A stretch of 64,000 nt of DNA. It comes from Rhodospirillales bacterium (lineage in GTDB: Bacteria > Pseudomonadota > Alphaproteobacteria > Acetobacterales > Acetobacteraceae). Under the pieces are notes generated by a model. The model was not told the origin of the DNA and did not search any database. It worked only from the letters and a program-made list of their open reading frames with translations. Made by a program: the position numbers and the translations under genes. The stretch lies in assembly GCA_025359905.1 (NCBI GenBank), contig JANYDF010000028.1, forward strand, positions 1-64,000, read 5' to 3'. The stretch's first letter is position 1, and each line of letters opens with the position of its first letter. Below are positions 1 through 64,000 of this stretch, one piece after another.

Positions 1-1
1 G

Positions 2-688
2 CTCGACACGCGCCACCCGAAGCTGCTGCTGGCGGTGTTCTGGCTGCTTGCCGTGCGCCTGCCGTATCACTGGAAGCTGATTACGCCGCCGCCTCCGGCC
101 CCGGCGAAACAAGCTTCCGCACTGGTGCTGTCGTGGATGAATTGCGCCAGCAACTGGTATGATGGCTTGCCGAACGAGGCGAAGCTGTGGGTTACGGTGG
201 CGGGCTTCGGCGCCGTCGCTGCTTTCGACATCGTGGTGACCGGCGGTGACCGCGTGCCGCTTTGCCTGCTGATCGTGGTGGAGATGCTGGTCATCTTCGC
301 CATGATGATGGTGCGTGCGCTTCGCGAGTCCTCGGTGGGCAGCGCCACCACGTTCCGCGATAAGATCGAGCTGTTCCGGGGCCTGTGGGAACAGGTGCTG
401 GCGCAAGCGAACGCTTTCAGCACCTCCGGCAAGCCGGCGCCGAGCTACGCCGACAAAGACAACTTGGCCATGGTTCTCTACTTCTGGAGGATCGCGCGAG
501 CCAAGGTGAAGGAGACCCGGTCGGGCCCGACGTTGCAACAGCGTCTGCAGCAGCAGTCCGCCCCGGCACGGCAGAACCTGACGATGCTGGCGCCCCCGCC
601 CGCACCGCCGGCTGCTGCCGTACTGCCGGCTGCGCCACCGGCACTTCTGCCGGAAGCACAAGACGGTGAACTGCCGGCCATCGCGTAA
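2..688 (+). CDS. Membrane-associated hypothetical protein, 5' end outside the window
   Basis: The frame is open from the first bases of the window, so the true start probably lies upstream; the first internal start candidate is GTG at 35. Counting from that GTG, hydrophobic stretches at about residues 51-68 and 75-95 suggest two membrane segments. They are followed by a charged cytoplasmic-looking part and a C-terminal tail of about 45 residues made mainly of Pro and Ala. I do not recognise the family. A strong intrinsic terminator follows the stop by about 20 bases, which supports this as a real transcription unit ending here. Confidence 0.6.
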   Translation, partial: LDTRHPKLLLAVFWLLAVRLPYHWKLITPPPPAPAKQASALVLSWMNCASNWYDGLPNEAKLWVTVAGFGAVAAFDIVVTGGDRVPLCLLIVVEMLVIFAMMMVRALRESSVGSATTFRDKIELFRGLWEQVLAQANAFSTSGKPAPSYADKDNLAMVLYFWRIARAKVKETRSGPTLQQRLQQQSAPARQNLTMLAPPPAPPAAAVLPAAPPALLPEAQDGELPAIA

Positions 689-706
689 GGCTGCCGGTTT
701 TCAGAA

Positions 707-740
707 CCCGCCCCGGCAGCCGCCTGGGCGGGATTTTTTT
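707..740 (+). terminator. Rho-independent terminator
   Basis: A perfect 7-bp stem CCCGCCC (707-713) / GGGCGGG (726-732) is followed by A and seven T residues (734-740). It lies directly after the stop codon of the upstream plus-strand gene. Confidence 0.85.
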
Positions 741-922
741 GTCTAAAACCAAATCTCGTGGGCGAGAACCCATGATCCATTCAATCGTCATCGCCGGGCT
801 TGACCCGGCGATCCATGCCAACGCTCGGTGTTAGACGCGAGATGCTCTGTGCGGCGCCATGGATTGCCGGGTCAGGCCCGGCAACGACGACGAGTATTGG
901 CCAGCGAGATTTGGTCTAAAAC
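741..922. mobile_element. MITE-like palindromic element with 9-bp flanking direct repeats
   Basis: The 9-mer GTCTAAAAC occurs at 741-749 and again at 914-922 as a direct repeat. Just inside are the inverted 9-mers CAAATCTCG (750-758) and CGAGATTTG (905-913), so the layout is target duplication, terminal inverted repeat, body, terminal inverted repeat, target duplication. The body holds two 32-base arms (786-817 and 858-889) that match in inverted orientation at 28 of 32 positions. Each arm is itself palindromic around GCCGGG...CCCGGC. The element has no coding capacity. The arms resemble the short palindromic repeats common between genes of many alphaproteobacteria. Which transposase would mobilise it cannot be told from the window. 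Confidence 0.7.
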
Positions 923-938
923 GAACGAATATCAATCG

Positions 939-2195
939 TTAACCGGTATATTCCATAATATACAGGCCCGCCCCGCTCCAGTCGGTGCAGTAGACAATTC
1001 CGTTCTTGTCCACGAACACATCCGCCGAATGCAGCACCACCGGGCGGCCCGGGCGCGGGTCGATCAGCTTCGTGGGCGCGGGGGGCACCAAAGCTGCCAC
1101 TTCCTTCGGCTGATATTGGTTACGGATGTCGTACACCCGCACCCCGGCGTTCTGGTACGTCGCAAAAATCAGGTCCTCGCTGACGAACGATCCCGGGCGG
1201 TTTTCGTGGATGTTGTGCGGGCCGAAATGCCCGCCGACCGCGATGTAATCCCGGTCGTCCGGCAGCGGGAAGGTGCTGATGCTGATCGGGTTGCTTTTCA
1301 CCTGATTGTCGAACAGCCAAATCGGCTTGAAGCCGTCTTCCATATTGTCGAGCACGGTTTCATCCAGCACCACCAGCAGGTTGCGGTTGGGCAAGGGCAG
1401 ACAGTTATGCGTGCCGCCGCCGAACGGGGGCGCCCAGTTCTTGTGAACGATCAGCTTCGGATTGGCCTTGTCGGCCACATCGACCACCGCGAGGCAGCCG
1501 TCGCGCCAGGCGCAATAGGCGATGCCGTCATGGATCACCGCGTGGTGCAGCCCGTAGCGGCCGACCGCCAGCGGCCAGCGGGCCACCTCGCCGGCGGCGG
1601 CGTTCATGCCCGGCAGCCAGTAGCGGCCCACGATTTCCGGGCGGGCAGGGTTTTGCATGTCGATGGTGACAAGGATGTAGTCGGTAAACCCGTCCAGCAA
1701 CGCCGAGGCATAGGCCCAGCGCCCGCCGACGTACCAGATGCGGTGCAGTCCGCCGCCATCGACCGGCATGAAGCCGATCTGGCGCGGCTGATCGGGCACG
1801 GAAATATCGTACACCGCCATGCCTGCCGACCAATCGCGCGCCGCCGGGGCGGCGTGGGCGGCGTAAGTGCCGGATTTCGGCTTGTAGTAATTACGCTCAT
1901 CGGCCGCCATCGCCGCCTGCGCGAACATGTCGTGGCCGTGAATCAGCAGCAGCAGGTCGCCGTGGACTTGCAGATGCAGGCTCCAGGTATTCGGCGGGTT
2001 TTCGATGTAGTTCACCGTGCGCGGGTTACGCGGGTCGCGCACGTCCACCACCGAAAAGCCGCGCGAGCAGACGTGGCCGATATAGGCGTGGCCGCGCTGC
2101 ACCATGATCTGCTGCCCATCGGAGCGCCCGCCTTGGTCGCTGTGGCCGAGCAGGCGCATGTTGCGGGCGTGGGTCGGGGTGGGCAGGTCGGTCAT
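939..2195 (-). CDS. LVIVD-repeat beta-propeller-like protein
   Basis: 418 residues with several short repeats of the form hydrophobic-V-D-V or VYDI followed by a P-x-P-x-x turn (for example SVVDVRDPRNPR, AVYDISVPDQPR, AVVDVADKANPK, RVYDIRNQYQPK). This is the LVIVD repeat pattern, expected to fold as a beta-propeller. No signal peptide is evident at the N-terminus, and no catalytic motif can be named. A GGAGGAAA ribosome-binding site lies 6 bases before the ATG. It sits 28 bp downstream of the acyl-CoA dehydrogenase gene on the same strand, so the two are probably cotranscribed. Function is unknown. Confidence 0.8.
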   Translation of the reverse strand: MTDLPTPTHARNMRLLGHSDQGGRSDGQQIMVQRGHAYIGHVCSRGFSVVDVRDPRNPRTVNYIENPPNTWSLHLQVHGDLLLLIHGHDMFAQAAMAADERNYYKPKSGTYAAHAAPAARDWSAGMAVYDISVPDQPRQIGFMPVDGGGLHRIWYVGGRWAYASALLDGFTDYILVTIDMQNPARPEIVGRYWLPGMNAAAGEVARWPLAVGRYGLHHAVIHDGIAYCAWRDGCLAVVDVADKANPKLIVHKNWAPPFGGGTHNCLPLPNRNLLVVLDETVLDNMEDGFKPIWLFDNQVKSNPISISTFPLPDDRDYIAVGGHFGPHNIHENRPGSFVSEDLIFATYQNAGVRVYDIRNQYQPKEVAALVPPAPTKLIDPRPGRPVVLHSADVFVDKNGIVYCTDWSGAGLYIMEYTG

Positions 2196-2223
2196 GGCGG
2201 TTTCCTCCGGCGCTTCTTGGCGC

Positions 2224-3390
2224 TCAATACGACTTTGGCAGCCCTAGCACCTTCTCGCTGACGTAGTTCAAGATCATGTGCGGGGTGATCGGCGTCATGC
2301 GCGGGATCAGGCTTTCGCGGAAATAGCGCTCCACGTGGTATTCCACTGCGTAGCCCATGCCGCCATGCGTCAGCACGGCGGTTTCGCAGGCGGTGAAGGC
2401 GGCTTCGCCGGCGAGGTATTTGGCGGTGTTGGCTTCCGCCCCGCAGTCCTGCCCGGCATCGAACCGGGCGGCGGCTTGCATGGCCATCAGCCAGGCGGCT
2501 TGCAGGTGCATCCAACAGCGCGCCAGCGGGTGCTGGATGGATTGGTTCTGGCCAATCGGGCGGCCGAACACTTCACGTTCCTTGGCATATGCCGTGGCCC
2601 GGCGCAGGGCGGCGCAGCCAATGCCCACGCCCTCGGCGGCCAGCAGGATGCGCTCGGGGTTCATGCCGTGCAGGATCTGCTTGAAGCCTTCGCCCTCCTG
2701 GCCGATCAGGTCGTCCGCCGGGATCGGCATGGCGTCGAAGAAGATCATGTTCGAATCGACCGCGTGGCGGCCCATTTTCTCGATCACCCGGATCTCGGCA
2801 TGGCTGCGGTCCAGCGTGGTGTAGAACAGGCTCAGCCCGCCGGTCTTGCGGGTGACCTGATCGAGCGGTGTGGTGCGCGCCAGGATCAACACCTTGTTGG
2901 CCACCTGCGCGGTCGAGGTCCAGATTTTCTGCCCCGACAGCCGCCAGCCGTTGCCGTGCCGTTCGGCGCGGGTGGTGATTTCGGTGGTGTTGAGCCCGGC
3001 CCCCGGTTCGGTCACCGAAAAGCACGCTTTGTGCGCGCCACGGATGAGCGGCGGCAGCATGCGCGCCTTCTGCGCCTCGGTGCCAAAGCGCACCACCGGT
3101 TGCAGGCCGAAGATGTTCATGTGGACCGAAGAGGCGCCCGCCATGCACGCCCCGGATTCGGCGATAGCGCGCATCATCACCGCTGCTTCGCTGATGCCCA
3201 GGCCAGCGCCGCCATAGGTTTCCGGCATGGCGACGCCGAGCAATCCGGCATCGGCGATGGCGCGGTAGAAATCCTCGGGGAAGGCGGCATCGCGGTCGCG
3301 GGCGAGCCAGTAGGAGTCATCGAATCCGGCGCAGATTTTTTCCACCAGATCGCGGATTTGCGTCTGCGTCTCGGTCAGGTCGAAGTTCAT
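2224..3390 (-). CDS. Acyl-CoA dehydrogenase family protein
   Basis: 388 residues of typical acyl-CoA dehydrogenase length and order: N-terminal helical domain, middle beta domain with CFSVTEPGAG and the IWTSTAQVA strand (FAD and substrate contacts), and C-terminal helical domain with the family signature around FGRPIGQNQSIQHPLA and the late segment THGGMGYAVEYHVERYFRE. It is an FAD-dependent alpha,beta-dehydrogenase of acyl-CoA thioesters; the substrate cannot be read from sequence. The start at MNFDLTE is chosen because it opens the conserved domain and follows a G-rich ribosome-binding stretch; the frame extends further upstream but with non-conserved residues. It probably shares a transcript with the LVIVD gene. 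Confidence 0.9.
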   Translation of the reverse strand: MNFDLTETQTQIRDLVEKICAGFDDSYWLARDRDAAFPEDFYRAIADAGLLGVAMPETYGGAGLGISEAAVMMRAIAESGACMAGASSVHMNIFGLQPVVRFGTEAQKARMLPPLIRGAHKACFSVTEPGAGLNTTEITTRAERHGNGWRLSGQKIWTSTAQVANKVLILARTTPLDQVTRKTGGLSLFYTTLDRSHAEIRVIEKMGRHAVDSNMIFFDAMPIPADDLIGQEGEGFKQILHGMNPERILLAAEGVGIGCAALRRATAYAKEREVFGRPIGQNQSIQHPLARCWMHLQAAWLMAMQAAARFDAGQDCGAEANTAKYLAGEAAFTACETAVLTHGGMGYAVEYHVERYFRESLIPRMTPITPHMILNYVSEKVLGLPKSY

Positions 3391-3430
3391 CGCCGCCCCC
3401 CGCTGGGCCGGCGCAGGCCTTACGCGCCGT

Positions 3431-3464
3431 GCCGGTTTTTCCACACTGTGGCGGCAAAACCGGC
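3431..3464. terminator. Inverted repeat between convergent-spaced minus-strand genes
   Basis: GCCGGTTTT (3431-3439) and AAAACCGGC (3456-3464) form a perfect 9-bp stem with a smaller CCA/TGG pairing in the loop. It lies 20 bases past the stop of the metalloprotease gene, and the T/A-rich stem base could act as a terminator in either direction. Confidence 0.5.
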
Positions 3465-3483
3465 CCAAGCGCCATCGCGCTGT

Positions 3484-5583
3484 TCAGGCGGCCATTTGCA
3501 TCGGGGCCAGCAATTCAGTGCGGGCGGCGAGTTGCGCGCGGATGGCGCGCGGCAGTTGGCGGGCGGCCAGGCAACGCGGGTACGGCAGCGCTTCGACGGC
3601 TTCCGGTTCGGTGCGTTCGTCCCAATTGTCGAAGCCGTAGCTGTTGGCATCGGCCAGGAAGCTCTCGGCAGGCGCGCCGTTGGCCAGCAGCACGGCGTGG
3701 GTATCGAGCTCGATGTGCCAATACATGTTGCCCGGCAGGCTTTGCTCGCGCACCACAGTGACGCCATTCACCAGGGCGGCGGCTTGCACCAGCACGCCGC
3801 CGGCCAGAATGGCGTGGCACGGCGAAACCAGCAGATCGCGCACCGGGACGTTTTGGTCCAGCGCACCGGCCATGATGCGGACTGGCATGACATGCAGCGG
3901 GTCGGCGCCGCGCGGGTCGATGGTGCTGTGGCCAACCCAGCGCACCCGCATCACGCCGCCGGTGTGCGTCACCACGCGCTCGCCGGCCCGCAGTTGCTCG
4001 ACGCTGACCGCGCCGCGGGTGGTGAGAATGCGCGTGCCGGTGCAGAAGCAAGCCGGGGGTTGCGATCCACCGGGGCTCGGCACGGTCGAGCTCAGCATGA
4101 CCGTTTGATCGCTGAACTGCGCCAGATTGCCGCTCGCCATCGTGACCGGGCCATTGCGGCCGGCCACCGTGTCGGTCAGCGTTACTTGGCCGAGCTCGTA
4201 GCTCAGGGTGTATTGCGCGCGCTCGCCGCGCAGCACCACCGTGTCGCCGTTCACGCCTTGGATCAGCGCGCCGCCCTTGCCGACATAAACCGTGTCGTGG
4301 CCGGTGCCGAGAGTGAGCGTGTCGTAGACGTCGTTGCAGTAAACGGTGTTGTCGCCATTGCCGGCCAGCAGGGTGGAGACTTCGCTGGCGGTGCTATTTT
4401 GATACAGCAGCGCGTTGTAGACGTTGCCTTGCGCGAAGATGACGCCCGGGCCGGGGCCGGTTTGGCCGCCGATGTTCGAGTAGTAACCAAGGTCGGCCAA
4501 CTGCGTGCTGGAGAACATCAGTTGCTTGCCGGGCCGCAGGTCGAGCAAGCCGTTGGTGTTGTAGTTGCTCAGGTTATAGGTGGCGATGGCACCGCCGGTC
4601 CAAACGGTCTCGAAAATGTGGTTGTTGTAAGGCAAGCCTTGCGGCACGCCGTTGATGAATTCCTCGCCGGTATCCGCAGACCAGGTGTAGGTGAGGCTGA
4701 CGCCCAGATTGCTGTAAGTGGCACCGTACAGGAATTGCAGCGTGGCGATGTCGTTCATCATGTAGCTCTGCGGCGAACTGCCGGCCCCGGCGGTGCCGAA
4801 CGGCGCCGTGCTGCCGATGTAGTTCGCGTAGTTCATCACCGAGTATTCGATGTCCGCCACGTTGGCCGGCTCGGCGCCGTAGACTTTGGTGCTCATGCCG
4901 TCTTTGAAGCCGACGGTGTGGCCGAGCTCGTGCAGCACCGCCTGCCCTGAGTCGAAATTGCCGGCCACCGGGTTCCGCCCGGTGCCACCGAAGAAGATGT
5001 CGCCTGCCGTGCCGGTCAGGTTCGGCGTGTAGGCATACGCCGAACTCGGCGAGGCGGAGTTGGCCATCCGGATGACGGCGTGGCTGGCCGGCGTGTCGGT
5101 TACTTGGGTGAACGTCAGTTTGCAGTAGCTCGACATCAGACCCATGGCGCGCTGCGCGTCGGCTTGCTGCTGGGCACTCAGCGGGGCGAAGCCATTGAAC
5201 GGCGCCGGGTCGTTGTACTGGCCGGCGCTGGCGCCGTAGCTGGTACCATAGCCGACCGCAGCGGTGGGGAAGCTGTAGCTGAGGTTCAGCTTCTTCCACG
5301 CCAGCCCGCTGACCAGCCCGGCCACGCCGGGGTCGCTGCTCCTGGTGACCGCCGAGATGCTCTCGCCCGACTTCAGCACCGGGGTGATCGCAGCGCTGGC
5401 GGAGGAGAAGAACAGCTGACCGGAGGTCACGCTGACCGGATCGCTGAACCCGGCCAAGCCCGCGTCTGGCGTGCTGTTGGTGCTGCAATCCAGCAGGCTT
5501 GTCAGCGGATCAAACGAAGCGCCACGGCTTAGCAGCCAGTCGGTGGGCAATTTGAAAGTGGTATTTACAGATATCGTGGTCAT
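3484..5583 (-). CDS. Serralysin-like metalloprotease fused to a C-terminal Hint domain
   Basis: 699 residues. The zinc-binding motif HELGHTVGFKD spans H218-D228, giving two His and a Glu as in M10 peptidases. The third ligand position is Asp where serralysins normally have His. A Met-turn-like YSVMNYAN follows, then MMNDIATLQFLYGA and a WTGGAIATYNLSNY-type segment as in serralysins. Degenerate NGDNTV/GTGHDTV turns resemble RTX calcium-binding repeats. From about A511 the C-terminus is a Hint_2-type domain: ACFCTGTRI with Cys512/Cys514, VEQLRAGERV, SPCHAI and IELDTHAVLLANG...ESFL. The family is usually secreted without a Sec signal, and none is seen here. The start at MTTISV has AGGA 8 bases upstream; the frame runs 15 codons further. 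The natural substrate and the role of the Hint part are unknown. Confidence 0.8.
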   Translation of the reverse strand: MTTISVNTTFKLPTDWLLSRGASFDPLTSLLDCSTNSTPDAGLAGFSDPVSVTSGQLFFSSASAAITPVLKSGESISAVTRSSDPGVAGLVSGLAWKKLNLSYSFPTAAVGYGTSYGASAGQYNDPAPFNGFAPLSAQQQADAQRAMGLMSSYCKLTFTQVTDTPASHAVIRMANSASPSSAYAYTPNLTGTAGDIFFGGTGRNPVAGNFDSGQAVLHELGHTVGFKDGMSTKVYGAEPANVADIEYSVMNYANYIGSTAPFGTAGAGSSPQSYMMNDIATLQFLYGATYSNLGVSLTYTWSADTGEEFINGVPQGLPYNNHIFETVWTGGAIATYNLSNYNTNGLLDLRPGKQLMFSSTQLADLGYYSNIGGQTGPGPGVIFAQGNVYNALLYQNSTASEVSTLLAGNGDNTVYCNDVYDTLTLGTGHDTVYVGKGGALIQGVNGDTVVLRGERAQYTLSYELGQVTLTDTVAGRNGPVTMASGNLAQFSDQTVMLSSTVPSPGGSQPPACFCTGTRILTTRGAVSVEQLRAGERVVTHTGGVMRVRWVGHSTIDPRGADPLHVMPVRIMAGALDQNVPVRDLLVSPCHAILAGGVLVQAAALVNGVTVVREQSLPGNMYWHIELDTHAVLLANGAPAESFLADANSYGFDNWDERTEPEAVEALPYPRCLAARQLPRAIRAQLAARTELLAPMQMAA

Positions 5584-6467
5584 TTTCGTTGTCCTGCAAG
5601 CAAGTGCCCGAGACTGTAAGAAAGCCAAGAATTTGTGTTCGAAATGTCGAGAAGCGTCTTAATGTGTGTAGATATGAATAAAAACTTCAGATTTAGTAAG
5701 ATAATCGGAAGTAAGTTCAATACAAATCAAGAAAAACTGCAATGAACGCTATTCTTTAGAGCCGTATATGGGCTCCACGCACATTGATTTTGATCAACTC
5801 GTCGAGTTTGGTGCTCTGGTTGTGTTGCGTCGGTGGTTGCCGGTCATCACATTGTGCCAAATTCGGTTTGCCGGCCTGCGGAGGCGCGCCTGCTGTAAAC
5901 GGCGTCGAGAGTGGGACTGGGCGCGATATCATGTGACAAAATATGTAAAAAATTGCGATATAAGTGGAATATATGAAATACAAAAACCAAATATTTGTCG
6001 TATTGGATACAGATTATTTTTTTTATTATGTATATGGCTCTATTTTATCCTGCATTATGTTTATACATTAAAATTCACCGTGAAAAAGTTAGGATTTGTC
6101 CGATTTTTTTCGGAAGGTTTGCGTGGCTTTCCCGCCGAACTGGCCAGTTTGTCTGGTATTTCGTATCACGTATCCCCCTGCCAGGGCGTGCGGGTTAGGT
6201 AGCGTTAGAAAACGTCACAATTCGTCTGCATAAGTCCGAATTCGTGGGCTTTTTGGATAGATAATATTTCGATTTCGCCTAAGTTGTATTTATAAGCATC
6301 GAATTTTGTCAGAGATTTTTTGTCGAATGGTAAATAAATCTAGTATTTACTCGATTGCCAGGCGCGGCGGCGTGGATGCGGCGCATGCCGCTGCGGCGAG
6401 ATCGACATTCGGGCGGTGGTGTCGTATGCCCACGCACCCCGCGTTATGCCGTTGCTGGAGTTGTGCC
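5584..6467. other. AT-rich divergent intergenic region
   Basis: 884 bases between the divergent protease and beta-propeller genes, clearly richer in A and T than everything around it, especially 5650-5760 and 5935-6120. I see no convincing gene: the open frames here have atypical composition and no good ribosome-binding site. On the minus strand a TTGAAC-N16-TACTAA arrangement (about 5690-5730) could be a promoter for the protease, with a leader of roughly 100 bases. The part 5765-5935 has normal GC and could be a gene remnant. Confidence 0.5.
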
Positions 6468-8024
6468 ATGCGCTATTTGATGTCCTGCAGCCTTGGTCTG
6501 GCGCTGCTGCAAGGGGCCAGCGGGGCGCAATCCGCCCCGGCGTGGGCCGGATTTGCCGGCAATGCCCAGCATTCCGCCCAATCCTCCACCGCGCCGCAGC
6601 CATTTGGCGCGATACATTGGACGACGTCAGTCGACGATATGCCGCAAATTGTCGGCGGCGAATTGCTGATCCACTACGCAAGCCCGATGATCACCGCGGC
6701 CAATACCGTGCTGGTGCCGGTCAAGGCCGCCGCCGCCGGGAGCTTTCGGATCGAGGCGCGGTCCGGGGCGACCGGCGCGCTGCTCTGGACGCTGCCGACC
6801 AACTACGTGCCGCCGCCGCATGACTGGATGCCGCCACTGCCCGCCGTGCTGTCGCCGGCCAACCGTTTGAGTGTTGCTGCCGCCGGTGGCGTTGTGCTCA
6901 GCCGGAGCGCGCCGGATAGCGCCACGGCTGGCGTTGCCCGGTCTGCGTTCTACGGCCTGGCGGCGCACGACGCGCGCGCCGCCGCCTACAACGCCGCAGT
7001 AGAAATAAGTACGCCGCTGACCGCTGGGGCTGGCGGTGCGCTGTATTTCGGCTTCACCGTCGCGCCGGGCAGTCTGCTGACCGGCACCGACGGGCGGGTG
7101 TTGCGCAGCGGCCTCGCACGGCTGTCGCCGGACGGCAGCGGCGTTTGGGTGGCGGCCAGTGATGCGGCCAGTGATGCGGCGGGCGATGCGGCGGGTGATG
7201 CGGCGATTGACCGGGTGGCGATGAATGCCGCGCCGGCGCTCTCACGCGATGGCAACACCGTTTATGCGGTGGTCAGCAACGGCACGTCGGGCGAACTGCT
7301 GGCGCTTGACAGCGGCACGCTCGCCACCAAAAGCAAGGTTGCGCTCACCGACCCATCCTCGGGCGCGCCCGCTTGGATTTTCGCGGATAGCTCGGCCTCG
7401 CCGCTGGTCGGACCGGACGGGGATGTGTATTTCGGCGTGCTGGAATCGCCGTTTCCGCAGCACAACGACCGCGGCTGGCTGCTGCATTTCGACGCGGCGC
7501 TGACCAAGGCGCGCATTGCCGGCACATTTGGCTGGGACAACACCGCCTCGATCGTCCCGGCGGCGTCGGTGCCGTCGTACAAGGGCGCTTCGCACTATTT
7601 GCTGATGTCCAAGGACAACAACTATCTCGGCTCGGGCACCGGCGACGGCCTGAACCGGATCGCCCTGTTCGACCCGCATGCCGCAGCGCCCGACCCGGTG
7701 GTGCCTTCGGTGCGCACCATGGCGATGGTGCAAAGCGTGCTGGGGCCGACCGACTACCCCGGCACGTCGCAGATTGCGGGCACCGGGCTGTATCCGCGCT
7801 ATGAGTGGTGCATCAATTCCGCCGTGGTCGATGTGCGCGGCGGCACCATCATCGCCAACAGCGAGGATGGCCATCTGTATCATTGGAATTTGCAGACCGG
7901 GCAGATCGTCGAGTCGATCCTGCTCAACCCGCCCCGCCCCGAGGCTTACACCATGACGGTGATTGGGCCGGACGGCACAGTCTACGCGATCAACAATGCA
8001 ACGCTGTATGCCATTGGCAGGTAG
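6468..8024 (+). CDS. Secreted PQQ-like beta-propeller protein of unknown function
   Basis: 518 residues. The start at MRYLMSCSLG follows GGAG by 7 bases and gives a plausible Sec signal peptide with a likely cleavage near GASGAQS. The rest has recurring propeller-blade signals: RSGATGALLWTLP, LALDSGTLATKSKV, DGDVYFGVLES, SEDGHLYHWNLQTGQIV and GPDGTVYAINNATLYAIG. These are like the blades of outer-membrane BamB or quinoprotein propellers, but no PQQ-binding residues can be assigned. A run of Ala-Ala-Ser/Gly-Asp repeats interrupts it at about residue 230-250. It is divergent from the protease gene across the AT-rich gap. The exact function is unknown. Confidence 0.75.
   Translation: MRYLMSCSLGLALLQGASGAQSAPAWAGFAGNAQHSAQSSTAPQPFGAIHWTTSVDDMPQIVGGELLIHYASPMITAANTVLVPVKAAAAGSFRIEARSGATGALLWTLPTNYVPPPHDWMPPLPAVLSPANRLSVAAAGGVVLSRSAPDSATAGVARSAFYGLAAHDARAAAYNAAVEISTPLTAGAGGALYFGFTVAPGSLLTGTDGRVLRSGLARLSPDGSGVWVAASDAASDAAGDAAGDAAIDRVAMNAAPALSRDGNTVYAVVSNGTSGELLALDSGTLATKSKVALTDPSSGAPAWIFADSSASPLVGPDGDVYFGVLESPFPQHNDRGWLLHFDAALTKARIAGTFGWDNTASIVPAASVPSYKGASHYLLMSKDNNYLGSGTGDGLNRIALFDPHAAAPDPVVPSVRTMAMVQSVLGPTDYPGTSQIAGTGLYPRYEWCINSAVVDVRGGTIIANSEDGHLYHWNLQTGQIVESILLNPPRPEAYTMTVIGPDGTVYAINNATLYAIGR
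7152..7211 (+). repeat. Five 12-bp tandem units inside the propeller gene
   Basis: Units of 12 bases starting GCGGC and ending GAT or GAC repeat five times, encoding AASD, AASD, AAGD, AAGD and AAID. The first two units are identical. The repeat keeps frame, so unit gain or loss would lengthen or shorten a surface loop without breaking the gene. Confidence 0.8.
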
Positions 8025-8028
8025 CGAC

Positions 8029-8048
8029 GCCGCCCCGTGCGGGGCGGC
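8029..8048. terminator. GC-rich hairpin after the propeller gene
   Basis: GCCGCCCC (8029-8036) pairs perfectly with GGGGCGGC (8041-8048) around a 4-base loop. It lies between two convergent genes. There is no T-run, so termination activity is uncertain. Confidence 0.4.
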
Positions 8049-8056
8049 GAGGCGGC

Positions 8057-8293
8057 CTATTCCTTGCTCGGCTTGAGCGCCGAGCGCGAGATCGAGGTGA
8101 TCTCGGGGCGCGGCCGCCCAGACGCTTGGCCGATTTCGCGGTCTTGCGCCTCGATGAACGTCAGGGCTGGCGAATCGCCGTCCAACCCGCCGAGTTCGGT
8201 GAACGGCACCCGGCGGTTGGAACTGCGGGTACCGTCAGCGTAATGAACATCGAACGCGACGAAACTGCTGAGGATTTTTCGCTTAGGTGGCAT
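8057..8293 (-). CDS. Small conserved-looking protein, function unknown
   Basis: 78 residues beginning MPPKRKILSSF, preceded by a perfect AGGAGG 6 bases upstream of the ATG, which fixes the start. There is a basic N-terminus, a central FVAFDVHYADGTRSSNRRVP segment likely to form beta-strands, and a Ser/Pro-rich tail. No known domain is recognised. Its start overlaps the end of the neighbouring 60-residue gene by 11 bases, so the two are likely translationally coupled. Confidence 0.65.
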   Translation of the reverse strand: MPPKRKILSSFVAFDVHYADGTRSSNRRVPFTELGGLDGDSPALTFIEAQDREIGQASGRPRPEITSISRSALKPSKE

Positions 8294-8465
8294 CGGAGCC
8301 TCCTGCCGGGGTTTCGTCAGGGTGCGACTCGATAATCCCGGTCGCGGCTTCGCGCTTGCGGCGGGCGACCTGCTCCTCCTGCTCGACGCGCTTGGCCTCT
8401 TTCTTGGCCTCCTTGGCGCGGTTCCGCTCAGCTCGCTGCTGATTGTAATTCGGTTTGAAAACCAT
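8283..8465 (-). CDS. Small highly basic, coiled-coil-like protein
   Basis: 60 residues starting MVFKPNYNQQRAERNRAKEAKK, with AAGGAT upstream of the ATG. The middle is a charged helix dense in Lys, Arg, Glu and Ala. Small proteins with an FKPNY start and a KEAKK-type helix recur in alphaproteobacteria, as far as I recall, without an assigned role. It overlaps the start of the 78-residue gene by 11 bases. Confidence 0.6.
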   Translation of the reverse strand: MVFKPNYNQQRAERNRAKEAKKEAKRVEQEEQVARRKREAATGIIESHPDETPAGGSDAT

Positions 8466-8561
8466 GGCATCCTTCCCGGCAAGCGGTGCAATCCTGCCTT
8501 GTGGCACGCCCGCCGCGTTGCGGCCATCGCCCAGACGTTCTACCGGCTGTGCTGCGGTCGG

Positions 8562-9308
8562 CTAGGCCGCAGGCAACAGCCCGGCGCGGGCCAGGAACAC
8601 CGGAGCTTGCCGGGTGACGCGCCCGGCGTGGCGGGCCAGGAATGCAGGCAGCTCGGCCAGCTTTACCAGTTCCAGCGGGTCGTATTCGCCGTTGCCGTCT
8701 GCGGCATGGGCGGCATGAATGGCCTGCGGGCGCCAGTGGGTTTGCACCGCGATACCCAGATCGAGCACGCCACTGCCGGGGTGTTCGACGATGCACAGCG
8801 CGCGCGGGGCGGATACGGCCTCGGCGGGCAGGCCAATCTCCTCGCGCAGTTCCTCGTGCAATTGGCGCAGCGGATCGGCCGCATCGCTGCCCGCAATGGC
8901 AGCACCGGGGTCGATGCTGCCGGCGGGCGGCAACTGCCACTCGCCCGCCTGATACACCGCATTTGCCGGGCGGCGGCCGAATACGACGAAGCGCTCCGCC
9001 CCGGCGCCGCCTACGATCACCCCGCCCGCCGCCAGCGGCCGCACCGGCATCTCGGCCGCCAGTTCAGGGCGGTCCATGCGGGCGACGATGCGGCGGAATT
9101 CGGTCCAATGTCCGGTGATCAGCGATGGCGCGATGCTGTCGGCGCTGAACACCCGGCCATTGAACAGACGGCCCTGCATGCGGATTTGCGCCGCCGCCCA
9201 CAGCCGCGACACCTCGGCGTCGATGGCCGGGGCGAGCGGTGGCAGGTCGCGCACGATGCGCAGCCGCACGTCCGGGTCGATGTCGTGAACCTGCCAATTC
9301 CCGGTCAT
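8562..9308 (-). CDS. NUDIX-domain hydrolase-like protein with a variant Nudix box
   Basis: 248 residues. A beta-rich first half (residues 30-110) leads to WQLPPAGSIDPGA and then LHEELREEIGLP at about residues 152-163. This matches the Nudix box GX5EX7REUXEEXGU except that the usual Arg is His. The box would coordinate Mg for cleaving nucleoside diphosphate-linked compounds, but the substrate is unknown and the change could lower or alter activity. AAGG precedes the ATG. It is divergent from the SDR gene across 103 bp. Confidence 0.7.
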   Translation of the reverse strand: MTGNWQVHDIDPDVRLRIVRDLPPLAPAIDAEVSRLWAAAQIRMQGRLFNGRVFSADSIAPSLITGHWTEFRRIVARMDRPELAAEMPVRPLAAGGVIVGGAGAERFVVFGRRPANAVYQAGEWQLPPAGSIDPGAAIAGSDAADPLRQLHEELREEIGLPAEAVSAPRALCIVEHPGSGVLDLGIAVQTHWRPQAIHAAHAADGNGEYDPLELVKLAELPAFLARHAGRVTRQAPVFLARAGLLPAA

Positions 9309-9411
9309 GGCGCGCCTTGCGTTGTTGCCTGGACATAGCGCATCGCCCGCCCGGCTATCCTGTCGCGGCGGGCAATGCTAGTCCGCAGGCAACGCGACGG
9401 AGGAATCCAAC

Positions 9412-10179
9412 ATGACCGGCCAATTCGCCACCTATCCCAGCCTGCGCGGCCGCCAGGTGCTGATCACCGGCGGCGCCTCCGGCATCGGCGCCAGCATGGT
9501 GGAGCATTTCGTGGCCCAAGGCAGCCATGTCGGCTTCCTCGATATGGACGCCGCCGCCGCCGCCGGGCTGCTCGCCAGTCTGCCGGAGGGTGCGGTGGCC
9601 AAGTTCGCCCAGGTGGATTTGCGCGATATCGAGGCTTTGCGCGCTGCTATCGCGACGTTGCGCGGCCAGTTGGGCGGCAGCTTTACCGTGCTGGTCAACA
9701 ACGCCGCGCGCGACGACCGCCACAGCATCGATAGCGTGACGCCGGAATACTGGGACGACCGCATGAACACCAATCTGCGGCACCAGTTCTTCTGCGTTCA
9801 GGCGCTGAAAGATGAGATGATCGCGGCCGGCGGCGGTTCGATCATCAATCTCAGTTCGAACAGCTTTCTGCTCGCAACCGGCGGGATGGCGGTCTACACG
9901 GCGGCCAAGTCGGCGGTGATTGGCCTTAGCCGGGGCCTCGCCCGCGATCTGGGGCGGCACCACATCCGGGTGAACCTGCTGTACCCTGGCTGGATCATGA
10001 CCCAGCGCCAGCTCGATTTGTGGATGACGCCGCAATCGGAGGCCAAGCGGGCGGCCGGGCAATGCATCCCGGACCGCCTGTATGCGCCGGACGTAGCGCG
10101 CATGGCGCTGTTCCTCGCCGCCGACGATAGCCGGATGATCACCGCGCGCGAGTTCATCGTCGACGGCGGCTGGTTCTGA
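9412..10179 (+). CDS. SDR-family NAD(P)-dependent oxidoreductase
   Basis: 255 residues, a full classical short-chain dehydrogenase. The cofactor motif TGGASGIG is at 19-26 and NNAA at 96-99. The catalytic residues are Ser148/149, Tyr162 and Lys166 (YTAAK), and a C-terminal FIVDGGWF ends the fold. The acidic residue after the second strand (LDMD, about 44-46) favours NAD over NADP. GGAGGAA lies 7 bases before the ATG. It resembles sugar and polyol dehydrogenases of the family, but the substrate is an inference only. Confidence 0.9.
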   Translation: MTGQFATYPSLRGRQVLITGGASGIGASMVEHFVAQGSHVGFLDMDAAAAAGLLASLPEGAVAKFAQVDLRDIEALRAAIATLRGQLGGSFTVLVNNAARDDRHSIDSVTPEYWDDRMNTNLRHQFFCVQALKDEMIAAGGGSIINLSSNSFLLATGGMAVYTAAKSAVIGLSRGLARDLGRHHIRVNLLYPGWIMTQRQLDLWMTPQSEAKRAAGQCIPDRLYAPDVARMALFLAADDSRMITAREFIVDGGWF

Positions 10180-10241
10180 TGCGGCTTGCGGATTGAACAT
10201 TTCAGGAACATAGTTGCTGCCAGCGACTCGGAGTACGGGCG

Positions 10242-10493
10242 ATGGCGGCAACGGAACGAATTGTCTTTCAGCCCTACGTGCGCGGCAAACGTGGCGCGGT
10301 GGCCCCTGGTTTGGCCGTGGCGTGCCGCAGCGTGGCCGAGGCGCAGCGGCGCGCCGATAAGGCGATGATGCCCGGCGGAAAGACAATCGGCGTGCATATC
10401 GTGCGCATGTTCGCCGACGAGGAAGCCGGCGACTACAGCGAGCCGGACTATGTGGCAGCGCTCGGCGAAGTACCGGTCAGCAATAACGACTGA
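10242..10493 (+). CDS. Small hypothetical protein
   Basis: 83 residues, MAATERIVFQPYVRGKRG at the start, with GGAG about 8 bases upstream of the ATG. It has alternating basic and hydrophobic residues, and an acidic end (ADEEAGDYSEPDY). No family is recognised. It follows the SDR gene by 62 bp on the same strand and may be cotranscribed with it. Confidence 0.5.
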   Translation: MAATERIVFQPYVRGKRGAVAPGLAVACRSVAEAQRRADKAMMPGGKTIGVHIVRMFADEEAGDYSEPDYVAALGEVPVSNND

Positions 10494-10500
10494 GACTTGG

Positions 10501-12396
10501 CTATGCCGCCTTGGGCGGTGCGAGGGCGATGTTCAGCACGTGCCACGGCAGCGTGCTGACAATCCCGCCCGCTTGCTCGCTGGCCGGGCCGCCGCGCTCG
10601 CCGTTGCGGGAGATGTAGCCGCCGTCCTCCACGCCTTCCAGGCCGAGATAGCCCAGCCCCGCCGCCTCGGCGAGCAACTGGTTTTCGTAGCGGCGCACGC
10701 CGGGCGGGAACAGCTCCAGCACGCGCGCCTGCGGATGCGCCCATACGGCGGCAGCCAGGGCCGGGCCATGCACCCCGAACAGCAAATCGGCTCCGGCGGC
10801 GAGGCGGACCTGATCGCGCCAGGACGTCAGCGCCATGTCCACGGCGTTAACCTCGAACCCCGCCGCTTGCAGCAGTCCGATCAACCGGTCGCGGGCCGGG
10901 GCGGCGAATGCGGCAGCCGGGTTGGCCGGCAGGTATAGCGCCTGCAACTGGCGGCCGGGTGTGCGCTGCGGGAATTCGTTGCCGGGGATGCCAAACGCGG
11001 CGAACACCCGCGCCCGCGCTTCCGGCGTGTGGCGTTGCAGCAATGGCAAGATCCCGCCCGTCATGGTGCCGGTGGCGGCATCGCGCGCGCCGCCGTCCAA
11101 AACGATCACGGCGCGCTCGCGCACCGCGCCATCGAACCCGGCGGTGACGCGCAGACCGGGGAACAGCACCGCCAGCATTTCGGCCTGCGGCGCGAACGTG
11201 GCGCGCGCCGCCCAGGGCTGCACGCCGGCATACAGCCGCGCCAGCCGCAGCGGGGCGGGGCCGGTGCGGGCCAGCGCATACAACGCCAATACGGTTTCGG
11301 TGAACTGTGCCGGCCGGGCGATATCGTCGGGGTCACGCAGCAGCACCGCGACATCGCCCTCGATGGCGGCGGGCAACGCGCGGGCGGTCTCCCATGCGGC
11401 GTCCGGGCTGGATGCCCCGTCCGTTACGCGGATTGCCACGTCGCGCAGCCACTGGCCCGGCGCGGTTGGCGGTAGCCCTTGTGGCAGCACCGATAGCGCC
11501 AGCGGCGGCGGTGCCGCGGCAAGCTCCGGCGGCGGGCCGAGAATGAGGTCGGGGGCCGGGGTGCCGCCATCGGGTGTCAGCGGATGGCGCGTCAGCCAAT
11601 CGATGGCGTCAGGAAGTCCCGGCGCGCGGCTCAACGCCGTCAGCCAAGCGGTGCGCGCCACGGCGCGGTTGCCGCTGGCCATGGCGGCGCGGGCTACCAG
11701 CACTTCCAGCAGGGGACTGGCTTCGCCGATCAATGGCCGCAGTGCTGCGGCGTGTTCAGTCGCCGACGTCAGATCGTCCAGCAGCACCGCGCAACGATAC
11801 GACTCGACCAGATAGACCGGCAGCCCGGCATGGCCGGTGGCGCCGGGGCGGTGCTTGAAGTGGGACTCCAGCAATTCCTTCGCCTGGGCAGCCATCCGGC
11901 TGGCCAGCAGCACCCGAATGCGCCCGAGCACTTGCAATTCGACCGGCGTGAGGTTTTGGCGCGACGGCGGTGGGACGCTGGCTGCCGGTTCGGGAGGCGC
12001 GGCCGCGTCCGCCGTTGCTGGCTGGCCTGCGGGCAACGGCCGCACCCCGGCTTCATAGGGGGACGCATCGGGGTGTTCGGCGTCGTGGATCAAAGTCAGC
12101 CTGGGCTGGCGGGCGGGGTCCGGCACCGGCGGCGCGACGAGCAGGATCTCGTCGTCCGGCGGCAGGCCGGGGCCACGCGGCGCGGGCGGCGGCACGGGGC
12201 GCGAGCGGAACAAGGGCGGCGCGGGCGGGATGTCCTCAACCGGGGCGCCCGCGATGGCTTGCCACAGCCGCGACAGCAAGCCGGGGCGGCCAGACCCGGG
12301 AATAGACGAGCCGGGGTTAGACGAAGAGGACGACATGCGCGCCATATGCCACGAGTTCCCGGCAGGTGCGACCACGTTCGTGTGCGCCGTTATCAA
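10501..12396 (-). CDS. GT61-family glycosyltransferase-like protein
   Basis: 631 residues. The N-terminal third is Pro/Ala-rich and low in complexity, and residues about 150-300 look like TPR-type helices. The last 270 residues carry the glycosyltransferase family 61 (DUF563) pattern, ending with LQALYLPAN, GFEVNAVDMALTSWRDQVRLAAGADLLFGVHGPALA and a VLELFPPG strand. Such enzymes transfer sugars onto surface glycans or proteins. The longest start is a TTG whose first bases overlap the TGA of the upstream gene (TTGA), with AAGG 5 bases before it; ATG at 12345 or 12336 are alternatives. It is cotranscribed with the FkbM-like gene. Confidence 0.75.
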   Translation of the reverse strand: MITAHTNVVAPAGNSWHMARMSSSSSNPGSSIPGSGRPGLLSRLWQAIAGAPVEDIPPAPPLFRSRPVPPPAPRGPGLPPDDEILLVAPPVPDPARQPRLTLIHDAEHPDASPYEAGVRPLPAGQPATADAAAPPEPAASVPPPSRQNLTPVELQVLGRIRVLLASRMAAQAKELLESHFKHRPGATGHAGLPVYLVESYRCAVLLDDLTSATEHAAALRPLIGEASPLLEVLVARAAMASGNRAVARTAWLTALSRAPGLPDAIDWLTRHPLTPDGGTPAPDLILGPPPELAAAPPPLALSVLPQGLPPTAPGQWLRDVAIRVTDGASSPDAAWETARALPAAIEGDVAVLLRDPDDIARPAQFTETVLALYALARTGPAPLRLARLYAGVQPWAARATFAPQAEMLAVLFPGLRVTAGFDGAVRERAVIVLDGGARDAATGTMTGGILPLLQRHTPEARARVFAAFGIPGNEFPQRTPGRQLQALYLPANPAAAFAAPARDRLIGLLQAAGFEVNAVDMALTSWRDQVRLAAGADLLFGVHGPALAAAVWAHPQARVLELFPPGVRRYENQLLAEAAGLGYLGLEGVEDGGYISRNGERGGPASEQAGGIVSTLPWHVLNIALAPPKAA

Positions 12397-13664
12397 ACCA
12401 GCCTTGGCTCGATCCAGCGCGCCCAGGCCAGCCGGTGGTGGGGCGCGCCCGCCACCATCTCGGTCTGCAGTACAATATGGTAGGGCGCGGTTATCTCCGG
12501 CAGCCGCAGCGAAAGCCGGTCGTTGTATTGCGCCGCGACGGTCACTTCAGCCTGTGCGGCAACCGAGCCGTCGTTGCGCACCGCGAAGACGGAAAATACC
12601 ACGGGGAAGCCGCCCTGCAGGCCGGCATGGGTGACGCCAGAGATGAAGCGCTGATGTCCAGCCACCGGAACACCAAAAATGGCGCGCGACGGTCTGCCAC
12701 CCACGCCATTGGGGTGCAATTGGCAACTGCCGCCGCCGAACACGAAGAATCCCCAGGGCGCCTGCGGCACGTCGGTCAGGTGGAAGCCTTTCAGTCCAGG
12801 CTCCGCGCGCAGCAGCGCCAAGGGGGCGGGCAGCGCTGGCTGGGCCGTGCGTGGCTCACGGCGGGTGAACAGATCGAACGCGCCGGCGGGGCGGTGGTCG
12901 AACAAGGCCGGTGGGAAGGCGGCGGCCACCGTCTCGGCGTTGCCGGGTTTGGCGATCTCGGCCAGACGGATCAGCAGCGCGTCGCACAGCCCGATCCAGC
13001 TTTGCAGCCGGTCGGCGAAGATTTGCGTTTCCGACCCGGCGACATCGCACACGATCAGATCGGCGTGGTCCCAACCGGCTTCGGCCAGCACGTCCGAAAC
13101 GGACAGAGCAGGCAGGATGCGATAGGTGTCGATGCCTTCGTCGGCCAGCCGCACCGACCAGTCGGCCAAGCCACGGCCCATCGCGGCGAGCCGGGTGGCG
13201 CTGTGCCACGCCGCCGTATGCAGCACGCGAATGCGTGGCCATGCCAAGGTGTTCACGCGCAGCAGGCGGACATTATCCGCCAGCGGCTCAACCGCGAGGA
13301 TCTCGGCGCGCGGGTAGCGTTGCGCCAAATTCACGGCGGAATAGCCCGCATAGGCGCCCAGCAGCAGAATGCGCAGCGGCGTGGCCTGCATTTCGACGGC
13401 CAAGACGTTGTCGTTGAACACTTCGGCCAAGGCTAGCAGATCGGGTGTGCCGGAACGGATGGCCAGCGGTGCGTCTAACTCGGGCAGGCTCACCCAGAGC
13501 AGGCCGGTGTTGTTCGCGGTCAGACCCGCCAAGTGCTCGAAGTAGGCTTGCCGCACGGCGGAATCGCCAGGAGCCGCAGCCATCGCCGCTTCAAATTCGG
13601 CCTTGCGAACCAGGGCCGGGACTGGCTGGCGAGCGGTCGTTGGCGGCGGCGCGGAAGCAGACAT
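12393..13664 (-). CDS. FkbM-like SAM-dependent methyltransferase with C-terminal beta domain
   Basis: 423 residues. Residues about 95-190 show a Rossmann methyltransferase core: ILLLGAYAGYSAVNLA (motif I), AEILAVEPLADNVRLLR (motif II), and DLIVCDVAGSETQIF (motif IV), in the FkbM style. The last 130 residues are beta-rich with FGGGSCQLHPNG and GVPVAGHQRFISGV, reminiscent of a carbohydrate-binding sandwich. It is likely to methylate a glycan or glycosylated product together with the GT61 partner whose start it overlaps. AAGGA precedes the ATG by 9 bases. Confidence 0.7.
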   Translation of the reverse strand: MSASAPPPTTARQPVPALVRKAEFEAAMAAAPGDSAVRQAYFEHLAGLTANNTGLLWVSLPELDAPLAIRSGTPDLLALAEVFNDNVLAVEMQATPLRILLLGAYAGYSAVNLAQRYPRAEILAVEPLADNVRLLRVNTLAWPRIRVLHTAAWHSATRLAAMGRGLADWSVRLADEGIDTYRILPALSVSDVLAEAGWDHADLIVCDVAGSETQIFADRLQSWIGLCDALLIRLAEIAKPGNAETVAAAFPPALFDHRPAGAFDLFTRREPRTAQPALPAPLALLRAEPGLKGFHLTDVPQAPWGFFVFGGGSCQLHPNGVGGRPSRAIFGVPVAGHQRFISGVTHAGLQGGFPVVFSVFAVRNDGSVAAQAEVTVAAQYNDRLSLRLPEITAPYHIVLQTEMVAGAPHHRLAWARWIEPRLV

Positions 13665-13734
13665 TCGGGCGGTCCTTGTCGAAGCGGTGCGTAGGTAGCA
13701 TTGCCCCGTGGCCGATATTGGGCATTGTTATCCG

Positions 13735-13771
13735 CGCCGCGAGGGCGGGCGGTGCCGCCCGTGTCGCGGCG
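13735..13771 (+). promoter_or_regulatory. Strong hairpin just before the cupin ribosome-binding site
   Basis: Outer arms CGCCGCGA (13735-13742) and TCGCGGCG (13764-13771) pair perfectly. Inner arms GGGCGG and CCGCCC (13747-13752, 13755-13760) continue the stem. The GGAGAG ribosome-binding site starts 4 bases later. The position suggests an mRNA-stabilising or translation-controlling structure, although a terminator for leftward or upstream transcription cannot be excluded. Confidence 0.45.
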
Positions 13772-13787
13772 AATGGAGAGACACGAG

Positions 13788-14285
13788 ATGGCTGAGCAAG
13801 GCAACGGTGAACATGCAACGGCCGATGCACAGCATTGGCGCGAACATGGTGTACGAGTGATCAAGGGCGACCGGCTGTCGCCTGCTGCGGCCACGACGCC
13901 GGGCATGTTCCGCCAGGTGGCGATCGACCACGCTCGCGCCGGGGCGCAAAAATTATGGGCAGGCACCGTTACCATTCACCCCGATGCCAAGACTGGGGCG
14001 CATCACCACGGTGCGCTGGAAAGCGTGATTTACGTTATCAAAGGCCGGGCGCGGATGCGCTGGGGCGCGCATTTGGAGTTCGTCGCTGAAGCGGAGGCTG
14101 GCGATTTTATCTTCGTGCCGCCCTACGTGCCTCACCAAGAAATCAACGCGAGTCCCGATCAATCACTTGAATGTGTGTTGGTGCGCAGCGACAATGAGTC
14201 GGTTGTGGTCAATCTGGATATCGCAGCGGTGGAGCAGCCCGAGTCGGTCTACTGGATCGATCCGATCCACCAAGCCCCGCAGTGA
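13788..14285 (+). CDS. Cupin-domain protein
   Basis: 165 residues with a single cupin barrel. The first motif is AHHHGALESVIYVIKGRARM (His ligands and the following Glu), and the second is GDFIFVPPYVPHQEIN with a further His. Together they make the usual two- or three-His/one-Glu metal site. The reaction is not predictable; cupins include dioxygenases, isomerases and sensors. The ATG at 13788 follows GGAGAG by about 8 bases, so this start is preferred over a longer frame. It is divergent from the FkbM-like gene. Confidence 0.85.
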   Translation: MAEQGNGEHATADAQHWREHGVRVIKGDRLSPAAATTPGMFRQVAIDHARAGAQKLWAGTVTIHPDAKTGAHHHGALESVIYVIKGRARMRWGAHLEFVAEAEAGDFIFVPPYVPHQEINASPDQSLECVLVRSDNESVVVNLDIAAVEQPESVYWIDPIHQAPQ

Positions 14286-14612
14286 GGGATAAGGAATGTA
14301 ACAAAATGCGAGAATCGGGCAAATTTTAAAGCGACCCTACAGGCATCTTGTCCGGTTTTGTCGCAAAAATTGCACTCGATTTGTCAGGTTTTTACGATAA
14401 TGCAGTGATAATCGTGTGATTCGACGAAGCGTGTCGATTCCGCTTGCAAACGGCCCGCCGTGCGTATTACGAAATGGTATGCCCGCTATGATTGCAAACG
14501 TATTGCAAATTAGTGCGGCAAGTGGATATTTGAATCATCGCCGATTCGGGCGCGGCGGCTTGACCTGCCCGGGACGTTTGCACTGCGTTGAGATCGACGC
14601 TTAGGAGTTGCC
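14286..14612 (+). other. Intergenic leader region of the MarR gene
   Basis: 327 bases without a convincing gene, AT-richer than its neighbours. It contains the promoter at 14370-14398. A direct repeat of ATTGCAAA at 14491-14498 and 14502-14509 (11-base period, one helical turn) could be an operator. A 62-codon frame at 14416-14604 lacks a good ribosome-binding site and is not called. Confidence 0.5.
14370..14398 (+). promoter_or_regulatory. Putative sigma70-type promoter of the MarR gene
   Basis: TTGCAC (14370-14375), a 17-base spacer and TACGAT (14393-14398). The transcript would start near 14405 and have a leader of about 200 bases. Confidence 0.5.
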
Positions 14613-15008
14613 ATGGCTTCCACCACTCAGTTGCGCCTTCCCCAAATCCTCCGTGACACGGTGGTTAGCCTCGTGCGCCGCGAAGGTCCGGATTTGACCG
14701 CTCGCCAGTTGGCGGTGTTGCTGATCAGCTATCTTGAAGACGGCCCGCACACCGTGCGCGGTCTTGCCGCCCGCCTTGGCGTCGCCAAGCCCGCGATCAC
14801 CCGCGCGCTCGATCGTCTCGAGCAGTTCGACCTTGCCCAGCGCCGCCAGGACCCGCGCGATCGCCGCAGCATCGTCGTTGCGCGCACCAGCGAAGGTCAG
14901 ATGTATTTGGAAAATCTGCGCGAGCTGCTCGACGAAGCTGCCCGCCAAAGCACCGCGCCGCGCGCCCAGGCCGCAGCCCGTCCCGAGGATCGTATCGCCG
15001 CCGGCTAA
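14613..15008 (+). CDS. MarR-family transcriptional regulator
   Basis: 131 residues. A winged helix-turn-helix occupies residues about 27-95: LTARQLAVLLISYLEDGPHTVRGLAARLGV (helices 2-3), AKPAITRALDRLEQFDLA (recognition helix), then RQDPRDRRSIVVARTSEG (wing), the MarR hallmark. The DPRDRR wing is strongly conserved in this family. It would bind DNA as a dimer and probably autoregulate. GGAG precedes the ATG by about 7 bases. It is flanked by a long leader and a strong bidirectional terminator, so it is monocistronic. Confidence 0.9.
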   Translation: MASTTQLRLPQILRDTVVSLVRREGPDLTARQLAVLLISYLEDGPHTVRGLAARLGVAKPAITRALDRLEQFDLAQRRQDPRDRRSIVVARTSEGQMYLENLRELLDEAARQSTAPRAQAAARPEDRIAAG

Positions 15009-15029
15009 CCGGCACGCGGTTCATGACCC

Positions 15030-15066
15030 AAAACCGCCCGGTGCACCTCGTGCACCGGGCGGTTTT
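15030..15066. terminator. Strong, probably bidirectional, terminator
   Basis: CCGCCCGGTGCAC (15034-15046) and GTGCACCGGGCGG (15050-15062) form a perfect 13-bp stem with a 3-base loop. It is bounded by AAAA on the left and TTTT on the right, so it can terminate both the MarR gene and the convergent Hint gene. Confidence 0.9.
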
Positions 15067-15089
15067 GGTTTTGTGCCACTGCGGTCTCG

Positions 15090-18000
15090 TTATATGTCGT
15101 CGCATTCAACTGCCGGGCCGGGCAGCGCTGGCCCATTTGGGCGTTGCCGCATTGCCAGCCCGACGGCCCGCCCTGGCACGTCGAGCACAAAGGCGCACCG
15201 CCCCCCGGCCAGTCCGGCGCGGTCCAAGTCGGGCCGCCAATGATTGGCTACTGTCCTGCCGCACGCGGCGCCATCGCGCCACGCCAGCAAACTCACCGGC
15301 CGATCCGGCATCGCCGGGTTCAACGCCCAGCCCTCCACGCGGGTTCCATTTTGTGTGCGGTGAAAGTGCTCGATATGGCCAAGCAACGGCCCATTGGCGG
15401 CCACGGCGGCAACCCCGAATAACCGCCGCCGCAGGGTTTCCAGCGCGCCGCCGCTGTCGATGACGCGGGCATGGGCCGGGCCAGGCAGCGGGCGCCGCCC
15501 AGCTTCGCGGTCGAACAGCACCGGATCACCGGACGGCAGGAACGACTCGGCGGCCGCACCCTCGGCCCAAACGATGCTGTGTGTATCGAGGCCGATATGG
15601 TGATACGATATGTGTCCCGCCGGCGCGCGATGGATGCTGTGGCCGTTGAGCAGGGCCACGGCTGGCACCAGCACACGGCGCAGCAGCAGCGCATGCCGGG
15701 GCGACACATACAAGTCGCGCCACGGCAACCCGCCGCCCAGGGCGCCAGCGGTAATGCACACTGGCCGGAGTTCTGGCGCCGCCGTTGCATCGGCGCGGCG
15801 GGCGGCCACCCAGCGCAGGCGGCGCGGACCGCTTTGCGTGGCGACCCAGTCGCCGGGGCGTAGCTGTTCCACCGGCACGCCGCCGTCCGGGGTGGCGATG
15901 CGGGTTCCGGCGGCGAAGCACGGCACCAGTTCGATCAGACTGCCGCCGTTGCCGTCTGGCAGCACCAGGATGCTGGGTGGAGCGGAGATGCCTGCCAGCG
16001 CCAGCGTGCCGAAGCTGCCCGCAGCGCCGCTCAGCGCCAATGCGCCATTGCCGCCGCCCAGATCGATATAGCTGGCGTGGGTGACGTTGACCGCCGCAAG
16101 GTCGATGGCGTTGCCAAACGGCTCGCCTGGGCTGGCCTCCATCCCGGCAATGACCGCGCCGGTGGCAAGCGCCGGGCCGAACAATTCCAATGTTGCGTTG
16201 CCGCCGGTGAACACCACGCTGGCCGTGCCGGCGATCCCGCGCGGGGCGTAGAGCGTCGCATTGCTGCCGATCTGCACCGTACCGCCGCCGGTTATGCCGC
16301 CGCCGACCGAGAGCAGGCCGCTGGACACCGTGAGCATGCCGTCCAGATCGAGCGCCCCGGCAATGCTGCCGTACCCGGTCAACTGCGCGCCCGCCGCGAG
16401 GCTGACGCTGGTGGCGGACAGCGTCTCGCCGCTGAGCGTTTGCGTGCCGGTCAAGTGCAATGCGGCGCCGGTCCCGCTGCTCAGGGCAATCAGCGTGCCG
16501 CCGTGGCCGTCGGGCGAGGCGGCCCAGTCTTGGCCGTCATAGCCGCCCGCGACGGACAGCGTGCGCAGCACTGTGCCGCCCGCCGAGAGCGTCAGCACGC
16601 CAGCCGACCACATGGCGGCGTCGATTTGAATGCCAGCCACATCCAACACATCGCCTGCCGCGAGATTTTCCAGCGTGGCGTCCAGCGTGGCGGTGTCGAG
16701 TTCCAGCGTCGCATTGCCGCCGAACCACACCGGCAGCGTCACTGGCGCGAACACCGTGAGGGTACCGCCCGGGGCAATTTCCAGCGAACCGCTGCCGCCC
16801 ACAGGCGCGCCGATCACCAGCGCGCCGCCCTGTACGCGCAGACACCCGGCCACATCGGCCGGCGTTGCCATGCGGCCGTAGCCCGCCAGCGTGGCCCCAA
16901 CGGCAATCGCCACGGTGCCTGCCTGCGGGGCGGCCGCACCGATCACCAGGGTCGAGACGGCATCCAGCGAAAAGGTGCCCCCGGCAAGCGTGGCGGCGGC
17001 GATGTAAATGCTGGCGCCGCCGGTTGCCTCGATGGTAGCCGCGAGGCCGGTGGCGTTGGCGATTGTGGCCGCGCCTGCGCCTTCGATCGCCAGCACGCCG
17101 AACCCGGCGATGTCGCCGGCCAGCAGCACCGCACCCGGCAGCACCGCCAGCACGCCGTTCAGGGTCAAGGTGCCGATTGCGGCGTGGCCGGCGAGGGCCA
17201 CCTGATTGTTGGCGGTCAGGGCGCCAGCCGAGGAGGTGCCCGCCAATTCCAGCAAATCATTGCCGTCGCCCAGCGTAATGTCGGCCACCACCATGCCGCC
17301 GATGCTGGCGCTGGGCAGTTTGACCACGCTGCCGCCCATGCCGTCCGGGAAGCAAATGAACGTGGATGCGGCAAAATCACCCGGCAATGACAGCGCCAGT
17401 GAGCCGCCATCGGCAGCGGCGAGGGTGAGCGTGCCCGCCTGCCAAACCGCGCCGGTGACGCGGGCTTCGGCGAAAGCGATGGCGTCGCCGGGAACGAAGC
17501 CGGTCAGTGGTGCGCTGCGCGCTTGCGCCAAGGTGAGCAGATCGAGCGTCGCATTGGCGCCAGCGAAGGCGAGCGGCAACGCGGCCGGCAGCCCGCGCGG
17601 CAGATACAGCGTGCCATTGGCGCCGATGGCCAGGGCGCCGGAGCCCTCTACGCCGCCGAACAACGCCAATGCGCCGCCTTGCGCCAGCACCATGCCGTCG
17701 TTTTCAAGCGGCGCATTGATCTGGCCGCTGCCGGACACCCATGCGCCGAAGCTGATTGCGATGCTGCCCGCATCCGCCGCGCCGCCGATGGCGAAGGCCG
17801 ACGCGGCATCCAGACCGAGCGTGCCGCCCGCCAGCACCAAGCTGCCCGCGACGATGCTGCCGCCATCGAGCGCCGCCGCCTCGCCGGTTAAGGTGAGGGC
17901 GCCAGCGACCGCCAGCGTGGCGCCGCCGCCTTCGGCCAGCAACGCGCCGCTGCTCACTGTGGCGCTGGCCGCGAACAGGCTGGCCGCTCCGCTGAGCGCG

Positions 18001-18197
18001 AGCGTGCCGGACACGGCGAGCCAATCCGCCGTAATGGTGCCGGTGAGCGCCACACCACCGGTGATGGTCAGTGCCGAGGCCACCAGCGACAGATCGAGCG
18101 CGATCAGCCCGGCATCGGCCCCGGCAATGCTGATGGGGTCGGCGGCCTGGATCGCATCGGCTGGGCGGGCAGAAACAAGCGGGGCGAGGCGGCGCAC
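15090..18197 (-). CDS. Large modular beta-repeat protein with C-terminal Hint domain
   Basis: 1035 residues from a GTG start with AGGAG 12 bases upstream; no clear signal peptide. Residues about 1-730 are Ala/Gly/Leu/Thr-rich beta-helix-like sequence, arranged as three similar modules. Each module ends with a GNATLEL- or ANATLDL-type strand and then a PDGxGGxxIxL block. A Hint_2-type domain follows: PCFAAGTRI, VEQLRPGDWV, DLYVSPRHALLLRR, IGLDTHSIVWAEG and AESFL. The last 90 residues (HFHRTQNGTRVEGWALNP...ANHWRPDLDRAGL) look like a small beta domain that I recall from other acetic-acid-bacterial surface proteins. It is probably exported and autoprocessed, but this is inference. Confidence 0.75.
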   Translation of the reverse strand: MRRLAPLVSARPADAIQAADPISIAGADAGLIALDLSLVASALTITGGVALTGTITADWLAVSGTLALSGAASLFAASATVSSGALLAEGGGATLAVAGALTLTGEAAALDGGSIVAGSLVLAGGTLGLDAASAFAIGGAADAGSIAISFGAWVSGSGQINAPLENDGMVLAQGGALALFGGVEGSGALAIGANGTLYLPRGLPAALPLAFAGANATLDLLTLAQARSAPLTGFVPGDAIAFAEARVTGAVWQAGTLTLAAADGGSLALSLPGDFAASTFICFPDGMGGSVVKLPSASIGGMVVADITLGDGNDLLELAGTSSAGALTANNQVALAGHAAIGTLTLNGVLAVLPGAVLLAGDIAGFGVLAIEGAGAATIANATGLAATIEATGGASIYIAAATLAGGTFSLDAVSTLVIGAAAPQAGTVAIAVGATLAGYGRMATPADVAGCLRVQGGALVIGAPVGGSGSLEIAPGGTLTVFAPVTLPVWFGGNATLELDTATLDATLENLAAGDVLDVAGIQIDAAMWSAGVLTLSAGGTVLRTLSVAGGYDGQDWAASPDGHGGTLIALSSGTGAALHLTGTQTLSGETLSATSVSLAAGAQLTGYGSIAGALDLDGMLTVSSGLLSVGGGITGGGTVQIGSNATLYAPRGIAGTASVVFTGGNATLELFGPALATGAVIAGMEASPGEPFGNAIDLAAVNVTHASYIDLGGGNGALALSGAAGSFGTLALAGISAPPSILVLPDGNGGSLIELVPCFAAGTRIATPDGGVPVEQLRPGDWVATQSGPRRLRWVAARRADATAAPELRPVCITAGALGGGLPWRDLYVSPRHALLLRRVLVPAVALLNGHSIHRAPAGHISYHHIGLDTHSIVWAEGAAAESFLPSGDPVLFDREAGRRPLPGPAHARVIDSGGALETLRRRLFGVAAVAANGPLLGHIEHFHRTQNGTRVEGWALNPAMPDRPVSLLAWRDGAACGRTVANHWRPDLDRAGLAGGRCAFVLDVPGRAVGLAMRQRPNGPALPGPAVECDDI

Positions 18198-18295
18198 GGG
18201 CGGGCGCGGCTCCTTTTTGGGCCGGACGGCGAAAGTTGCCCTGCCGGTGTAGTGCCCGCCGATGAACGTTTACCTTCTATTGTGCCGTTGCCCGC

Positions 18296-18943
18296 TTACT
18301 GGCTCGCCCAGACGATGCGGTGAATCCAGGCGACCTCGTGCAGTTCGAAGGTGTAGCTGGGGTGCGCCGGATTGAGGCTGAGCAGTTCGACGCGGCGCGC
18401 CGAGCGGCGCTGCAACTGCTTGGCCATGACCTCGCCGCGCCGGGTGCGCACCACCACGCGGTCGCCGCGCCGGATCGGTGCTGCGGGCGAGACGATCACC
18501 ACGTCGCCGTCGCGGAACACCGGCTCCATCGACTCGCCGGAGATTTCCAGCGCGTAAGCGTTCGGGTCGCCGATTTCCGGCAACGCCACCTCGTCCCAAC
18601 TGCCGCCGACCGGGTAGCCGCCATCGTCGAAATAGCCCTCGCCGCCGGCCTGCGCGAGACCGATCAGCGGCACCCGGCGTTGCCCGGCGCGTCCGGCCTG
18701 AGCGGGCAGGGCGCGGGCGCCGGTCACCAGTGCGGTGAATGCCTCAAGGTCCGCGCCGGTGGCTTGCAGCACCTTGGCGAGGCTTTCGGTCGACGGCCAG
18801 CGCGCCCGCCCGTCGCTCATGCGCCGCTTGGACGGGTTGAACGTGGTCGGGTCGAGCCCGGCGCGCCGGGCGAGGCCCGACGCTGACATGCCATGCTCGG
18901 CGGCCAGCGTGTCGAGCGCGCGCCAGATGTCTTCGTGTTTCAT
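18296..18943 (-). CDS. XRE/S24-type repressor with LexA-like peptidase domain
   Basis: 215 residues. The N-terminal helix-turn-helix is around residues 8-60 (SASGLARRAGLDPTTFNPSKR). From about residue 90 there is a peptidase S24 fold with a possible Ala99-Gly100 cleavage bond, nucleophile Ser138 (SGESMEPVFRDGD) and general-base Lys175 (EVMAKQL). Proteins of this type are CI/LexA-like repressors that may self-cleave with RecA; the catalytic dyad is intact here. The ATG at 18943 is chosen over a start 10 codons upstream because it opens the conserved region and follows AGGGG. It is divergent from the SOS-box gene at 19124. Confidence 0.85.
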   Translation of the reverse strand: MKHEDIWRALDTLAAEHGMSASGLARRAGLDPTTFNPSKRRMSDGRARWPSTESLAKVLQATGADLEAFTALVTGARALPAQAGRAGQRRVPLIGLAQAGGEGYFDDGGYPVGGSWDEVALPEIGDPNAYALEISGESMEPVFRDGDVVIVSPAAPIRRGDRVVVRTRRGEVMAKQLQRRSARRVELLSLNPAHPSYTFELHEVAWIHRIVWASQ

Positions 18944-19059
18944 CGCTGACTGCCCCTGGTCAGGGTGAAGCAATCGCGGGCCGGGCGTGGGTGTGTGCGC
19001 AAGGGTACAGTGTGCGGCGTTTCATCGCCCGAGGGAATAGGAAAACTTACTCACAACCC

Positions 19060-19104
19060 TTGCCCCGTCAGGCGGTGGTGTGGTTATGTGTTCTCGAAAT
19101 GTTC
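19060..19104 (+). promoter_or_regulatory. Promoter with an alphaproteobacterial LexA (SOS) box
   Basis: GTTC (19090-19093), seven bases, GTTC (19101-19104) is an exact match to the GTTC-N7-GTTC operator known for LexA of alphaproteobacteria. It abuts a possible promoter TTGCCC (19060-19065), 18-base spacer, TTATGT (19084-19089), so a bound repressor would cover the transcription start. The downstream ATG is at 19124. Confidence 0.7.
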
Positions 19105-19123
19105 TCACATGAGGAGTGCCGCG

Positions 19124-19519
19124 ATGCTCACCGTCCGCGCGTTCGTTCACCCCGGATTGGAACGCAAGCCGAATCCGCTGCGCCGGGTGGAGCCGTTCCG
19201 CAGCGCCGAGCAGGCGTGGCTGTGGACGATGGCGGCGCTTGCTGCGCGCCGTGACGGCACGAGCCGATCGTCTGGCGGCAGTATTCCACGCCCTTGCGAT
19301 CCGGATGACGTGATCCGTTGCCTGGATCAGCTTTATCAGCGCCGCAGAATCGATTTGGCCCACGCCCGCGTGCTGCGGAATTGGGGCGAACGCGGCACGG
19401 CGCCCGACATGCGTTATCCGGCCGAACGTGCCGAAGCGCGGCTGTGGGGCGAGGCGATGGAGCGGCTGGAGTGGCCGCTGCGGGTGCGCGGAATCTTGAT
19501 CGATGCCGCGAAGCTTTAG
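19124..19519 (+). CDS. Conserved hypothetical protein under a putative SOS box
   Basis: 131 residues. The ATG at 19124 follows GAGGAG by 7 bases, which decides the start over an in-frame ATG at 19109. The sequence is Arg/Trp-rich and largely helical, with conserved-looking blocks FRSAEQAWLWTM, RPCDPDDVIRCLDQLY, RRIDLAHARVLRNWGERG and RLEWPLRVRGIL. I recall similar proteins in other alphaproteobacteria without an assigned role. The LexA box 20 bases upstream and the divergent S24 repressor suggest a DNA-damage or prophage-derived function. A T-run follows the stop, without a stem. Confidence 0.75.
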   Translation: MLTVRAFVHPGLERKPNPLRRVEPFRSAEQAWLWTMAALAARRDGTSRSSGGSIPRPCDPDDVIRCLDQLYQRRRIDLAHARVLRNWGERGTAPDMRYPAERAEARLWGEAMERLEWPLRVRGILIDAAKL

Positions 19520-19530
19520 GATTTTTTTCG

Positions 19531-19558
19531 TTGACAGGATGCAGCGCGGCGCTTAAAT
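19531..19558 (+). promoter_or_regulatory. Near-consensus sigma70-type promoter
   Basis: A perfect TTGACA (19531-19536), 16-base spacer and TTAAAT (19553-19558). It lies only 12 bases after the preceding stop codon and would start a transcript near 19565. Confidence 0.65.
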
Positions 19559-19564
19559 CTGCTC

Positions 19565-19652
19565 CTGTCGGCGGGAGAATTATATCTTCTTCCCCGATTT
19601 CCTCCCCCAGACTTGCTGTCAGGCCGCTCCCCTCCCCGGGAGCGGCCTTTTT
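19565..19652 (+). ncRNA. Putative trans-acting small RNA with anti-Shine-Dalgarno tract
   Basis: About 88 bases between the promoter at 19531-19558 and a strong terminator. There is no coding potential. The middle is CU-rich and contains TTTCCTCCCCC (19598-19608), complementary to ribosome-binding sites, as in the CCUCCC-type sRNAs of Rhizobiales and Rhodobacterales. The 3' end is the intrinsic terminator hairpin plus T-run, as in Hfq-dependent sRNAs. The alternative is a terminator-containing leader of the gene at 19684. Confidence 0.5.
19622..19652 (+). terminator. Rho-independent terminator of the putative sRNA
   Basis: GGCCGCTCCC (19622-19631) and GGGAGCGGCC (19638-19647) make a perfect 10-bp stem with a 6-base loop, followed by five T residues. 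Confidence 0.9.
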
Positions 19653-19683
19653 CTGTTGTCCGCTGCCACGCAAAGGGACCCCC

Positions 19684-19950
19684 ATGGCATTCGCCGTCCG
19701 CAATCTTTCGGTGCTCGCTTACGCCCAAGGCTTCACGCTTTGGCACTACCGCGCCAACGTGCCGACGCTCGGCGCGGCCCTGGTGCAGCCCGCGACGCTC
19801 GATGAGGTGCGCGCCCCCGGTTTCTTCGACCCGGCGGCCGACATGCTGGCGGCGGGCGATATGGTGATGGTGTCCACGCCGGCGGCCGGCGGGGTGCTGT
19901 TCGTGACTGGGATCGACGGCGGGGTTCGCACGGCGGCACTTGCCGCCTGA
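19684..19950 (+). CDS. Small hypothetical protein
   Basis: 88 residues beginning MAFAVRNLSVLAYAQGFTLWHY, with AAGGGA about 8 bases upstream of the ATG. The C-terminal half, including DMLAAGDMVMVSTPAAGGVLFVTG, is predicted beta-strand rich. There is no signal peptide and no recognised domain. It lies 31 bases after the sRNA terminator, so its expression depends on read-through or on a promoter not seen. Confidence 0.65.
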   Translation: MAFAVRNLSVLAYAQGFTLWHYRANVPTLGAALVQPATLDEVRAPGFFDPAADMLAAGDMVMVSTPAAGGVLFVTGIDGGVRTAALAA

Positions 19951-20058
19951 GGCGAATTTTGCGCGGCGCGGCCTCGTCAAGACGGCGCCACCGCTGCTAG
20001 CCTTGGCGCTCGCCCGGCTCGTAGAGGCCGGCGTTGACGTCCAAGCCAAGGGATTCCA

Positions 20059-21228
20059 ATGACCTATAGAATGCGTTTCGGCATGTTCCTCGCTCCGTTC
20101 CACAAGCCGGGCATCAACCCGACCCTGGCGTTGGAACAAGATCTCGAATTGATCCAGTGGCTCGACCGTTGCGGCTACGACGAGGCGTGGCTGGGTGAGC
20201 ATCACTCGGCGGGGTCGGAAATCTCCGCCTCGCCCGAATTGCTGATGGCGGTGGCCGCCGAGCGCACCAAGCACATCAAGCTTGGCACCGGCGTGGTCAG
20301 CCTGTCGTACCACAACCCGCTCTGGGTCGCCGAGCGTATCGTGATGCTCGACCATTTGACGCGCGGGCGGGTGATGCTGGGTGCGGGGCCGGGTTCGCTG
20401 CCGACCGACGGGGCGATGATCGGCATTCACCAGTCGCAGACCCGGCAACTGATGGAAGACAGCCTCGGCGCCATCGTGCGGCTGCTGAACGGCGAGTCGG
20501 TGACGCTGAAGAACGAGCGGTGGGACCTGCGCGATGCGCGGCTGCATCTGCGGCCGTATTCCAGCCCGCTGTTCGATCTGGCGGTGGCGGGCGTCGCCTC
20601 GCCGACCGGGGCCAAGCTGGCTGGGCGGCACGGCATCGGCCTGCTGTCGGTCGGCGCTACGCTGGCTGCCGGGTTCGACGCGCTGGGCATGCATTGGGAT
20701 GTGCTGACCGAGGAAGCCCGCGTGCACGGCAAAGTTGCCGACCGCAGCAAGTGGCGTCTGGTGGGCCCGATGCACATCGCCGAGACGATGGAGCAGGCTT
20801 ACAAGGACGTGGAATACGGCATCGAGCACTGGTTCCACTATTTCCAGGAAGTCGCGGCCTTCCCGCAATTGGTGGTCGGCGGCGCCAATGTGCGCGAGAT
20901 GATCGACTTCATGAATACGTCGGGCGTTGGCGTGATCGGTACGCCGGAGATGGCGGCCACGCAGATCGAGCGGCTGTGGAACCAGTCCAACGGCGGCTTC
21001 GGCGCGTTCCTGTTGCTGGCGCATAACTGGGCGAATTTCGATGCGACCAAGCGCAGCTACGATCTGCTGGCGCGCAACGTGTTCCCGCGCTTCCAGGGCC
21101 ACGCGCAGCAGACCCTGGATGCCGCCGCCCGCGCCAAGTCGCGGCGCGACGAATTGTCTGCCGATCAGGCGGCAGCGGTGGAAGCGGCCCGGGTGCGCTA
21201 CGCGGCGGAAACGGCGGCGCGGCACTAA
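20059..21228 (+). CDS. LLM-class flavin-dependent monooxygenase
   Basis: 389 residues of a luciferase-like TIM barrel. It has MRFGMFLAPFH at the start, GYDEAWLGEHHSAGSEISASPELLMAVAAERT, KLGTGVVSLSYHNPLWVAERIVMLDHLTRGRVMLGAGPGS and VVGGANVREMIDFMN...GTPEMAATQIERL. These are the bacterial luciferase family signatures for binding reduced FMN and O2. The sequence is closest in feel to limonene monooxygenase-like members, but the substrate is not determinable. A separate flavin reductase would be required and is not nearby. AAGGGA lies 6 bases before the ATG. Confidence 0.9.
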   Translation: MTYRMRFGMFLAPFHKPGINPTLALEQDLELIQWLDRCGYDEAWLGEHHSAGSEISASPELLMAVAAERTKHIKLGTGVVSLSYHNPLWVAERIVMLDHLTRGRVMLGAGPGSLPTDGAMIGIHQSQTRQLMEDSLGAIVRLLNGESVTLKNERWDLRDARLHLRPYSSPLFDLAVAGVASPTGAKLAGRHGIGLLSVGATLAAGFDALGMHWDVLTEEARVHGKVADRSKWRLVGPMHIAETMEQAYKDVEYGIEHWFHYFQEVAAFPQLVVGGANVREMIDFMNTSGVGVIGTPEMAATQIERLWNQSNGGFGAFLLLAHNWANFDATKRSYDLLARNVFPRFQGHAQQTLDAAARAKSRRDELSADQAAAVEAARVRYAAETAARH

Positions 21229-21267
21229 GCCGCAGCGGGCAAGAGGGGCTGGCAAGCGGGGCGGGGG

Positions 21268-21555
21268 CTAGCTCCCCGCCTCGTCCTCGTCCAGATCGCT
21301 TGACCAGACCGTGAGCAATCCGGTCGGCACCGAGGCCAGGTTGCGGTGCTTGGCGAGCGCCACGCCTTCGATGCGTTCGCGCATCGCCATGAAGCTGGCC
21401 AGCAACTCGGCGGGCTTGCCGTAGCTGCGCCCGGACACTTCGCGCAGCGCTTCGCGTGAAATGGCGCACAGCACCGTTTCGCCGTCGTCGGCGATCTCGA
21501 ACAAAACGCGCGTGCCGTCCCAGCGTGGGGCGGCGAGCGCCGGTGCGGCGGCCAT
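21268..21555 (-). CDS. DUF1488-like small protein
   Basis: 95 residues. The pattern VLFEIADDGETVLCAISREAL followed by a helical stretch and an acidic C-terminus (DLDEDEAGS) fits the DUF1488 family, whose function is unknown. The ATG at 21555 is preferred because AGGGAG lies 7 bases before it; the ATG two codons upstream has almost no spacing. Confidence 0.65.
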   Translation of the reverse strand: MAAAPALAAPRWDGTRVLFEIADDGETVLCAISREALREVSGRSYGKPAELLASFMAMRERIEGVALAKHRNLASVPTGLLTVWSSDLDEDEAGS

Positions 21556-21645
21556 CGGCACATACTCCCTGGGCGGTGCCGTCAGGCTCTCAACGCCGGA
21601 CCTATAAATCGGCCGGACCGGGCGCGTTACAAGGGAGCCGCCGCG

Positions 21646-22461
21646 TTAGCTGGCCGCCGCGATCTCGTCGGTGATCACCGAGAACCCGGCCAGCGTGTTG
21701 ACGCCGAAGGTGTTGGTCAGCGGCACGTCGGTCGCGTCGCGGCCACGCGCGATCAGGATGCGGCCAATGCGCGGCACATTGTTGCGCGGGTCGAAGGTGT
21801 GCCACGCGCCGTCCAGATAGGCCTCGAACCAGCCGGCGAAGTCCATCGCACTCCAGGGCTTCGCCGTGCCGATGTCGGACAGATAGCCGGTGCAGTAGCG
21901 CGCTGGGATGTTCATGGCGCGGCACAGCGCCACGCCCAGATGGGCGAAGTCGCGGCACACGCCGCGCTGCTCGACATACGCTTCGTAGGCAGTGCGGGTG
22001 GCGCGGGCGTGCTCGTAGCCGAAGGTGATGTGGTTGTGGACGAAGTCGCAGATGGCCTGCACCCGGCCCCAGCCCATCGGCGCGGTGTGGAACAGCTTCC
22101 AGGCGATTTCGGACAGCTTGTCGGTCTCGCAGTAGCGGCTGCCGAGCAGGAACATCAGCGTGTCTTCGGGCAAATCCTGCACCGCGTGCTGATGGGCGTT
22201 GGGGTGCACCGGGTCGGGCAGGCCGCTGTCGCGGATCACCGCGCGGCCCGAGATATGCGTGCGTCCGGCCGGGGCGACGAGGCGGGTGCACCAATTGCCG
22301 AACGAGTCGCGATAGCCGGTGACCGGCAGCGGCGGCTGGGTGACCAAATGGTCCGGCGTCTCCAGATCCGATGCGCGGGTGTAATGTACGTGCAGCGTCA
22401 GCACCATCGGCACCGGCTGCGGGCAATCGTATATCAGATCGTAACCGAGTTGAATCCGCAT
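21646..22461 (-). CDS. Transglutaminase-like cysteine protease family protein
   Basis: 271 residues. The C-terminal half has the transglutaminase core: Cys169 in RGVCRDFAHLGVALCRAMNIPARYCTGY, then His221 and Asp224 in AWHTFDPRNN, giving a Cys-His-Asp triad. The N-terminal half is the beta-sandwich commonly found before it. Bacterial members act as peptidases or amidases on unknown targets. GGAAG precedes the ATG chosen (MRIQLGYD); the frame extends 15 codons upstream with non-conserved residues. Confidence 0.85.
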   Translation of the reverse strand: MRIQLGYDLIYDCPQPVPMVLTLHVHYTRASDLETPDHLVTQPPLPVTGYRDSFGNWCTRLVAPAGRTHISGRAVIRDSGLPDPVHPNAHQHAVQDLPEDTLMFLLGSRYCETDKLSEIAWKLFHTAPMGWGRVQAICDFVHNHITFGYEHARATRTAYEAYVEQRGVCRDFAHLGVALCRAMNIPARYCTGYLSDIGTAKPWSAMDFAGWFEAYLDGAWHTFDPRNNVPRIGRILIARGRDATDVPLTNTFGVNTLAGFSVITDEIAAAS

Positions 22462-22546
22462 GCCTGACGCTTCCAGATGCAGTGCCGCGATGCTGCGGCG
22501 CAGCATGGCAGTGTGCGCTCAAAGCCCGGTCGCGGCGACGTTTTTA

Positions 22547-22768
22547 TTACCGCTGTTTTTGGCCAAGAATCTCGCTGGCATGGCGGGCCCGGCCCTGGGC
22601 GGTGATGCCGAAGCGGCCATCGGCGCGGGTGCAGGTCAGGCCCATGCCCTCTAGCCGCGCCAGACACGGGCCATCTTTCAGCCCCGGCGGACGGCCGGGC
22701 GGGCCGCTCAATGACAGCCGGTGCAGCGCAGCACGGCAACAGGTTTCCAGATAGGGTTCGTCCCACAT
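22547..22768 (-). CDS. Small hypothetical protein
   Basis: 73 residues starting MWDEPYLETCCRAALHRLSLSG. The sequence has a coherent pattern, with a helical N-terminus, a GPPGRPPGLKDGPCLARLEGMGLTC middle and a DGRFGITAQGRARHASEIL end that resembles the wing of a small winged-helix protein. The ribosome-binding site is weak. It lies upstream of the transglutaminase gene on the same strand and divergent from pyrD. No family is named. Confidence 0.5.
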   Translation of the reverse strand: MWDEPYLETCCRAALHRLSLSGPPGRPPGLKDGPCLARLEGMGLTCTRADGRFGITAQGRARHASEILGQKQR

Positions 22769-22846
22769 GCTTCGGCATGTGAGTTGTGCGCGCCGCGAAC
22801 GCAAGCCGTGCTTCCCTTCTGCCGCCGCGTCGGGCAGGTAACGTGT

Positions 22847-23911
22847 ATGCCGTTCGCACTCGCCTCCGCCGCTATGCCACTGCTGCGTTTGCTCGACGCC
22901 GAAATGGCGCATCGGCTGGCGCTGCACGCGCTGCGCCTGGGCCTGGCAGGGCGCGACCGCACGCCGGACGATCCGCGCCTCGCGGTGCAGGCGCTCGGGC
23001 TGTCGTTTTCCAACCCGATCGGGCTGGCCGCTGGGTTCGACAAGAACGCCGAGGCGCTGCCCGCGCTGATCAATGTGGGATTCGGTTTGGTCGAAGCCGG
23101 CACCGTCACGCCGAAGCCACAGCCGGGCAATCCGCGTCCACGGCTGTTCCGGCTGGAACAGGATGCCGCCGTTATCAACCGCATGGGCTTCAACAACGGT
23201 GGGCTGGACGGCTACGTGCCCAGTTTCGCCGCCGCCCGCGACGCCGCCCGTCAGCGCCGCGTGCCGCTCGGCGCCAATATCGGCGTGAACAAGGACGGCG
23301 CGGTGCCGGAGCGCGACTACCCCGCATTGGTCGCCGCCGTCGCACCGCACGCCGATTATATCGTGATCAACGTGTCCTCGCCCAACACGCCCGGCCTGCG
23401 CAGCTTGCAAGCCGCTGAACGGCTGGCGCCGATCCTGGCCGCGATCGGCCGCGAGACGCCGCGCCATCCGCCGCTGCTGGTCAAGCTGGCGCCGGACATC
23501 AACGACGCCGAGTTGCCCGATATCGTCGAGGCCTGCGTGCAAGGCGGCGCCGCCGGGCTGGTGATCTCCAACACCACCACCGCGCGCCCGTCCGGCCTGC
23601 GCAGCCGCAACGCCTCGCAAGCCGGCGGCTTGTCGGGCGCGCCGCTGTTCGCGCTGTCCACCGCCATTCTGGCGCGCGTGGCCCGGCTGGCGCGCGGACG
23701 GCTGGTGCTGGTGGGCGTGGGCGGCGTGATGAACGGCCGCCACGCGCTGGCCAAGCTGCGCGCCGGGGCCTCGCTGGTGCAGCTTTACACCGGCCTTGCC
23801 CTGCAGGGCCCGGCGCTGATCCCGCAGATCAAGGCCGAACTGCTCGCCGCCCTGGAACAGGACGGCTTTGCCAACGCCGAAGCCGCCATCGGCGCCGATC
23901 TTTCCGAATAA
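22847..23911 (+). CDS. pyrD: Class 2 dihydroorotate dehydrogenase (quinone)
   Basis: 354 residues. The N-terminal amphipathic helix (LLRLLDAEMAHRLALHALRLGL) is the membrane and quinone-facing element of class 2 enzymes. The FMN barrel includes FSNPIGLAAGFDKNAEA, NRMGFNNGG, INVSSPNTPGLRSLQ with the catalytic Ser, NTTTARP and VGVGGVMNGRHALAKLRAGASLVQLYTG. It oxidises dihydroorotate to orotate in pyrimidine synthesis and passes electrons to quinone at the inner membrane. AGGTAAC lies before the ATG. It is followed 49 bp later by the HAD gene. Confidence 0.95.
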   Translation: MPFALASAAMPLLRLLDAEMAHRLALHALRLGLAGRDRTPDDPRLAVQALGLSFSNPIGLAAGFDKNAEALPALINVGFGLVEAGTVTPKPQPGNPRPRLFRLEQDAAVINRMGFNNGGLDGYVPSFAAARDAARQRRVPLGANIGVNKDGAVPERDYPALVAAVAPHADYIVINVSSPNTPGLRSLQAAERLAPILAAIGRETPRHPPLLVKLAPDINDAELPDIVEACVQGGAAGLVISNTTTARPSGLRSRNASQAGGLSGAPLFALSTAILARVARLARGRLVLVGVGGVMNGRHALAKLRAGASLVQLYTGLALQGPALIPQIKAELLAALEQDGFANAEAAIGADLSE

Positions 23912-23960
23912 TTGGCCTGACCGCTCACTGCCTGACAGCTCACTGGCCGAAGGAATCGCG

Positions 23961-24809
23961 ATGCAACATCTGGACGGCTTCGCCCCGCTGGCCGCGCGCT
24001 ACAGCGGCTTCATTCTCGATTTATGGGGCGTGATCCACGATGGCGTGACGCCGTATCCGGGGGCGGTGGATTGCCTGCGCCACATCAAAGCGCTCGGCAA
24101 ACCGGCTATTCTGCTGTCCAACGCGCCGCGCCGCGCCCGTGTCGCCGCCGAGGCGATGCGCGGCATGGGCATCGGCGAGGACCTTTATACCGGCATCGTC
24201 ACCAGCGGCGAGGTGACCCACACGCTGCTGCGCGACCGCGACACGCCGGACTTCGCCCGCCTCGGCAAACGGCTGTACCATCTCGGCCCGGAGCGTGACC
24301 GCAACGTGTTTCACGGGCTGGACGTCACGCTGGCAACCATGCCCCAGCAGGCCGATTTCCTGCTCAACACTGGCCCCGACGACGCGCGCAGCCCGACCGA
24401 TCCTGGCGAATACGAAGCCGAGTTGCGCGCCTGTCTGGCCGCCGGGCTGCCGATGGTGTGCGCCAACCCCGATCTGGAAGTGATTCGCGGCGGCAAACGC
24501 CTGATCTGCGGCGGCTTGCTGGCGCAGCGCTACGAGCAACTGGGCGGGCAGGTGATCTGGGTCGGCAAGCCGGGGCCGGTGGTTTATCAGCCGGTGCTGG
24601 CGATGCTTGGCCTGCCGCTCGGCCAAGTGCTGGCGGTGGGCGACGCGCTGCGCACCGATATCGCCGGGGCCGCCTCGGTGGGCATCGCGTCGTGCTGGGT
24701 GCTGGGCGGCATTCATGCCGCCGAGTTGCACGGGCCAGGCGAGGTGGAAGCAGCGGCGGCGGCGGCCGGGCTGGCCCCGGTGGCGGTGGTGCCGGCGTTT
24801 CGGTGGTAG
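23961..24809 (+). CDS. HAD-superfamily phosphatase, TIGR01459-like
   Basis: 282 residues. Nucleophile Asp20 and Asp27 lie in FILDLWGVIHDGVTPYPGA (class IIA HAD). LLSNAPRR (motif II) and GKPGPVVYQPVLAMLGLPLGQVLAVGDALRTDIAGAASVGIASCWVLGG (motifs III/IV) complete the site. The length and the DLWGVIHDG start match the TIGR01459 group, close to NagD and 4-nitrophenylphosphatases. The substrate is unknown. AAGGAA precedes the ATG. It is probably cotranscribed with pyrD. Confidence 0.9.
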   Translation: MQHLDGFAPLAARYSGFILDLWGVIHDGVTPYPGAVDCLRHIKALGKPAILLSNAPRRARVAAEAMRGMGIGEDLYTGIVTSGEVTHTLLRDRDTPDFARLGKRLYHLGPERDRNVFHGLDVTLATMPQQADFLLNTGPDDARSPTDPGEYEAELRACLAAGLPMVCANPDLEVIRGGKRLICGGLLAQRYEQLGGQVIWVGKPGPVVYQPVLAMLGLPLGQVLAVGDALRTDIAGAASVGIASCWVLGGIHAAELHGPGEVEAAAAAAGLAPVAVVPAFRW

Positions 24810-24977
24810 AGGCGGCGGCCGGCTATTCACGAAGTTCCTCGCCCAGCGCCGCCGGTCAAACGCGCAAGCGGACGTGGTGTGTCCATCGAAACACCTGCGC
24901 GCCGAAGCCGCGATCCCGGCGCGCAGGGCCGGATGCAGGCTGCGCCGCGTCGCGGCAGGCATGAAGCGCAAGCCAGA

Positions 24978-25247
24978 ATGAACTTCACGCCGGAGCAACT
25001 GGCCCGCGTCGCCGCCGTGCTGCGCAGCAACGACAAGCGCTTCATCGCCCTCGTCCACGCCGCCGGGCTGGACCCGGCGCAGGATTTGGTGGGCGCTGAT
25101 TTGCAGCGCGTCGATTTCGGCACGGACAACTACGCAAATTTCGACTTCGCCTGCACCGATCTGCACGGCGCGCGGCTAGACCAAGCGCGCGGGTTGCAAA
25201 TCGCCGGGTTCGAGCCGCCGCACCAAGCGGGCAAGAAACGCAACTGA
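24978..25247 (+). CDS. Short pentapeptide-repeat-like protein
   Basis: 89 residues. The N-terminal helix region (FTPEQLARVAAVLRSNDKRFIALVHAAGLDP) is followed by about six pentapeptide-like units (DLVGADLQRVDFGTDNYANFDF, TDLHGARLDQARG) with A/D-L-x-x patterns, enough for a short right-handed quadrilateral helix. The ribosome-binding site is weak and longer in-frame starts exist. Function is unknown. Confidence 0.6.
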   Translation: MNFTPEQLARVAAVLRSNDKRFIALVHAAGLDPAQDLVGADLQRVDFGTDNYANFDFACTDLHGARLDQARGLQIAGFEPPHQAGKKRN

Positions 25248-25258
25248 CTCGCGCTGCC

Positions 25259-25374
25259 TCACCCCAACCTGATCTCCGCCCGAATTGTATCGGCTGCCGC
25301 GCGCACCGTGCCGCCGTCGCGCGCCACCAGTCCCGCTGCTTGCAGCGCCGCCGCATCGTCCTCAATGCTGCCGC
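25259..25374 (-). other. Protein-like open-frame tail downstream of yqgE
   Basis: On the minus strand the reading ends DDAAALQAAGLVARDGGTVRAA...AEIRLG then stop. The composition is typical of a real protein C-terminus, but there is no proper start between the yqgE stop and this stretch. It may be a gene remnant, or the end of a small frame overlapping yqgE that begins at 25444. Confidence 0.2.
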
Positions 25375-26016
25375 CTACGCCCGCCCCGCCACCGCTGACA
25401 GCAGCAACGGATCGACCCGCAGCTTCGCCAACGCCCGCCGCCACTTGGTGTCATGGCTGTCGTCGAACAGCAAATCCAGATCGGCCGGCGCGGTCAGCCA
25501 CGTATTCTGCTGAATCTCCGTGTCCAACTGCCCCGGCCCCCAGCCGGCATAGCCCAGCGCCAGCAGGCCTTTCTCCGGCCCGCCGCCCTCGGCGATGGCT
25601 TTCAGGATGTCCAGGCTGGCGGTCAGCGCCAAGTGCTCGTCCACTTTCAGGCTGCCGTCGCCGGTCCAGTCGGTGGTGTGCAGCACGAAGCCGCGCGCGT
25701 GATCGACCGGCCCGCCTTGGCCGAGGCGGATGCCGCGCGCGGGCGGCGAGGGTTCCACGCCCAACTGGCCGAGCAGATCGGCGAAGCTGGGCGAGGCGAG
25801 CGGGCGGTTGACCACGATGCCCATCGCCCCGTCCTCGGAGTGGGCGCAGACGTAGATCACCGCGTGGGAAAACCGTTGGTCGGTCATCGACGGCATGGCG
25901 ATCAGCACCTGCCCGGTCAGCGTCGTCTCGGCGATGGGCACCGGCCGCTGCATGGTGGCGGGGCGGGGCGGGGTTTTACGCGCGGCGGGTTCGGACTTGC
26001 GTGCCATGCCAGTCAT
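25375..26016 (-). CDS. YqgE/AlgH-family protein
   Basis: 213 residues. The family pattern is clear: LTGQVLIAMPSMTDQRFSHAVIYVCAHSEDGAMGIVVNRPL, GGPVDHARGFVLHTTDW, ALTASLDILKAIAEGGGP, ALGYAGWGPGQLDTEIQQNTWL and a C-terminal WRRALAKLRVDP. It is conserved in proteobacteria. A structure is known for the family but not a defined biochemical activity; AlgH affects alginate regulation in Pseudomonas. The start at MTGMARK is chosen because AGGTG lies about 6 bases upstream; the N-terminal 20 residues are a basic Pro/Ala-rich extension. Confidence 0.9.
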   Translation of the reverse strand: MTGMARKSEPAARKTPPRPATMQRPVPIAETTLTGQVLIAMPSMTDQRFSHAVIYVCAHSEDGAMGIVVNRPLASPSFADLLGQLGVEPSPPARGIRLGQGGPVDHARGFVLHTTDWTGDGSLKVDEHLALTASLDILKAIAEGGGPEKGLLALGYAGWGPGQLDTEIQQNTWLTAPADLDLLFDDSHDTKWRRALAKLRVDPLLLSAVAGRA

Positions 26017-26056
26017 TTTGGCACCTGTGCGGCCAAGCGCAAGCGCGCAGCCCAGT

Positions 26057-26169
26057 GCAATCGGGTGAACCACAGCGCTGCGTGACAACGCCCTCTCCTC
26101 CCGGCTTCGGGAGGCGAGGGAGCAGCGAACGCGACCGCGCGTTGGCTGCGCGCGCCTTCACCCGATTGC
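26057..26169. repeat. Palindromic intergenic element bounded by 13-bp inverted repeats
   Basis: GCAATCGGGTGAA (26057-26069) and TTCACCCGATTGC (26157-26169) are exact inverted copies. Inside is a long hairpin CCCTCTCCTCCCG (26091-26103) / CGGGAGGCGAGGG (26108-26120) with one mismatch. It occupies most of the 315-base gap between yqgE and the peroxiredoxin gene and has no coding capacity. It looks like a MITE or REP-type unit of a different family from the one at 741-922; no target duplication is obvious. Confidence 0.6.
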
Positions 26170-26276
26170 CCTGGCGCGCAGACGCATAGCGGTGTCGTAC
26201 GTGACACCGGGCCGCACTTGGCGCTAGGAGTCGCGCTGGGCCGCTCGGCGGCTGCCACAGCGGCATCATTGCCGCC

Positions 26277-26312
26277 GTGGCGTAAAGTGACGTGGCGTAA
26301 AGTGACGTGGCG
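26277..26312 (+). repeat. 15-bp tandem repeat upstream of the peroxiredoxin gene
   Basis: GTGGCGTAAAGTGAC occurs twice in tandem (26277-26291, 26292-26306) and is followed by GTGGCG of a third unit (26307-26312). It ends 19 bases before the ATG, so it is in the leader or promoter region. Confidence 0.7.
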
Positions 26313-26331
26313 AACAGAGGGAACAGGCAGA

Positions 26332-26814
26332 ATGACCATTAAAGTTGGCGACAGCATCCCGTCGATGAAGCTGATGACCCCGGGCGCCGACGGCCCGAAG
26401 GAGATTTCCACCGAGGAAGTGTTCGGCGGCAAGAAAGTGGTGCTGTTCGCGGTGCCGGGCGCCTTCACCCCCACGTGCAGCGCCAAGCATCTGCCGGGCT
26501 TCGTGCAGGAAGCCGCAGCCTTCCATGCCAAGGGCGTCGACACCGTGGCCTGCATCTCGGTCAACGACGTGTTCGTGATGGGCGCGTGGGGCAAGGACCA
26601 GGGCGTTGGCGACAGCGTGCTGATGCTGGCCGACGGTTCGGCGGCGTTCACCAAGGCGCTCGGCCTGGAACTCGACCTGATCGCGCGCGGCCTGGGCGTG
26701 CGCAGCCAGCGTTTCGCGCTGGTCGCGGTTGACGGCAAGGTGACGCATCTGGCCGTGGAAGCCCCCGGCGGGTTCGATGTCAGCCGCGCCGAAGCGGTGC
26801 TCGCCGCCCTCTGA
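26332..26814 (+). CDS. Peroxiredoxin, Prx5/redoxin type
   Basis: 160 residues, the full length of the single-domain Prx5 group. Peroxidatic Cys49 is in PGAFTPTCSAKHLPGF (the PxxxTxxC signature). A second Cys is in VACISVND but is not at the standard resolving position. It reduces hydrogen peroxide and organic peroxides at the expense of thioredoxin or glutathione, in the cytoplasm. The leader contains the 15-bp tandem repeat, and a clear terminator follows at 26823. It is monocistronic. Confidence 0.95.
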   Translation: MTIKVGDSIPSMKLMTPGADGPKEISTEEVFGGKKVVLFAVPGAFTPTCSAKHLPGFVQEAAAFHAKGVDTVACISVNDVFVMGAWGKDQGVGDSVLMLADGSAAFTKALGLELDLIARGLGVRSQRFALVAVDGKVTHLAVEAPGGFDVSRAEAVLAAL

Positions 26815-26822
26815 GCCGAATG

Positions 26823-26865
26823 TGCGCCCCGCTGCCGGTTGGGCGGCGGGGCGCATGCGGTTTTT
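26823..26865 (+). terminator. Rho-independent terminator after the peroxiredoxin gene
   Basis: TGCGCCCCGC (26823-26832) pairs with GCGGGGCGCA (26846-26855), followed a few bases later by TTTTT (26861-26865). Confidence 0.75.
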
Positions 26866-26932
26866 GCATTGCCGCCGTCGTGTGGCGGTGTAGCTTTCCC
26901 CCACAAGAACTATTTTGGGGGACATCGCTGCA

Positions 26933-27535
26933 ATGAAGAAACTGCTCGCCACCGCTGCCGTGCTGGCCACGCTGGCCACCGGCGCCGCCACCGCCGCACG
27001 GGCCGATACGCTGCCCGGCATGAAGGGCCTGGACCATGTCGGCATCACGGTGCCCGACCTCGACGCCGCAGTCGGCTTTCTGACTGGCGTGCTGGGCTGC
27101 TCGGCCCCCGCCTATGCAATCGGCCCGTTCAAGTTCGACGATGACTGGATGCAGGTGCATCTGAACGTCGATCCGCGCGCCGAAATCACCAAGCTGGCCA
27201 TGCTGCGCTGCGGCAACGGCAGCAATGTCGAAGTGTTCCAGTACAGCGCGAGCGGTGCGGCCAAAGCGGCGCCGCGCAACAGCGATGTTGGCGGGCACCA
27301 TCTGGCGTTCTATGTCGAGGACATGGCCGCCGCCGTCGCCTATCTGAAGGGCAAGGGCGTCAAAATGCTCGGCGACCCGACCCCGTTCCAGCAGGGGCCG
27401 ATTGGCGGCGAGACGATCAACTACTTCCTCACGCCGTGGGGGATGCAGATGGAGTTGGTGTCGTATCCCAAGGGCATGAACTACGAGCAGGGCGCGGCCC
27501 AGAAGCTGTGGACGCCGAAAGACCCGGCGCACTGA
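26933..27535 (+). CDS. Exported VOC-superfamily (glyoxalase-like) protein
   Basis: 200 residues. A Sec signal peptide MKKLLATAAVLATLATG ends near AARA. A VOC domain follows, GLDHVGITVPDLDAAVGFLTGVLGC and later GHHLAFYVEDMAAAVAYLKGKGVKML with ETINYFLTPWGMQMELVSYP. His and Glu residues at the usual metal positions are present (DHVG, HHLA, MELV). VOC enzymes are usually cytoplasmic, so export is unusual. The ATG is preferred over a TTG six codons upstream. It lies 23 bases before the HupE-like gene. Confidence 0.85.
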   Translation: MKKLLATAAVLATLATGAATAARADTLPGMKGLDHVGITVPDLDAAVGFLTGVLGCSAPAYAIGPFKFDDDWMQVHLNVDPRAEITKLAMLRCGNGSNVEVFQYSASGAAKAAPRNSDVGGHHLAFYVEDMAAAVAYLKGKGVKMLGDPTPFQQGPIGGETINYFLTPWGMQMELVSYPKGMNYEQGAAQKLWTPKDPAH

Positions 27536-27558
27536 GGCCACCGCACGCCGTCACCCCG

Positions 27559-28833
27559 GTGCAGGCCGGGGGCCAGGGCCGCGCAACAGCGTGCGCGGCC
27601 CTGCTGTTGCTCCTCACGCTGTTCCTCGCATTCCCCGCCATCGCCCATCCGTACATGACGCGCAACGTCCGCGTGGTGCAGCTCGATTCGCTGCCGGACG
27701 GGCGGCTGGTGGCATATTTCCGCATCACGCTGCCGCTGCTGGCCGGGCACGGTTTGGCGCAGCCGGAACCCGGCGGCACGGTGGCCTCGCCGCCGTTCAC
27801 GCTGGGCCGCTGGGAAAGCCATGTGGCGTTCTGGGACGCCGATATCGCCGCCATCAAGGCCGATCCGTTTGGCCTGGGCCGCTTGGTGCTGGACGGGCAC
27901 ACGCTGGCGGTGGATGGCAAGCCGGTGCCGGGCGAATTGCTGTCCGCCGCCGCCCACCCGAAAGGCCACGTGCCACCGTTCGACACCGCCGCCGACGCCC
28001 GCGCCGCCGTGCAGCCCACGCCGTGGCCGGGCGACATCGCCGAGATCGATAGCGGCTACGTGCTGGTCGATGCCGCCATCGCCTACCGGCTGCCGGCAGG
28101 TCAGCGCCGGTTCACGCTGTCCAGCACGCTGACGCCGGGCGCACTGGGCGAGCGTGCCACCACCAACGTGTTCGCCGACCGGCGCGGCGGCGATGCGGTG
28201 TACTACCGGGTCAGCGGTTTTCTGGAGGAACCGGTGGTGGTCGCCCCCGGCCTGCTGGAAGGCATGGGCAGCTTCGTGCGCGGCGGGGTCGAGCACATCC
28301 TGTCCGGGGCCGATCACTTGCTGTTCCTGGTCTGCCTCGTGCTCGGCGCGTCGGGCCTGGGTGCCTTGGCGTGGCGCATCACCGGCTTCACCGTGGGGCA
28401 TTCCATGACGCTGGCCGCCGGATTTTACGGGCTGGCGCCGAAACCGGCGTGGTTCGAGCCGGGTATCGAGGCCGCCATCGCCGCCTCGATCGTGCTGGCG
28501 GGTCTGTCCACGCTGGCCGGGCGCGGCGGGCAGGCGCTCATTCTGGTCACGCTGGGGATCGGGCTGATCCACGGCTTCGGCTTCTCGTTCGCGCTGCGCG
28601 ATTTGCTGTCCGCCGACGGGCCCAACGTGCTGCCGGGTTTGGCCGGGTTCAACATCGGCGTCGAGCTTGGGCAATTGGCGGTCGGGCTGAGCGTGTTCGC
28701 GCTGTTTCGCGTGTTGCGCCGCTACACTGCCGCCGAGCGCGGCGCGCGGGTGGCCGCCGTCGCCGCCGCGATGGCGGTGGCGGTGTTCTGGCTGATCGAC
28801 CGGGTGCCGGCGGTGTGGGCCGCTGCTGGATAG
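27559..28833 (+). CDS. HupE/UreJ-like multi-pass membrane protein
   Basis: 424 residues from GTG. The first 30 residues form a signal peptide (CAALLLLLTLFLAFPAIAHPYMTRN), and then there is an extracytoplasmic beta-rich domain to about residue 230. From about 235 the HupE/UreJ_2 module appears: GVEHILSGADHLLFLVCLVLGA, ITGFTVGHSMTLAAG and GLIHGFGFSFALRD, with histidines in the membrane helices and FNIGVELGQLAVG. HupE/UreJ proteins are linked to Ni/Co handling for hydrogenase or urease, but neither enzyme is in this window. An overlapping longer frame starting inside the VOC gene is possible but less likely. Confidence 0.8.
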   Translation: MQAGGQGRATACAALLLLLTLFLAFPAIAHPYMTRNVRVVQLDSLPDGRLVAYFRITLPLLAGHGLAQPEPGGTVASPPFTLGRWESHVAFWDADIAAIKADPFGLGRLVLDGHTLAVDGKPVPGELLSAAAHPKGHVPPFDTAADARAAVQPTPWPGDIAEIDSGYVLVDAAIAYRLPAGQRRFTLSSTLTPGALGERATTNVFADRRGGDAVYYRVSGFLEEPVVVAPGLLEGMGSFVRGGVEHILSGADHLLFLVCLVLGASGLGALAWRITGFTVGHSMTLAAGFYGLAPKPAWFEPGIEAAIAASIVLAGLSTLAGRGGQALILVTLGIGLIHGFGFSFALRDLLSADGPNVLPGLAGFNIGVELGQLAVGLSVFALFRVLRRYTAAERGARVAAVAAAMAVAVFWLIDRVPAVWAAAG

Positions 28834-28864
28834 CACGTTGCCCGATCCGCTCGCCCAAGCCATA

Positions 28865-28900
28865 CGCCCCCCGCTTCCCGCATTTTGAAGCGGGGGGGCG
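28865..28900. terminator. Hairpin between convergent genes
   Basis: CGCCCCCCGCTTC (28865-28877) pairs with GAAGCGGGGGGGCG (28887-28900) around a short loop. It lies between the convergent HupE-like gene and gcvP. No clear T-run is present on either side. Confidence 0.45.
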
Positions 28901-28909
28901 CTGCGGCGA

Positions 28910-31749
<2,840 letters not shown>

Positions 31750-31750
<1 letters not shown>

Positions 31751-32124
31751 CACAGCGTCTCCACGAACGCGGCGTAGGCGGCCTCGTCCATCAGTGCTGC
31801 GATGGCGGCCAGGTCGGCAGGGACCAACTTGAAGAACCAGCCGCCGCTGGCAGGTTCGCGGTTGACCAGCGCCGGGTCGGCGGTCAGTTCGGCATTGACT
31901 TCGGTGACCCGCCCAGCGACCGGTGCGTAAATGTCTGATGCTGCTTTGACGCTCTCGACCACGGCGATCGCCTCGCCCGCCGCGACCTCGCGGCCCGGCT
32001 GCGGCAGTTCGACAAACACGATGTCGCCCAGCGCCTGCTGCGCGTGATCGGTGATGCCAATGGTAGCGACGCCGTCGATCAGGTGGACCCACTCATGATC
32101 GTGCGTGAAACGGATTTCGGACAT
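31750..32124 (-). CDS. gcvH: Glycine cleavage system H protein
   Basis: 124 residues, full length. Lipoyl-accepting Lys60 lies in [16 protein letters not shown]. The start [13 protein letters not shown] is set by AAGGGG 7 bases upstream; an ATG two codons earlier is too close to it. It shuttles the aminomethyl group between GcvP and GcvT. It follows gcvT by 19 bases and overlaps gcvP. Confidence 0.97.
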
Positions 32125-32143
32125 AACCATTCCCCTTAATGAT

Positions 32144-33259
32144 TTAGCGTGCGTAGCGATGTGGAACAAACGGCAGCGGCGCGACGTGGGCGGGCACCGG
32201 CTTGCCGCGCAGCATGGCGGACACGGCAACACCGTCGCCAGCCAGATCGCGGCGCAGATACGCCATGGCGATAGGCGCGTCGCAGGTGGGCGAGAACGTG
32301 CCGGAGGTAACGGTGCCAGCCGCGCTGCCGTCGTCGGCCACCAGCATCGTGCCGGCTCGTACCGGGGCGCGTCCTTCAGGCAGCAGGCCCACCAACCGGC
32401 GCGGCGCGCCGTTGTCGAGCTGATCGCGGATTGCGGCCGCCCCGGGGAAATCCCACGCCATGCGGCGGCGCTTGCCGAGCGCCCAGGTCAACCCGGCCTC
32501 AATTGGCGTGGTCAGTTCGTCGATGTCGTGGCCCCACAGCGGCAACCCGGCCTCCAGGCGCAGGCTGTCGCGCGCCCCCAGCCCGGCAGGGGCAACCTCC
32601 GGTTCCGCTAACAGCCGCCGCGCCAGGGCTTCGGCATCGCCGCCCGGCACGGAAATCTCGAACCCGTCCTCGCCGGTGTAGCCGGAGCGGGTGACCAGGC
32701 AGGCGATGCCGGCAATGTCCAGCGCTGCGATGGCCATGAACGTCATGGAAGCTGCCGCTGGGCATAGCCGCGCCAAGGCTTTCACCGCGAGCGGTCCTTG
32801 AAGGGCCAGCAGCGCGCGGTCCGGGTGGCGGCGCAGCGGCACACTGGCTGGCAGATGCGCTTGCAAATGGGCGAAATCGTGATCGGCGCGGCTGGCGTTG
32901 ACGATCAGGTGCAGCGTCTCACCGAGCCGGGCCACCATCAGGTCATCGAGGATGCCGCCCGAATCGCTGGTGAACAGCGAATAGCGCTGCCGCCCGTCGC
33001 GCAGTCCGGCGAGTTCGCCCACCGCGACGGTTTCCAGCGCCTCGGCGGCGCCTGGCCCGTGCAGGCTGAACTGGCCCATATGGGACACGTCGAACAGGGC
33101 GGCGCGTTCGCGGCACTGGCGGTGCTCGGCGATGATGCCGGCCGGGTATTGCACCGGCAGACTCCACCCGGCGAACGGCACCATGCGGCCGCCAAGTGCC
33201 GCGTGCAGCGCCGCAAGCGGCGTTTGCTGCACCGGCGGATCGGTTTGCATGTTGGTCAT
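32144..33259 (-). CDS. gcvT: Glycine cleavage system T protein, aminomethyltransferase
   Basis: 371 residues. It opens TPLAALHAALGGRMVPFAGWSLPVQY and has VSHMGQFSLHGPGA, RYSLFTSDSGGILDD, SGYTGEDGFEISVP and LRLEAGLPLWGHDIDELTTPIEAGL. These are the folate-binding and catalytic blocks of GcvT. It moves the methylene group to tetrahydrofolate and releases ammonia. GGAG precedes the ATG by 6-7 bases. It is the first gene behind the tandem glycine riboswitch. Confidence 0.96.
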   Translation of the reverse strand: MTNMQTDPPVQQTPLAALHAALGGRMVPFAGWSLPVQYPAGIIAEHRQCRERAALFDVSHMGQFSLHGPGAAEALETVAVGELAGLRDGRQRYSLFTSDSGGILDDLMVARLGETLHLIVNASRADHDFAHLQAHLPASVPLRRHPDRALLALQGPLAVKALARLCPAAASMTFMAIAALDIAGIACLVTRSGYTGEDGFEISVPGGDAEALARRLLAEPEVAPAGLGARDSLRLEAGLPLWGHDIDELTTPIEAGLTWALGKRRRMAWDFPGAAAIRDQLDNGAPRRLVGLLPEGRAPVRAGTMLVADDGSAAGTVTSGTFSPTCDAPIAMAYLRRDLAGDGVAVSAMLRGKPVPAHVAPLPFVPHRYAR

Positions 33260-33326
33260 CGGTCACTCCGCGGTCGAGGGATCGAGCCCGGTCCTGGATC
33301 GCACCGCTTGCGACCGGCAGACTGGG

Positions 33327-33540
33327 CCCCCCTCTGTCACGGAACCTGAGAGATTCCGGCGGCCAACCCAGACGGGCGGCGACCGTTACTCCGTCGGTGC
33401 AGCCTGCCCCTAACGGGGCGGGCCGGCTTTCCAGAGGTTCGTATCCCGAAGCGGTCCATTAGCCTGAGCGTTTCCGGGGGCCGGTTGCGCCTTCGGCGGC
33501 GTCCCCAAGCCATGAGGGCGCGCTCTCCCGCTCAGGGTAA
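33327..33540 (-). promoter_or_regulatory. Tandem glycine riboswitch controlling gcvTHP
   Basis: Read on the minus strand, aptamer 1 (about 33428-33535) has GCGGGAGAG, GCCGCCGAAGGCGCAA and GGAAACGCTCAGGC. Aptamer 2 (about 33327-33427) has TCTGGAAAG, CACCGACGGAGTAA and GGAATCTCTCAGGTTCCGTG. This is the classic two-aptamer glycine riboswitch arrangement. About 67 bases then separate it from the gcvT ATG, with a possible CCGGTC...GACCGG hairpin (about 33274-33320) and the SD GGAG. Glycine binding would be expected to turn the operon on. Confidence 0.93.
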
Positions 33541-33617
33541 CTCCGAACACCCTCATCATGGCCAATGTTGCGGGCCGTTGCAACGTCCGATGCGCGGCGG
33601 CGGCAAGCAGGGCGGCC

Positions 33618-34604
33618 ATGCCGCTTTGCCGCCGCAAACGCCGCGCAGTGTCGTGCTACGCAATCGCATTCTACCGCACGCATGGTCCGCCGCCCTTGCC
33701 GTCACCTGCCAGCAGTCTGACCGAGCCTGCCGCGTTGCCGCGCGCCGACAACGCGCTGCGCGGAATTATACTGCTGATCGCAGCGACCTTGCTGTTTTCG
33801 ATCTCCGACATCACCGCGAAATACGTCAGCGCCACGCTGCCGGTGGTCGAAGTGGCATGGTTCCGCTATGCGATCTTCGTCGGCATCACGCTGGCGCCCG
33901 CAGCCCGCCACGGCATCGGCTCGTTGCGCAGCCGTAAGCCCGGCCAGCAAATTCTGCGCGGCGTGGCGGTCGTGGCGTCGGCGCTGATGTTCGTGATGGG
34001 CTTGCAGCGCATGCCGATTGCCGACTGTGCGGCGATCAATTTTGTGGCGCCGCTGTTCATCACCGTGCTGTCGGTGCCGTTCCTCGGCGAACAGGTGGGT
34101 TTTCGGCGGTGGGCGGCGGTGGGTGTCGGCCTGCTGGGCGCCGTCGTGGCCGCCCAGCCCGGCACCAGCGCGTTTCAAGTCGCGGCGGTGTTTCCGGTGG
34201 CGTCGGCGCTGGCGTGGGCCATCGCCATTGTATTGACCCGCAAACTGTCCACCAGCGACCGTGCTGGCACCACGCTGGCCTGGAGCGCCTGCAGCGGTTT
34301 CGTGGTGTTGACGGTGATGCTGCCGATGGTGGCGCGGATGCCCACCGGGCCGGAATTCGCTGCCTGCCTGCTGATCGGCGTCGCTGCCTCGGCGGGGCAG
34401 AGCTTGGTTGTGTTGGCCTACCGCCACGCACCGGCGTCGCTGCTGGCGCCATTCTCATATTTGCAGCTGATCTGGTCGACGCTGTTTGGCGTCGTGGTGT
34501 TCGCCGCTCGGCCGGGGGCCGCGACAATCACCGGGGCGGTTATCATTGCCGCCAGCGGACTGTATGCCGCCAATGAAGAGCGCAAACGCGCCCCGCGCCG
34601 CTGA
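33618..34604 (+). CDS. DMT-superfamily (EamA) transporter
   Basis: 328 residues with about ten hydrophobic helices in two EamA halves: the first around GIILLIAATLLFSISDITAKYVSATLPVVEVAWFRY, and the second around AVFPVASALAWAIAIVLTRKL. PFLGEQVGFRRW and HAPASLLAPFSYLQLIWSTLFG are typical junctions. It exports or imports small metabolites that cannot be specified. The start is uncertain: the frame is open from 33558, and ATG 33618 or GTG 33648 are the likely candidates. It is divergent from gcvT, with the riboswitch on the other strand. Confidence 0.85.
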   Translation: MPLCRRKRRAVSCYAIAFYRTHGPPPLPSPASSLTEPAALPRADNALRGIILLIAATLLFSISDITAKYVSATLPVVEVAWFRYAIFVGITLAPAARHGIGSLRSRKPGQQILRGVAVVASALMFVMGLQRMPIADCAAINFVAPLFITVLSVPFLGEQVGFRRWAAVGVGLLGAVVAAQPGTSAFQVAAVFPVASALAWAIAIVLTRKLSTSDRAGTTLAWSACSGFVVLTVMLPMVARMPTGPEFAACLLIGVAASAGQSLVVLAYRHAPASLLAPFSYLQLIWSTLFGVVVFAARPGAATITGAVIIAASGLYAANEERKRAPRR

Positions 34605-34646
34605 CGGCGCGCAGGACGCGTTTGCGGCTTGTCAGCGCTTGGGGGA

Positions 34647-34946
34647 TTAGCGCTGGCACGCACGGTCGGCGTTGAACTGGCCGTCGAATACGCGGGCGAG
34701 CTCATTGCGGCTCAGGCCGATATCGGCCAATTCATGGTCCGACAGCCCGCTCAACGCGTTGATAACAGCGGCGCGTCGCGGGATCTGCAACAGCCACCTG
34801 GCTGCTGCCTTGACGCGCGCGCCGAGCGGCCGGGCCGCCGGTTCGCCACGGAAGCTATCGGCAGTGCGGTCAGCGAGAATTCCGGCGCTCGAAAGGCTTG
34901 CGAGCATCACGAACGTCATGCCGTCCTTGGCAAAGGTGGCGGTCAT
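34647..34946 (-). CDS. DUF1127-domain small protein
   Basis: 99 residues. The C-terminal half has the DUF1127 pattern INALSGLSDHELADIGLSRNELARVFDG, a short Arg/Leu-rich helical motif widespread in alphaproteobacteria. Some members bind RNA or affect phosphate and carbon metabolism, but this one has no assigned role. AGGA lies about 9 bases before the ATG. Confidence 0.8.
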   Translation of the reverse strand: MTATFAKDGMTFVMLASLSSAGILADRTADSFRGEPAARPLGARVKAAARWLLQIPRRAAVINALSGLSDHELADIGLSRNELARVFDGQFNADRACQR

Positions 34947-35144
34947 CTGATGAAGTCCTGGTCAGCGGGCCGTGGCGGGTGGATGAGCGAGAATGCCAAC
35001 CACCGCGCGGCCTTGTTGCAACGCAATATAGTCCAAGTTTGCGCTGGGAAATTTGCCAAGTTCCTTCGCCAGCTATGCGGCTAGAGCAGGAAGTCATAGG
35101 GAGATATGCAAAATGCATCGCGGCGCGAAGGACATAGCACGGCC

Positions 35145-36905
35145 ATGAATTCGCCGAATTTGTATGCTTTGCGGGATGAGTTGTCGCGCCGGGGCCTCGA
35201 CGGCTTCATCGTCCCGCGCGCCGATGAGCATTTGGGCGAATACGTGCCACCGTCGGCAGAGCGGCTGGCTTGGCTGACGGGTTTCACCGGCAGCGCCGGT
35301 ACCGCCATCGTTTTGCAGGACCGCGCGGCAATTTTTGTCGATGGCCGCTACGTGCAGCAAGCCGCCGCCCAGACCGGTGCGGTGATGTGGCAGCAACGCC
35401 ACGTCACCGAAACGCCGCCGCATCTGTGGCTTGCCGAGACCGCGCCCGGCCTGCGCATCGGCTATGACCCGTGGCTGATGCCGGAAGATGCGGTGCAGCG
35501 CCACGCCGATGCGGGCGTGACCCTGGTGGCGCAGGATAGCAACCCCATCGATGCGGTATGGCGCGGCCGTCCCGAAGTGCCGCTCGACCCGGCAGTGCCG
35601 CACGGGCTGGACTATGCTGGGCGCGGCTCGGCGCAAAAGCGTGAGGACATCGCCGCCGCCCTGCGCGCCGCCAAGCAGGACGCAGCGGTGATCACCGATC
35701 CCGCCTCGCTGGCGTGGCTGCTGAACATTCGCGGCAGCGACGTGCCGTTTACCCCGTTCGCGCTCGGCTTCGTGATTATCCATGCCGATGGCGCGGTCGA
35801 TTTGTTCATGGACCCGCGCAAGCTGCCCGAAGCAACGCGGGCGTGGCTCGGCAATGGCGTCAGCGTGCAGCCGCGCAGCGCCTTGCCGGCGGCGCTGGCC
35901 GCGCTGAAGGGCCGCACTGTGCGGGTGGACGCGGCCAACTCGCCAGCCTGGTTCGCCCAGCACCTGCGCGCGGCCGGGGCGACCGTCGCGGGCGGGATGG
36001 ACCCGTGTTTGCTGCCAAAAGCCTGCAAGAACGCGGTGGAGCAGCAAGGCGCGCGGGCGGCGCAACTGCGCGATGCCGCCGCTATTGTGCGCTTTCTGCA
36101 CTGGATGCAGACGGCAGCGGGCCGCGAGACCGAACTTTCTGCGGCCAAGCAATTGCTGGCGTTCCGTGAAGCGCTGCCCGGCTTTCGCGGCGAAAGCTTC
36201 CCGGCGATCTCCGGGGCCGGGGAGCACGGCGCCATCATCCACTACCGGGTCAGCCCGGAAACCGACCGGCCGATCCGCCCTGATGAGGTGTATCTGATCG
36301 ATTCCGGCGGGCAATTCAGCGACGGCACCACCGACATCACCCGCACGCTATGGACTGGGCCGAATGCGCCGCCAGCGGCGCTACGCGACTGCTTCACCCG
36401 GGTGCTGAAGGGCACCATCGCCATCGCCACGCTGATCTTCCCGCAAGGCGTCGGCGGCGCGCATATCGACGCGTTTGCGCGGGCGGCCTTGTGGCAAGCC
36501 GGGCTGGATTACGACCACGGCACCGGCCACGGCGTCGGCAGCTATCTATCCGTGCATGAAGGCCCGGTCAGCCTGTCGCGCATGGCCCGCCCGGTGCCGA
36601 TTGCACCAGGGATGATCCTGTCCGACGAGCCAGGCTACTACGCGCCCGGCCAATTCGGCATCCGGCTGGAAAACCTTGTACTGGTGCAGCCGGCTGATTT
36701 GGCGAACGCCAGCAAGCCGTTCCTGCGCTTCGAAACCCTCACGCTGGCGCCGTTCGACCGCCGCATGATCGACGTGGCGCTGCTGACGGCAGCCGAACGC
36801 GCGTGGCTCGATGCTTATCATGCGCGCGTGCTGGCGCAGGTCGGACCGAAGCTGGAATTGCCGGTGCGGGATTGGCTGGCGGCCGTGTGCGCGCCGCTGG
36901 CCTAA
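35145..36905 (+). CDS. Aminopeptidase P family metallopeptidase (M24B)
   Basis: 586 residues. Two creatinase-type N-terminal domains (LRDELSRRGLDGFIVPRADEHLGEY, LTGFTGSAGTAIV, FVDGRYVQQAAAQ) precede the pita-bread peptidase domain with metal ligands in YLIDSGGQFSDGTTDITRT, DHGTGHGVGSYLSVHEGP, LSDEPGYYAPGQFGIRLENL. This is the long Xaa-Pro aminopeptidase form. It removes N-terminal residues ahead of Pro in the cytoplasm. The ATG at 35145 is preferred; one 13 codons upstream (35106) has an AGGGAG only 2 bases before it. Confidence 0.93.
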   Translation: MNSPNLYALRDELSRRGLDGFIVPRADEHLGEYVPPSAERLAWLTGFTGSAGTAIVLQDRAAIFVDGRYVQQAAAQTGAVMWQQRHVTETPPHLWLAETAPGLRIGYDPWLMPEDAVQRHADAGVTLVAQDSNPIDAVWRGRPEVPLDPAVPHGLDYAGRGSAQKREDIAAALRAAKQDAAVITDPASLAWLLNIRGSDVPFTPFALGFVIIHADGAVDLFMDPRKLPEATRAWLGNGVSVQPRSALPAALAALKGRTVRVDAANSPAWFAQHLRAAGATVAGGMDPCLLPKACKNAVEQQGARAAQLRDAAAIVRFLHWMQTAAGRETELSAAKQLLAFREALPGFRGESFPAISGAGEHGAIIHYRVSPETDRPIRPDEVYLIDSGGQFSDGTTDITRTLWTGPNAPPAALRDCFTRVLKGTIAIATLIFPQGVGGAHIDAFARAALWQAGLDYDHGTGHGVGSYLSVHEGPVSLSRMARPVPIAPGMILSDEPGYYAPGQFGIRLENLVLVQPADLANASKPFLRFETLTLAPFDRRMIDVALLTAAERAWLDAYHARVLAQVGPKLELPVRDWLAAVCAPLA

Positions 36906-37634
36906 CTACTTGCGCGAAATGCGGCGGCGCAGCCCTGCCAGCGCCGCCAGCGCGCCCGCCAGCACGGTGAGGCTGGCCGGTTCCGGCACCGGTATCGAAG
37001 CGCCGCCGCCGGACAATGTGGAATTGCCGACGATATAGACCCGGTCGACCATGATGTCGCGCGCGGGCGATGTGCCGCCCTGGAATTGGAACGTCACCGT
37101 GTAATTGCCCGCCGCCGCGACGGTGGCGTTGGCGCTTTCATGGGTCCAACGGTTGGTGCCGAACAGCGTCGTGTTGCCGCTGACCACAGTGACACCGGCG
37201 ATCAGTGCGGTGACGGTGGAGTTGAACGCGTTGTTGGCGCCGCTGCCGGTATTCAGCGCGTCGAAGCCAACCTCGTAAGTGCCTGCGTGCGGCAGATAGA
37301 CCGTCTCGCTCAACGTCTCGTAGGCCACATCGTCCACCAGGTACAGCGCGTGCGTGCCGGCGGCGTCCGGAGAGGACGTGCTGGCGTTATCGGCTGCAAT
37401 CACATCGCCGTAGCGGTTGGCGGTGCTGCCATCGGTGATCGCCGATTCCGGCCCATAGCCGGGGCCGTACGCGCCGGGGCCGGTGGTGATGGTCCAACCG
37501 GTGAAGCTGGTTGCGTTGCCGGTGACGGTAAAATTCTCGAAGCTGCCGTTCGAGACGTAGTTGGCCGCAATCGGGGTGGCTTGCGCCGCGCCGCAGGCCA
37601 AAGCGAGCAGCGATACCACGAACACCAAGCGCAT
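36906..37634 (-). CDS. PEP-CTERM sorting-signal protein
   Basis: 242 residues. A signal peptide (MRLVFVVSLLALACGAAQA) is followed by a beta-sandwich-like domain with NYVSNGSFENFTVTG, FTGWTITTGPG, VYLPHAGTYEVGF and TVTFQFQGG. The C-terminus is VPEPASLTVLAGALAALAG followed by RRR, a clear PEP-CTERM motif for exosortase sorting. No exosortase is in the window. The ATG chosen has AGGGG 8 bases upstream; a GTG one codon earlier is possible. It is driven by the promoter at 37685-37715. Confidence 0.88.
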   Translation of the reverse strand: MRLVFVVSLLALACGAAQATPIAANYVSNGSFENFTVTGNATSFTGWTITTGPGAYGPGYGPESAITDGSTANRYGDVIAADNASTSSPDAAGTHALYLVDDVAYETLSETVYLPHAGTYEVGFDALNTGSGANNAFNSTVTALIAGVTVVSGNTTLFGTNRWTHESANATVAAAGNYTVTFQFQGGTSPARDIMVDRVYIVGNSTLSGGGASIPVPEPASLTVLAGALAALAGLRRRISRK

Positions 37635-37684
37635 CACATAATCCCCTCAGGCAGCAGCGCCACGTGCGGCAGCTGCGATGAGCG

Positions 37685-37715
37685 ATTATATGCATCTTTG
37701 CATATTATTTGTCAA
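37685..37715 (-). promoter_or_regulatory. Consensus-like promoter overlapped by a palindrome
   Basis: On the minus strand TTGACA (37715-37710) and TATAAT (37690-37685) are perfect hexamers with a 19-base spacer (CATATA at 17 bases is an alternative). The spacer contains the inverted repeat ATATGCA (37688-37694) / TGCATAT (37699-37705), which overlaps the -10 box and would suit a repressor. The transcript would start near 37678, with a leader of about 44 bases to the PEP-CTERM gene. Confidence 0.6.
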
Positions 37716-37814
37716 TGCCGAACCGAAGCCAAGCCGCATCAACCCAGCGGAGCATCCGGTCACCGTGAGCCATGCGTTGGCCAGCAACACGCCACCCGGC
37801 TTGGCCGTGCGCGG

Positions 37815-38639
37815 TCAGTCTTCTCCGGCCGGGCGCAGATCGTCGTAGTTGTGACTGACTTGGCGCGGCCCGCCCGAAGCGGTTAACGCCACCCGAAACA
37901 ACGACGGATCGGGGATCACGTAGCCCTGCCGCCGCGCGGACAAAATCGTCCGCTCCGCAGCGCCGCTCGCGGTCAGTTTGCGGCGCAGCTTCAACACCAG
38001 TTGGTCCACGCTGCGGTCATCGGCATGCAACGGGCGCTTCAGCGCGACTCGGCCGAGCCATTCGCGCGACACCGGCGCGCCGTCCGCGTCGAGCAGCGTT
38101 TCCAGCGCGGTGAATTCGGCTTCGCTTAGCAGCGTGCGCTCGCCCTGGCGGCCGATCAGGCAGCGATGCGCCGGTTTGACGACGATTTGTGTCGCAGGTG
38201 GAGCAGGTTCACGCGGGTCGGAGCGGCCAAGGCGGCGGTAGAGCGCGCGGATGCGCGCCGCCAGTTCTCGCATCGGTACCGGCTTGATCAGGTAGTCGTC
38301 CGCGCCGCGGTCAAGCCCCTCAACCCGCAGCGCCTCGTCGGACGCCGAAGTGACAACAATGATCCCGCAATCGCCGTCCTGGGCAAATCGCTCGACCAAT
38401 TCGAAGCCGGTCACGTCCGGCAATTGCAGGTCGAGCAATACAATGTCCGGCTGAAATGCCGCCTTGCGTTCGACCGCTTCCGCGCCCGTGCCCGCGAGCT
38501 CAGTCTCCATTCCGCTGGAACGCAACGCCGCTTCCACAGCGGTGGCGACCGGGGCGATATCTTCCACGATCAGCACACGCGGCGGCTGGCGACCGTCACT
38601 TGAATGGAGAAGGCTTGATGTTTCCATTACCCCGAACAT
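37815..38639 (-). CDS. OmpR-type response regulator, orphan
   Basis: 274 residues. The receiver domain is at about 22-140: VLIVEDIAP, DIVLLDLQLPDVTGFELV (phospho-acceptor Asp), ITSASDE-like VTSASDE, and DYLIKPVP (Lys). A winged-helix DNA-binding domain follows: LLSEAEFTALETLL, SREWLGRVALKRPLHADDRSVDQLVLKLRRKL and GYVIPDP. No histidine kinase is beside it. A palindrome TTCAC-TC-GTGAA (38661-38672) lies about 20 bases upstream and may be its operator. The start may also be the ATG four codons in, 38627. Confidence 0.88.
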   Translation of the reverse strand: MFGVMETSSLLHSSDGRQPPRVLIVEDIAPVATAVEAALRSSGMETELAGTGAEAVERKAAFQPDIVLLDLQLPDVTGFELVERFAQDGDCGIIVVTSASDEALRVEGLDRGADDYLIKPVPMRELAARIRALYRRLGRSDPREPAPPATQIVVKPAHRCLIGRQGERTLLSEAEFTALETLLDADGAPVSREWLGRVALKRPLHADDRSVDQLVLKLRRKLTASGAAERTILSARRQGYVIPDPSLFRVALTASGGPRQVSHNYDDLRPAGED

Positions 38640-38763
38640 TCTGCCCGGATCACTCCGCAGTTCACTCGTGAATTAGCGTCGGAGCGTAACAGAGAATTGC
38701 AAGCGGTGGGAGCCCGCTTGACGAAAATTAACCTTACTGTCTGACCTGCGCGCTTTGAGGGGG

Positions 38764-42512
<3,749 letters not shown>

Positions 42513-42537
42513 CGGCTGTGCCGGGCCGCGCCGAAGT

Positions 42538-43377
42538 TCAGAACACCCAGCCGAATGCGCGGTTGAAGAAGCCGGGGCCGCTGCCGGCGGTGACCGGGAC
42601 TTGCGCGCCCTTCACCTGCCCGTCGGCGATCAGTTGATTGTAGCTGTCCACGTACCATTCGTTACCGGGATAGTTATGTCCCAGAACAGCCGCGGTCTTG
42701 CGCGCTTCGCCGGGCAGCCCGAGCAGCAGATAGATCTCGGTCAGCCGGTGCAGCGCTTCCGGGATGTGGTTGGTGGTCTGAAAGTCGTCGATCACCCGCT
42801 GAAACCGGCCAATGGCGGCGGTGTAGAGGTGCTGGCGCTCGTAGTAGCGGCCGACCTCCATTTCCTTGCCGGCCAGATGGTCGCGCGCGAGGTCGATCTT
42901 CAGCTTGGCGTCGCGGCCATAGCCGCTGTCGGGAAAGCGGTTGACCACTTCCTGCAGCGCCCCCATGGCCTCCTGGGTGCCCTTCTGGTCGCGGGCAATA
43001 TCGGCGATCTGTTCGTAATACGACATCGCCCGCAAATAATACGCATAGGCGACATCGCGGTGCGACGGATGCAATTCGATGAAGCGGTTGAGCGTGCCGA
43101 TGGCATCGGTATAATGTTCTTGCAGATATTGCGCATAACCCTGCATCAACTGCGCATTCACTGCCCAAGTCGAATACGGATAATACTGTTCGACATTATC
43201 GAACTGCTTTACCGCCACAAGATAGTGCTTGCTCGTCAGCGCATCGACACCGCGATTATAGGTCACCTCGACCGGCACGGCCGAAGGGTCTTCCTTGGTG
43301 TCCTCGCTGCTGCCGAACATGGAGCAGCCGCCCAACAGCACGAGCAGGATCAGGGCGGCGGAGCGGAAGGTCTGCAA
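42538..43377 (-). CDS. bamD: Outer membrane assembly lipoprotein BamD
   Basis: 279 residues. A signal peptide ends in a lipobox LLGGC with lipidation at Cys18. The rest is TPR helices starting YNRGVDALTSKHYLVAVKQFDNVEQYYPYSTWAVNAQ, the BamD/ComL pattern. It is anchored in the outer-membrane inner leaflet and delivers OMPs to BamA. It lies between lpxC and recN, the usual alphaproteobacterial order. Confidence 0.95.
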   Translation of the reverse strand: MQTFRSAALILLVLLGGCSMFGSSEDTKEDPSAVPVEVTYNRGVDALTSKHYLVAVKQFDNVEQYYPYSTWAVNAQLMQGYAQYLQEHYTDAIGTLNRFIELHPSHRDVAYAYYLRAMSYYEQIADIARDQKGTQEAMGALQEVVNRFPDSGYGRDAKLKIDLARDHLAGKEMEVGRYYERQHLYTAAIGRFQRVIDDFQTTNHIPEALHRLTEIYLLLGLPGEARKTAAVLGHNYPGNEWYVDSYNQLIADGQVKGAQVPVTAGSGPGFFNRAFGWVF

Positions 43378-43454
43378 GATCGGTCACCGGGCCAGTTTGG
43401 AGAGCGGCTTATAGCACGCCGCAGCGCCAGACGAAGCCTCCCCCGGAAGGACGG

Positions 43455-44405
43455 CTACGCGGCTGCGGCGTGGCGCTGCCAGATGGAGAGCGGCGGCACT
43501 TCCACCGGTGCCGGTTGCAAGCGCCAGTTGGCGGCGTCGGCGAACAGCGCCCGCAGCAGCCGGTTGTTCAGCGCATGGCCGGTGCGATGGCCGATGAAGC
43601 GGGCGTGCAGCGGCGCGCCAGCCAGCGCCAGATCGCCCACCGCGTCGAGCAGCTTGTGGCGCACGAACTCATCACCCATGCGCAATCCGGCCGGGTTCAG
43701 CACTTTCGCGCCATCCACCACCACCGCGTTGTCCAGGCTGCCGCCAAGTGCGAGGCCTGCCGCGCGCAGGGCGGCGACTTCGCTGGCCAGCGTAAAGGTG
43801 CGGGCGCGCGAGAGTTCGGCGCGGAACGACTCGGGCGACAGCCGCAGCGTCAGCGCCTGACGTCCGATGGCGGCGGCCTCGAAGGCAATCGACATCGCCA
43901 TGTCGAAGCCGAAGGCGAACGGCCTCAGCTCGGCGAACGCCTCGCCGTGCTCAACCCGCACCGGGCGCAGCACTTCGATGGCGGCGGAAAATTCATGTTG
44001 CTCGGCGATGCCGGCGCAGTCGATCAGGAACAGGAAACCAGCGGCTGAGCCGTCATGGATCGGCGCTTCCGGCCCATCGATTTCGACGATGGCGTTGTGC
44101 ACGCCCGCACCGGCAAGGGCCGCCATCACATGCTCGATTGTCGAAACCCGAGCTTCGGGCAGGCCGGGCAAACCGATGACGGTGCACAAGCGGCTATCGA
44201 CGACATGGTCGAACCGGGCGGGGATTTCGATCCCAAGATCTGTCCGGCGAAACACGATGCCAGTCCCCGCCGGAGCCGGCAGCATCGCCAGCCGCACCCG
44301 GCGGCCGGAATGCAGGCCGACGCCAGCGCAGTCAATCGGCGCACGCAGGGTACGCTGGATTGCCGGTGCCATTTGCATCGCCTGGGTTTGGGGCAGCCCG
44401 TCCAT
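43455..44405 (-). CDS. lpxC: UDP-3-O-acyl-N-acetylglucosamine deacetylase LpxC
   Basis: 316 residues. Zinc ligands are in STIEHVMAAL (first His) and FVRHKLLDAVGDL (HxxxD). Catalytic His and others lie in FIGHRTGHALNN, and the APIHDGSAAGF segment is conserved. It is the committed step of lipid A synthesis and is cytoplasmic. The start is uncertain: ATG at 44405 opens MDGLPQTQAMQ with a distant AGGA, and later Met residues in MQMAPAIQ are possible. It has its own upstream gap of 244 bases after ftsZ. Confidence 0.95.
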   Translation of the reverse strand: MDGLPQTQAMQMAPAIQRTLRAPIDCAGVGLHSGRRVRLAMLPAPAGTGIVFRRTDLGIEIPARFDHVVDSRLCTVIGLPGLPEARVSTIEHVMAALAGAGVHNAIVEIDGPEAPIHDGSAAGFLFLIDCAGIAEQHEFSAAIEVLRPVRVEHGEAFAELRPFAFGFDMAMSIAFEAAAIGRQALTLRLSPESFRAELSRARTFTLASEVAALRAAGLALGGSLDNAVVVDGAKVLNPAGLRMGDEFVRHKLLDAVGDLALAGAPLHARFIGHRTGHALNNRLLRALFADAANWRLQPAPVEVPPLSIWQRHAAAA

Positions 44406-44607
44406 TGCTCGGTGCTCGTCCTCAATGTGGCGGCGCCTCGGCGCCAAACCGACGCGCAGCATCGGTCGCATTGAAGCTGACAGCGGCTGGCGGCTTTGGC
44501 CAGTCAATGATTATTTCCGAATATTTCGGGGTAAGGCACTGATTTTAAGGAAAATGCCGTGATGCAAAAGACGGTTTGGCGGTCAGTTGTTGTTGCGGCG
44601 CAGCAAG

Positions 44608-44643
44608 CCCGATGGAGCGGCAGCGGATCGCCGCTCCATCGGG
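44608..44643. other. Perfect 14-bp hairpin between ftsZ and lpxC
   Basis: CCCGATGGAGCGGC (44608-44621) and GCCGCTCCATCGGG (44630-44643) form a perfect 14-bp stem with an 8-base loop, 6 bases past the ftsZ stop. No T-run follows on the minus strand, so it may be a partial terminator or an mRNA-protecting structure. A smaller near-palindrome CCGAATATTTCGG lies at 44517-44529 in the AT-rich leader of lpxC. Confidence 0.7.
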
Positions 44644-44649
44644 TCAGGC

Positions 44650-46338
44650 TCAGGGATTGCCTTGGCGGCGCAGGAACGCCGGGATTTCAATCCCGGGTTC
44701 GTCCTGGCCAGGCTGGCGGTGACTGGCCTGGGCCGTATCGTGGCGTGTCGCGGCCGTGCGCGGCTCGACATATTGTTGCGGTTCAGGCTGCTTGGGGGCA
44801 GACGGCGGATCGCGGTGGAAGGCGTTGGTCATCCGGTTGAACAGGTTGCGGCCGATTTGCGCCGGCGGTGCGGCCGGTTCGGCGGCGAACAGGCCGTTAT
44901 CGCGGCCCGGAATGCGCGGCTCACCGGCGAACCGGCTGGTGCCGGTACGGGGCGGCTGCGCTGACGCGGCGGGCTGCGGGCGTTGTTGGATTGGGCGAAC
45001 GGGATCGGCGTAGCCGGTCTCGAACGCCGCTTCCTGCAACTCGGCGTCCGCCACGGGCGCCGGCCGCTGCGGCTGGGCCAGCCCGTATGGCTGCGTTTGC
45101 GGCGGCACCACGGCCTGGGGCGTAACTTGCGCATGCATGCGCGGCTGGGGCGGGGCCACGCGGGCCGCCGGGGGCGCGGCCGCTGGGCGCAGGCCAGTGC
45201 TGACGCCCGGTTGCATCGCCACGGCGGCGGACCCCATCGTGACGCCCATCGGCAGGCCGCGCGGCATCGGGTCGTGCGCCGCCGGAGCCAGGGGAGCGGC
45301 GGCGGCCGCGCTGGCCGCCACGCCGTCGAGCGTGGCGAGTTGCGGGCGCTGGGCCGTGCGTGAGGACGGCGTGTCGATGCCGGTGGCGACCACCGAGACG
45401 CGGATCTTGCCGAGCAGCGATTCGTCGACCGCGGTGCCGAAGATGATGTTGGCGCCTTCGTCGACTTCCTGGCGAATGCGGTTGGCCGCTTCATCGACCT
45501 CGAACAGCGTCATGTCCTCGCCGCCGGTGATGTTGATCAGCAGGCCGCGCGCGCCCGCCATGCTGGTGTCTTCCAGCAGCGGATTGTTGATTGCCGCTTC
45601 GGCGGCGCGCACCGAGCGGTTTTCGCCTTCGGCCTCGCCGGTGCCCATCATCGCCTTGCCCATTTCGGCCATCACGGTGCGGATGTCGGCGAAGTCCAGG
45701 TTGATCAGGCCGGGGGCCACCATCAGATCGGTTACGCCGCGCACGCCCATGTACAGGACGTTGTCGGCCATTTTGAACGCTTCCTTGAAGCCGGTGCGGT
45801 CATTGGCCAGGCGGAACAGGTTCTGGTTGGGGATCACGATCAGCGTATCGACGTATTGCTGCAATTCGTCGATGCCGGCGTCGGCGGCCTTGGCCCGGCG
45901 GCCACCCTCGAAGGTGAACGGCTTGGTCACCACGCCGACGGTCAGAATATTCCGCTCCCGCGCCATGCGCGCGATCACCGGGGCGGCCCCGGTGCCAGTG
46001 CCGCCGCCCATGCCAGCGGTGATGAACACCATGTGGACGCCGTCCAGATGGCGGTACAGTTCCTCGGCGGCTTCCTCGGCGGCGGCGCGGCCGATTTCCG
46101 GCTTCGCACCCGCGCCCAGGCCCTGCGTGATGTGCGGGCCAAGCTGGATGCGGCGATCCGCGCGGCTATGCACCAGTTGCTGGGCGTCGGTGTTCGCCAC
46201 CACGAACTCCACACCCTGAAGATTCATGGCAATCATATTATCGACAGCGTTCGTGCCACCGCCGCCCACGCCAATGACAGTGATGCGCGGGGTGAAGTCG
46301 GTGTGCGATTGCTGAGGGACGGTGAGGTTGAGCGTCAT
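44650..46338 (-). CDS. ftsZ: Cell division protein FtsZ
   Basis: 562 residues, longer than E. coli FtsZ because of a Pro/Ala/Gln-rich linker after about residue 330. The GTPase loop GGGTGTG is at 111-117, and the protein ends [11 protein letters not shown], the FtsA/SepF/ZipA-type binding peptide. It forms the Z ring. The ATG is at [10 protein letters not shown], and GGAA precedes it. It lies 58 bases downstream of ftsA and is followed by a hairpin and then lpxC. Confidence 0.98.
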
Positions 46339-46396
46339 GGGTTCCGCTTTCCGCTGAGGCGTGAAGTGTACGGGACTGTGCCGATTCGCAGCGACA

Positions 46397-47701
46397 TCAC
46401 AGCCGGTCCCGAAGAAAATTGACGGCCCGGCGGAGCAATCCGCCCGGCTCGGCCGCGTCGAGGTCAATGTCGTGCAATGTCCGTCCGGCGCCGGCCGTCC
46501 AGGCGAGCAGCCCGGTGACGGTGGCGAAGGCCGGGCCGCTGGCGCTTTCCGGCAGCCCGCGCGGTGCCGCCGGACGGCCGAGCCGCACGCCACGATTGAG
46601 AATTTTGGCCGCCATTTCAGTGATGCCGGACATCTGGCTGGCGCCGCCGACCAGAATGACCCGCGTGCCGGCGGCCCGGCCGAGACCAGAATTGTCCAGC
46701 CGCTCACGCGCCATCTCGAAGGTTTCTTCCAGGCGTGGGCAAATGATGTTCACCACCGCGCTGCGCGGGACTTTGGCGATGTGGTGTTCTTCTTCGCCCA
46801 CCATGGGTACCGGCAGCATTTCGCGCTCGTCGTCCGGGCTGGCCTGGGCGCTGCCGTACAAGGTCTTCAGCCGTTCGGCGTGCGCCACCGGGGTGGACAG
46901 CACGCGGGCGATATCGTTGGTGATGTGCTGGCCGCCCAGCGGCATTTGCGATGTGTGCAGCAACTGGCCGTCGCCAAATACCGCCATGCCGGTGGTGCCG
47001 CCGCCCATGTCCAGCACCGTGGCTCCCAACAGCCGCTCGTCTTCGACAAGGCTCGACAGCCCGGCGGCAAACGGGGCGGACACCATTTCGGTGACTTCCA
47101 GATCGCACAGTTGCAGACATGCGCCGACGTTGAGCAGGGCGGTTTTCATCGCATCGACGACATGCATCCGCACGCTGAGCGTGTCGCAGTACAGGCCGCG
47201 CGGGTCGGCGACCCCCTGCGCGTCGTCGGCCGCCCAAGCCAGCGGCAGCGCGTGGATGATATCGCGGCCTTCGCTTGCGGCGCGGGCGCGGCATTCCAGC
47301 AACACGCGGCGCACATCCTGGTCGGTGACCGCCCGGCCGCTGATCGGCCATTGCAGGTTCATCGCCCGGCTTTCCGGCTGGCCGCACGACAGGTTCACCA
47401 CGATGCTGCGCAGCCGCACATCGGCCTCGGTTTCGGCTTGGCCGACGCAGGCGCGGATCGCGCGCTCCGCCTCGTGAATGTCAACGATGCCGCCGCCACG
47501 CACCCCGCGCGCCCGCTGCCAGGCGAAGCCCAGCACGCGCGGCGTGCCGTCCGATTCGATGCGGCCGATCACGCAGGCGATCTTGGTGGTGCCGATATCC
47601 AGCACGCCAACCGGCCCGGACGGGCGGGGCCGGGCGCGCACTGCCGGTTCGTTCTCCATGTCGGACGGCGGCAGCGCAATGCGGCGCGACAATTCGTTCA
47701 T
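46397..47701 (-). CDS. ftsA: Cell division protein FtsA
   Basis: 434 residues of an actin-like ATPase. It has [16 protein letters not shown] (phosphate 1), [18 protein letters not shown] (phosphate 2), [13 protein letters not shown] (adenosine site) and a C-terminal amphipathic helix [13 protein letters not shown] for membrane anchoring. It tethers FtsZ to the membrane. Its start overlaps the ftsQ stop by 4 bases (ATGA). Confidence 0.97.
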
Positions 47702-48606
47702 GTCGGTTTCCTTGCCGCTGGCGGGGCTGGCGGAGGCTGCGGGATGTCTTTGCCGTCCGGCCCGTGCGCCGGCTGCGCGCGGAACGAGAACCGGTTGGGC
47801 AGCCGCAAATCGATGACCTGCAACGGCCGGTCGAGCAGCGCGTGCGTGCCTTGCAACTCGACCAGCCGCGCCAAACCCTGTGCCTCGGCGCCTTCGGGCA
47901 GCAGCACGTCGGTGCCGTTGTTCAGCCGGATATTCCACCGCCGCTCGCCCACGCGCACCGAAGCGGTGACGCGCGACTGAATCAACGGCTGGGTCGCCAG
48001 CAGATCGAGCCACGCGGCGGCGGCCTTCTCGGCGCCGTCGCCCACCACCAGCGGCAATTCCTTGGCGAAGCTGCCGAAATCCGACCCTGTGACGACGTCG
48101 CCGGCGCGATCCACCAGCACGAACTTGCCGTCGTGCTGCCAGACCGCGAACGGGCTGCGTTCCTTCAGTTGCACCACGATGGTGTCGGGCAACTGGCGCG
48201 ACACGCTGGCCGACTGCACCCACTGGATCGCCTCGATCCGGGCGCGCGCCGCATCGACCGAGAACGCCATGATCGGATCGCCGGCGCCAATGCCCAGCGC
48301 CGCGTCGAGCAGTCCTTCCGGGGTCTTTTGGCGGCCTTCGATCACCACGTTTTTAACCCGCAGGCCGAATGGCGCGGTGGCCTCGCCAAGTTGCTGACGC
48401 AAAGTGCCGCCGGGTCCGAAGGCATTCACCGTGGCCAGGCCTGCGGTGGCGAGCGCGATCAACGCCAGCGCGCCCACGGCAGGCAGCAGCATGCGGCGCT
48501 GGCGGCGCAGCATCATTTGCCAGCGGCTCGGCCGGTCTTGTACCGCCGGGCGCACCGGCGGACGCTGGGCGGGGCGCGGCCCGCGCGGTTTTTTCACGCC
48601 CGACAT
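47698..48606 (-). CDS. ftsQ: Cell division protein FtsQ
   Basis: 302 residues with a cytoplasmic N-terminal Arg/Pro-rich part, one membrane helix (about 42-62, MLLPAVGALALIALATAGLA), then a POTRA domain (FGLRVKNVVIEGRQKTPEGLL) and a beta domain. It is a periplasmic scaffold linking early and late divisome. The start at MSGVKKPRG overlaps the ddlB stop by 13 bases; a longer frame begins 9 codons upstream. Confidence 0.93.
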   Translation of the reverse strand: MSGVKKPRGPRPAQRPPVRPAVQDRPSRWQMMLRRQRRMLLPAVGALALIALATAGLATVNAFGPGGTLRQQLGEATAPFGLRVKNVVIEGRQKTPEGLLDAALGIGAGDPIMAFSVDAARARIEAIQWVQSASVSRQLPDTIVVQLKERSPFAVWQHDGKFVLVDRAGDVVTGSDFGSFAKELPLVVGDGAEKAAAAWLDLLATQPLIQSRVTASVRVGERRWNIRLNNGTDVLLPEGAEAQGLARLVELQGTHALLDRPLQVIDLRLPNRFSFRAQPAHGPDGKDIPQPPPAPPAARKPT

Positions 48607-49511
48607 GCGGCATGCTCCACCATCCAAGTGCACAGCGCGCCGAAGCCGATGCCGATATGCGCGGCTTGTTCGGGCAGCAGCGAGGTCGGGGTCAGGCCGG
48701 GCTGGGTGTTGACTTCCAGCAGCACCAGCCGCCCCGGCAAGCCTTGCGTGTCGTCGTAGCGAAAATCCGCCCGGCTCGCGCCACGGCAGCCCAGCGCGCG
48801 GTGCGCGGCCACCGCCATGTCCATGGCCTTGGCGGTGGTGTCTGGATCCAGCACGGCGGGGATGACGTGGCGCGAGCCGCCGTCGGCGTATTTCGATTCG
48901 TAGTCGTAGAAGCCATGCTTCGGCGCGATTTCGGTGACGGTCAGCGCGCGGCCTTCCAGCACGCCGACCGTCAGTTCACGGCCGGGGATGAATTCCTCGA
49001 CGATGGCTTGCGGCCCGAAGCTCCAGTTCTCCACCACGGCGGCGCGGCGGTTGTCGCCGTCGCGGATAATCGAGACGCCGACCGAGGAGCCTTCGTTGAG
49101 CGGCTTGACCACGTACGGGCGCGGCAGCGGGTCGGCGTGTTCCAGGGCCGCGATGTCGATCACCCGTCCGGCGGCGACCGGCAGCCCGGCGGCGGCGAAC
49201 ACCGCCTTGGCGGCGGCCTTGTCCATCGCCAGTGCGGATGCGCGCACACCGGAATGGGTATAGGGAATACCGAGCCAATCCAGCACACCTTGGATGGCGC
49301 CGTCCTCGCCGAAGCGGCCGTGCAGCGCGTTGAACACCACGTCCGGCTTCGGATCGAGCGCCGTCAGGATGGCGCGCAGATCGGCACCCGCATCAATCGG
49401 CGTCACCTCGAACCCCTCGGCGCGCAGGGCGGCGATGACTTGCCGGCCGGAGGACAGCGAGACTTCACGCTCAGCGGACATGCCGCCGTACAGCACCGCG
49501 ACGCGGGTCAT
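48594..49511 (-). CDS. ddlB: D-alanine--D-alanine ligase
   Basis: 305 residues, ATP-grasp type. It has VAVLYGGMSAEREVSLSSG, GRFGEDGAIQGVLDWLGIPYTHSGV, PYVVKPLNEGSSVGV, and a C-terminal LLEVNTQPGLTPTSLLPEQA. It makes the D-Ala-D-Ala dipeptide for MurF. Its start overlaps murB by 4 bases. This member of the dcw cluster is the DdlB type; no DdlA was seen. Confidence 0.97.
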   Translation of the reverse strand: MTRVAVLYGGMSAEREVSLSSGRQVIAALRAEGFEVTPIDAGADLRAILTALDPKPDVVFNALHGRFGEDGAIQGVLDWLGIPYTHSGVRASALAMDKAAAKAVFAAAGLPVAAGRVIDIAALEHADPLPRPYVVKPLNEGSSVGVSIIRDGDNRRAAVVENWSFGPQAIVEEFIPGRELTVGVLEGRALTVTEIAPKHGFYDYESKYADGGSRHVIPAVLDPDTTAKAMDMAVAAHRALGCRGASRADFRYDDTQGLPGRLVLLEVNTQPGLTPTSLLPEQAAHIGIGFGALCTWMVEHAACRA

Positions 49512-50458
49512 GCCACCACCTCTGGCCTGCCCAGCGGGCGGCCGATGCGTTTGATTTCCCAGTCCAGCGTGACGCCGGATGCGGCGTGCACGCGGCGGCG
49601 CACTTCCTCGCCCAGACCCTCGATATCGGCGGCAGTGGCACCGCCGGTGTTGAGCAGGAAATTGCAATGCTTTTCCGCCACTTGCGCGCCGCCACGGGTC
49701 AGCCCCCGGCAGCCAGCGGCGTCGATCAGTTCCCAGGCTTTCATGGCACCGGTCCCGGAGGCCGGATTGCGGAAGGTGGAGCCGCCGGTGCGGGCGCGCA
49801 CCGGCTGGGTGCTTTCGCGGGCGGCGCGGATTTCGGCCATGCGCGCGGCAATCACCGCAGGGTCGCCGGATACCGCGCGAAACCGCGCGCGCACCACGAT
49901 GCCGCCGGGCGGCAGGCTGGCGTGGCGATAGGCAAAGGCCAGCCGCGCGGCGCCAAGCCGCACCAGTTCGCCGGAGCGGGTGACGATCTCGGCCCAGTCC
50001 AGGCAGTTGGCGACATCGCCGCCGTACGCCCCGGCGTTCATCGCCAGCGCGCCGCCGATGCTGCCGGGGATGCCGGAGAGGAATTCGATGCCGGACAGCC
50101 CGGCGGCGGCGGCGTGCTCGGCCACCGTCACATCGAGCGCCGCAGCCCCGGCCACAATGCCATCGGCTTCCACATCGATGCCGGTGAAGCCGCGTGCAAG
50201 GCGCAGCACCACGCCGGGCACGCCGCCGTCGCGCACGATCAGGTTGGAGGCCGCACCGATGGCCACCACCGGGATTTCCAGCGGCAGGGCGGCCAGAAAG
50301 CGCGCGAGATCGGCGGCGCTGGATGGGCGCACCAGCACTTCGGCCGGGCCGCCGACGCGAAACCACGTGGTGGGCGCCAGCGGCACATCGGCCTGGGCGC
50401 GCCCGGTCAGCGGCGGCAGCCGGTCGAGCAGATGCGTGCTGGCGCTGGCGGTCATCAT
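49508..50458 (-). CDS. murB: UDP-N-acetylenolpyruvoylglucosamine reductase
   Basis: 316 residues. FAD binding is at [33 protein letters not shown] and [28 protein letters not shown]. The catalytic segment TGGSTFRNP carries the proton-donor Ser. It makes UDP-MurNAc. The start Met-Met overlaps the murC TGA by 4 bases (ATGATGA); either Met is possible. A frame upstream would run into murC without any ribosome-binding site. Confidence 0.97.
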
Positions 50459-51894
50459 CGCCCGCCCCCCGCCCGGCGCGGGGCAGCGCCTTGCAAGGCG
50501 AGCAGTTGCGCCGGTAGCGCGGCCGCCCATTGGGTAATGGTGCCGGCGCCGAGGCAGATGACGTAGTCGCCCTGCTTGGCGATGGCGTGCACCATCTCGG
50601 CCAGATGCTCGGGACCGGCCAGCGGCACCACGCTGCGGTGGCCGCGCGCGCGCAGACCTTCGACCAGCGTATCTTTATTGACGCCGTTCAGCGGCGCTTC
50701 GCCCGCTGCGTACACGTCGGCCACGATCACGGTGCTGGCGTCGTTCATGCAGGTGCAAAACTGCTCGAACAGCGAGGCGAGGCGGGTGTAGCGGTGCGGC
50801 TGCACCACCGCGATCACGTCGCGCGCGCCGGATTGGCGGGCGGCCTTCAGCACGGCGGAGATTTCCACCGGGTGATGGCCATAGTCGTCGATCACCGTGA
50901 TGCCGCCCGCCTCGCCGGTCTTGGTGAAGCGGCGCTTGACGCCTTTGAAGCTCAGGAAGGCGCTCTTGATCGTCTCGTTATCGATCAGCATTTCGTCGGC
51001 GATGGCGACGGCTGCAAGTGCGTTCTGCACGTTGTGGCTGCCCAGCATCGGCAGCCGGAACGGGCCGAGGCGGCGTGGCCTGCCGGCATTGCGCCCGGCG
51101 AGCACGACATCGAACGTCGTGCCGAGCGGATCGGGGCGCAGGTTGTCGCCGCGCACATCGGCTTGCGGCGAGAAGCCGTAGGTGACGATGCGCCGGTCGG
51201 ACAGGCGCGGGATCATTTTCTGCACCGCCGGATGGTCGATGCACAGTACCGCGAAACCGTAGAACGGGATGTTCTGCACGAAATGCTCGTAGCCGAGCGT
51301 CATCGCCTGCTCGGTGCCCCAGTGGTCCAGATGTTCCGGGTCCATGTTGGTCACCACCGCGATGGTGGCGGGCAGGCGCAGGAAGCTGCCGTCGCTTTCG
51401 TCGGCTTCGACCACCATCCAGTCGCCGGCGCCGAGGCGGGTGTTGGTGCCGTACGCCTCGATGATGCCGCCGTTGATCACGGTCGGGTCGAGCCGTGCGG
51501 CTTCCAGCACGGTGGCGACGAGGCTCGTGGTGGTGGTCTTGCCGTGGGTGCCGCCGACCGCGATGGCCCAGCGCAGCCGCATCAACTCAGCCAGCATTTC
51601 GGCGCGGCGCACCACCGGGATCAGCTTGGCGCGGGCGGCCTTGACCTCGGGGTTGTCGGGCTTCACGGCGGTGGAGACCACGACCACCTGGGCGTCGCGC
51701 AGGTTGGCGGCGTCGTGGCCGATGGCGACGGGAATGCCCGAATCGCGCAGGCGGCGGACGTTGGCGTTGTCGGAGATGTCGCTGCCCTGCACCGAATATC
51801 CGAGCGTGTGCAGCACCTCGGCGATGCCGGACATGCCGATGCCGCCGATACCGATGAAGTGGATCGTCCCGATGCTGAGCGGCAGGGCTCTCAT
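50455..51894 (-). CDS. murC: UDP-N-acetylmuramate--L-alanine ligase
   Basis: 479 residues. It has [23 protein letters not shown] at the start, ATP loop GTHGKTTT at 115-122, and [10 protein letters not shown] further on. It adds L-Ala to UDP-MurNAc, the first peptide step. It overlaps murG by 4 bases at its start. Confidence 0.98.
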
Positions 51895-53015
51895 TGGGCA
51901 CGCTCCGGGTGTTTGGTCATGACGGTCTCGACAAGGTCGGCCAGCCGCGCGGCGGCGTCCGGGCGGGCGAGGCGGGCGGCCTCGCCAGCGGCCTCGGCCA
52001 TGACGTCGGGATTGGTGAGCAACAAACGCAACTCATCGGAGAGCCCGGCCGCGGTCAATTGCGCCTGGGCCGTCTGCCAGCCGCCACCGTCGCCGGTGAG
52101 CGCATAAGCGTTGGCGGTTTGATGGTCGTCGATGGCGTGCGGCAGCGGCACCAGCATCGAAGGCCGCCCGGCGACCGCCAGTTCGGCCACTGTCGAGGCT
52201 CCGGCGCGGGCGACGACGAGATGCGTGCGGGCCAGCAGGGCGGGCATATCGGCAAAGAACGGTGCCAGCTCAGCGTGAATGCCGCTCGCGGCGTAGGCGG
52301 CGCGCACGCGCTCCAGATCCTCGGCGCGGCATTGCTGCGTCACCCGCAGGCGGGCGCGCAGCGTCTCGGGCAATTCGGCCAGGGCGGCGGGCACCACGTC
52401 GGAGAACACCCGTGCGCCGAGCGAGCCGCCGAGCACCAGCAGATGCAGATCGCCGCTGGCGTCCGGATACGGTTGTCCGGCCAGTGCCGCGATGGCTGGG
52501 CGCACCGGGTTGCCGGTGACGGATTGCCGCACGCCGGGTGGCACATGGGACGTGGCGGCGAAGCTCAGCGCCACCATGCTGGCGTAGCGCGACAGCATAC
52601 GGTTGGCGCGGCCCAGCACGGCGTTCTGTTCGTGCAGCAGCACCGGCGGGCGATGGCGCAGCAGGCGCGTGGCCAGCACCGGGGCGACGGACGGGTAGCC
52701 GCCGAAGCCGATCAGTGCCGACGGATTGAGCCGCGCCAGAATCTGGCGCGCTTGCAGCGTGCCGGCAGCCAGCCCGGCGGCGGCGGACGCGCCGCGCAGC
52801 AGGCCGCGCCCGGCGATCCCGGCGCCGCGAATGATGAAACGCTCACGCCCGTCGAACACCGGCGAGGCGATGGCGCCGCGCCGCGCATCGGTGAACAGCA
52901 CAATGCGGTGGCCGCGCCGCACCAGTTCCGCACCCAGCGCCTCGGCCGGGAAGAAATGCCCGCCGGTACCCCCGGCGGCAATCACCACGGGCTGTGCCAC
53001 GGGCCCCCTCACCAT
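51891..53015 (-). CDS. murG: UDP-GlcNAc:lipid I N-acetylglucosaminyl transferase
   Basis: 374 residues. N-terminal [17 protein letters not shown] and LIGFGGYPS, and C-terminal [19 protein letters not shown] and [12 protein letters not shown] are the GT28 blocks. It converts lipid I to lipid II at the inner face of the membrane. GGAGAAG precedes the ATG, which overlaps the ftsW stop by 7 bases. Confidence 0.97.
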
Positions 53016-54175
53016 GCTTCTCCGGCCAGCGCGTCGCTGCCCATTGTGCTGTTGCCCATCGCAGTATTGCCGGGGCGGCGGCGGGTGAGGGCGAGCAGCA
53101 GGCCCATGCCGAAGGCCACCGCGATCACCGAGGAACCGCCGTAGGAGATGAACGGCAGCGTCATGCCCTTGGTCGGCATCATGTCCAGCGTGGAGGCCAT
53201 GTTGACCAACGCTTGCAGGCCGAAGCTGGCGACCAGTCCGGCGGCGGCCAGCACCACGAACAGGTCCGATTCGCCGAGCATCCGCAGCAGGCCGCGCAGC
53301 ACGATGAAGGCGAAGATGCCGAGGATGATCAGGCACAGAATCAGCCCGAACTCCTCGCCCGCGACGGCAAACACGAAGTCGGCGTGCGCGTCGGGCAGCA
53401 CGTCCTTCACATGGCCTTCGCCGGGGCCGCGCCCCAGCAGGCCGCCTGCGCCGAACGCATCCATGGCGCGGTCGATCTGGTAGTGCTCGCTTTTGTCGGG
53501 GTGGATGAACTTCTCCACCCGCAGGTGCACGTGCGGCACGAACATGTAGGCGGCGGCGCCGCCCGCCGCGACGAGGCCGCCGAGGCCGCCGATGATCAGC
53601 GGGTGCATGCCGCCGAGAAACAACTGGGCCAGAAAGATCGCAGTGACGACAGCAAGCATGCCGAAATCCGGTTGCGACTTCAGCAGCAGTGCGATGACCG
53701 CATAAACGCCGAGAGCGATCAGCGTGCCGGGGAAGCCGCGCGTGCGCTTGCCTTCGGAAATTAGCCACGCGGCGGTGACAGCGAAGCACGGCTTGAGGAA
53801 TTCGCTGGGTTGCAGCGACATCCCCGGCAAATGAATCCAGCGCTGGCCACCCTTGATCTGGGTGCCCGCCACCAGCGTCAGCGCGGTCAGCGCCAGCGCC
53901 ACCAGGCAGCCGGCCATCGCCACCCGGCGCACGCCCTGCGGCGACAGCAGGCTGACCATGATGGTGATCAGGCCCGCCAGCGCCAGAAAAACCACCTGCT
54001 TGACGATGAGCAGTTCGCGCGCCTGGCCGATGCGCTCGGCCACCGCAGGCGATGCCGCGAGCATCATCACGTAGCCGAACGCGATCAGCACGCCGACCGC
54101 AAGCAGCGTCCAGCGATCTACCGTCCACCACCAGCGGCCCAGCACGGAGGTATCGGCGCGTGAGAGCGTGGGCAT
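53009..54175 (-). CDS. ftsW: SEDS-family glycan polymerase FtsW
   Basis: 388 residues with about ten membrane helices and the SEDS signatures PGMSLQPSEFLKPCFAV, YAVIALLLKSQPDFGM, LGRGPGEGHVKDVLPDAHADFVFAVAGEEFG and TKGMTLPFISYGGSS. It polymerises septal glycan with its partner FtsI. The start overlaps the murD stop by one base. Confidence 0.97.
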   Translation of the reverse strand: MPTLSRADTSVLGRWWWTVDRWTLLAVGVLIAFGYVMMLAASPAVAERIGQARELLIVKQVVFLALAGLITIMVSLLSPQGVRRVAMAGCLVALALTALTLVAGTQIKGGQRWIHLPGMSLQPSEFLKPCFAVTAAWLISEGKRTRGFPGTLIALGVYAVIALLLKSQPDFGMLAVVTAIFLAQLFLGGMHPLIIGGLGGLVAAGGAAAYMFVPHVHLRVEKFIHPDKSEHYQIDRAMDAFGAGGLLGRGPGEGHVKDVLPDAHADFVFAVAGEEFGLILCLIILGIFAFIVLRGLLRMLGESDLFVVLAAAGLVASFGLQALVNMASTLDMMPTKGMTLPFISYGGSSVIAVAFGMGLLLALTRRRPGNTAMGNSTMGSDALAGEAW

Positions 54176-55530
54176 CAGACTTGCTCCCTCATGTCAGCAA
54201 CAAGATCGCGGAATGTGTCGCCGCGCTGGTCGAAGCCGGTGAATTGGTCCCAACTGGCGCAGGCGGGCGACAGCAGCACCACCGGGGCTGCGCCGGCGAA
54301 AGCGCTGCGCGCGGCAGCGGCGGCGGCGGCGGCAAGCGTGCCGGCTTGGCTGTGTTTGACGCCATGTTTGGCCAATGTGGCGGCGAGCAGCGCCGAGTCG
54401 CGGCCGATCAGGAAGGCTTCGGCGATGCGCGGAAACAACGGCGCCAGCGGCTCGATGCCGCCCGCTTTCGCCATGCCACCCGCGATCCACACCACGCGCG
54501 GATAGCAGGCCAGCGCACGTTCGGTGGAGTCGGCGTTGGTGGCCTTGCTGTCATTGACGAAGGCAACGCCGTTGATCGTGCCGACATGTTCCAGCCGGTG
54601 CGGCAGGCCGGGGTAGCTGGCGATGCCAGCGGCAATCAAGTCGCGCGGCACGCCGAGGGCGAGCGCCAACGCTGCGGCGGCGGCGGCGTTTTGCGCATTG
54701 TGTGCGCCGGGCATGGCGCGCGCGGTGGCAAGATCGCAGATTGGGCCAGCGGCATCGCGCAGCACGCCGGCATCGGCCCACACATCGGCGGGTTGATCGG
54801 CGGAAATCGTCGTGATTTGCGCGGCAAGTCTGGTTGCCATGTCGCGCGACGCGGCGTCGTCGATACCGATCACCGCCACGTCGCTCGCTGTCTGGCGGTC
54901 GAAGATTGCCTGCTTGGCGGCGGCGTATCCGGCCATGCTGCCATGACGATCCAGATGGTCCGGGCTGAGATTGAGCATGGCGGCGGCATCGAATCGCAGC
55001 GTGGCGAGTCGTTCCAACATGTACGACGACATCTCAAGTACGTACACGCCGCTGTCTGGCAGCAGCGGCAGCGCCAGCGAAGCGGTGCCGAGATTGCCGC
55101 CCGCCACCACCGGCACGCCTGCTTGGTCCAGGATGTGCGCCAGCAGCGCGGTGGTGGTGGACTTGCCGTTGGTTCCGGTGATGCCAACGAACCGGGCGCG
55201 CGAGCCTGCGGCGCGCACGGCGCGGAACAGCAGGTCGGCATCGGACAAAATCGGCACGCCTGCCGCAATGGCCTGGGCCGCCAACGGGTGCGGCTTGGGC
55301 AGCGTGTGCGCAATGCCGGGCGACAGCACCAGTGCGGCCAGCCCGGCCATCTGCGGCAGCGCCACCGTCAATCCCTCCGCCGCCGCCTGCGCGCGGGCAG
55401 CTTCGGTGTCGTCCCACACCGTCACGCCAGCCCCCATCGCCAGCAGCGCGCGCGCGGCGGGCAAGCCGTTGCGGCCGAGGCCGACGACGGCGAAACGCTG
55501 TCCGGCGAAGATGGCGGACGGGAAGGTCAT
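54175..55530 (-). CDS. murD: UDP-MurNAc-L-alanine--D-glutamate ligase
   Basis: 451 residues. [21 protein letters not shown] opens the substrate-binding domain, [21 protein letters not shown] holds the ATP loop, and [15 protein letters not shown] is the C-terminal signature. It adds D-Glu. It overlaps mraY by 4 bases. Confidence 0.98.
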
Positions 55531-56615
55531 CGGATCTTCAACGTCGCCAGACCGACGAGGGCGAGGATCATCGAGATGATCCAGAAGCGAATCACGATGG
55601 TTGGCTCCGCCCAGCCTTTCTTTTCGAAGTGATGGTGCAGCGGGGCCATCAGGAACACGCGCCGCCCGGTGCGCTTGTACCAAAACACCTGCACGATCAC
55701 GCTGACGGTCTCGACGACGAACAGCCCACCGACGATGGCCAGCACGATCTCGTGCTTCACCACCACCGCGATCGCGCCGAGCGCGCCGCCGAGCGCGAGG
55801 CTGCCGGTATCGCCCATGAACACGCGCGCGGGCGGGGCGTTGAACCAGAGAAAACCGAGGCCCGCGCCGATCAGCGCCGAGCAGAACACCGTGAGCTCGC
55901 CAGCGCCCGGCACGTGATTGAGTTGCAGGTAGCCGGCAAAATTTTGATTGCCGACCAGATAGGCGATCAGCGCGAACACGCCGCAGCAAATGATGGTCGG
56001 CACGATGGCCAGGCCGTCCAGCCCGTCGGTCAGGTTCACCGCGTTGGAACTGCCCAGCATCACCAGCATACCGAACAGCGGGAACCCCAAGCCGAGCGGG
56101 ATCATCACTTCCTTGAACACCGGCACTGTCAGCACGGTGGCCAGCGGGCTGTGGTTGAGCAGCATGATCCAGATGGCGGCCCCCAGGCCGAGCACCACCT
56201 GGACGATCAGTTTGCCGCGCCCGGACAGGCCGCGAAAATTCTTCTTCGACAGCTTGATGTAGTCATCGACGAAGCCGAGCGCGCCGTAGCCGAGCGTGAG
56301 CAGCAGCACCGCCCAGACGTAGCCGCTGCGCAGATCGGCCCACAGCAGCGTCGAGACGCTCAGCGCCGCCAGGATCAGGCCGCCGCCCATCGTCGGCGTG
56401 CCCTTCTTGGTCAGCAAATGGCTTTCCGGCCCGTCTGGGCGGATCGGCTGCCCGGACACCTGCACCCGCTTCAGCCAGCGAATGAACATCGGGCCCAGCA
56501 CAAAGCTCACCACCAGCGCCGTCATGCACGCAGCGCCTGAGCGGAACGTGATGTACCGGAACAGGTTGAACATGATGAACTGGTCGGCGAGCGGCCGCGC
56601 AAGATTGTACAGCAT
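55527..56615 (-). CDS. mraY: Phospho-N-acetylmuramoyl-pentapeptide transferase
   Basis: 362 residues, about ten membrane helices. It has [32 protein letters not shown] with the paired catalytic Asp residues, [15 protein letters not shown] and [11 protein letters not shown]. It makes lipid I from UDP-MurNAc-pentapeptide and undecaprenyl phosphate in the inner membrane. It overlaps murF by 1 base and murD by 4. Confidence 0.98.
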
Positions 56616-58003
56616 CAACGCGGCTCCGGCGGATTGTCGAGCACGTCGGTGACGCGCTTCATACGGCTGCCTAGACTGCCCTTGACCAGCACGGCATCGC
56701 CTGGGCGCAACGCTGCTGCCACCATGGGCGCGACGATCGCCGAGTCCTCGGCATGGCCGCCAGCCAGAGCCGGCGGTGCCGACTCGGAGAGGGCGCGCAT
56801 CAAGGGGCCGCACGTGAACAACAGGTCGGCGCTTTGCGCAACCGATGATAGCAAAGCGGAATGTTCGGCCGGCCCTTCGGCGCCGAGTTCCAGCATGTCG
56901 CCCAGCACCGCGATGCGGCGGCTGGCCGGTTGCAGCGCCAGCACCGACAGTGCGGCGCGCACCGAAGCGGGCGAGGCGTTGTAGCTTTCGTCGAGCAGCA
57001 GCGCGGTGCCGCCGGCGACTGTAATCGTGCGCCGCGCGCCGCGCCCGCCGAGCGGGGCAAAGCCTGCCAGCGCCGCCGCCGCCGCCAGCGGGTCGAGGCC
57101 GAGCGCATCGGCGGCTGCCAGGGCGGCAACCGCGTTCATCGCCATGTGATGGCCGGGTGCGGCAAGCTGGAAATGCAGCCGCACGCCGCCGACCAGCGCC
57201 GTGACATCGTTGGTTTCGGCCGTGCCATCGGCGCTGAGCAATTGCGCGTCCGCCGTGGCTGCGGTGCCGAACAGCCGCACCGTGCCGCCCGGTTGCGCCA
57301 GCAGCACGGGCTGTGCCAGCAGCAACGGCAGCATGGGCGAGTCGCCGGGCAAGATGGCGATGCCGTCCGGGGTCAGCCCGGCGCGGATCGCGGCCTTCTC
57401 GGCGGCAATGGCTTCGATGCTGCCGAGATGGCCGATATGCACCCGCTCGACGTTGGTAATCAGCGCCACATGCGGGCGCACCAGGGCGGCCAGCGGGGCG
57501 ATTTCGCCCGCGTGGTTCATGCCGATTTCGCAGACGCAATACGCCGCGTCCTTCGGCAGCCGCGCCAACGTCAGCGGCACGCCCCAGTGATTGTTGTACG
57601 AGGCGACGGCGGCATGGGTGGGCGCGAACGAGGCCAGGATCGCGCGCAGCATTTCCTTGGCTGTGGTCTTGCCGACGCTGCCGGTGACCGCGGCCATGCG
57701 GCCCTTGAAGCGGGCGCGGGCCGCTTTGCCAAGCATTTGCAGCCCGGCCAGCGTGTTGCCCACCACCAGCAGCTTGCCACTGGTGCGCAGCGCGTCCGGC
57801 ACACGGTGGACCATCGCCCCGGCGGCGCCCTTGGCCAGCGCAGCGGCCACATGGTCATGCCCGTCGCCGGTTTCGCCTTCGAGGGCAACGAATAGATCGC
57901 CCGGCTGCAAGGTGCGGGTGTCGATGGAAATGCCGTTGACCGAAAACCAGGCCCGCGCGCCGGTCGCAGCCGTCAGTTCGGTGGCGGTCCACAAATGGCT
58001 CAT
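56615..58003 (-). CDS. murF: UDP-MurNAc-tripeptide--D-Ala-D-Ala ligase
   Basis: 462 residues. ATP loop [21 protein letters not shown], then [23 protein letters not shown] and [12 protein letters not shown]. It joins the D-Ala-D-Ala made by DdlB. It overlaps murE by 4 bases. Confidence 0.98.
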
Positions 58004-59478
58004 GCCGCACCGGCCAGACGGCGGATCACCGACACGTCGTCGAACGGCAACACCACGCCGCCGATGGTTTGGCCTTGCTCATGGCCTTTGCCCGCCACTG
58101 CCAGCACGTCGCCGGGCCCAAGGTCGGACAATGCGGCGGCGATGGCGGCTTCGCGGCCGGCGATGGCGCGGCCATGTGTGCAACCAGCCAGCACGGCAGC
58201 CCGAATCGCGGCGGGGTCTTCGCTGCGCGGATTGTCGTCGGTGACGATGGCGGCGTCGGCAAGGCGCGATGCGACCTCGCCCATGAGCGGCCGCTTGCCC
58301 GGGTCGCGGTCGCCGCCCGCGCCGAACACCACGTGCAGACGGCATTGGGTGTGCGGGCGCAATGCGGTCAGCAGGCGCATCAGCGCGTCGGGTGTGTGGG
58401 CGTAATCGACGTAGACGGCGGCGCCGTTCGGCACCTGCGCCGCCAGTTCCATCCGCCCGCGCACGCCGGTGAGCAGCGGCAGCAGATCGAGCGCGCCCGG
58501 CACGCCGGTGGCCATCGCCAGCGCGGCGGCCACCAGCACATTGTCGGCCTGGAAACGGCCCGGCAGCTTGATGGCGACGCTGCGGCGGCGGCCGAAATGC
58601 TCGATGTCGAGAACTTGCCCGTCCGGCAGCGGCGTGGCCGAGACCAAGTTGAGGTAGCCGCCCGCAGCGCCAACGGTGCGCAGATCGAGCCGCCGCGCGG
58701 CGGCGATCTCGCGCAGGGCGGCGAGGCTCTCGCGGTCGAGTTCGGTGCTGGCGATCGCGGGTGCGCCGCTGCGCAGCAGGTCGCGGAACAGTCGCAGCTT
58801 GGCGGTGCGGTAGGCCGCCATGCTGCCGTGATAGTCCAGATGGTCGCGCGTCAGGTTGGTGAACGCGGCGGCGGCGAGGCTGAGACCGTCGAGGCGGAAT
58901 TGGTCCAGCCCGTGGGAGGAGGCTTCGAGTGCTGCGTGCTGCACGCTGTCGCGGGCGAGTGCTGCCAGGGTGCCGGCCAGCGCCACCGGGTCGGGCGTGG
59001 TCAGGCCAGGGCCGCTGGCCATGCCGGGCGCGATCACGCCGAGCGTGCCCAGGCTGGCGGCCTTGCGGCCATGCAGCGCCCAAAGCTGGCGGGTGAATTC
59101 GACGGTGGAGGTTTTGCCGTTGGTGCCGGTGACCGCCACCAGCGATTCCGGCTGCGGCCCGGCCAGCACGCTGGCCAGCAGCGCCAGCAGACGGCGCGGC
59201 TCGGGGTCTTCCAGCAACGGGCGCGGCGGCACGCCGGGCGGCCATTCGGTGCCGGGCGGGGCCAGCACCATGCAGGCGCCCCGGCTGACCGCGTCGGCGA
59301 TGAACCGGCGGCCATCGACGTTGCCGCCGGGGATGGCGACGAACAGCGCGCCGGGCCCGGCCTGGCGGCTATCGGCGGTGATGCCGCGCACCTGCACCTG
59401 CCCGGCAGCCCCCCAGGACAGCGGCACCGGAAACGGAGCGATGTCCTGCAAACGGGCCATGGCGTCAGCGAACAGCAT
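58000..59478 (-). CDS. murE: UDP-MurNAc-dipeptide--meso-diaminopimelate ligase
   Basis: 492 residues. It has GITADSRQAGPGALFVA, ATP loop VTGTNGKTSTVEF, HGLDQFRLDGL and VYVDYAHTPDAL. The DNPRSEDP motif is the one that selects meso-diaminopimelate over lysine. The start is uncertain: MLFADAM overlaps ftsI by 14 bases, while an ATG 6 codons later gives no overlap; neither has a clear ribosome-binding site. Confidence 0.97.
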   Translation of the reverse strand: MLFADAMARLQDIAPFPVPLSWGAAGQVQVRGITADSRQAGPGALFVAIPGGNVDGRRFIADAVSRGACMVLAPPGTEWPPGVPPRPLLEDPEPRRLLALLASVLAGPQPESLVAVTGTNGKTSTVEFTRQLWALHGRKAASLGTLGVIAPGMASGPGLTTPDPVALAGTLAALARDSVQHAALEASSHGLDQFRLDGLSLAAAAFTNLTRDHLDYHGSMAAYRTAKLRLFRDLLRSGAPAIASTELDRESLAALREIAAARRLDLRTVGAAGGYLNLVSATPLPDGQVLDIEHFGRRRSVAIKLPGRFQADNVLVAAALAMATGVPGALDLLPLLTGVRGRMELAAQVPNGAAVYVDYAHTPDALMRLLTALRPHTQCRLHVVFGAGGDRDPGKRPLMGEVASRLADAAIVTDDNPRSEDPAAIRAAVLAGCTHGRAIAGREAAIAAALSDLGPGDVLAVAGKGHEQGQTIGGVVLPFDDVSVIRRLAGAA

Positions 59479-61528
59479 TGGCTGGCGCGACGTACAGCGC
59501 CTCGTGGCGTAGATCGCGCAGGATCGGCTCGGCGGGCGTCGCGGGCGTCGGGATTGCCAGCGCAGGTAGCGGCGCGCCAGTGGGCGCGCCAAGGGGTGCG
59601 GCAGGCGCGCGTGGCGCGTTCTTGGCCATCGGGGTTTCTTTGGCCGGCGGGCCGGGTGGCGGGATGGCCACCTTGGCGCCCGGCGGGTGGCCGGGTTGCA
59701 ATGGAATGTTGAGCGCCTGGGCGATGGCGCTGGCGTTATCGGTATCTGGCAACAGCCCCAGCATGGGGGCGGCGCGGGCGATCACCCTCCCGGCGGCAGG
59801 CGCGCTGACCCAGCCCGCCGTGGCGTAGCCGTGCGTGCTGGCGTTTGCCTTCGGCTCGTCCAGCATCATGTAAACCGCATAGCGTGGCGCGTTCATCGGA
59901 AACACGCCCATGAACGCCGACACGCGCGCGTCGGCCTTGTAGCCGCGCCCGCCTGCGGTTTTCTGCGCCGTGCCGGTCTTGCCGCCAACGTAGTAGCCCG
60001 GCACCTCGGCCGCCTGCCCGAAGCCTTGCGTGACCACAAGGCGCATCAGCTTGCGCACCGTGTCGGACGTGCTTTGCTGCATCACCCGCACGCCGCTGCG
60101 CGGGGGCGCACCTTCTTCCGGCGTCAGAATGGTCGGCTGCATGTAGATGCCGCCGTTGGCCACCGCCGCCGTGCCAGCCACCACATGCAGCGGCGTCACC
60201 GCGATGCCCTGGCCGAAGCCGATGGTCAGCGTGGAGGCGAGCTTCCACTTTGCCTCGGACGGCGCGCGCGGCTCGGCGGAGGGCAGTTCGAAGCCGAGCC
60301 GGTCGAGCATGCCCATGTGGCCGAGCCATTGGCGCTGGCGGTCCGCGCCCACCGCCTCGGCCATATGAGCGGCGCCGATGTTGGATGAGAAGGCGATGAT
60401 TTCCGGCACATACAGAAACCGCGCCTTCGGCTTGAAGTCGCTGATGCTGTAGCGGCCGATATGGATCGGGTAAGTCGCGTCGAAGCCGTTCCAGATATTG
60501 ACGGTGCCGGCGTCCAGCGCCATCGACACGGTTTGCAACTTGAACGTGCTGCCCGGCTCGTAGTCGCGGCCGATGGCGCGATTGACCTGTTGCTCGGTGG
60601 TGGTGCTGGCGAAGTCGTTGGCGTCGTAGTCGGGCAGGCTGACCATGGCCAGCACTTCCCCGGTGCGCACGTCCATCACGATGCCGCAGGCGGCGATGGC
60701 GGAGAAATCCTCCATCGCATGCACCAATTCGTCGCGCACCACCGCCTGCACGCGCACATCGAGCGACAAATGCAGCGGCGAGGGGTCGTCGCGCAGCCGC
60801 TTCTCGAAGATCTTCTCCACGCCGCCGCCGACGCCGTGGCCGTCCACATCGACGCCGCCGAGCACTTGCGCGGCGACCCGGCCGAGCGGATAGCGGCGGC
60901 GTTCGCCGGATTGGAAATACACGCCCGGCAAGCCCAGCCCGTTGATCGCCTGTTCTTCGTGCCCGGTGATCTGGCGAGCGAGGTAGACGAACTGCTTGCC
61001 GGTGTCCGACAGCCGCGCCAGCGTTTCGTCGACTTCAAGGCGGGGCAGCACGGTGCGCAGCTTTTGCACCGCATCGGACGCATCGACGATCTCACGCGGG
61101 TTGGCGTACAGCCCGACGGTGGGCAGCGACACCGCCAGCAGTTCGCCGTTGCGGTCGGTGACCATGGCCCGCCCGGTATGCAGGCCGAGGTCGAGCGCCG
61201 CTGGAATGGTTGGCAGGCGCAAGGCAGGCAGCGGCGTTTCGTGACGCAGCACGGCGGCGGCTTTGGGGTGGGCCGGGCGGATCACCGTGGCGTCGGCCAG
61301 CCGCAGCATCACCAGCCCGAACAACAGCGCGAAACCGCCGGCGGCGATCAGCAGGCGGTCGCGGGTTCGGTCCATCGCGGCGCGGCGGGCGAGATCGGGG
61401 CCGGTGACGCGGACGTGCTCGGTCTGCGGCTGGCTGCCGCCGAGCGTGGTGCCGAACCGGCGCACCGGGCTGAACGGGTCGGGTGCGGCTGGCGAGCCGT
61501 CCGGGCGCGGTTTGGCGGGGCCGGTCAT
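59465..61528 (-). CDS. ftsI: Septal transpeptidase FtsI (PBP3)
   Basis: 687 residues. One N-terminal membrane helix (about 57-80) follows a basic cytoplasmic segment. Then comes the pedestal domain, and the transpeptidase domain with SxxK in YEPGSTFKLQ, SxN in FSSNIG and KTGT in VGGKTGTAQ. A Pro/Ala-rich extension of about 80 residues follows the catalytic domain. It crosslinks septal peptidoglycan with FtsW. It overlaps ftsL by 4 bases. Confidence 0.97.
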   Translation of the reverse strand: MTGPAKPRPDGSPAAPDPFSPVRRFGTTLGGSQPQTEHVRVTGPDLARRAAMDRTRDRLLIAAGGFALLFGLVMLRLADATVIRPAHPKAAAVLRHETPLPALRLPTIPAALDLGLHTGRAMVTDRNGELLAVSLPTVGLYANPREIVDASDAVQKLRTVLPRLEVDETLARLSDTGKQFVYLARQITGHEEQAINGLGLPGVYFQSGERRRYPLGRVAAQVLGGVDVDGHGVGGGVEKIFEKRLRDDPSPLHLSLDVRVQAVVRDELVHAMEDFSAIAACGIVMDVRTGEVLAMVSLPDYDANDFASTTTEQQVNRAIGRDYEPGSTFKLQTVSMALDAGTVNIWNGFDATYPIHIGRYSISDFKPKARFLYVPEIIAFSSNIGAAHMAEAVGADRQRQWLGHMGMLDRLGFELPSAEPRAPSEAKWKLASTLTIGFGQGIAVTPLHVVAGTAAVANGGIYMQPTILTPEEGAPPRSGVRVMQQSTSDTVRKLMRLVVTQGFGQAAEVPGYYVGGKTGTAQKTAGGRGYKADARVSAFMGVFPMNAPRYAVYMMLDEPKANASTHGYATAGWVSAPAAGRVIARAAPMLGLLPDTDNASAIAQALNIPLQPGHPPGAKVAIPPPGPPAKETPMAKNAPRAPAAPLGAPTGAPLPALAIPTPATPAEPILRDLRHEALYVAPANAVR

Positions 61529-62409
61529 TGCGAGGTCCCCACGGTGTAGAGCGTGGCGTTGCTGGCCGGGCTGAGCGGAGCAGGCGGCGCCATGTTGCGG
61601 GCCATGCCGAGAGCGGAGGCGACCACCGGTGCGCTGGTGCTGAGCGGCGCGGCTTTGGCGATGCGGGCGAGCACGTCGGCGGCGCTGGCGGGCGGCGGCG
61701 CATAGGCGTCCGCGCGCGGAGCGGGGCGGGCAACCCAGGCCACCGTAGAGCCCGGCGTCTGCAGCCGCGCCGGGACAAACGGCGCTGCGGCTGGCGCTGG
61801 CGGCCGGGGCTGCGGCGCTGCGGCGGCGAGGGTGAGCGGTGTGGGCGCCGGTTTGGCGGGTGCGGCGGCAACGGCCGCAGGGCGCGGGGCGGGTTTGGCC
61901 AAGGCCGCAACGGGGGCCGCAACGGGGGCTGCGACGGGAGCCGTGGCAGCCGCGCTGACGGGCGCGCGGGCCGGTGAGGCCGCAGGCGGCGTCACGGCGG
62001 TGGGGATCATCGCGCCAGAGTCGCTTGGCTTTTCGGGCGGCGGCAACTCGCTGTCCGGCGCGCCGCGCGACGCTGGTGCGCTATCCTGGTCCAGCGGGGC
62101 TGCGGGCACCGTGGCCGCGCCGACCGGCGGCAGCCGGCGATCCAGCTCGGCCATATTCGTCCACTGACTCGGCTGAATGCTTTTCAGTCCAGTCAGATGC
62201 GCGGTGGCCAACTCGGTCAGCCGCTCTGGGTCGTTCAGCCGCGTGTACTGCATCTTCAGCAGCGCGGTGTGTTCGCGCAACGCCGCCGTGGCTTCCTGCA
62301 CATGGCGGATTTGCTTGTCGATGACCTCGGCGCGGTGCTTGACTTGAAACATGTACCAGCCGGATCCAGCGGCCAGCAGCAATAGAACGAGAGTGGACCA
62401 ACGGATCAT
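61525..62409 (-). CDS. ftsL: FtsL-like divisome protein with long Pro/Ala-rich tail
   Basis: 294 residues, about three times the usual FtsL length. A membrane helix at about 3-21 ([21 protein letters not shown]) is followed by a short coiled coil ([27 protein letters not shown]) and [20 protein letters not shown], the part that matches FtsL. From about residue 90 the sequence is Ala/Pro-rich and low complexity with [13 protein letters not shown]-type repeats. It is identified mainly by size of the conserved part and by position between rsmH and ftsI. Confidence 0.8.
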
Positions 62410-63377
62410 CGCGGGGCCTCCTCGCCGCCGATCCAGCCTGCGGACAGGTTGGGGTTGAGCCGTTGCAGGGCGCGCAGCCGGGCGCTGCGGGCGCGCGGGT
62501 TGGCGTGGGTCTCGCTGTCGCTGGGGCGCAGGGCGCGCGGTGTCAGCAGGTCCCATTCCGGTGCTTTGCGGCCGAGCAGCCCGGCCGGGTCGTGGCGTGA
62601 TGGCGCGGGCGCCCGACCGGCGGCTTCGACCATGAAGCGTTTGACGATGCGGTCTTCCAGCGAGTGGAAGCTGACCACCACCAGCCGCCCGCCGGGGGCG
62701 AGCAGGGCCAGGGCCTGTTGCAGCGCGCGTTCCAGTTCGCCGAGCTCGTCGTTCACCCGGATGCGCAGCGCCTGAAAGCTGCGCGTCGAAGGGTCGATGC
62801 CGGAGCGGTCCGGCGGCACCACGGCGCGGATCACGTTGGCCAGTTGCGTGGTAGTGACAATCGGCGCTTCGGCGCGCGCCGCCACGACGGCCTTGGCGAT
62901 GCGCCGTGAGAGCCGCTCCTCGCCGAAGGTATAAAGCGTGTCGGCCAGCTCGGCTTCCGGCAGCCCGTTGACCAGGTCGGCGGCGGTCAGCCCGTCGCGT
63001 GACATCCGCATATCGAGCGGCCCGTCGCCACGAAAGCTGAAGCCACGGTCGAAATTGTCGATCTGAAACGACGACACACCGATGTCGAGCACCACCCCAT
63101 CGAGCGCCTGAATCTCGGCATCGTGCAGCAAATTCAGCATGTTGCCGAAGCTGCCTTCGAGCATGTGCAGCCGGCCGGGAAACGCGGCGGCTAGTGCTGC
63201 GCCGCGCGCGATGGCCTCCGGGTCGCGGTCGATGGCGTACAGCGTGCAATCGGCGGCGGCCAGGATGCCGCGCGCATAGCCGCCGCCGCCGAAGGTACCG
63301 TCGAGATAGGTCTCGCCGCCGCGCGGCGCCAGCATCTCCAGCACTTCGGGCAGCATGACCGGCAGATGCCCGCTCAT
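62406..63377 (-). CDS. rsmH: 16S rRNA m4C1402 methyltransferase RsmH
   Basis: 323 residues. [29 protein letters not shown] (SAM site), [20 protein letters not shown] and [16 protein letters not shown] are the MraW/RsmH blocks. It methylates N4 of C1402 in the decoding centre. It overlaps ftsL and mraZ by 4 bases each. Confidence 0.98.
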
Positions 63378-63856
63378 GGCGCGCCCCCAGCCAGTGGTGC
63401 TGCTGCAATCACCCCGGCGCGGGCGCGCTGGCGCGCCAGATTGTTGGCGGCGGCTTCGGCCATGCGCTGCTCGGCGCCCGGTGGGTCCCAAATTTGAAAG
63501 GTGCGGCCGATGCCCAGGAAGGTCACGCTGCCCTGGAAGCCGTACAATTTGACCAGCGCGCTCGGCAGCACGGTGCGCCCGTCGCCGTCCACATCCAGCG
63601 TCACCGTCTGCGCATGCAACTCGGTGGCCTGATCCTCGTATTCGGCGCTGAACGGGTCCATCGCGTCCAGGCGCGCGGTGAGGGTCTGGAAATGCGCTTC
63701 CGAGCAGCCTTCGAGGCAGGGATGCAGCAAAGCCGGGCGCAGAACGAGCTTCAGGCCGGTTTCGGGCCTGCCCAGCAATGGACGGAACGGCGACGGGATC
63801 GAGACCCGCCCCTTATCGTCCAGCTTGTTGGTGTGATTGCCCGTGAACGCATTCAT
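63374..63856 (-). CDS. mraZ: Transcriptional regulator MraZ
   Basis: 160 residues. There are two SpoVT/AbrB-like halves: [16 protein letters not shown] and [21 protein letters not shown], with the DxKGR and DGDGR loops. It forms a ring and binds repeats before the dcw operon, of which it is the first gene. A GAGGAGAGG stretch sits about 20 bases before the ATG, too far for ideal spacing. Confidence 0.96.
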
Positions 63857-64000
63857 CCGGCCGGGATCGCCCTCTCCTCATGGTTGCAGCCTGTCTTGGG
63901 AGACGTGCCGGCGGGTTTGCGGGTGCGAGGTGCCGGGTTCGGCCGATCCGTTCTGATTTGGCTGGGATAGCATGGAACTTTCTGGGAGTCGAGCGGGATT
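63857..64000 (-). promoter_or_regulatory. Upstream region of the dcw operon
   Basis: 144 bases to the window edge that must hold at least part of the mraZ leader and perhaps the promoter. No gene is seen. TCCCA motifs on the minus strand occur at about 63897, 63964 and 63983, but the spacing does not match the known MraZ boxes, so no site is assigned. Confidence 0.35.

Follow-up and report, generated by a model that had tools for sequence, protein, structure and literature searches.

Gene content of the locus

In the window (the whole stretch of 64,000 nucleotides that was analysed), a short predicted RNA is located between two small open reading frames, p131 and p88, and a repressor gene, rep, is divergent from p131 (Table 1). 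The window also encodes, at 15090-18197 on the reverse strand, a repeat-rich protein of 1035 aa with Hint_2 close to the C-terminus.

Table 1. Positions of the genes and sequence features in the window, with the basis of each assignment.
Feature	Position	Strand	Basis
rep, S24-type (CI/LexA-like) repressor, 215 aa	18296..18943	-	Peptidase_S24 E 1.3e-22; phrog_4, transcriptional repressor
TAGGAA in the rep/p131 spacer, candidate Rep site	19038..19043	+	58/64 distinct spacers
GTTCTCGAAATGTTC, LexA-type box (GTTC-N7-GTTC) before p131	19090..19104	+	box in 53/64 distinct spacers
p131, 131-aa ORF, candidate Q-like antiterminator	19124..19519	+	26 relatives in genome contigs; AF2 models
TAGGATTTTTTTCG, operator-like motif, overlaps the p131 stop codon, just upstream of the -35	19517..19530	+	motif counts, 55 promoters
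Promoter	19531..19558	+	TTGACA 19531-19536, weak -10 TTAAAT 19553-19558; aligned relatives
RNA (~88 nt, predicted ends)	19565..19654	+	model R1 match, 71.7 bits; fold z -5.7
Hairpin 1	19567..19598	+	predicted fold; covariation; arm-swap test
UUUCCUCCCC, anti-Shine-Dalgarno (anti-SD) tract	19598..19607	+	9/10 letters of the αR8 10-mer UUUCCUCCCU
Intrinsic terminator and T-run	19621..19653	+	terminator scan; covariation of modelled pairs
p88, 88-aa phage-like ORF	19684..19950	+	29 nt past the RNA match; phrog_18004 E 1.3e-6

Promoter, fold and terminator of the RNA

The predicted -35 element, TTGACA, starts 11 bases past the p131 stop codon on the same strand and agrees with the consensus at all six positions. 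The -10 element is weak by E. coli rules: either TTAAAT with a spacer of 16 (4/6), or TAAATC with a spacer of 17 (3/6). A mechanical sigma-70 scan called no promoter here, and the arrangement is retained in the aligned RNA promoters of relatives despite the weak -10. The terminator consists of 11 pairs (19621-19648) with the T-run behind; the terminator scan by itself carries little weight (2 found vs 1.6 expected in shuffles).

The RNA has a minimum free energy of -42.1 kcal/mol; 200 dinucleotide shuffles averaged -24.8 (sd 3.0), which puts it at z -5.7, and not one of them folded as stably. The predicted fold runs from hairpin 1 (-14.8 kcal/mol by itself) through the open pyrimidine tract, in which CCUCC (19601-19605) is unpaired with a probability of 1.0, to the terminator.

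Conservation and selection of the RNA

Between p131 and p88 of relatives, the same layout recurs in different letters, and hairpin 1 formed in 18/18 local folds (-12.8 to -25.6 kcal/mol). MAFFT put the 3' arm of this hairpin wrongly, so that RNAalifold detected the terminator only, and a hand-set structure was used for the covariance model R1, which was built from 14 syntenic sequences including the window's, whose own score is therefore partly by construction. In 46 matches (44 distinct sequences) aligned by fitting to the R1 structure, the covariation score was 0.498, compared with 0.196 for shuffled and at most 0.149 for slid controls, which, like those of the arm-swap test, account for relatedness only in part. 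In this model-fitted alignment 87.8% of cells were paired, and 17 of the 20 modelled pairs had changed on both sides (8/10 in hairpin 1 and 9/10 in the terminator). The arm-swap test (19 sequences) is independent of any 3'-arm alignment: own 5' arms gave a mean of -16.7 kcal/mol, while swapped arms gave -12.9 (sd 0.6); 0/20,000 permutations were as good as the own arms, and single 5'-arm chimeras were weaker than the own pair in 282/342 cases. Since compensatory changes keep stem 1 paired in relatives and the fold is better than all 200 shuffles, the element is, as judged from sequence, a selected RNA with a conserved structure.

Most of what the preliminary description had proposed for the RNA itself was borne out. 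Its "near-consensus" promoter holds for the -35 and fails for the -10 (at most 4/6), and its 10-bp terminator is present at a length of 11 pairs. The non-coding, terminator-ended RNA of ~88 nt was supported as conserved by R1, covariation and fold stability, and its unpaired anti-SD middle by the openness of CCUCC; it resembles alphaproteobacterial anti-SD sRNAs, of which αR8 (RF00519) is the closest. The covariance search in relatives that it had proposed yielded 61 family matches of at least 40 bits.

Distribution across genomes

Besides the window copy, no R1 match above 17.2 bits was found in the 4.63-Mb genome. At E<=0.01, R1 matched 194 of the 299 genomes searched in the family and 88 of 289 at class level; weak matches include αR8 siblings and chance, and only those of at least 40 bits were counted. 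p88 was next on the same strand in 41 of the 61, with a gap of 15-35 nt in 40 and of 108 nt in one. The other 20 comprised nine portal-type loci, two before a distant p88 (L146, L150), one lone copy (L145), five with another RNA and three chance-like matches (L151, L153, L157). These last eight loci were excluded from the set of 55 loci used below, as were L020 and L022 for degeneracy, L033 and L041 at contig ends, and the truncated L005; some loci of the set are very closely related, L082 and L083 carrying an identical RNA. The window's family is Acetobacteraceae-like: its named relatives include Roseomonas, Limobrevibacterium and MAGs that carry the label Acetobacteraceae, Rhodospirillales or Asaia.

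The five loci with another RNA (L138, L139, L143, L144, L154; ~2500-2630), a side catch of R1, hold a conserved terminator-ended RNA with CUUUGCCUUCCUCAACCUUGCCU in five family genomes. The opposite-strand ORF beside it looked like ispF.

A plain DNA search of 60 relatives returned, besides the window, a single match of 31 bases. The only Rfam match at gathering level was a glycine riboswitch aptamer (64 bits) at 33442-33540 of the window, on the reverse strand. No earlier description of such an RNA was found in the literature searched (open-licence papers), and the available part of a Gluconobacter RNA-seq paper does not mention one (PMC5756330).

The anti-SD CCUCC was present in the linker of 45/55 RNAs (dinucleotide shuffles: mean 20.7, max 31) and missing from that of the other 10; its average unpaired probability was 0.87, compared with a background of 0.42 for all 5-mers.

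Phage-like units downstream

In 54 of the 55 loci, the terminator was followed by a phage-like unit: p88 within 150 nt (43 loci) or a T7-like head-tail-connector (portal) gene (11 loci). Neither was found downstream in L145. Upstream, p131 was present on the same strand in 50/55. p88 belongs by its PHROG match to a family of unknown function, and was present in 137/299 family genomes. Relatives of p88 occurred in 19 viral contigs, where no such RNA lay directly upstream of them, and no p88 was found in the phage collection searched; p88 genes of L017, L018, L019, L024, L025, L030 and L032/L044 are also not preceded by such an RNA.

In the portal-type arrangement, rep and p131 come first; an ORF bearing a conserved RHCF motif lies between p131 and the RNA, and the RNA is followed, usually after a short ORF at 30-54 nt, by the connector (PF12236). 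In the Roseomonas locus L037, the portal (PF12236, 424 bits) is accompanied by a T7-type scaffold (PF05396), and the Roseomonas aerilata stretch also occurs as a viral contig (L135). The Roseomonas portal was not found in the window's draft genome; therefore the window holds at most a remnant, or a derived form.

Two further observations concern copies in other settings. Genome G005 carries in L145 (2526-2616) a second RNA copy with its own TAGGAT promoter, with no p131 or p88 nearby; its linker, by eye, complements the leader of the following ORF. In two viral contigs from IMG/VR (L124, 1860-1954; L125, 4022-4119; both on the reverse strand) an αR8-like RNA with CGUUUCUCCCUCAAACU scored 28.8 and 28.6 bits with R1; it lies ~0.9 kb from p88 on the opposite strand.

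The preliminary description had taken the RNA for an independent sRNA locus, an idea that conservation only as the leader of the next gene would refute. Its independence proved only partly right, because almost every copy leads into one of two phage-like units. Conservation as a leader applies largely (54/55); the two unrelated downstream units, L145 and the kept CCUCC argue against its being no more than a leader.

The RNA could be a purely cis-acting leader, in which hairpin, tract and terminator would decide whether polymerase reads on into p88 or the portal operon, or how these are translated, and the released RNA would have no targets of its own. The position before one of these units in 54/55 loci fits such a leader, as does the ribosome-binding site of p88, which often lies right behind the T-run, and CCUCC could pair with the site of the gene behind the RNA. 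However, the tract is open and kept in 45/55 RNAs although the downstream gene differs, the L145 copy is beside neither gene, and the RNA resembles trans-acting αR8 RNAs. For the start regions of four genes nearby, pairing with the linker was unremarkable (-8.2 to -10.5 kcal/mol). Given the two unrelated downstream units, L145 and the retention of an open CCUCC tract, we regard a purely cis-acting leader as rather unlikely.

Repressor, LexA-type boxes and a common promoter motif

In Rep, Ala99-Gly100, Ser138 and Lys175 were invariant in 13/13 aligned relatives; by analogy with LexA/S24 enzymes, we take Ala99-Gly100 to be the cleavage site and Ser138/Lys175 the catalytic pair. Two motifs recur in the 64 distinct rep/p131 spacers: TAGGAA, for which 500 shuffles gave a mean of 2.2 and a maximum of 8 against the 58 observed, and GTTC-N7-GTTC, presumably the alphaproteobacterial LexA box, for which shuffles gave a mean of 0.2 and a maximum of 3 against 53.

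The promoter of the RNA has the TAGGA motif in common with the rep/p131 spacer. AGGAA was present just upstream of the -35 in 40/55 RNA promoters (shuffles: mean 5, max 14); the first 28 of the 55 loci were chosen by a -35-like word before the RNA, so that the -35 is there by construction and AGGAA is not. TAGGA[AT] occurred in 36/55, the window having the TAGGAT form. TAGGA was absent from six αR8-type promoters tested and from two more inspected by eye. The full operator pattern including the -35 had no other exact match in the genome and revealed no wider regulon there, and its two one-mismatch matches were fewer than the eight of a reversed control pattern. Rep may bind the TAGGA sites, as their joint occurrence in spacer and promoter suggests.

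In many rep/p131 spacers (e.g. L039, L013) two TAGGA sites are exactly 22 bp apart, a distance that fits paired operators.

p131 as a candidate antiterminator

For the AF2 model of p131 (pLDDT 80.5), the four best structural matches were all phage 21 Q (Z 6.0-6.7; next 3.7). The model of its Magnetospirillum ortholog (37-39% identical; pLDDT 89.6) also matched Q21 first, at Z 5.5, followed by a sigma -35-binding domain at Z 4.6. The two models share most of their alignment, and Z values under 8 may arise by chance for helical proteins. Other searches with p131 gave no support: i) Foldseek with the p131 model was not significant (E 4-6); ii) p131 had no Pfam or PHROG match; iii) none of 22 p131 sequences matched PF06530, the Q21 family, at E<=10, and a PF06530 search of 249 phylum genomes found none in the window's genome; iv) HHalign of p131 against Q21-type proteins gave 0.6% and 0.3%, below the 2.3% of an unrelated control; v) no match was found in solved-structure sequences or viral fold models. 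Q families are reported to occupy equivalent genome positions with no significant sequence likeness (PMC7171158). Based on the models, p131 may work like a Q antiterminator.

Kinship with αR8 RNAs

RF00519 (suhB) scored the window RNA at 26.0 bits (E 0.006), under the gathering score of 41 bits and fifth in its genome; at E<=1 this family matches 13/14 control genomes, with a score over the cut-off in one. The best score among 17 window-type loci was 36.3 bits (L004), also under 41. The αR8 10-mer is reported to carry an anti-SD signature (PMC12559287), and nine of its ten letters are found in the window tract. The main αR8 copy is described as lying beside an FGase gene (PMC12559287), and no FGase was found among the ORFs scanned beside the window element. 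R1, which was trained without αR8 sequences, retrieved a (G)UUUCCUCCCU-type core (by eye) in 10 of 19 class-level loci fetched (L097-L115), two of which adjoin FGase. Thus kinship of the window RNA with αR8 appears likely; by Rfam's rule it is not a member.

Of four αR8 RNAs elsewhere in the window's genome (G000; L059-L062, contigs C36, C106, C43, C146), two exceed the Rfam cut-off and two fall just short of it, the genome's best being the FGase-linked copy on C36 (L059, 50.1 bits). The window RNA thus has siblings in its own genome whose tract is similar. In two loci a canonical suhB match lies downstream of p88, at ~0.4 kb (L012, 58.5 bits) and 0.95 kb (L014, 57.8 bits).

Such kinship raises the alternative that the RNA is an ordinary αR8 sibling acting in trans, whose independent sRNA gene came to lie before p88 by chance, with Rep, LexA and p131 having no role. 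The RF00519 scores, and the common order of hairpin, UUUCCUCCC, AAAC-like letters and terminator, are consistent with it. However, an ordinary sibling is at odds with the tight linkage to p131 (50/55) and to two phage-like units, with the promoter motif that is common to the rep spacer and absent from the αR8-type promoters looked at (six tested, two by eye), and with hairpin 1, which is strong where that of αR8 is weak. We therefore consider it unlikely.

Proposed mechanism

The layout matches that of a lambdoid late promoter, with a regulator gene in front, then the promoter, a short leader ending in a terminator, and the late genes. We see about an even chance that the RNA is the terminated leader of a prophage-derived late unit, the released form of which is probably an anti-SD RNA. 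Under this model, the locus would be controlled by the CI/LexA-type repressor Rep and by LexA, and p131, as a Q-like protein, would let polymerase past the leader terminator into the late genes (p88 here, the portal in loci of the Roseomonas type). In the absence of antitermination, transcription from this promoter would give the ~88-nt RNA with its stable 5' hairpin, exposed anti-SD tract and terminator, and this released αR8-like RNA would probably block translation initiation at GGAGG-type mRNA sites, as StxS and SisA reportedly do. The sequence itself shows the promoter, the selected RNA fold, the terminator, the gene order, the common TAGGA motif and the resemblance to αR8; binding by Rep, antitermination by p131, accumulation of the RNA and its action in trans are steps that we infer. 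A chance arrangement, in which a spacer between the p131 terminator region and p88 happens to be rich in pyrimidines, is extremely improbable: the region is GC-rich and neither the promoter scan nor the terminator scan exceeds chance by itself, but covariation, and also the arm swap and the motif counts, contradict it.

A further step would be to place phage late leaders and αR8 sRNAs in one lineage, in which a podovirus-like element carried a terminated anti-SD leader controlled by an SOS-sensitive repressor, and this leader was either the source of chromosomal αR8 or built from it. We think this quite unlikely; if it held, DNA damage would switch a single transcript from translational repressor to read-through leader.

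Comparison with known systems

Several known RNAs were rejected as identities of the window RNA. It scored under the Rfam cut-offs of suhB, CC2171, sX13 and others. CcsR/cuckoo RNAs carry the CCUCCUCCC motif in a hairpin loop and lie beside a DUF1127 gene; the window tract lies between hairpins, and p131 and p88 match no Pfam family. αr14/NfeR1 (RF02344) is likewise an alphaproteobacterial RNA with an anti-SD motif, and the window match to it is below threshold (26.1 bits; gathering 58.8). αr14 is described as having three hairpins with the motif in loops (PMC7143759), whereas the window RNA has two main hairpins and one tract between them.

The αR8 RNAs (MmgR of S. meliloti, SisA-D of Caulobacter; RF00519) have the same order of hairpin, open UUUCCUCCC(U) tract, AAAC-like letters and terminator, at a similar size, and SisA is reported to repress its targets through the 10-mer (PMC12559287). 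The window RNA has in common with them a Rho-independent terminator, and differs in its strong hairpin 1, its sub-cut-off score, its position away from FGase, and its links with both a phage-like unit and the TAGGA motif of the promoter.

DicF, from the cryptic prophage Qin, is also a cryptic-prophage sRNA; it is reported to stem from the dicB operon and to pair with host mRNAs (PMC12197685), and has no sequence or layout likeness to the window RNA.

In Stx phages, the terminated late leader (PR'-tR') is reported to give rise to an sRNA, StxS, that blocks a ribosome-binding site (PMC7873438). As is proposed for the window RNA, StxS is a short terminated RNA running from late promoter to terminator before late genes. 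It belongs to other bacteria and another phage type, and is described as processed and Hfq-bound (PMC7873438), while p131 is only a candidate Q. As to the layout before structural genes, a portal operon follows in 11/55 loci, and the window agrees in part, with p88 only; as to the upstream Q gene, p131 is found in 50/55, with a Q21-like fold by Z 5.5-6.7 only. If the late-leader model is correct, the widespread αR8-type sRNAs, whose siblings in Caulobacter reportedly have unrelated promoters (PMC12559287), would be tied to a definite circuit of repressor, LexA and candidate antiterminator, the unit would have been kept in many Acetobacteraceae, including those in which no virion genes were found, and the RNA would be the equivalent of StxS in alphaproteobacteria, the late leader of a prophage doubling as an anti-SD regulator.
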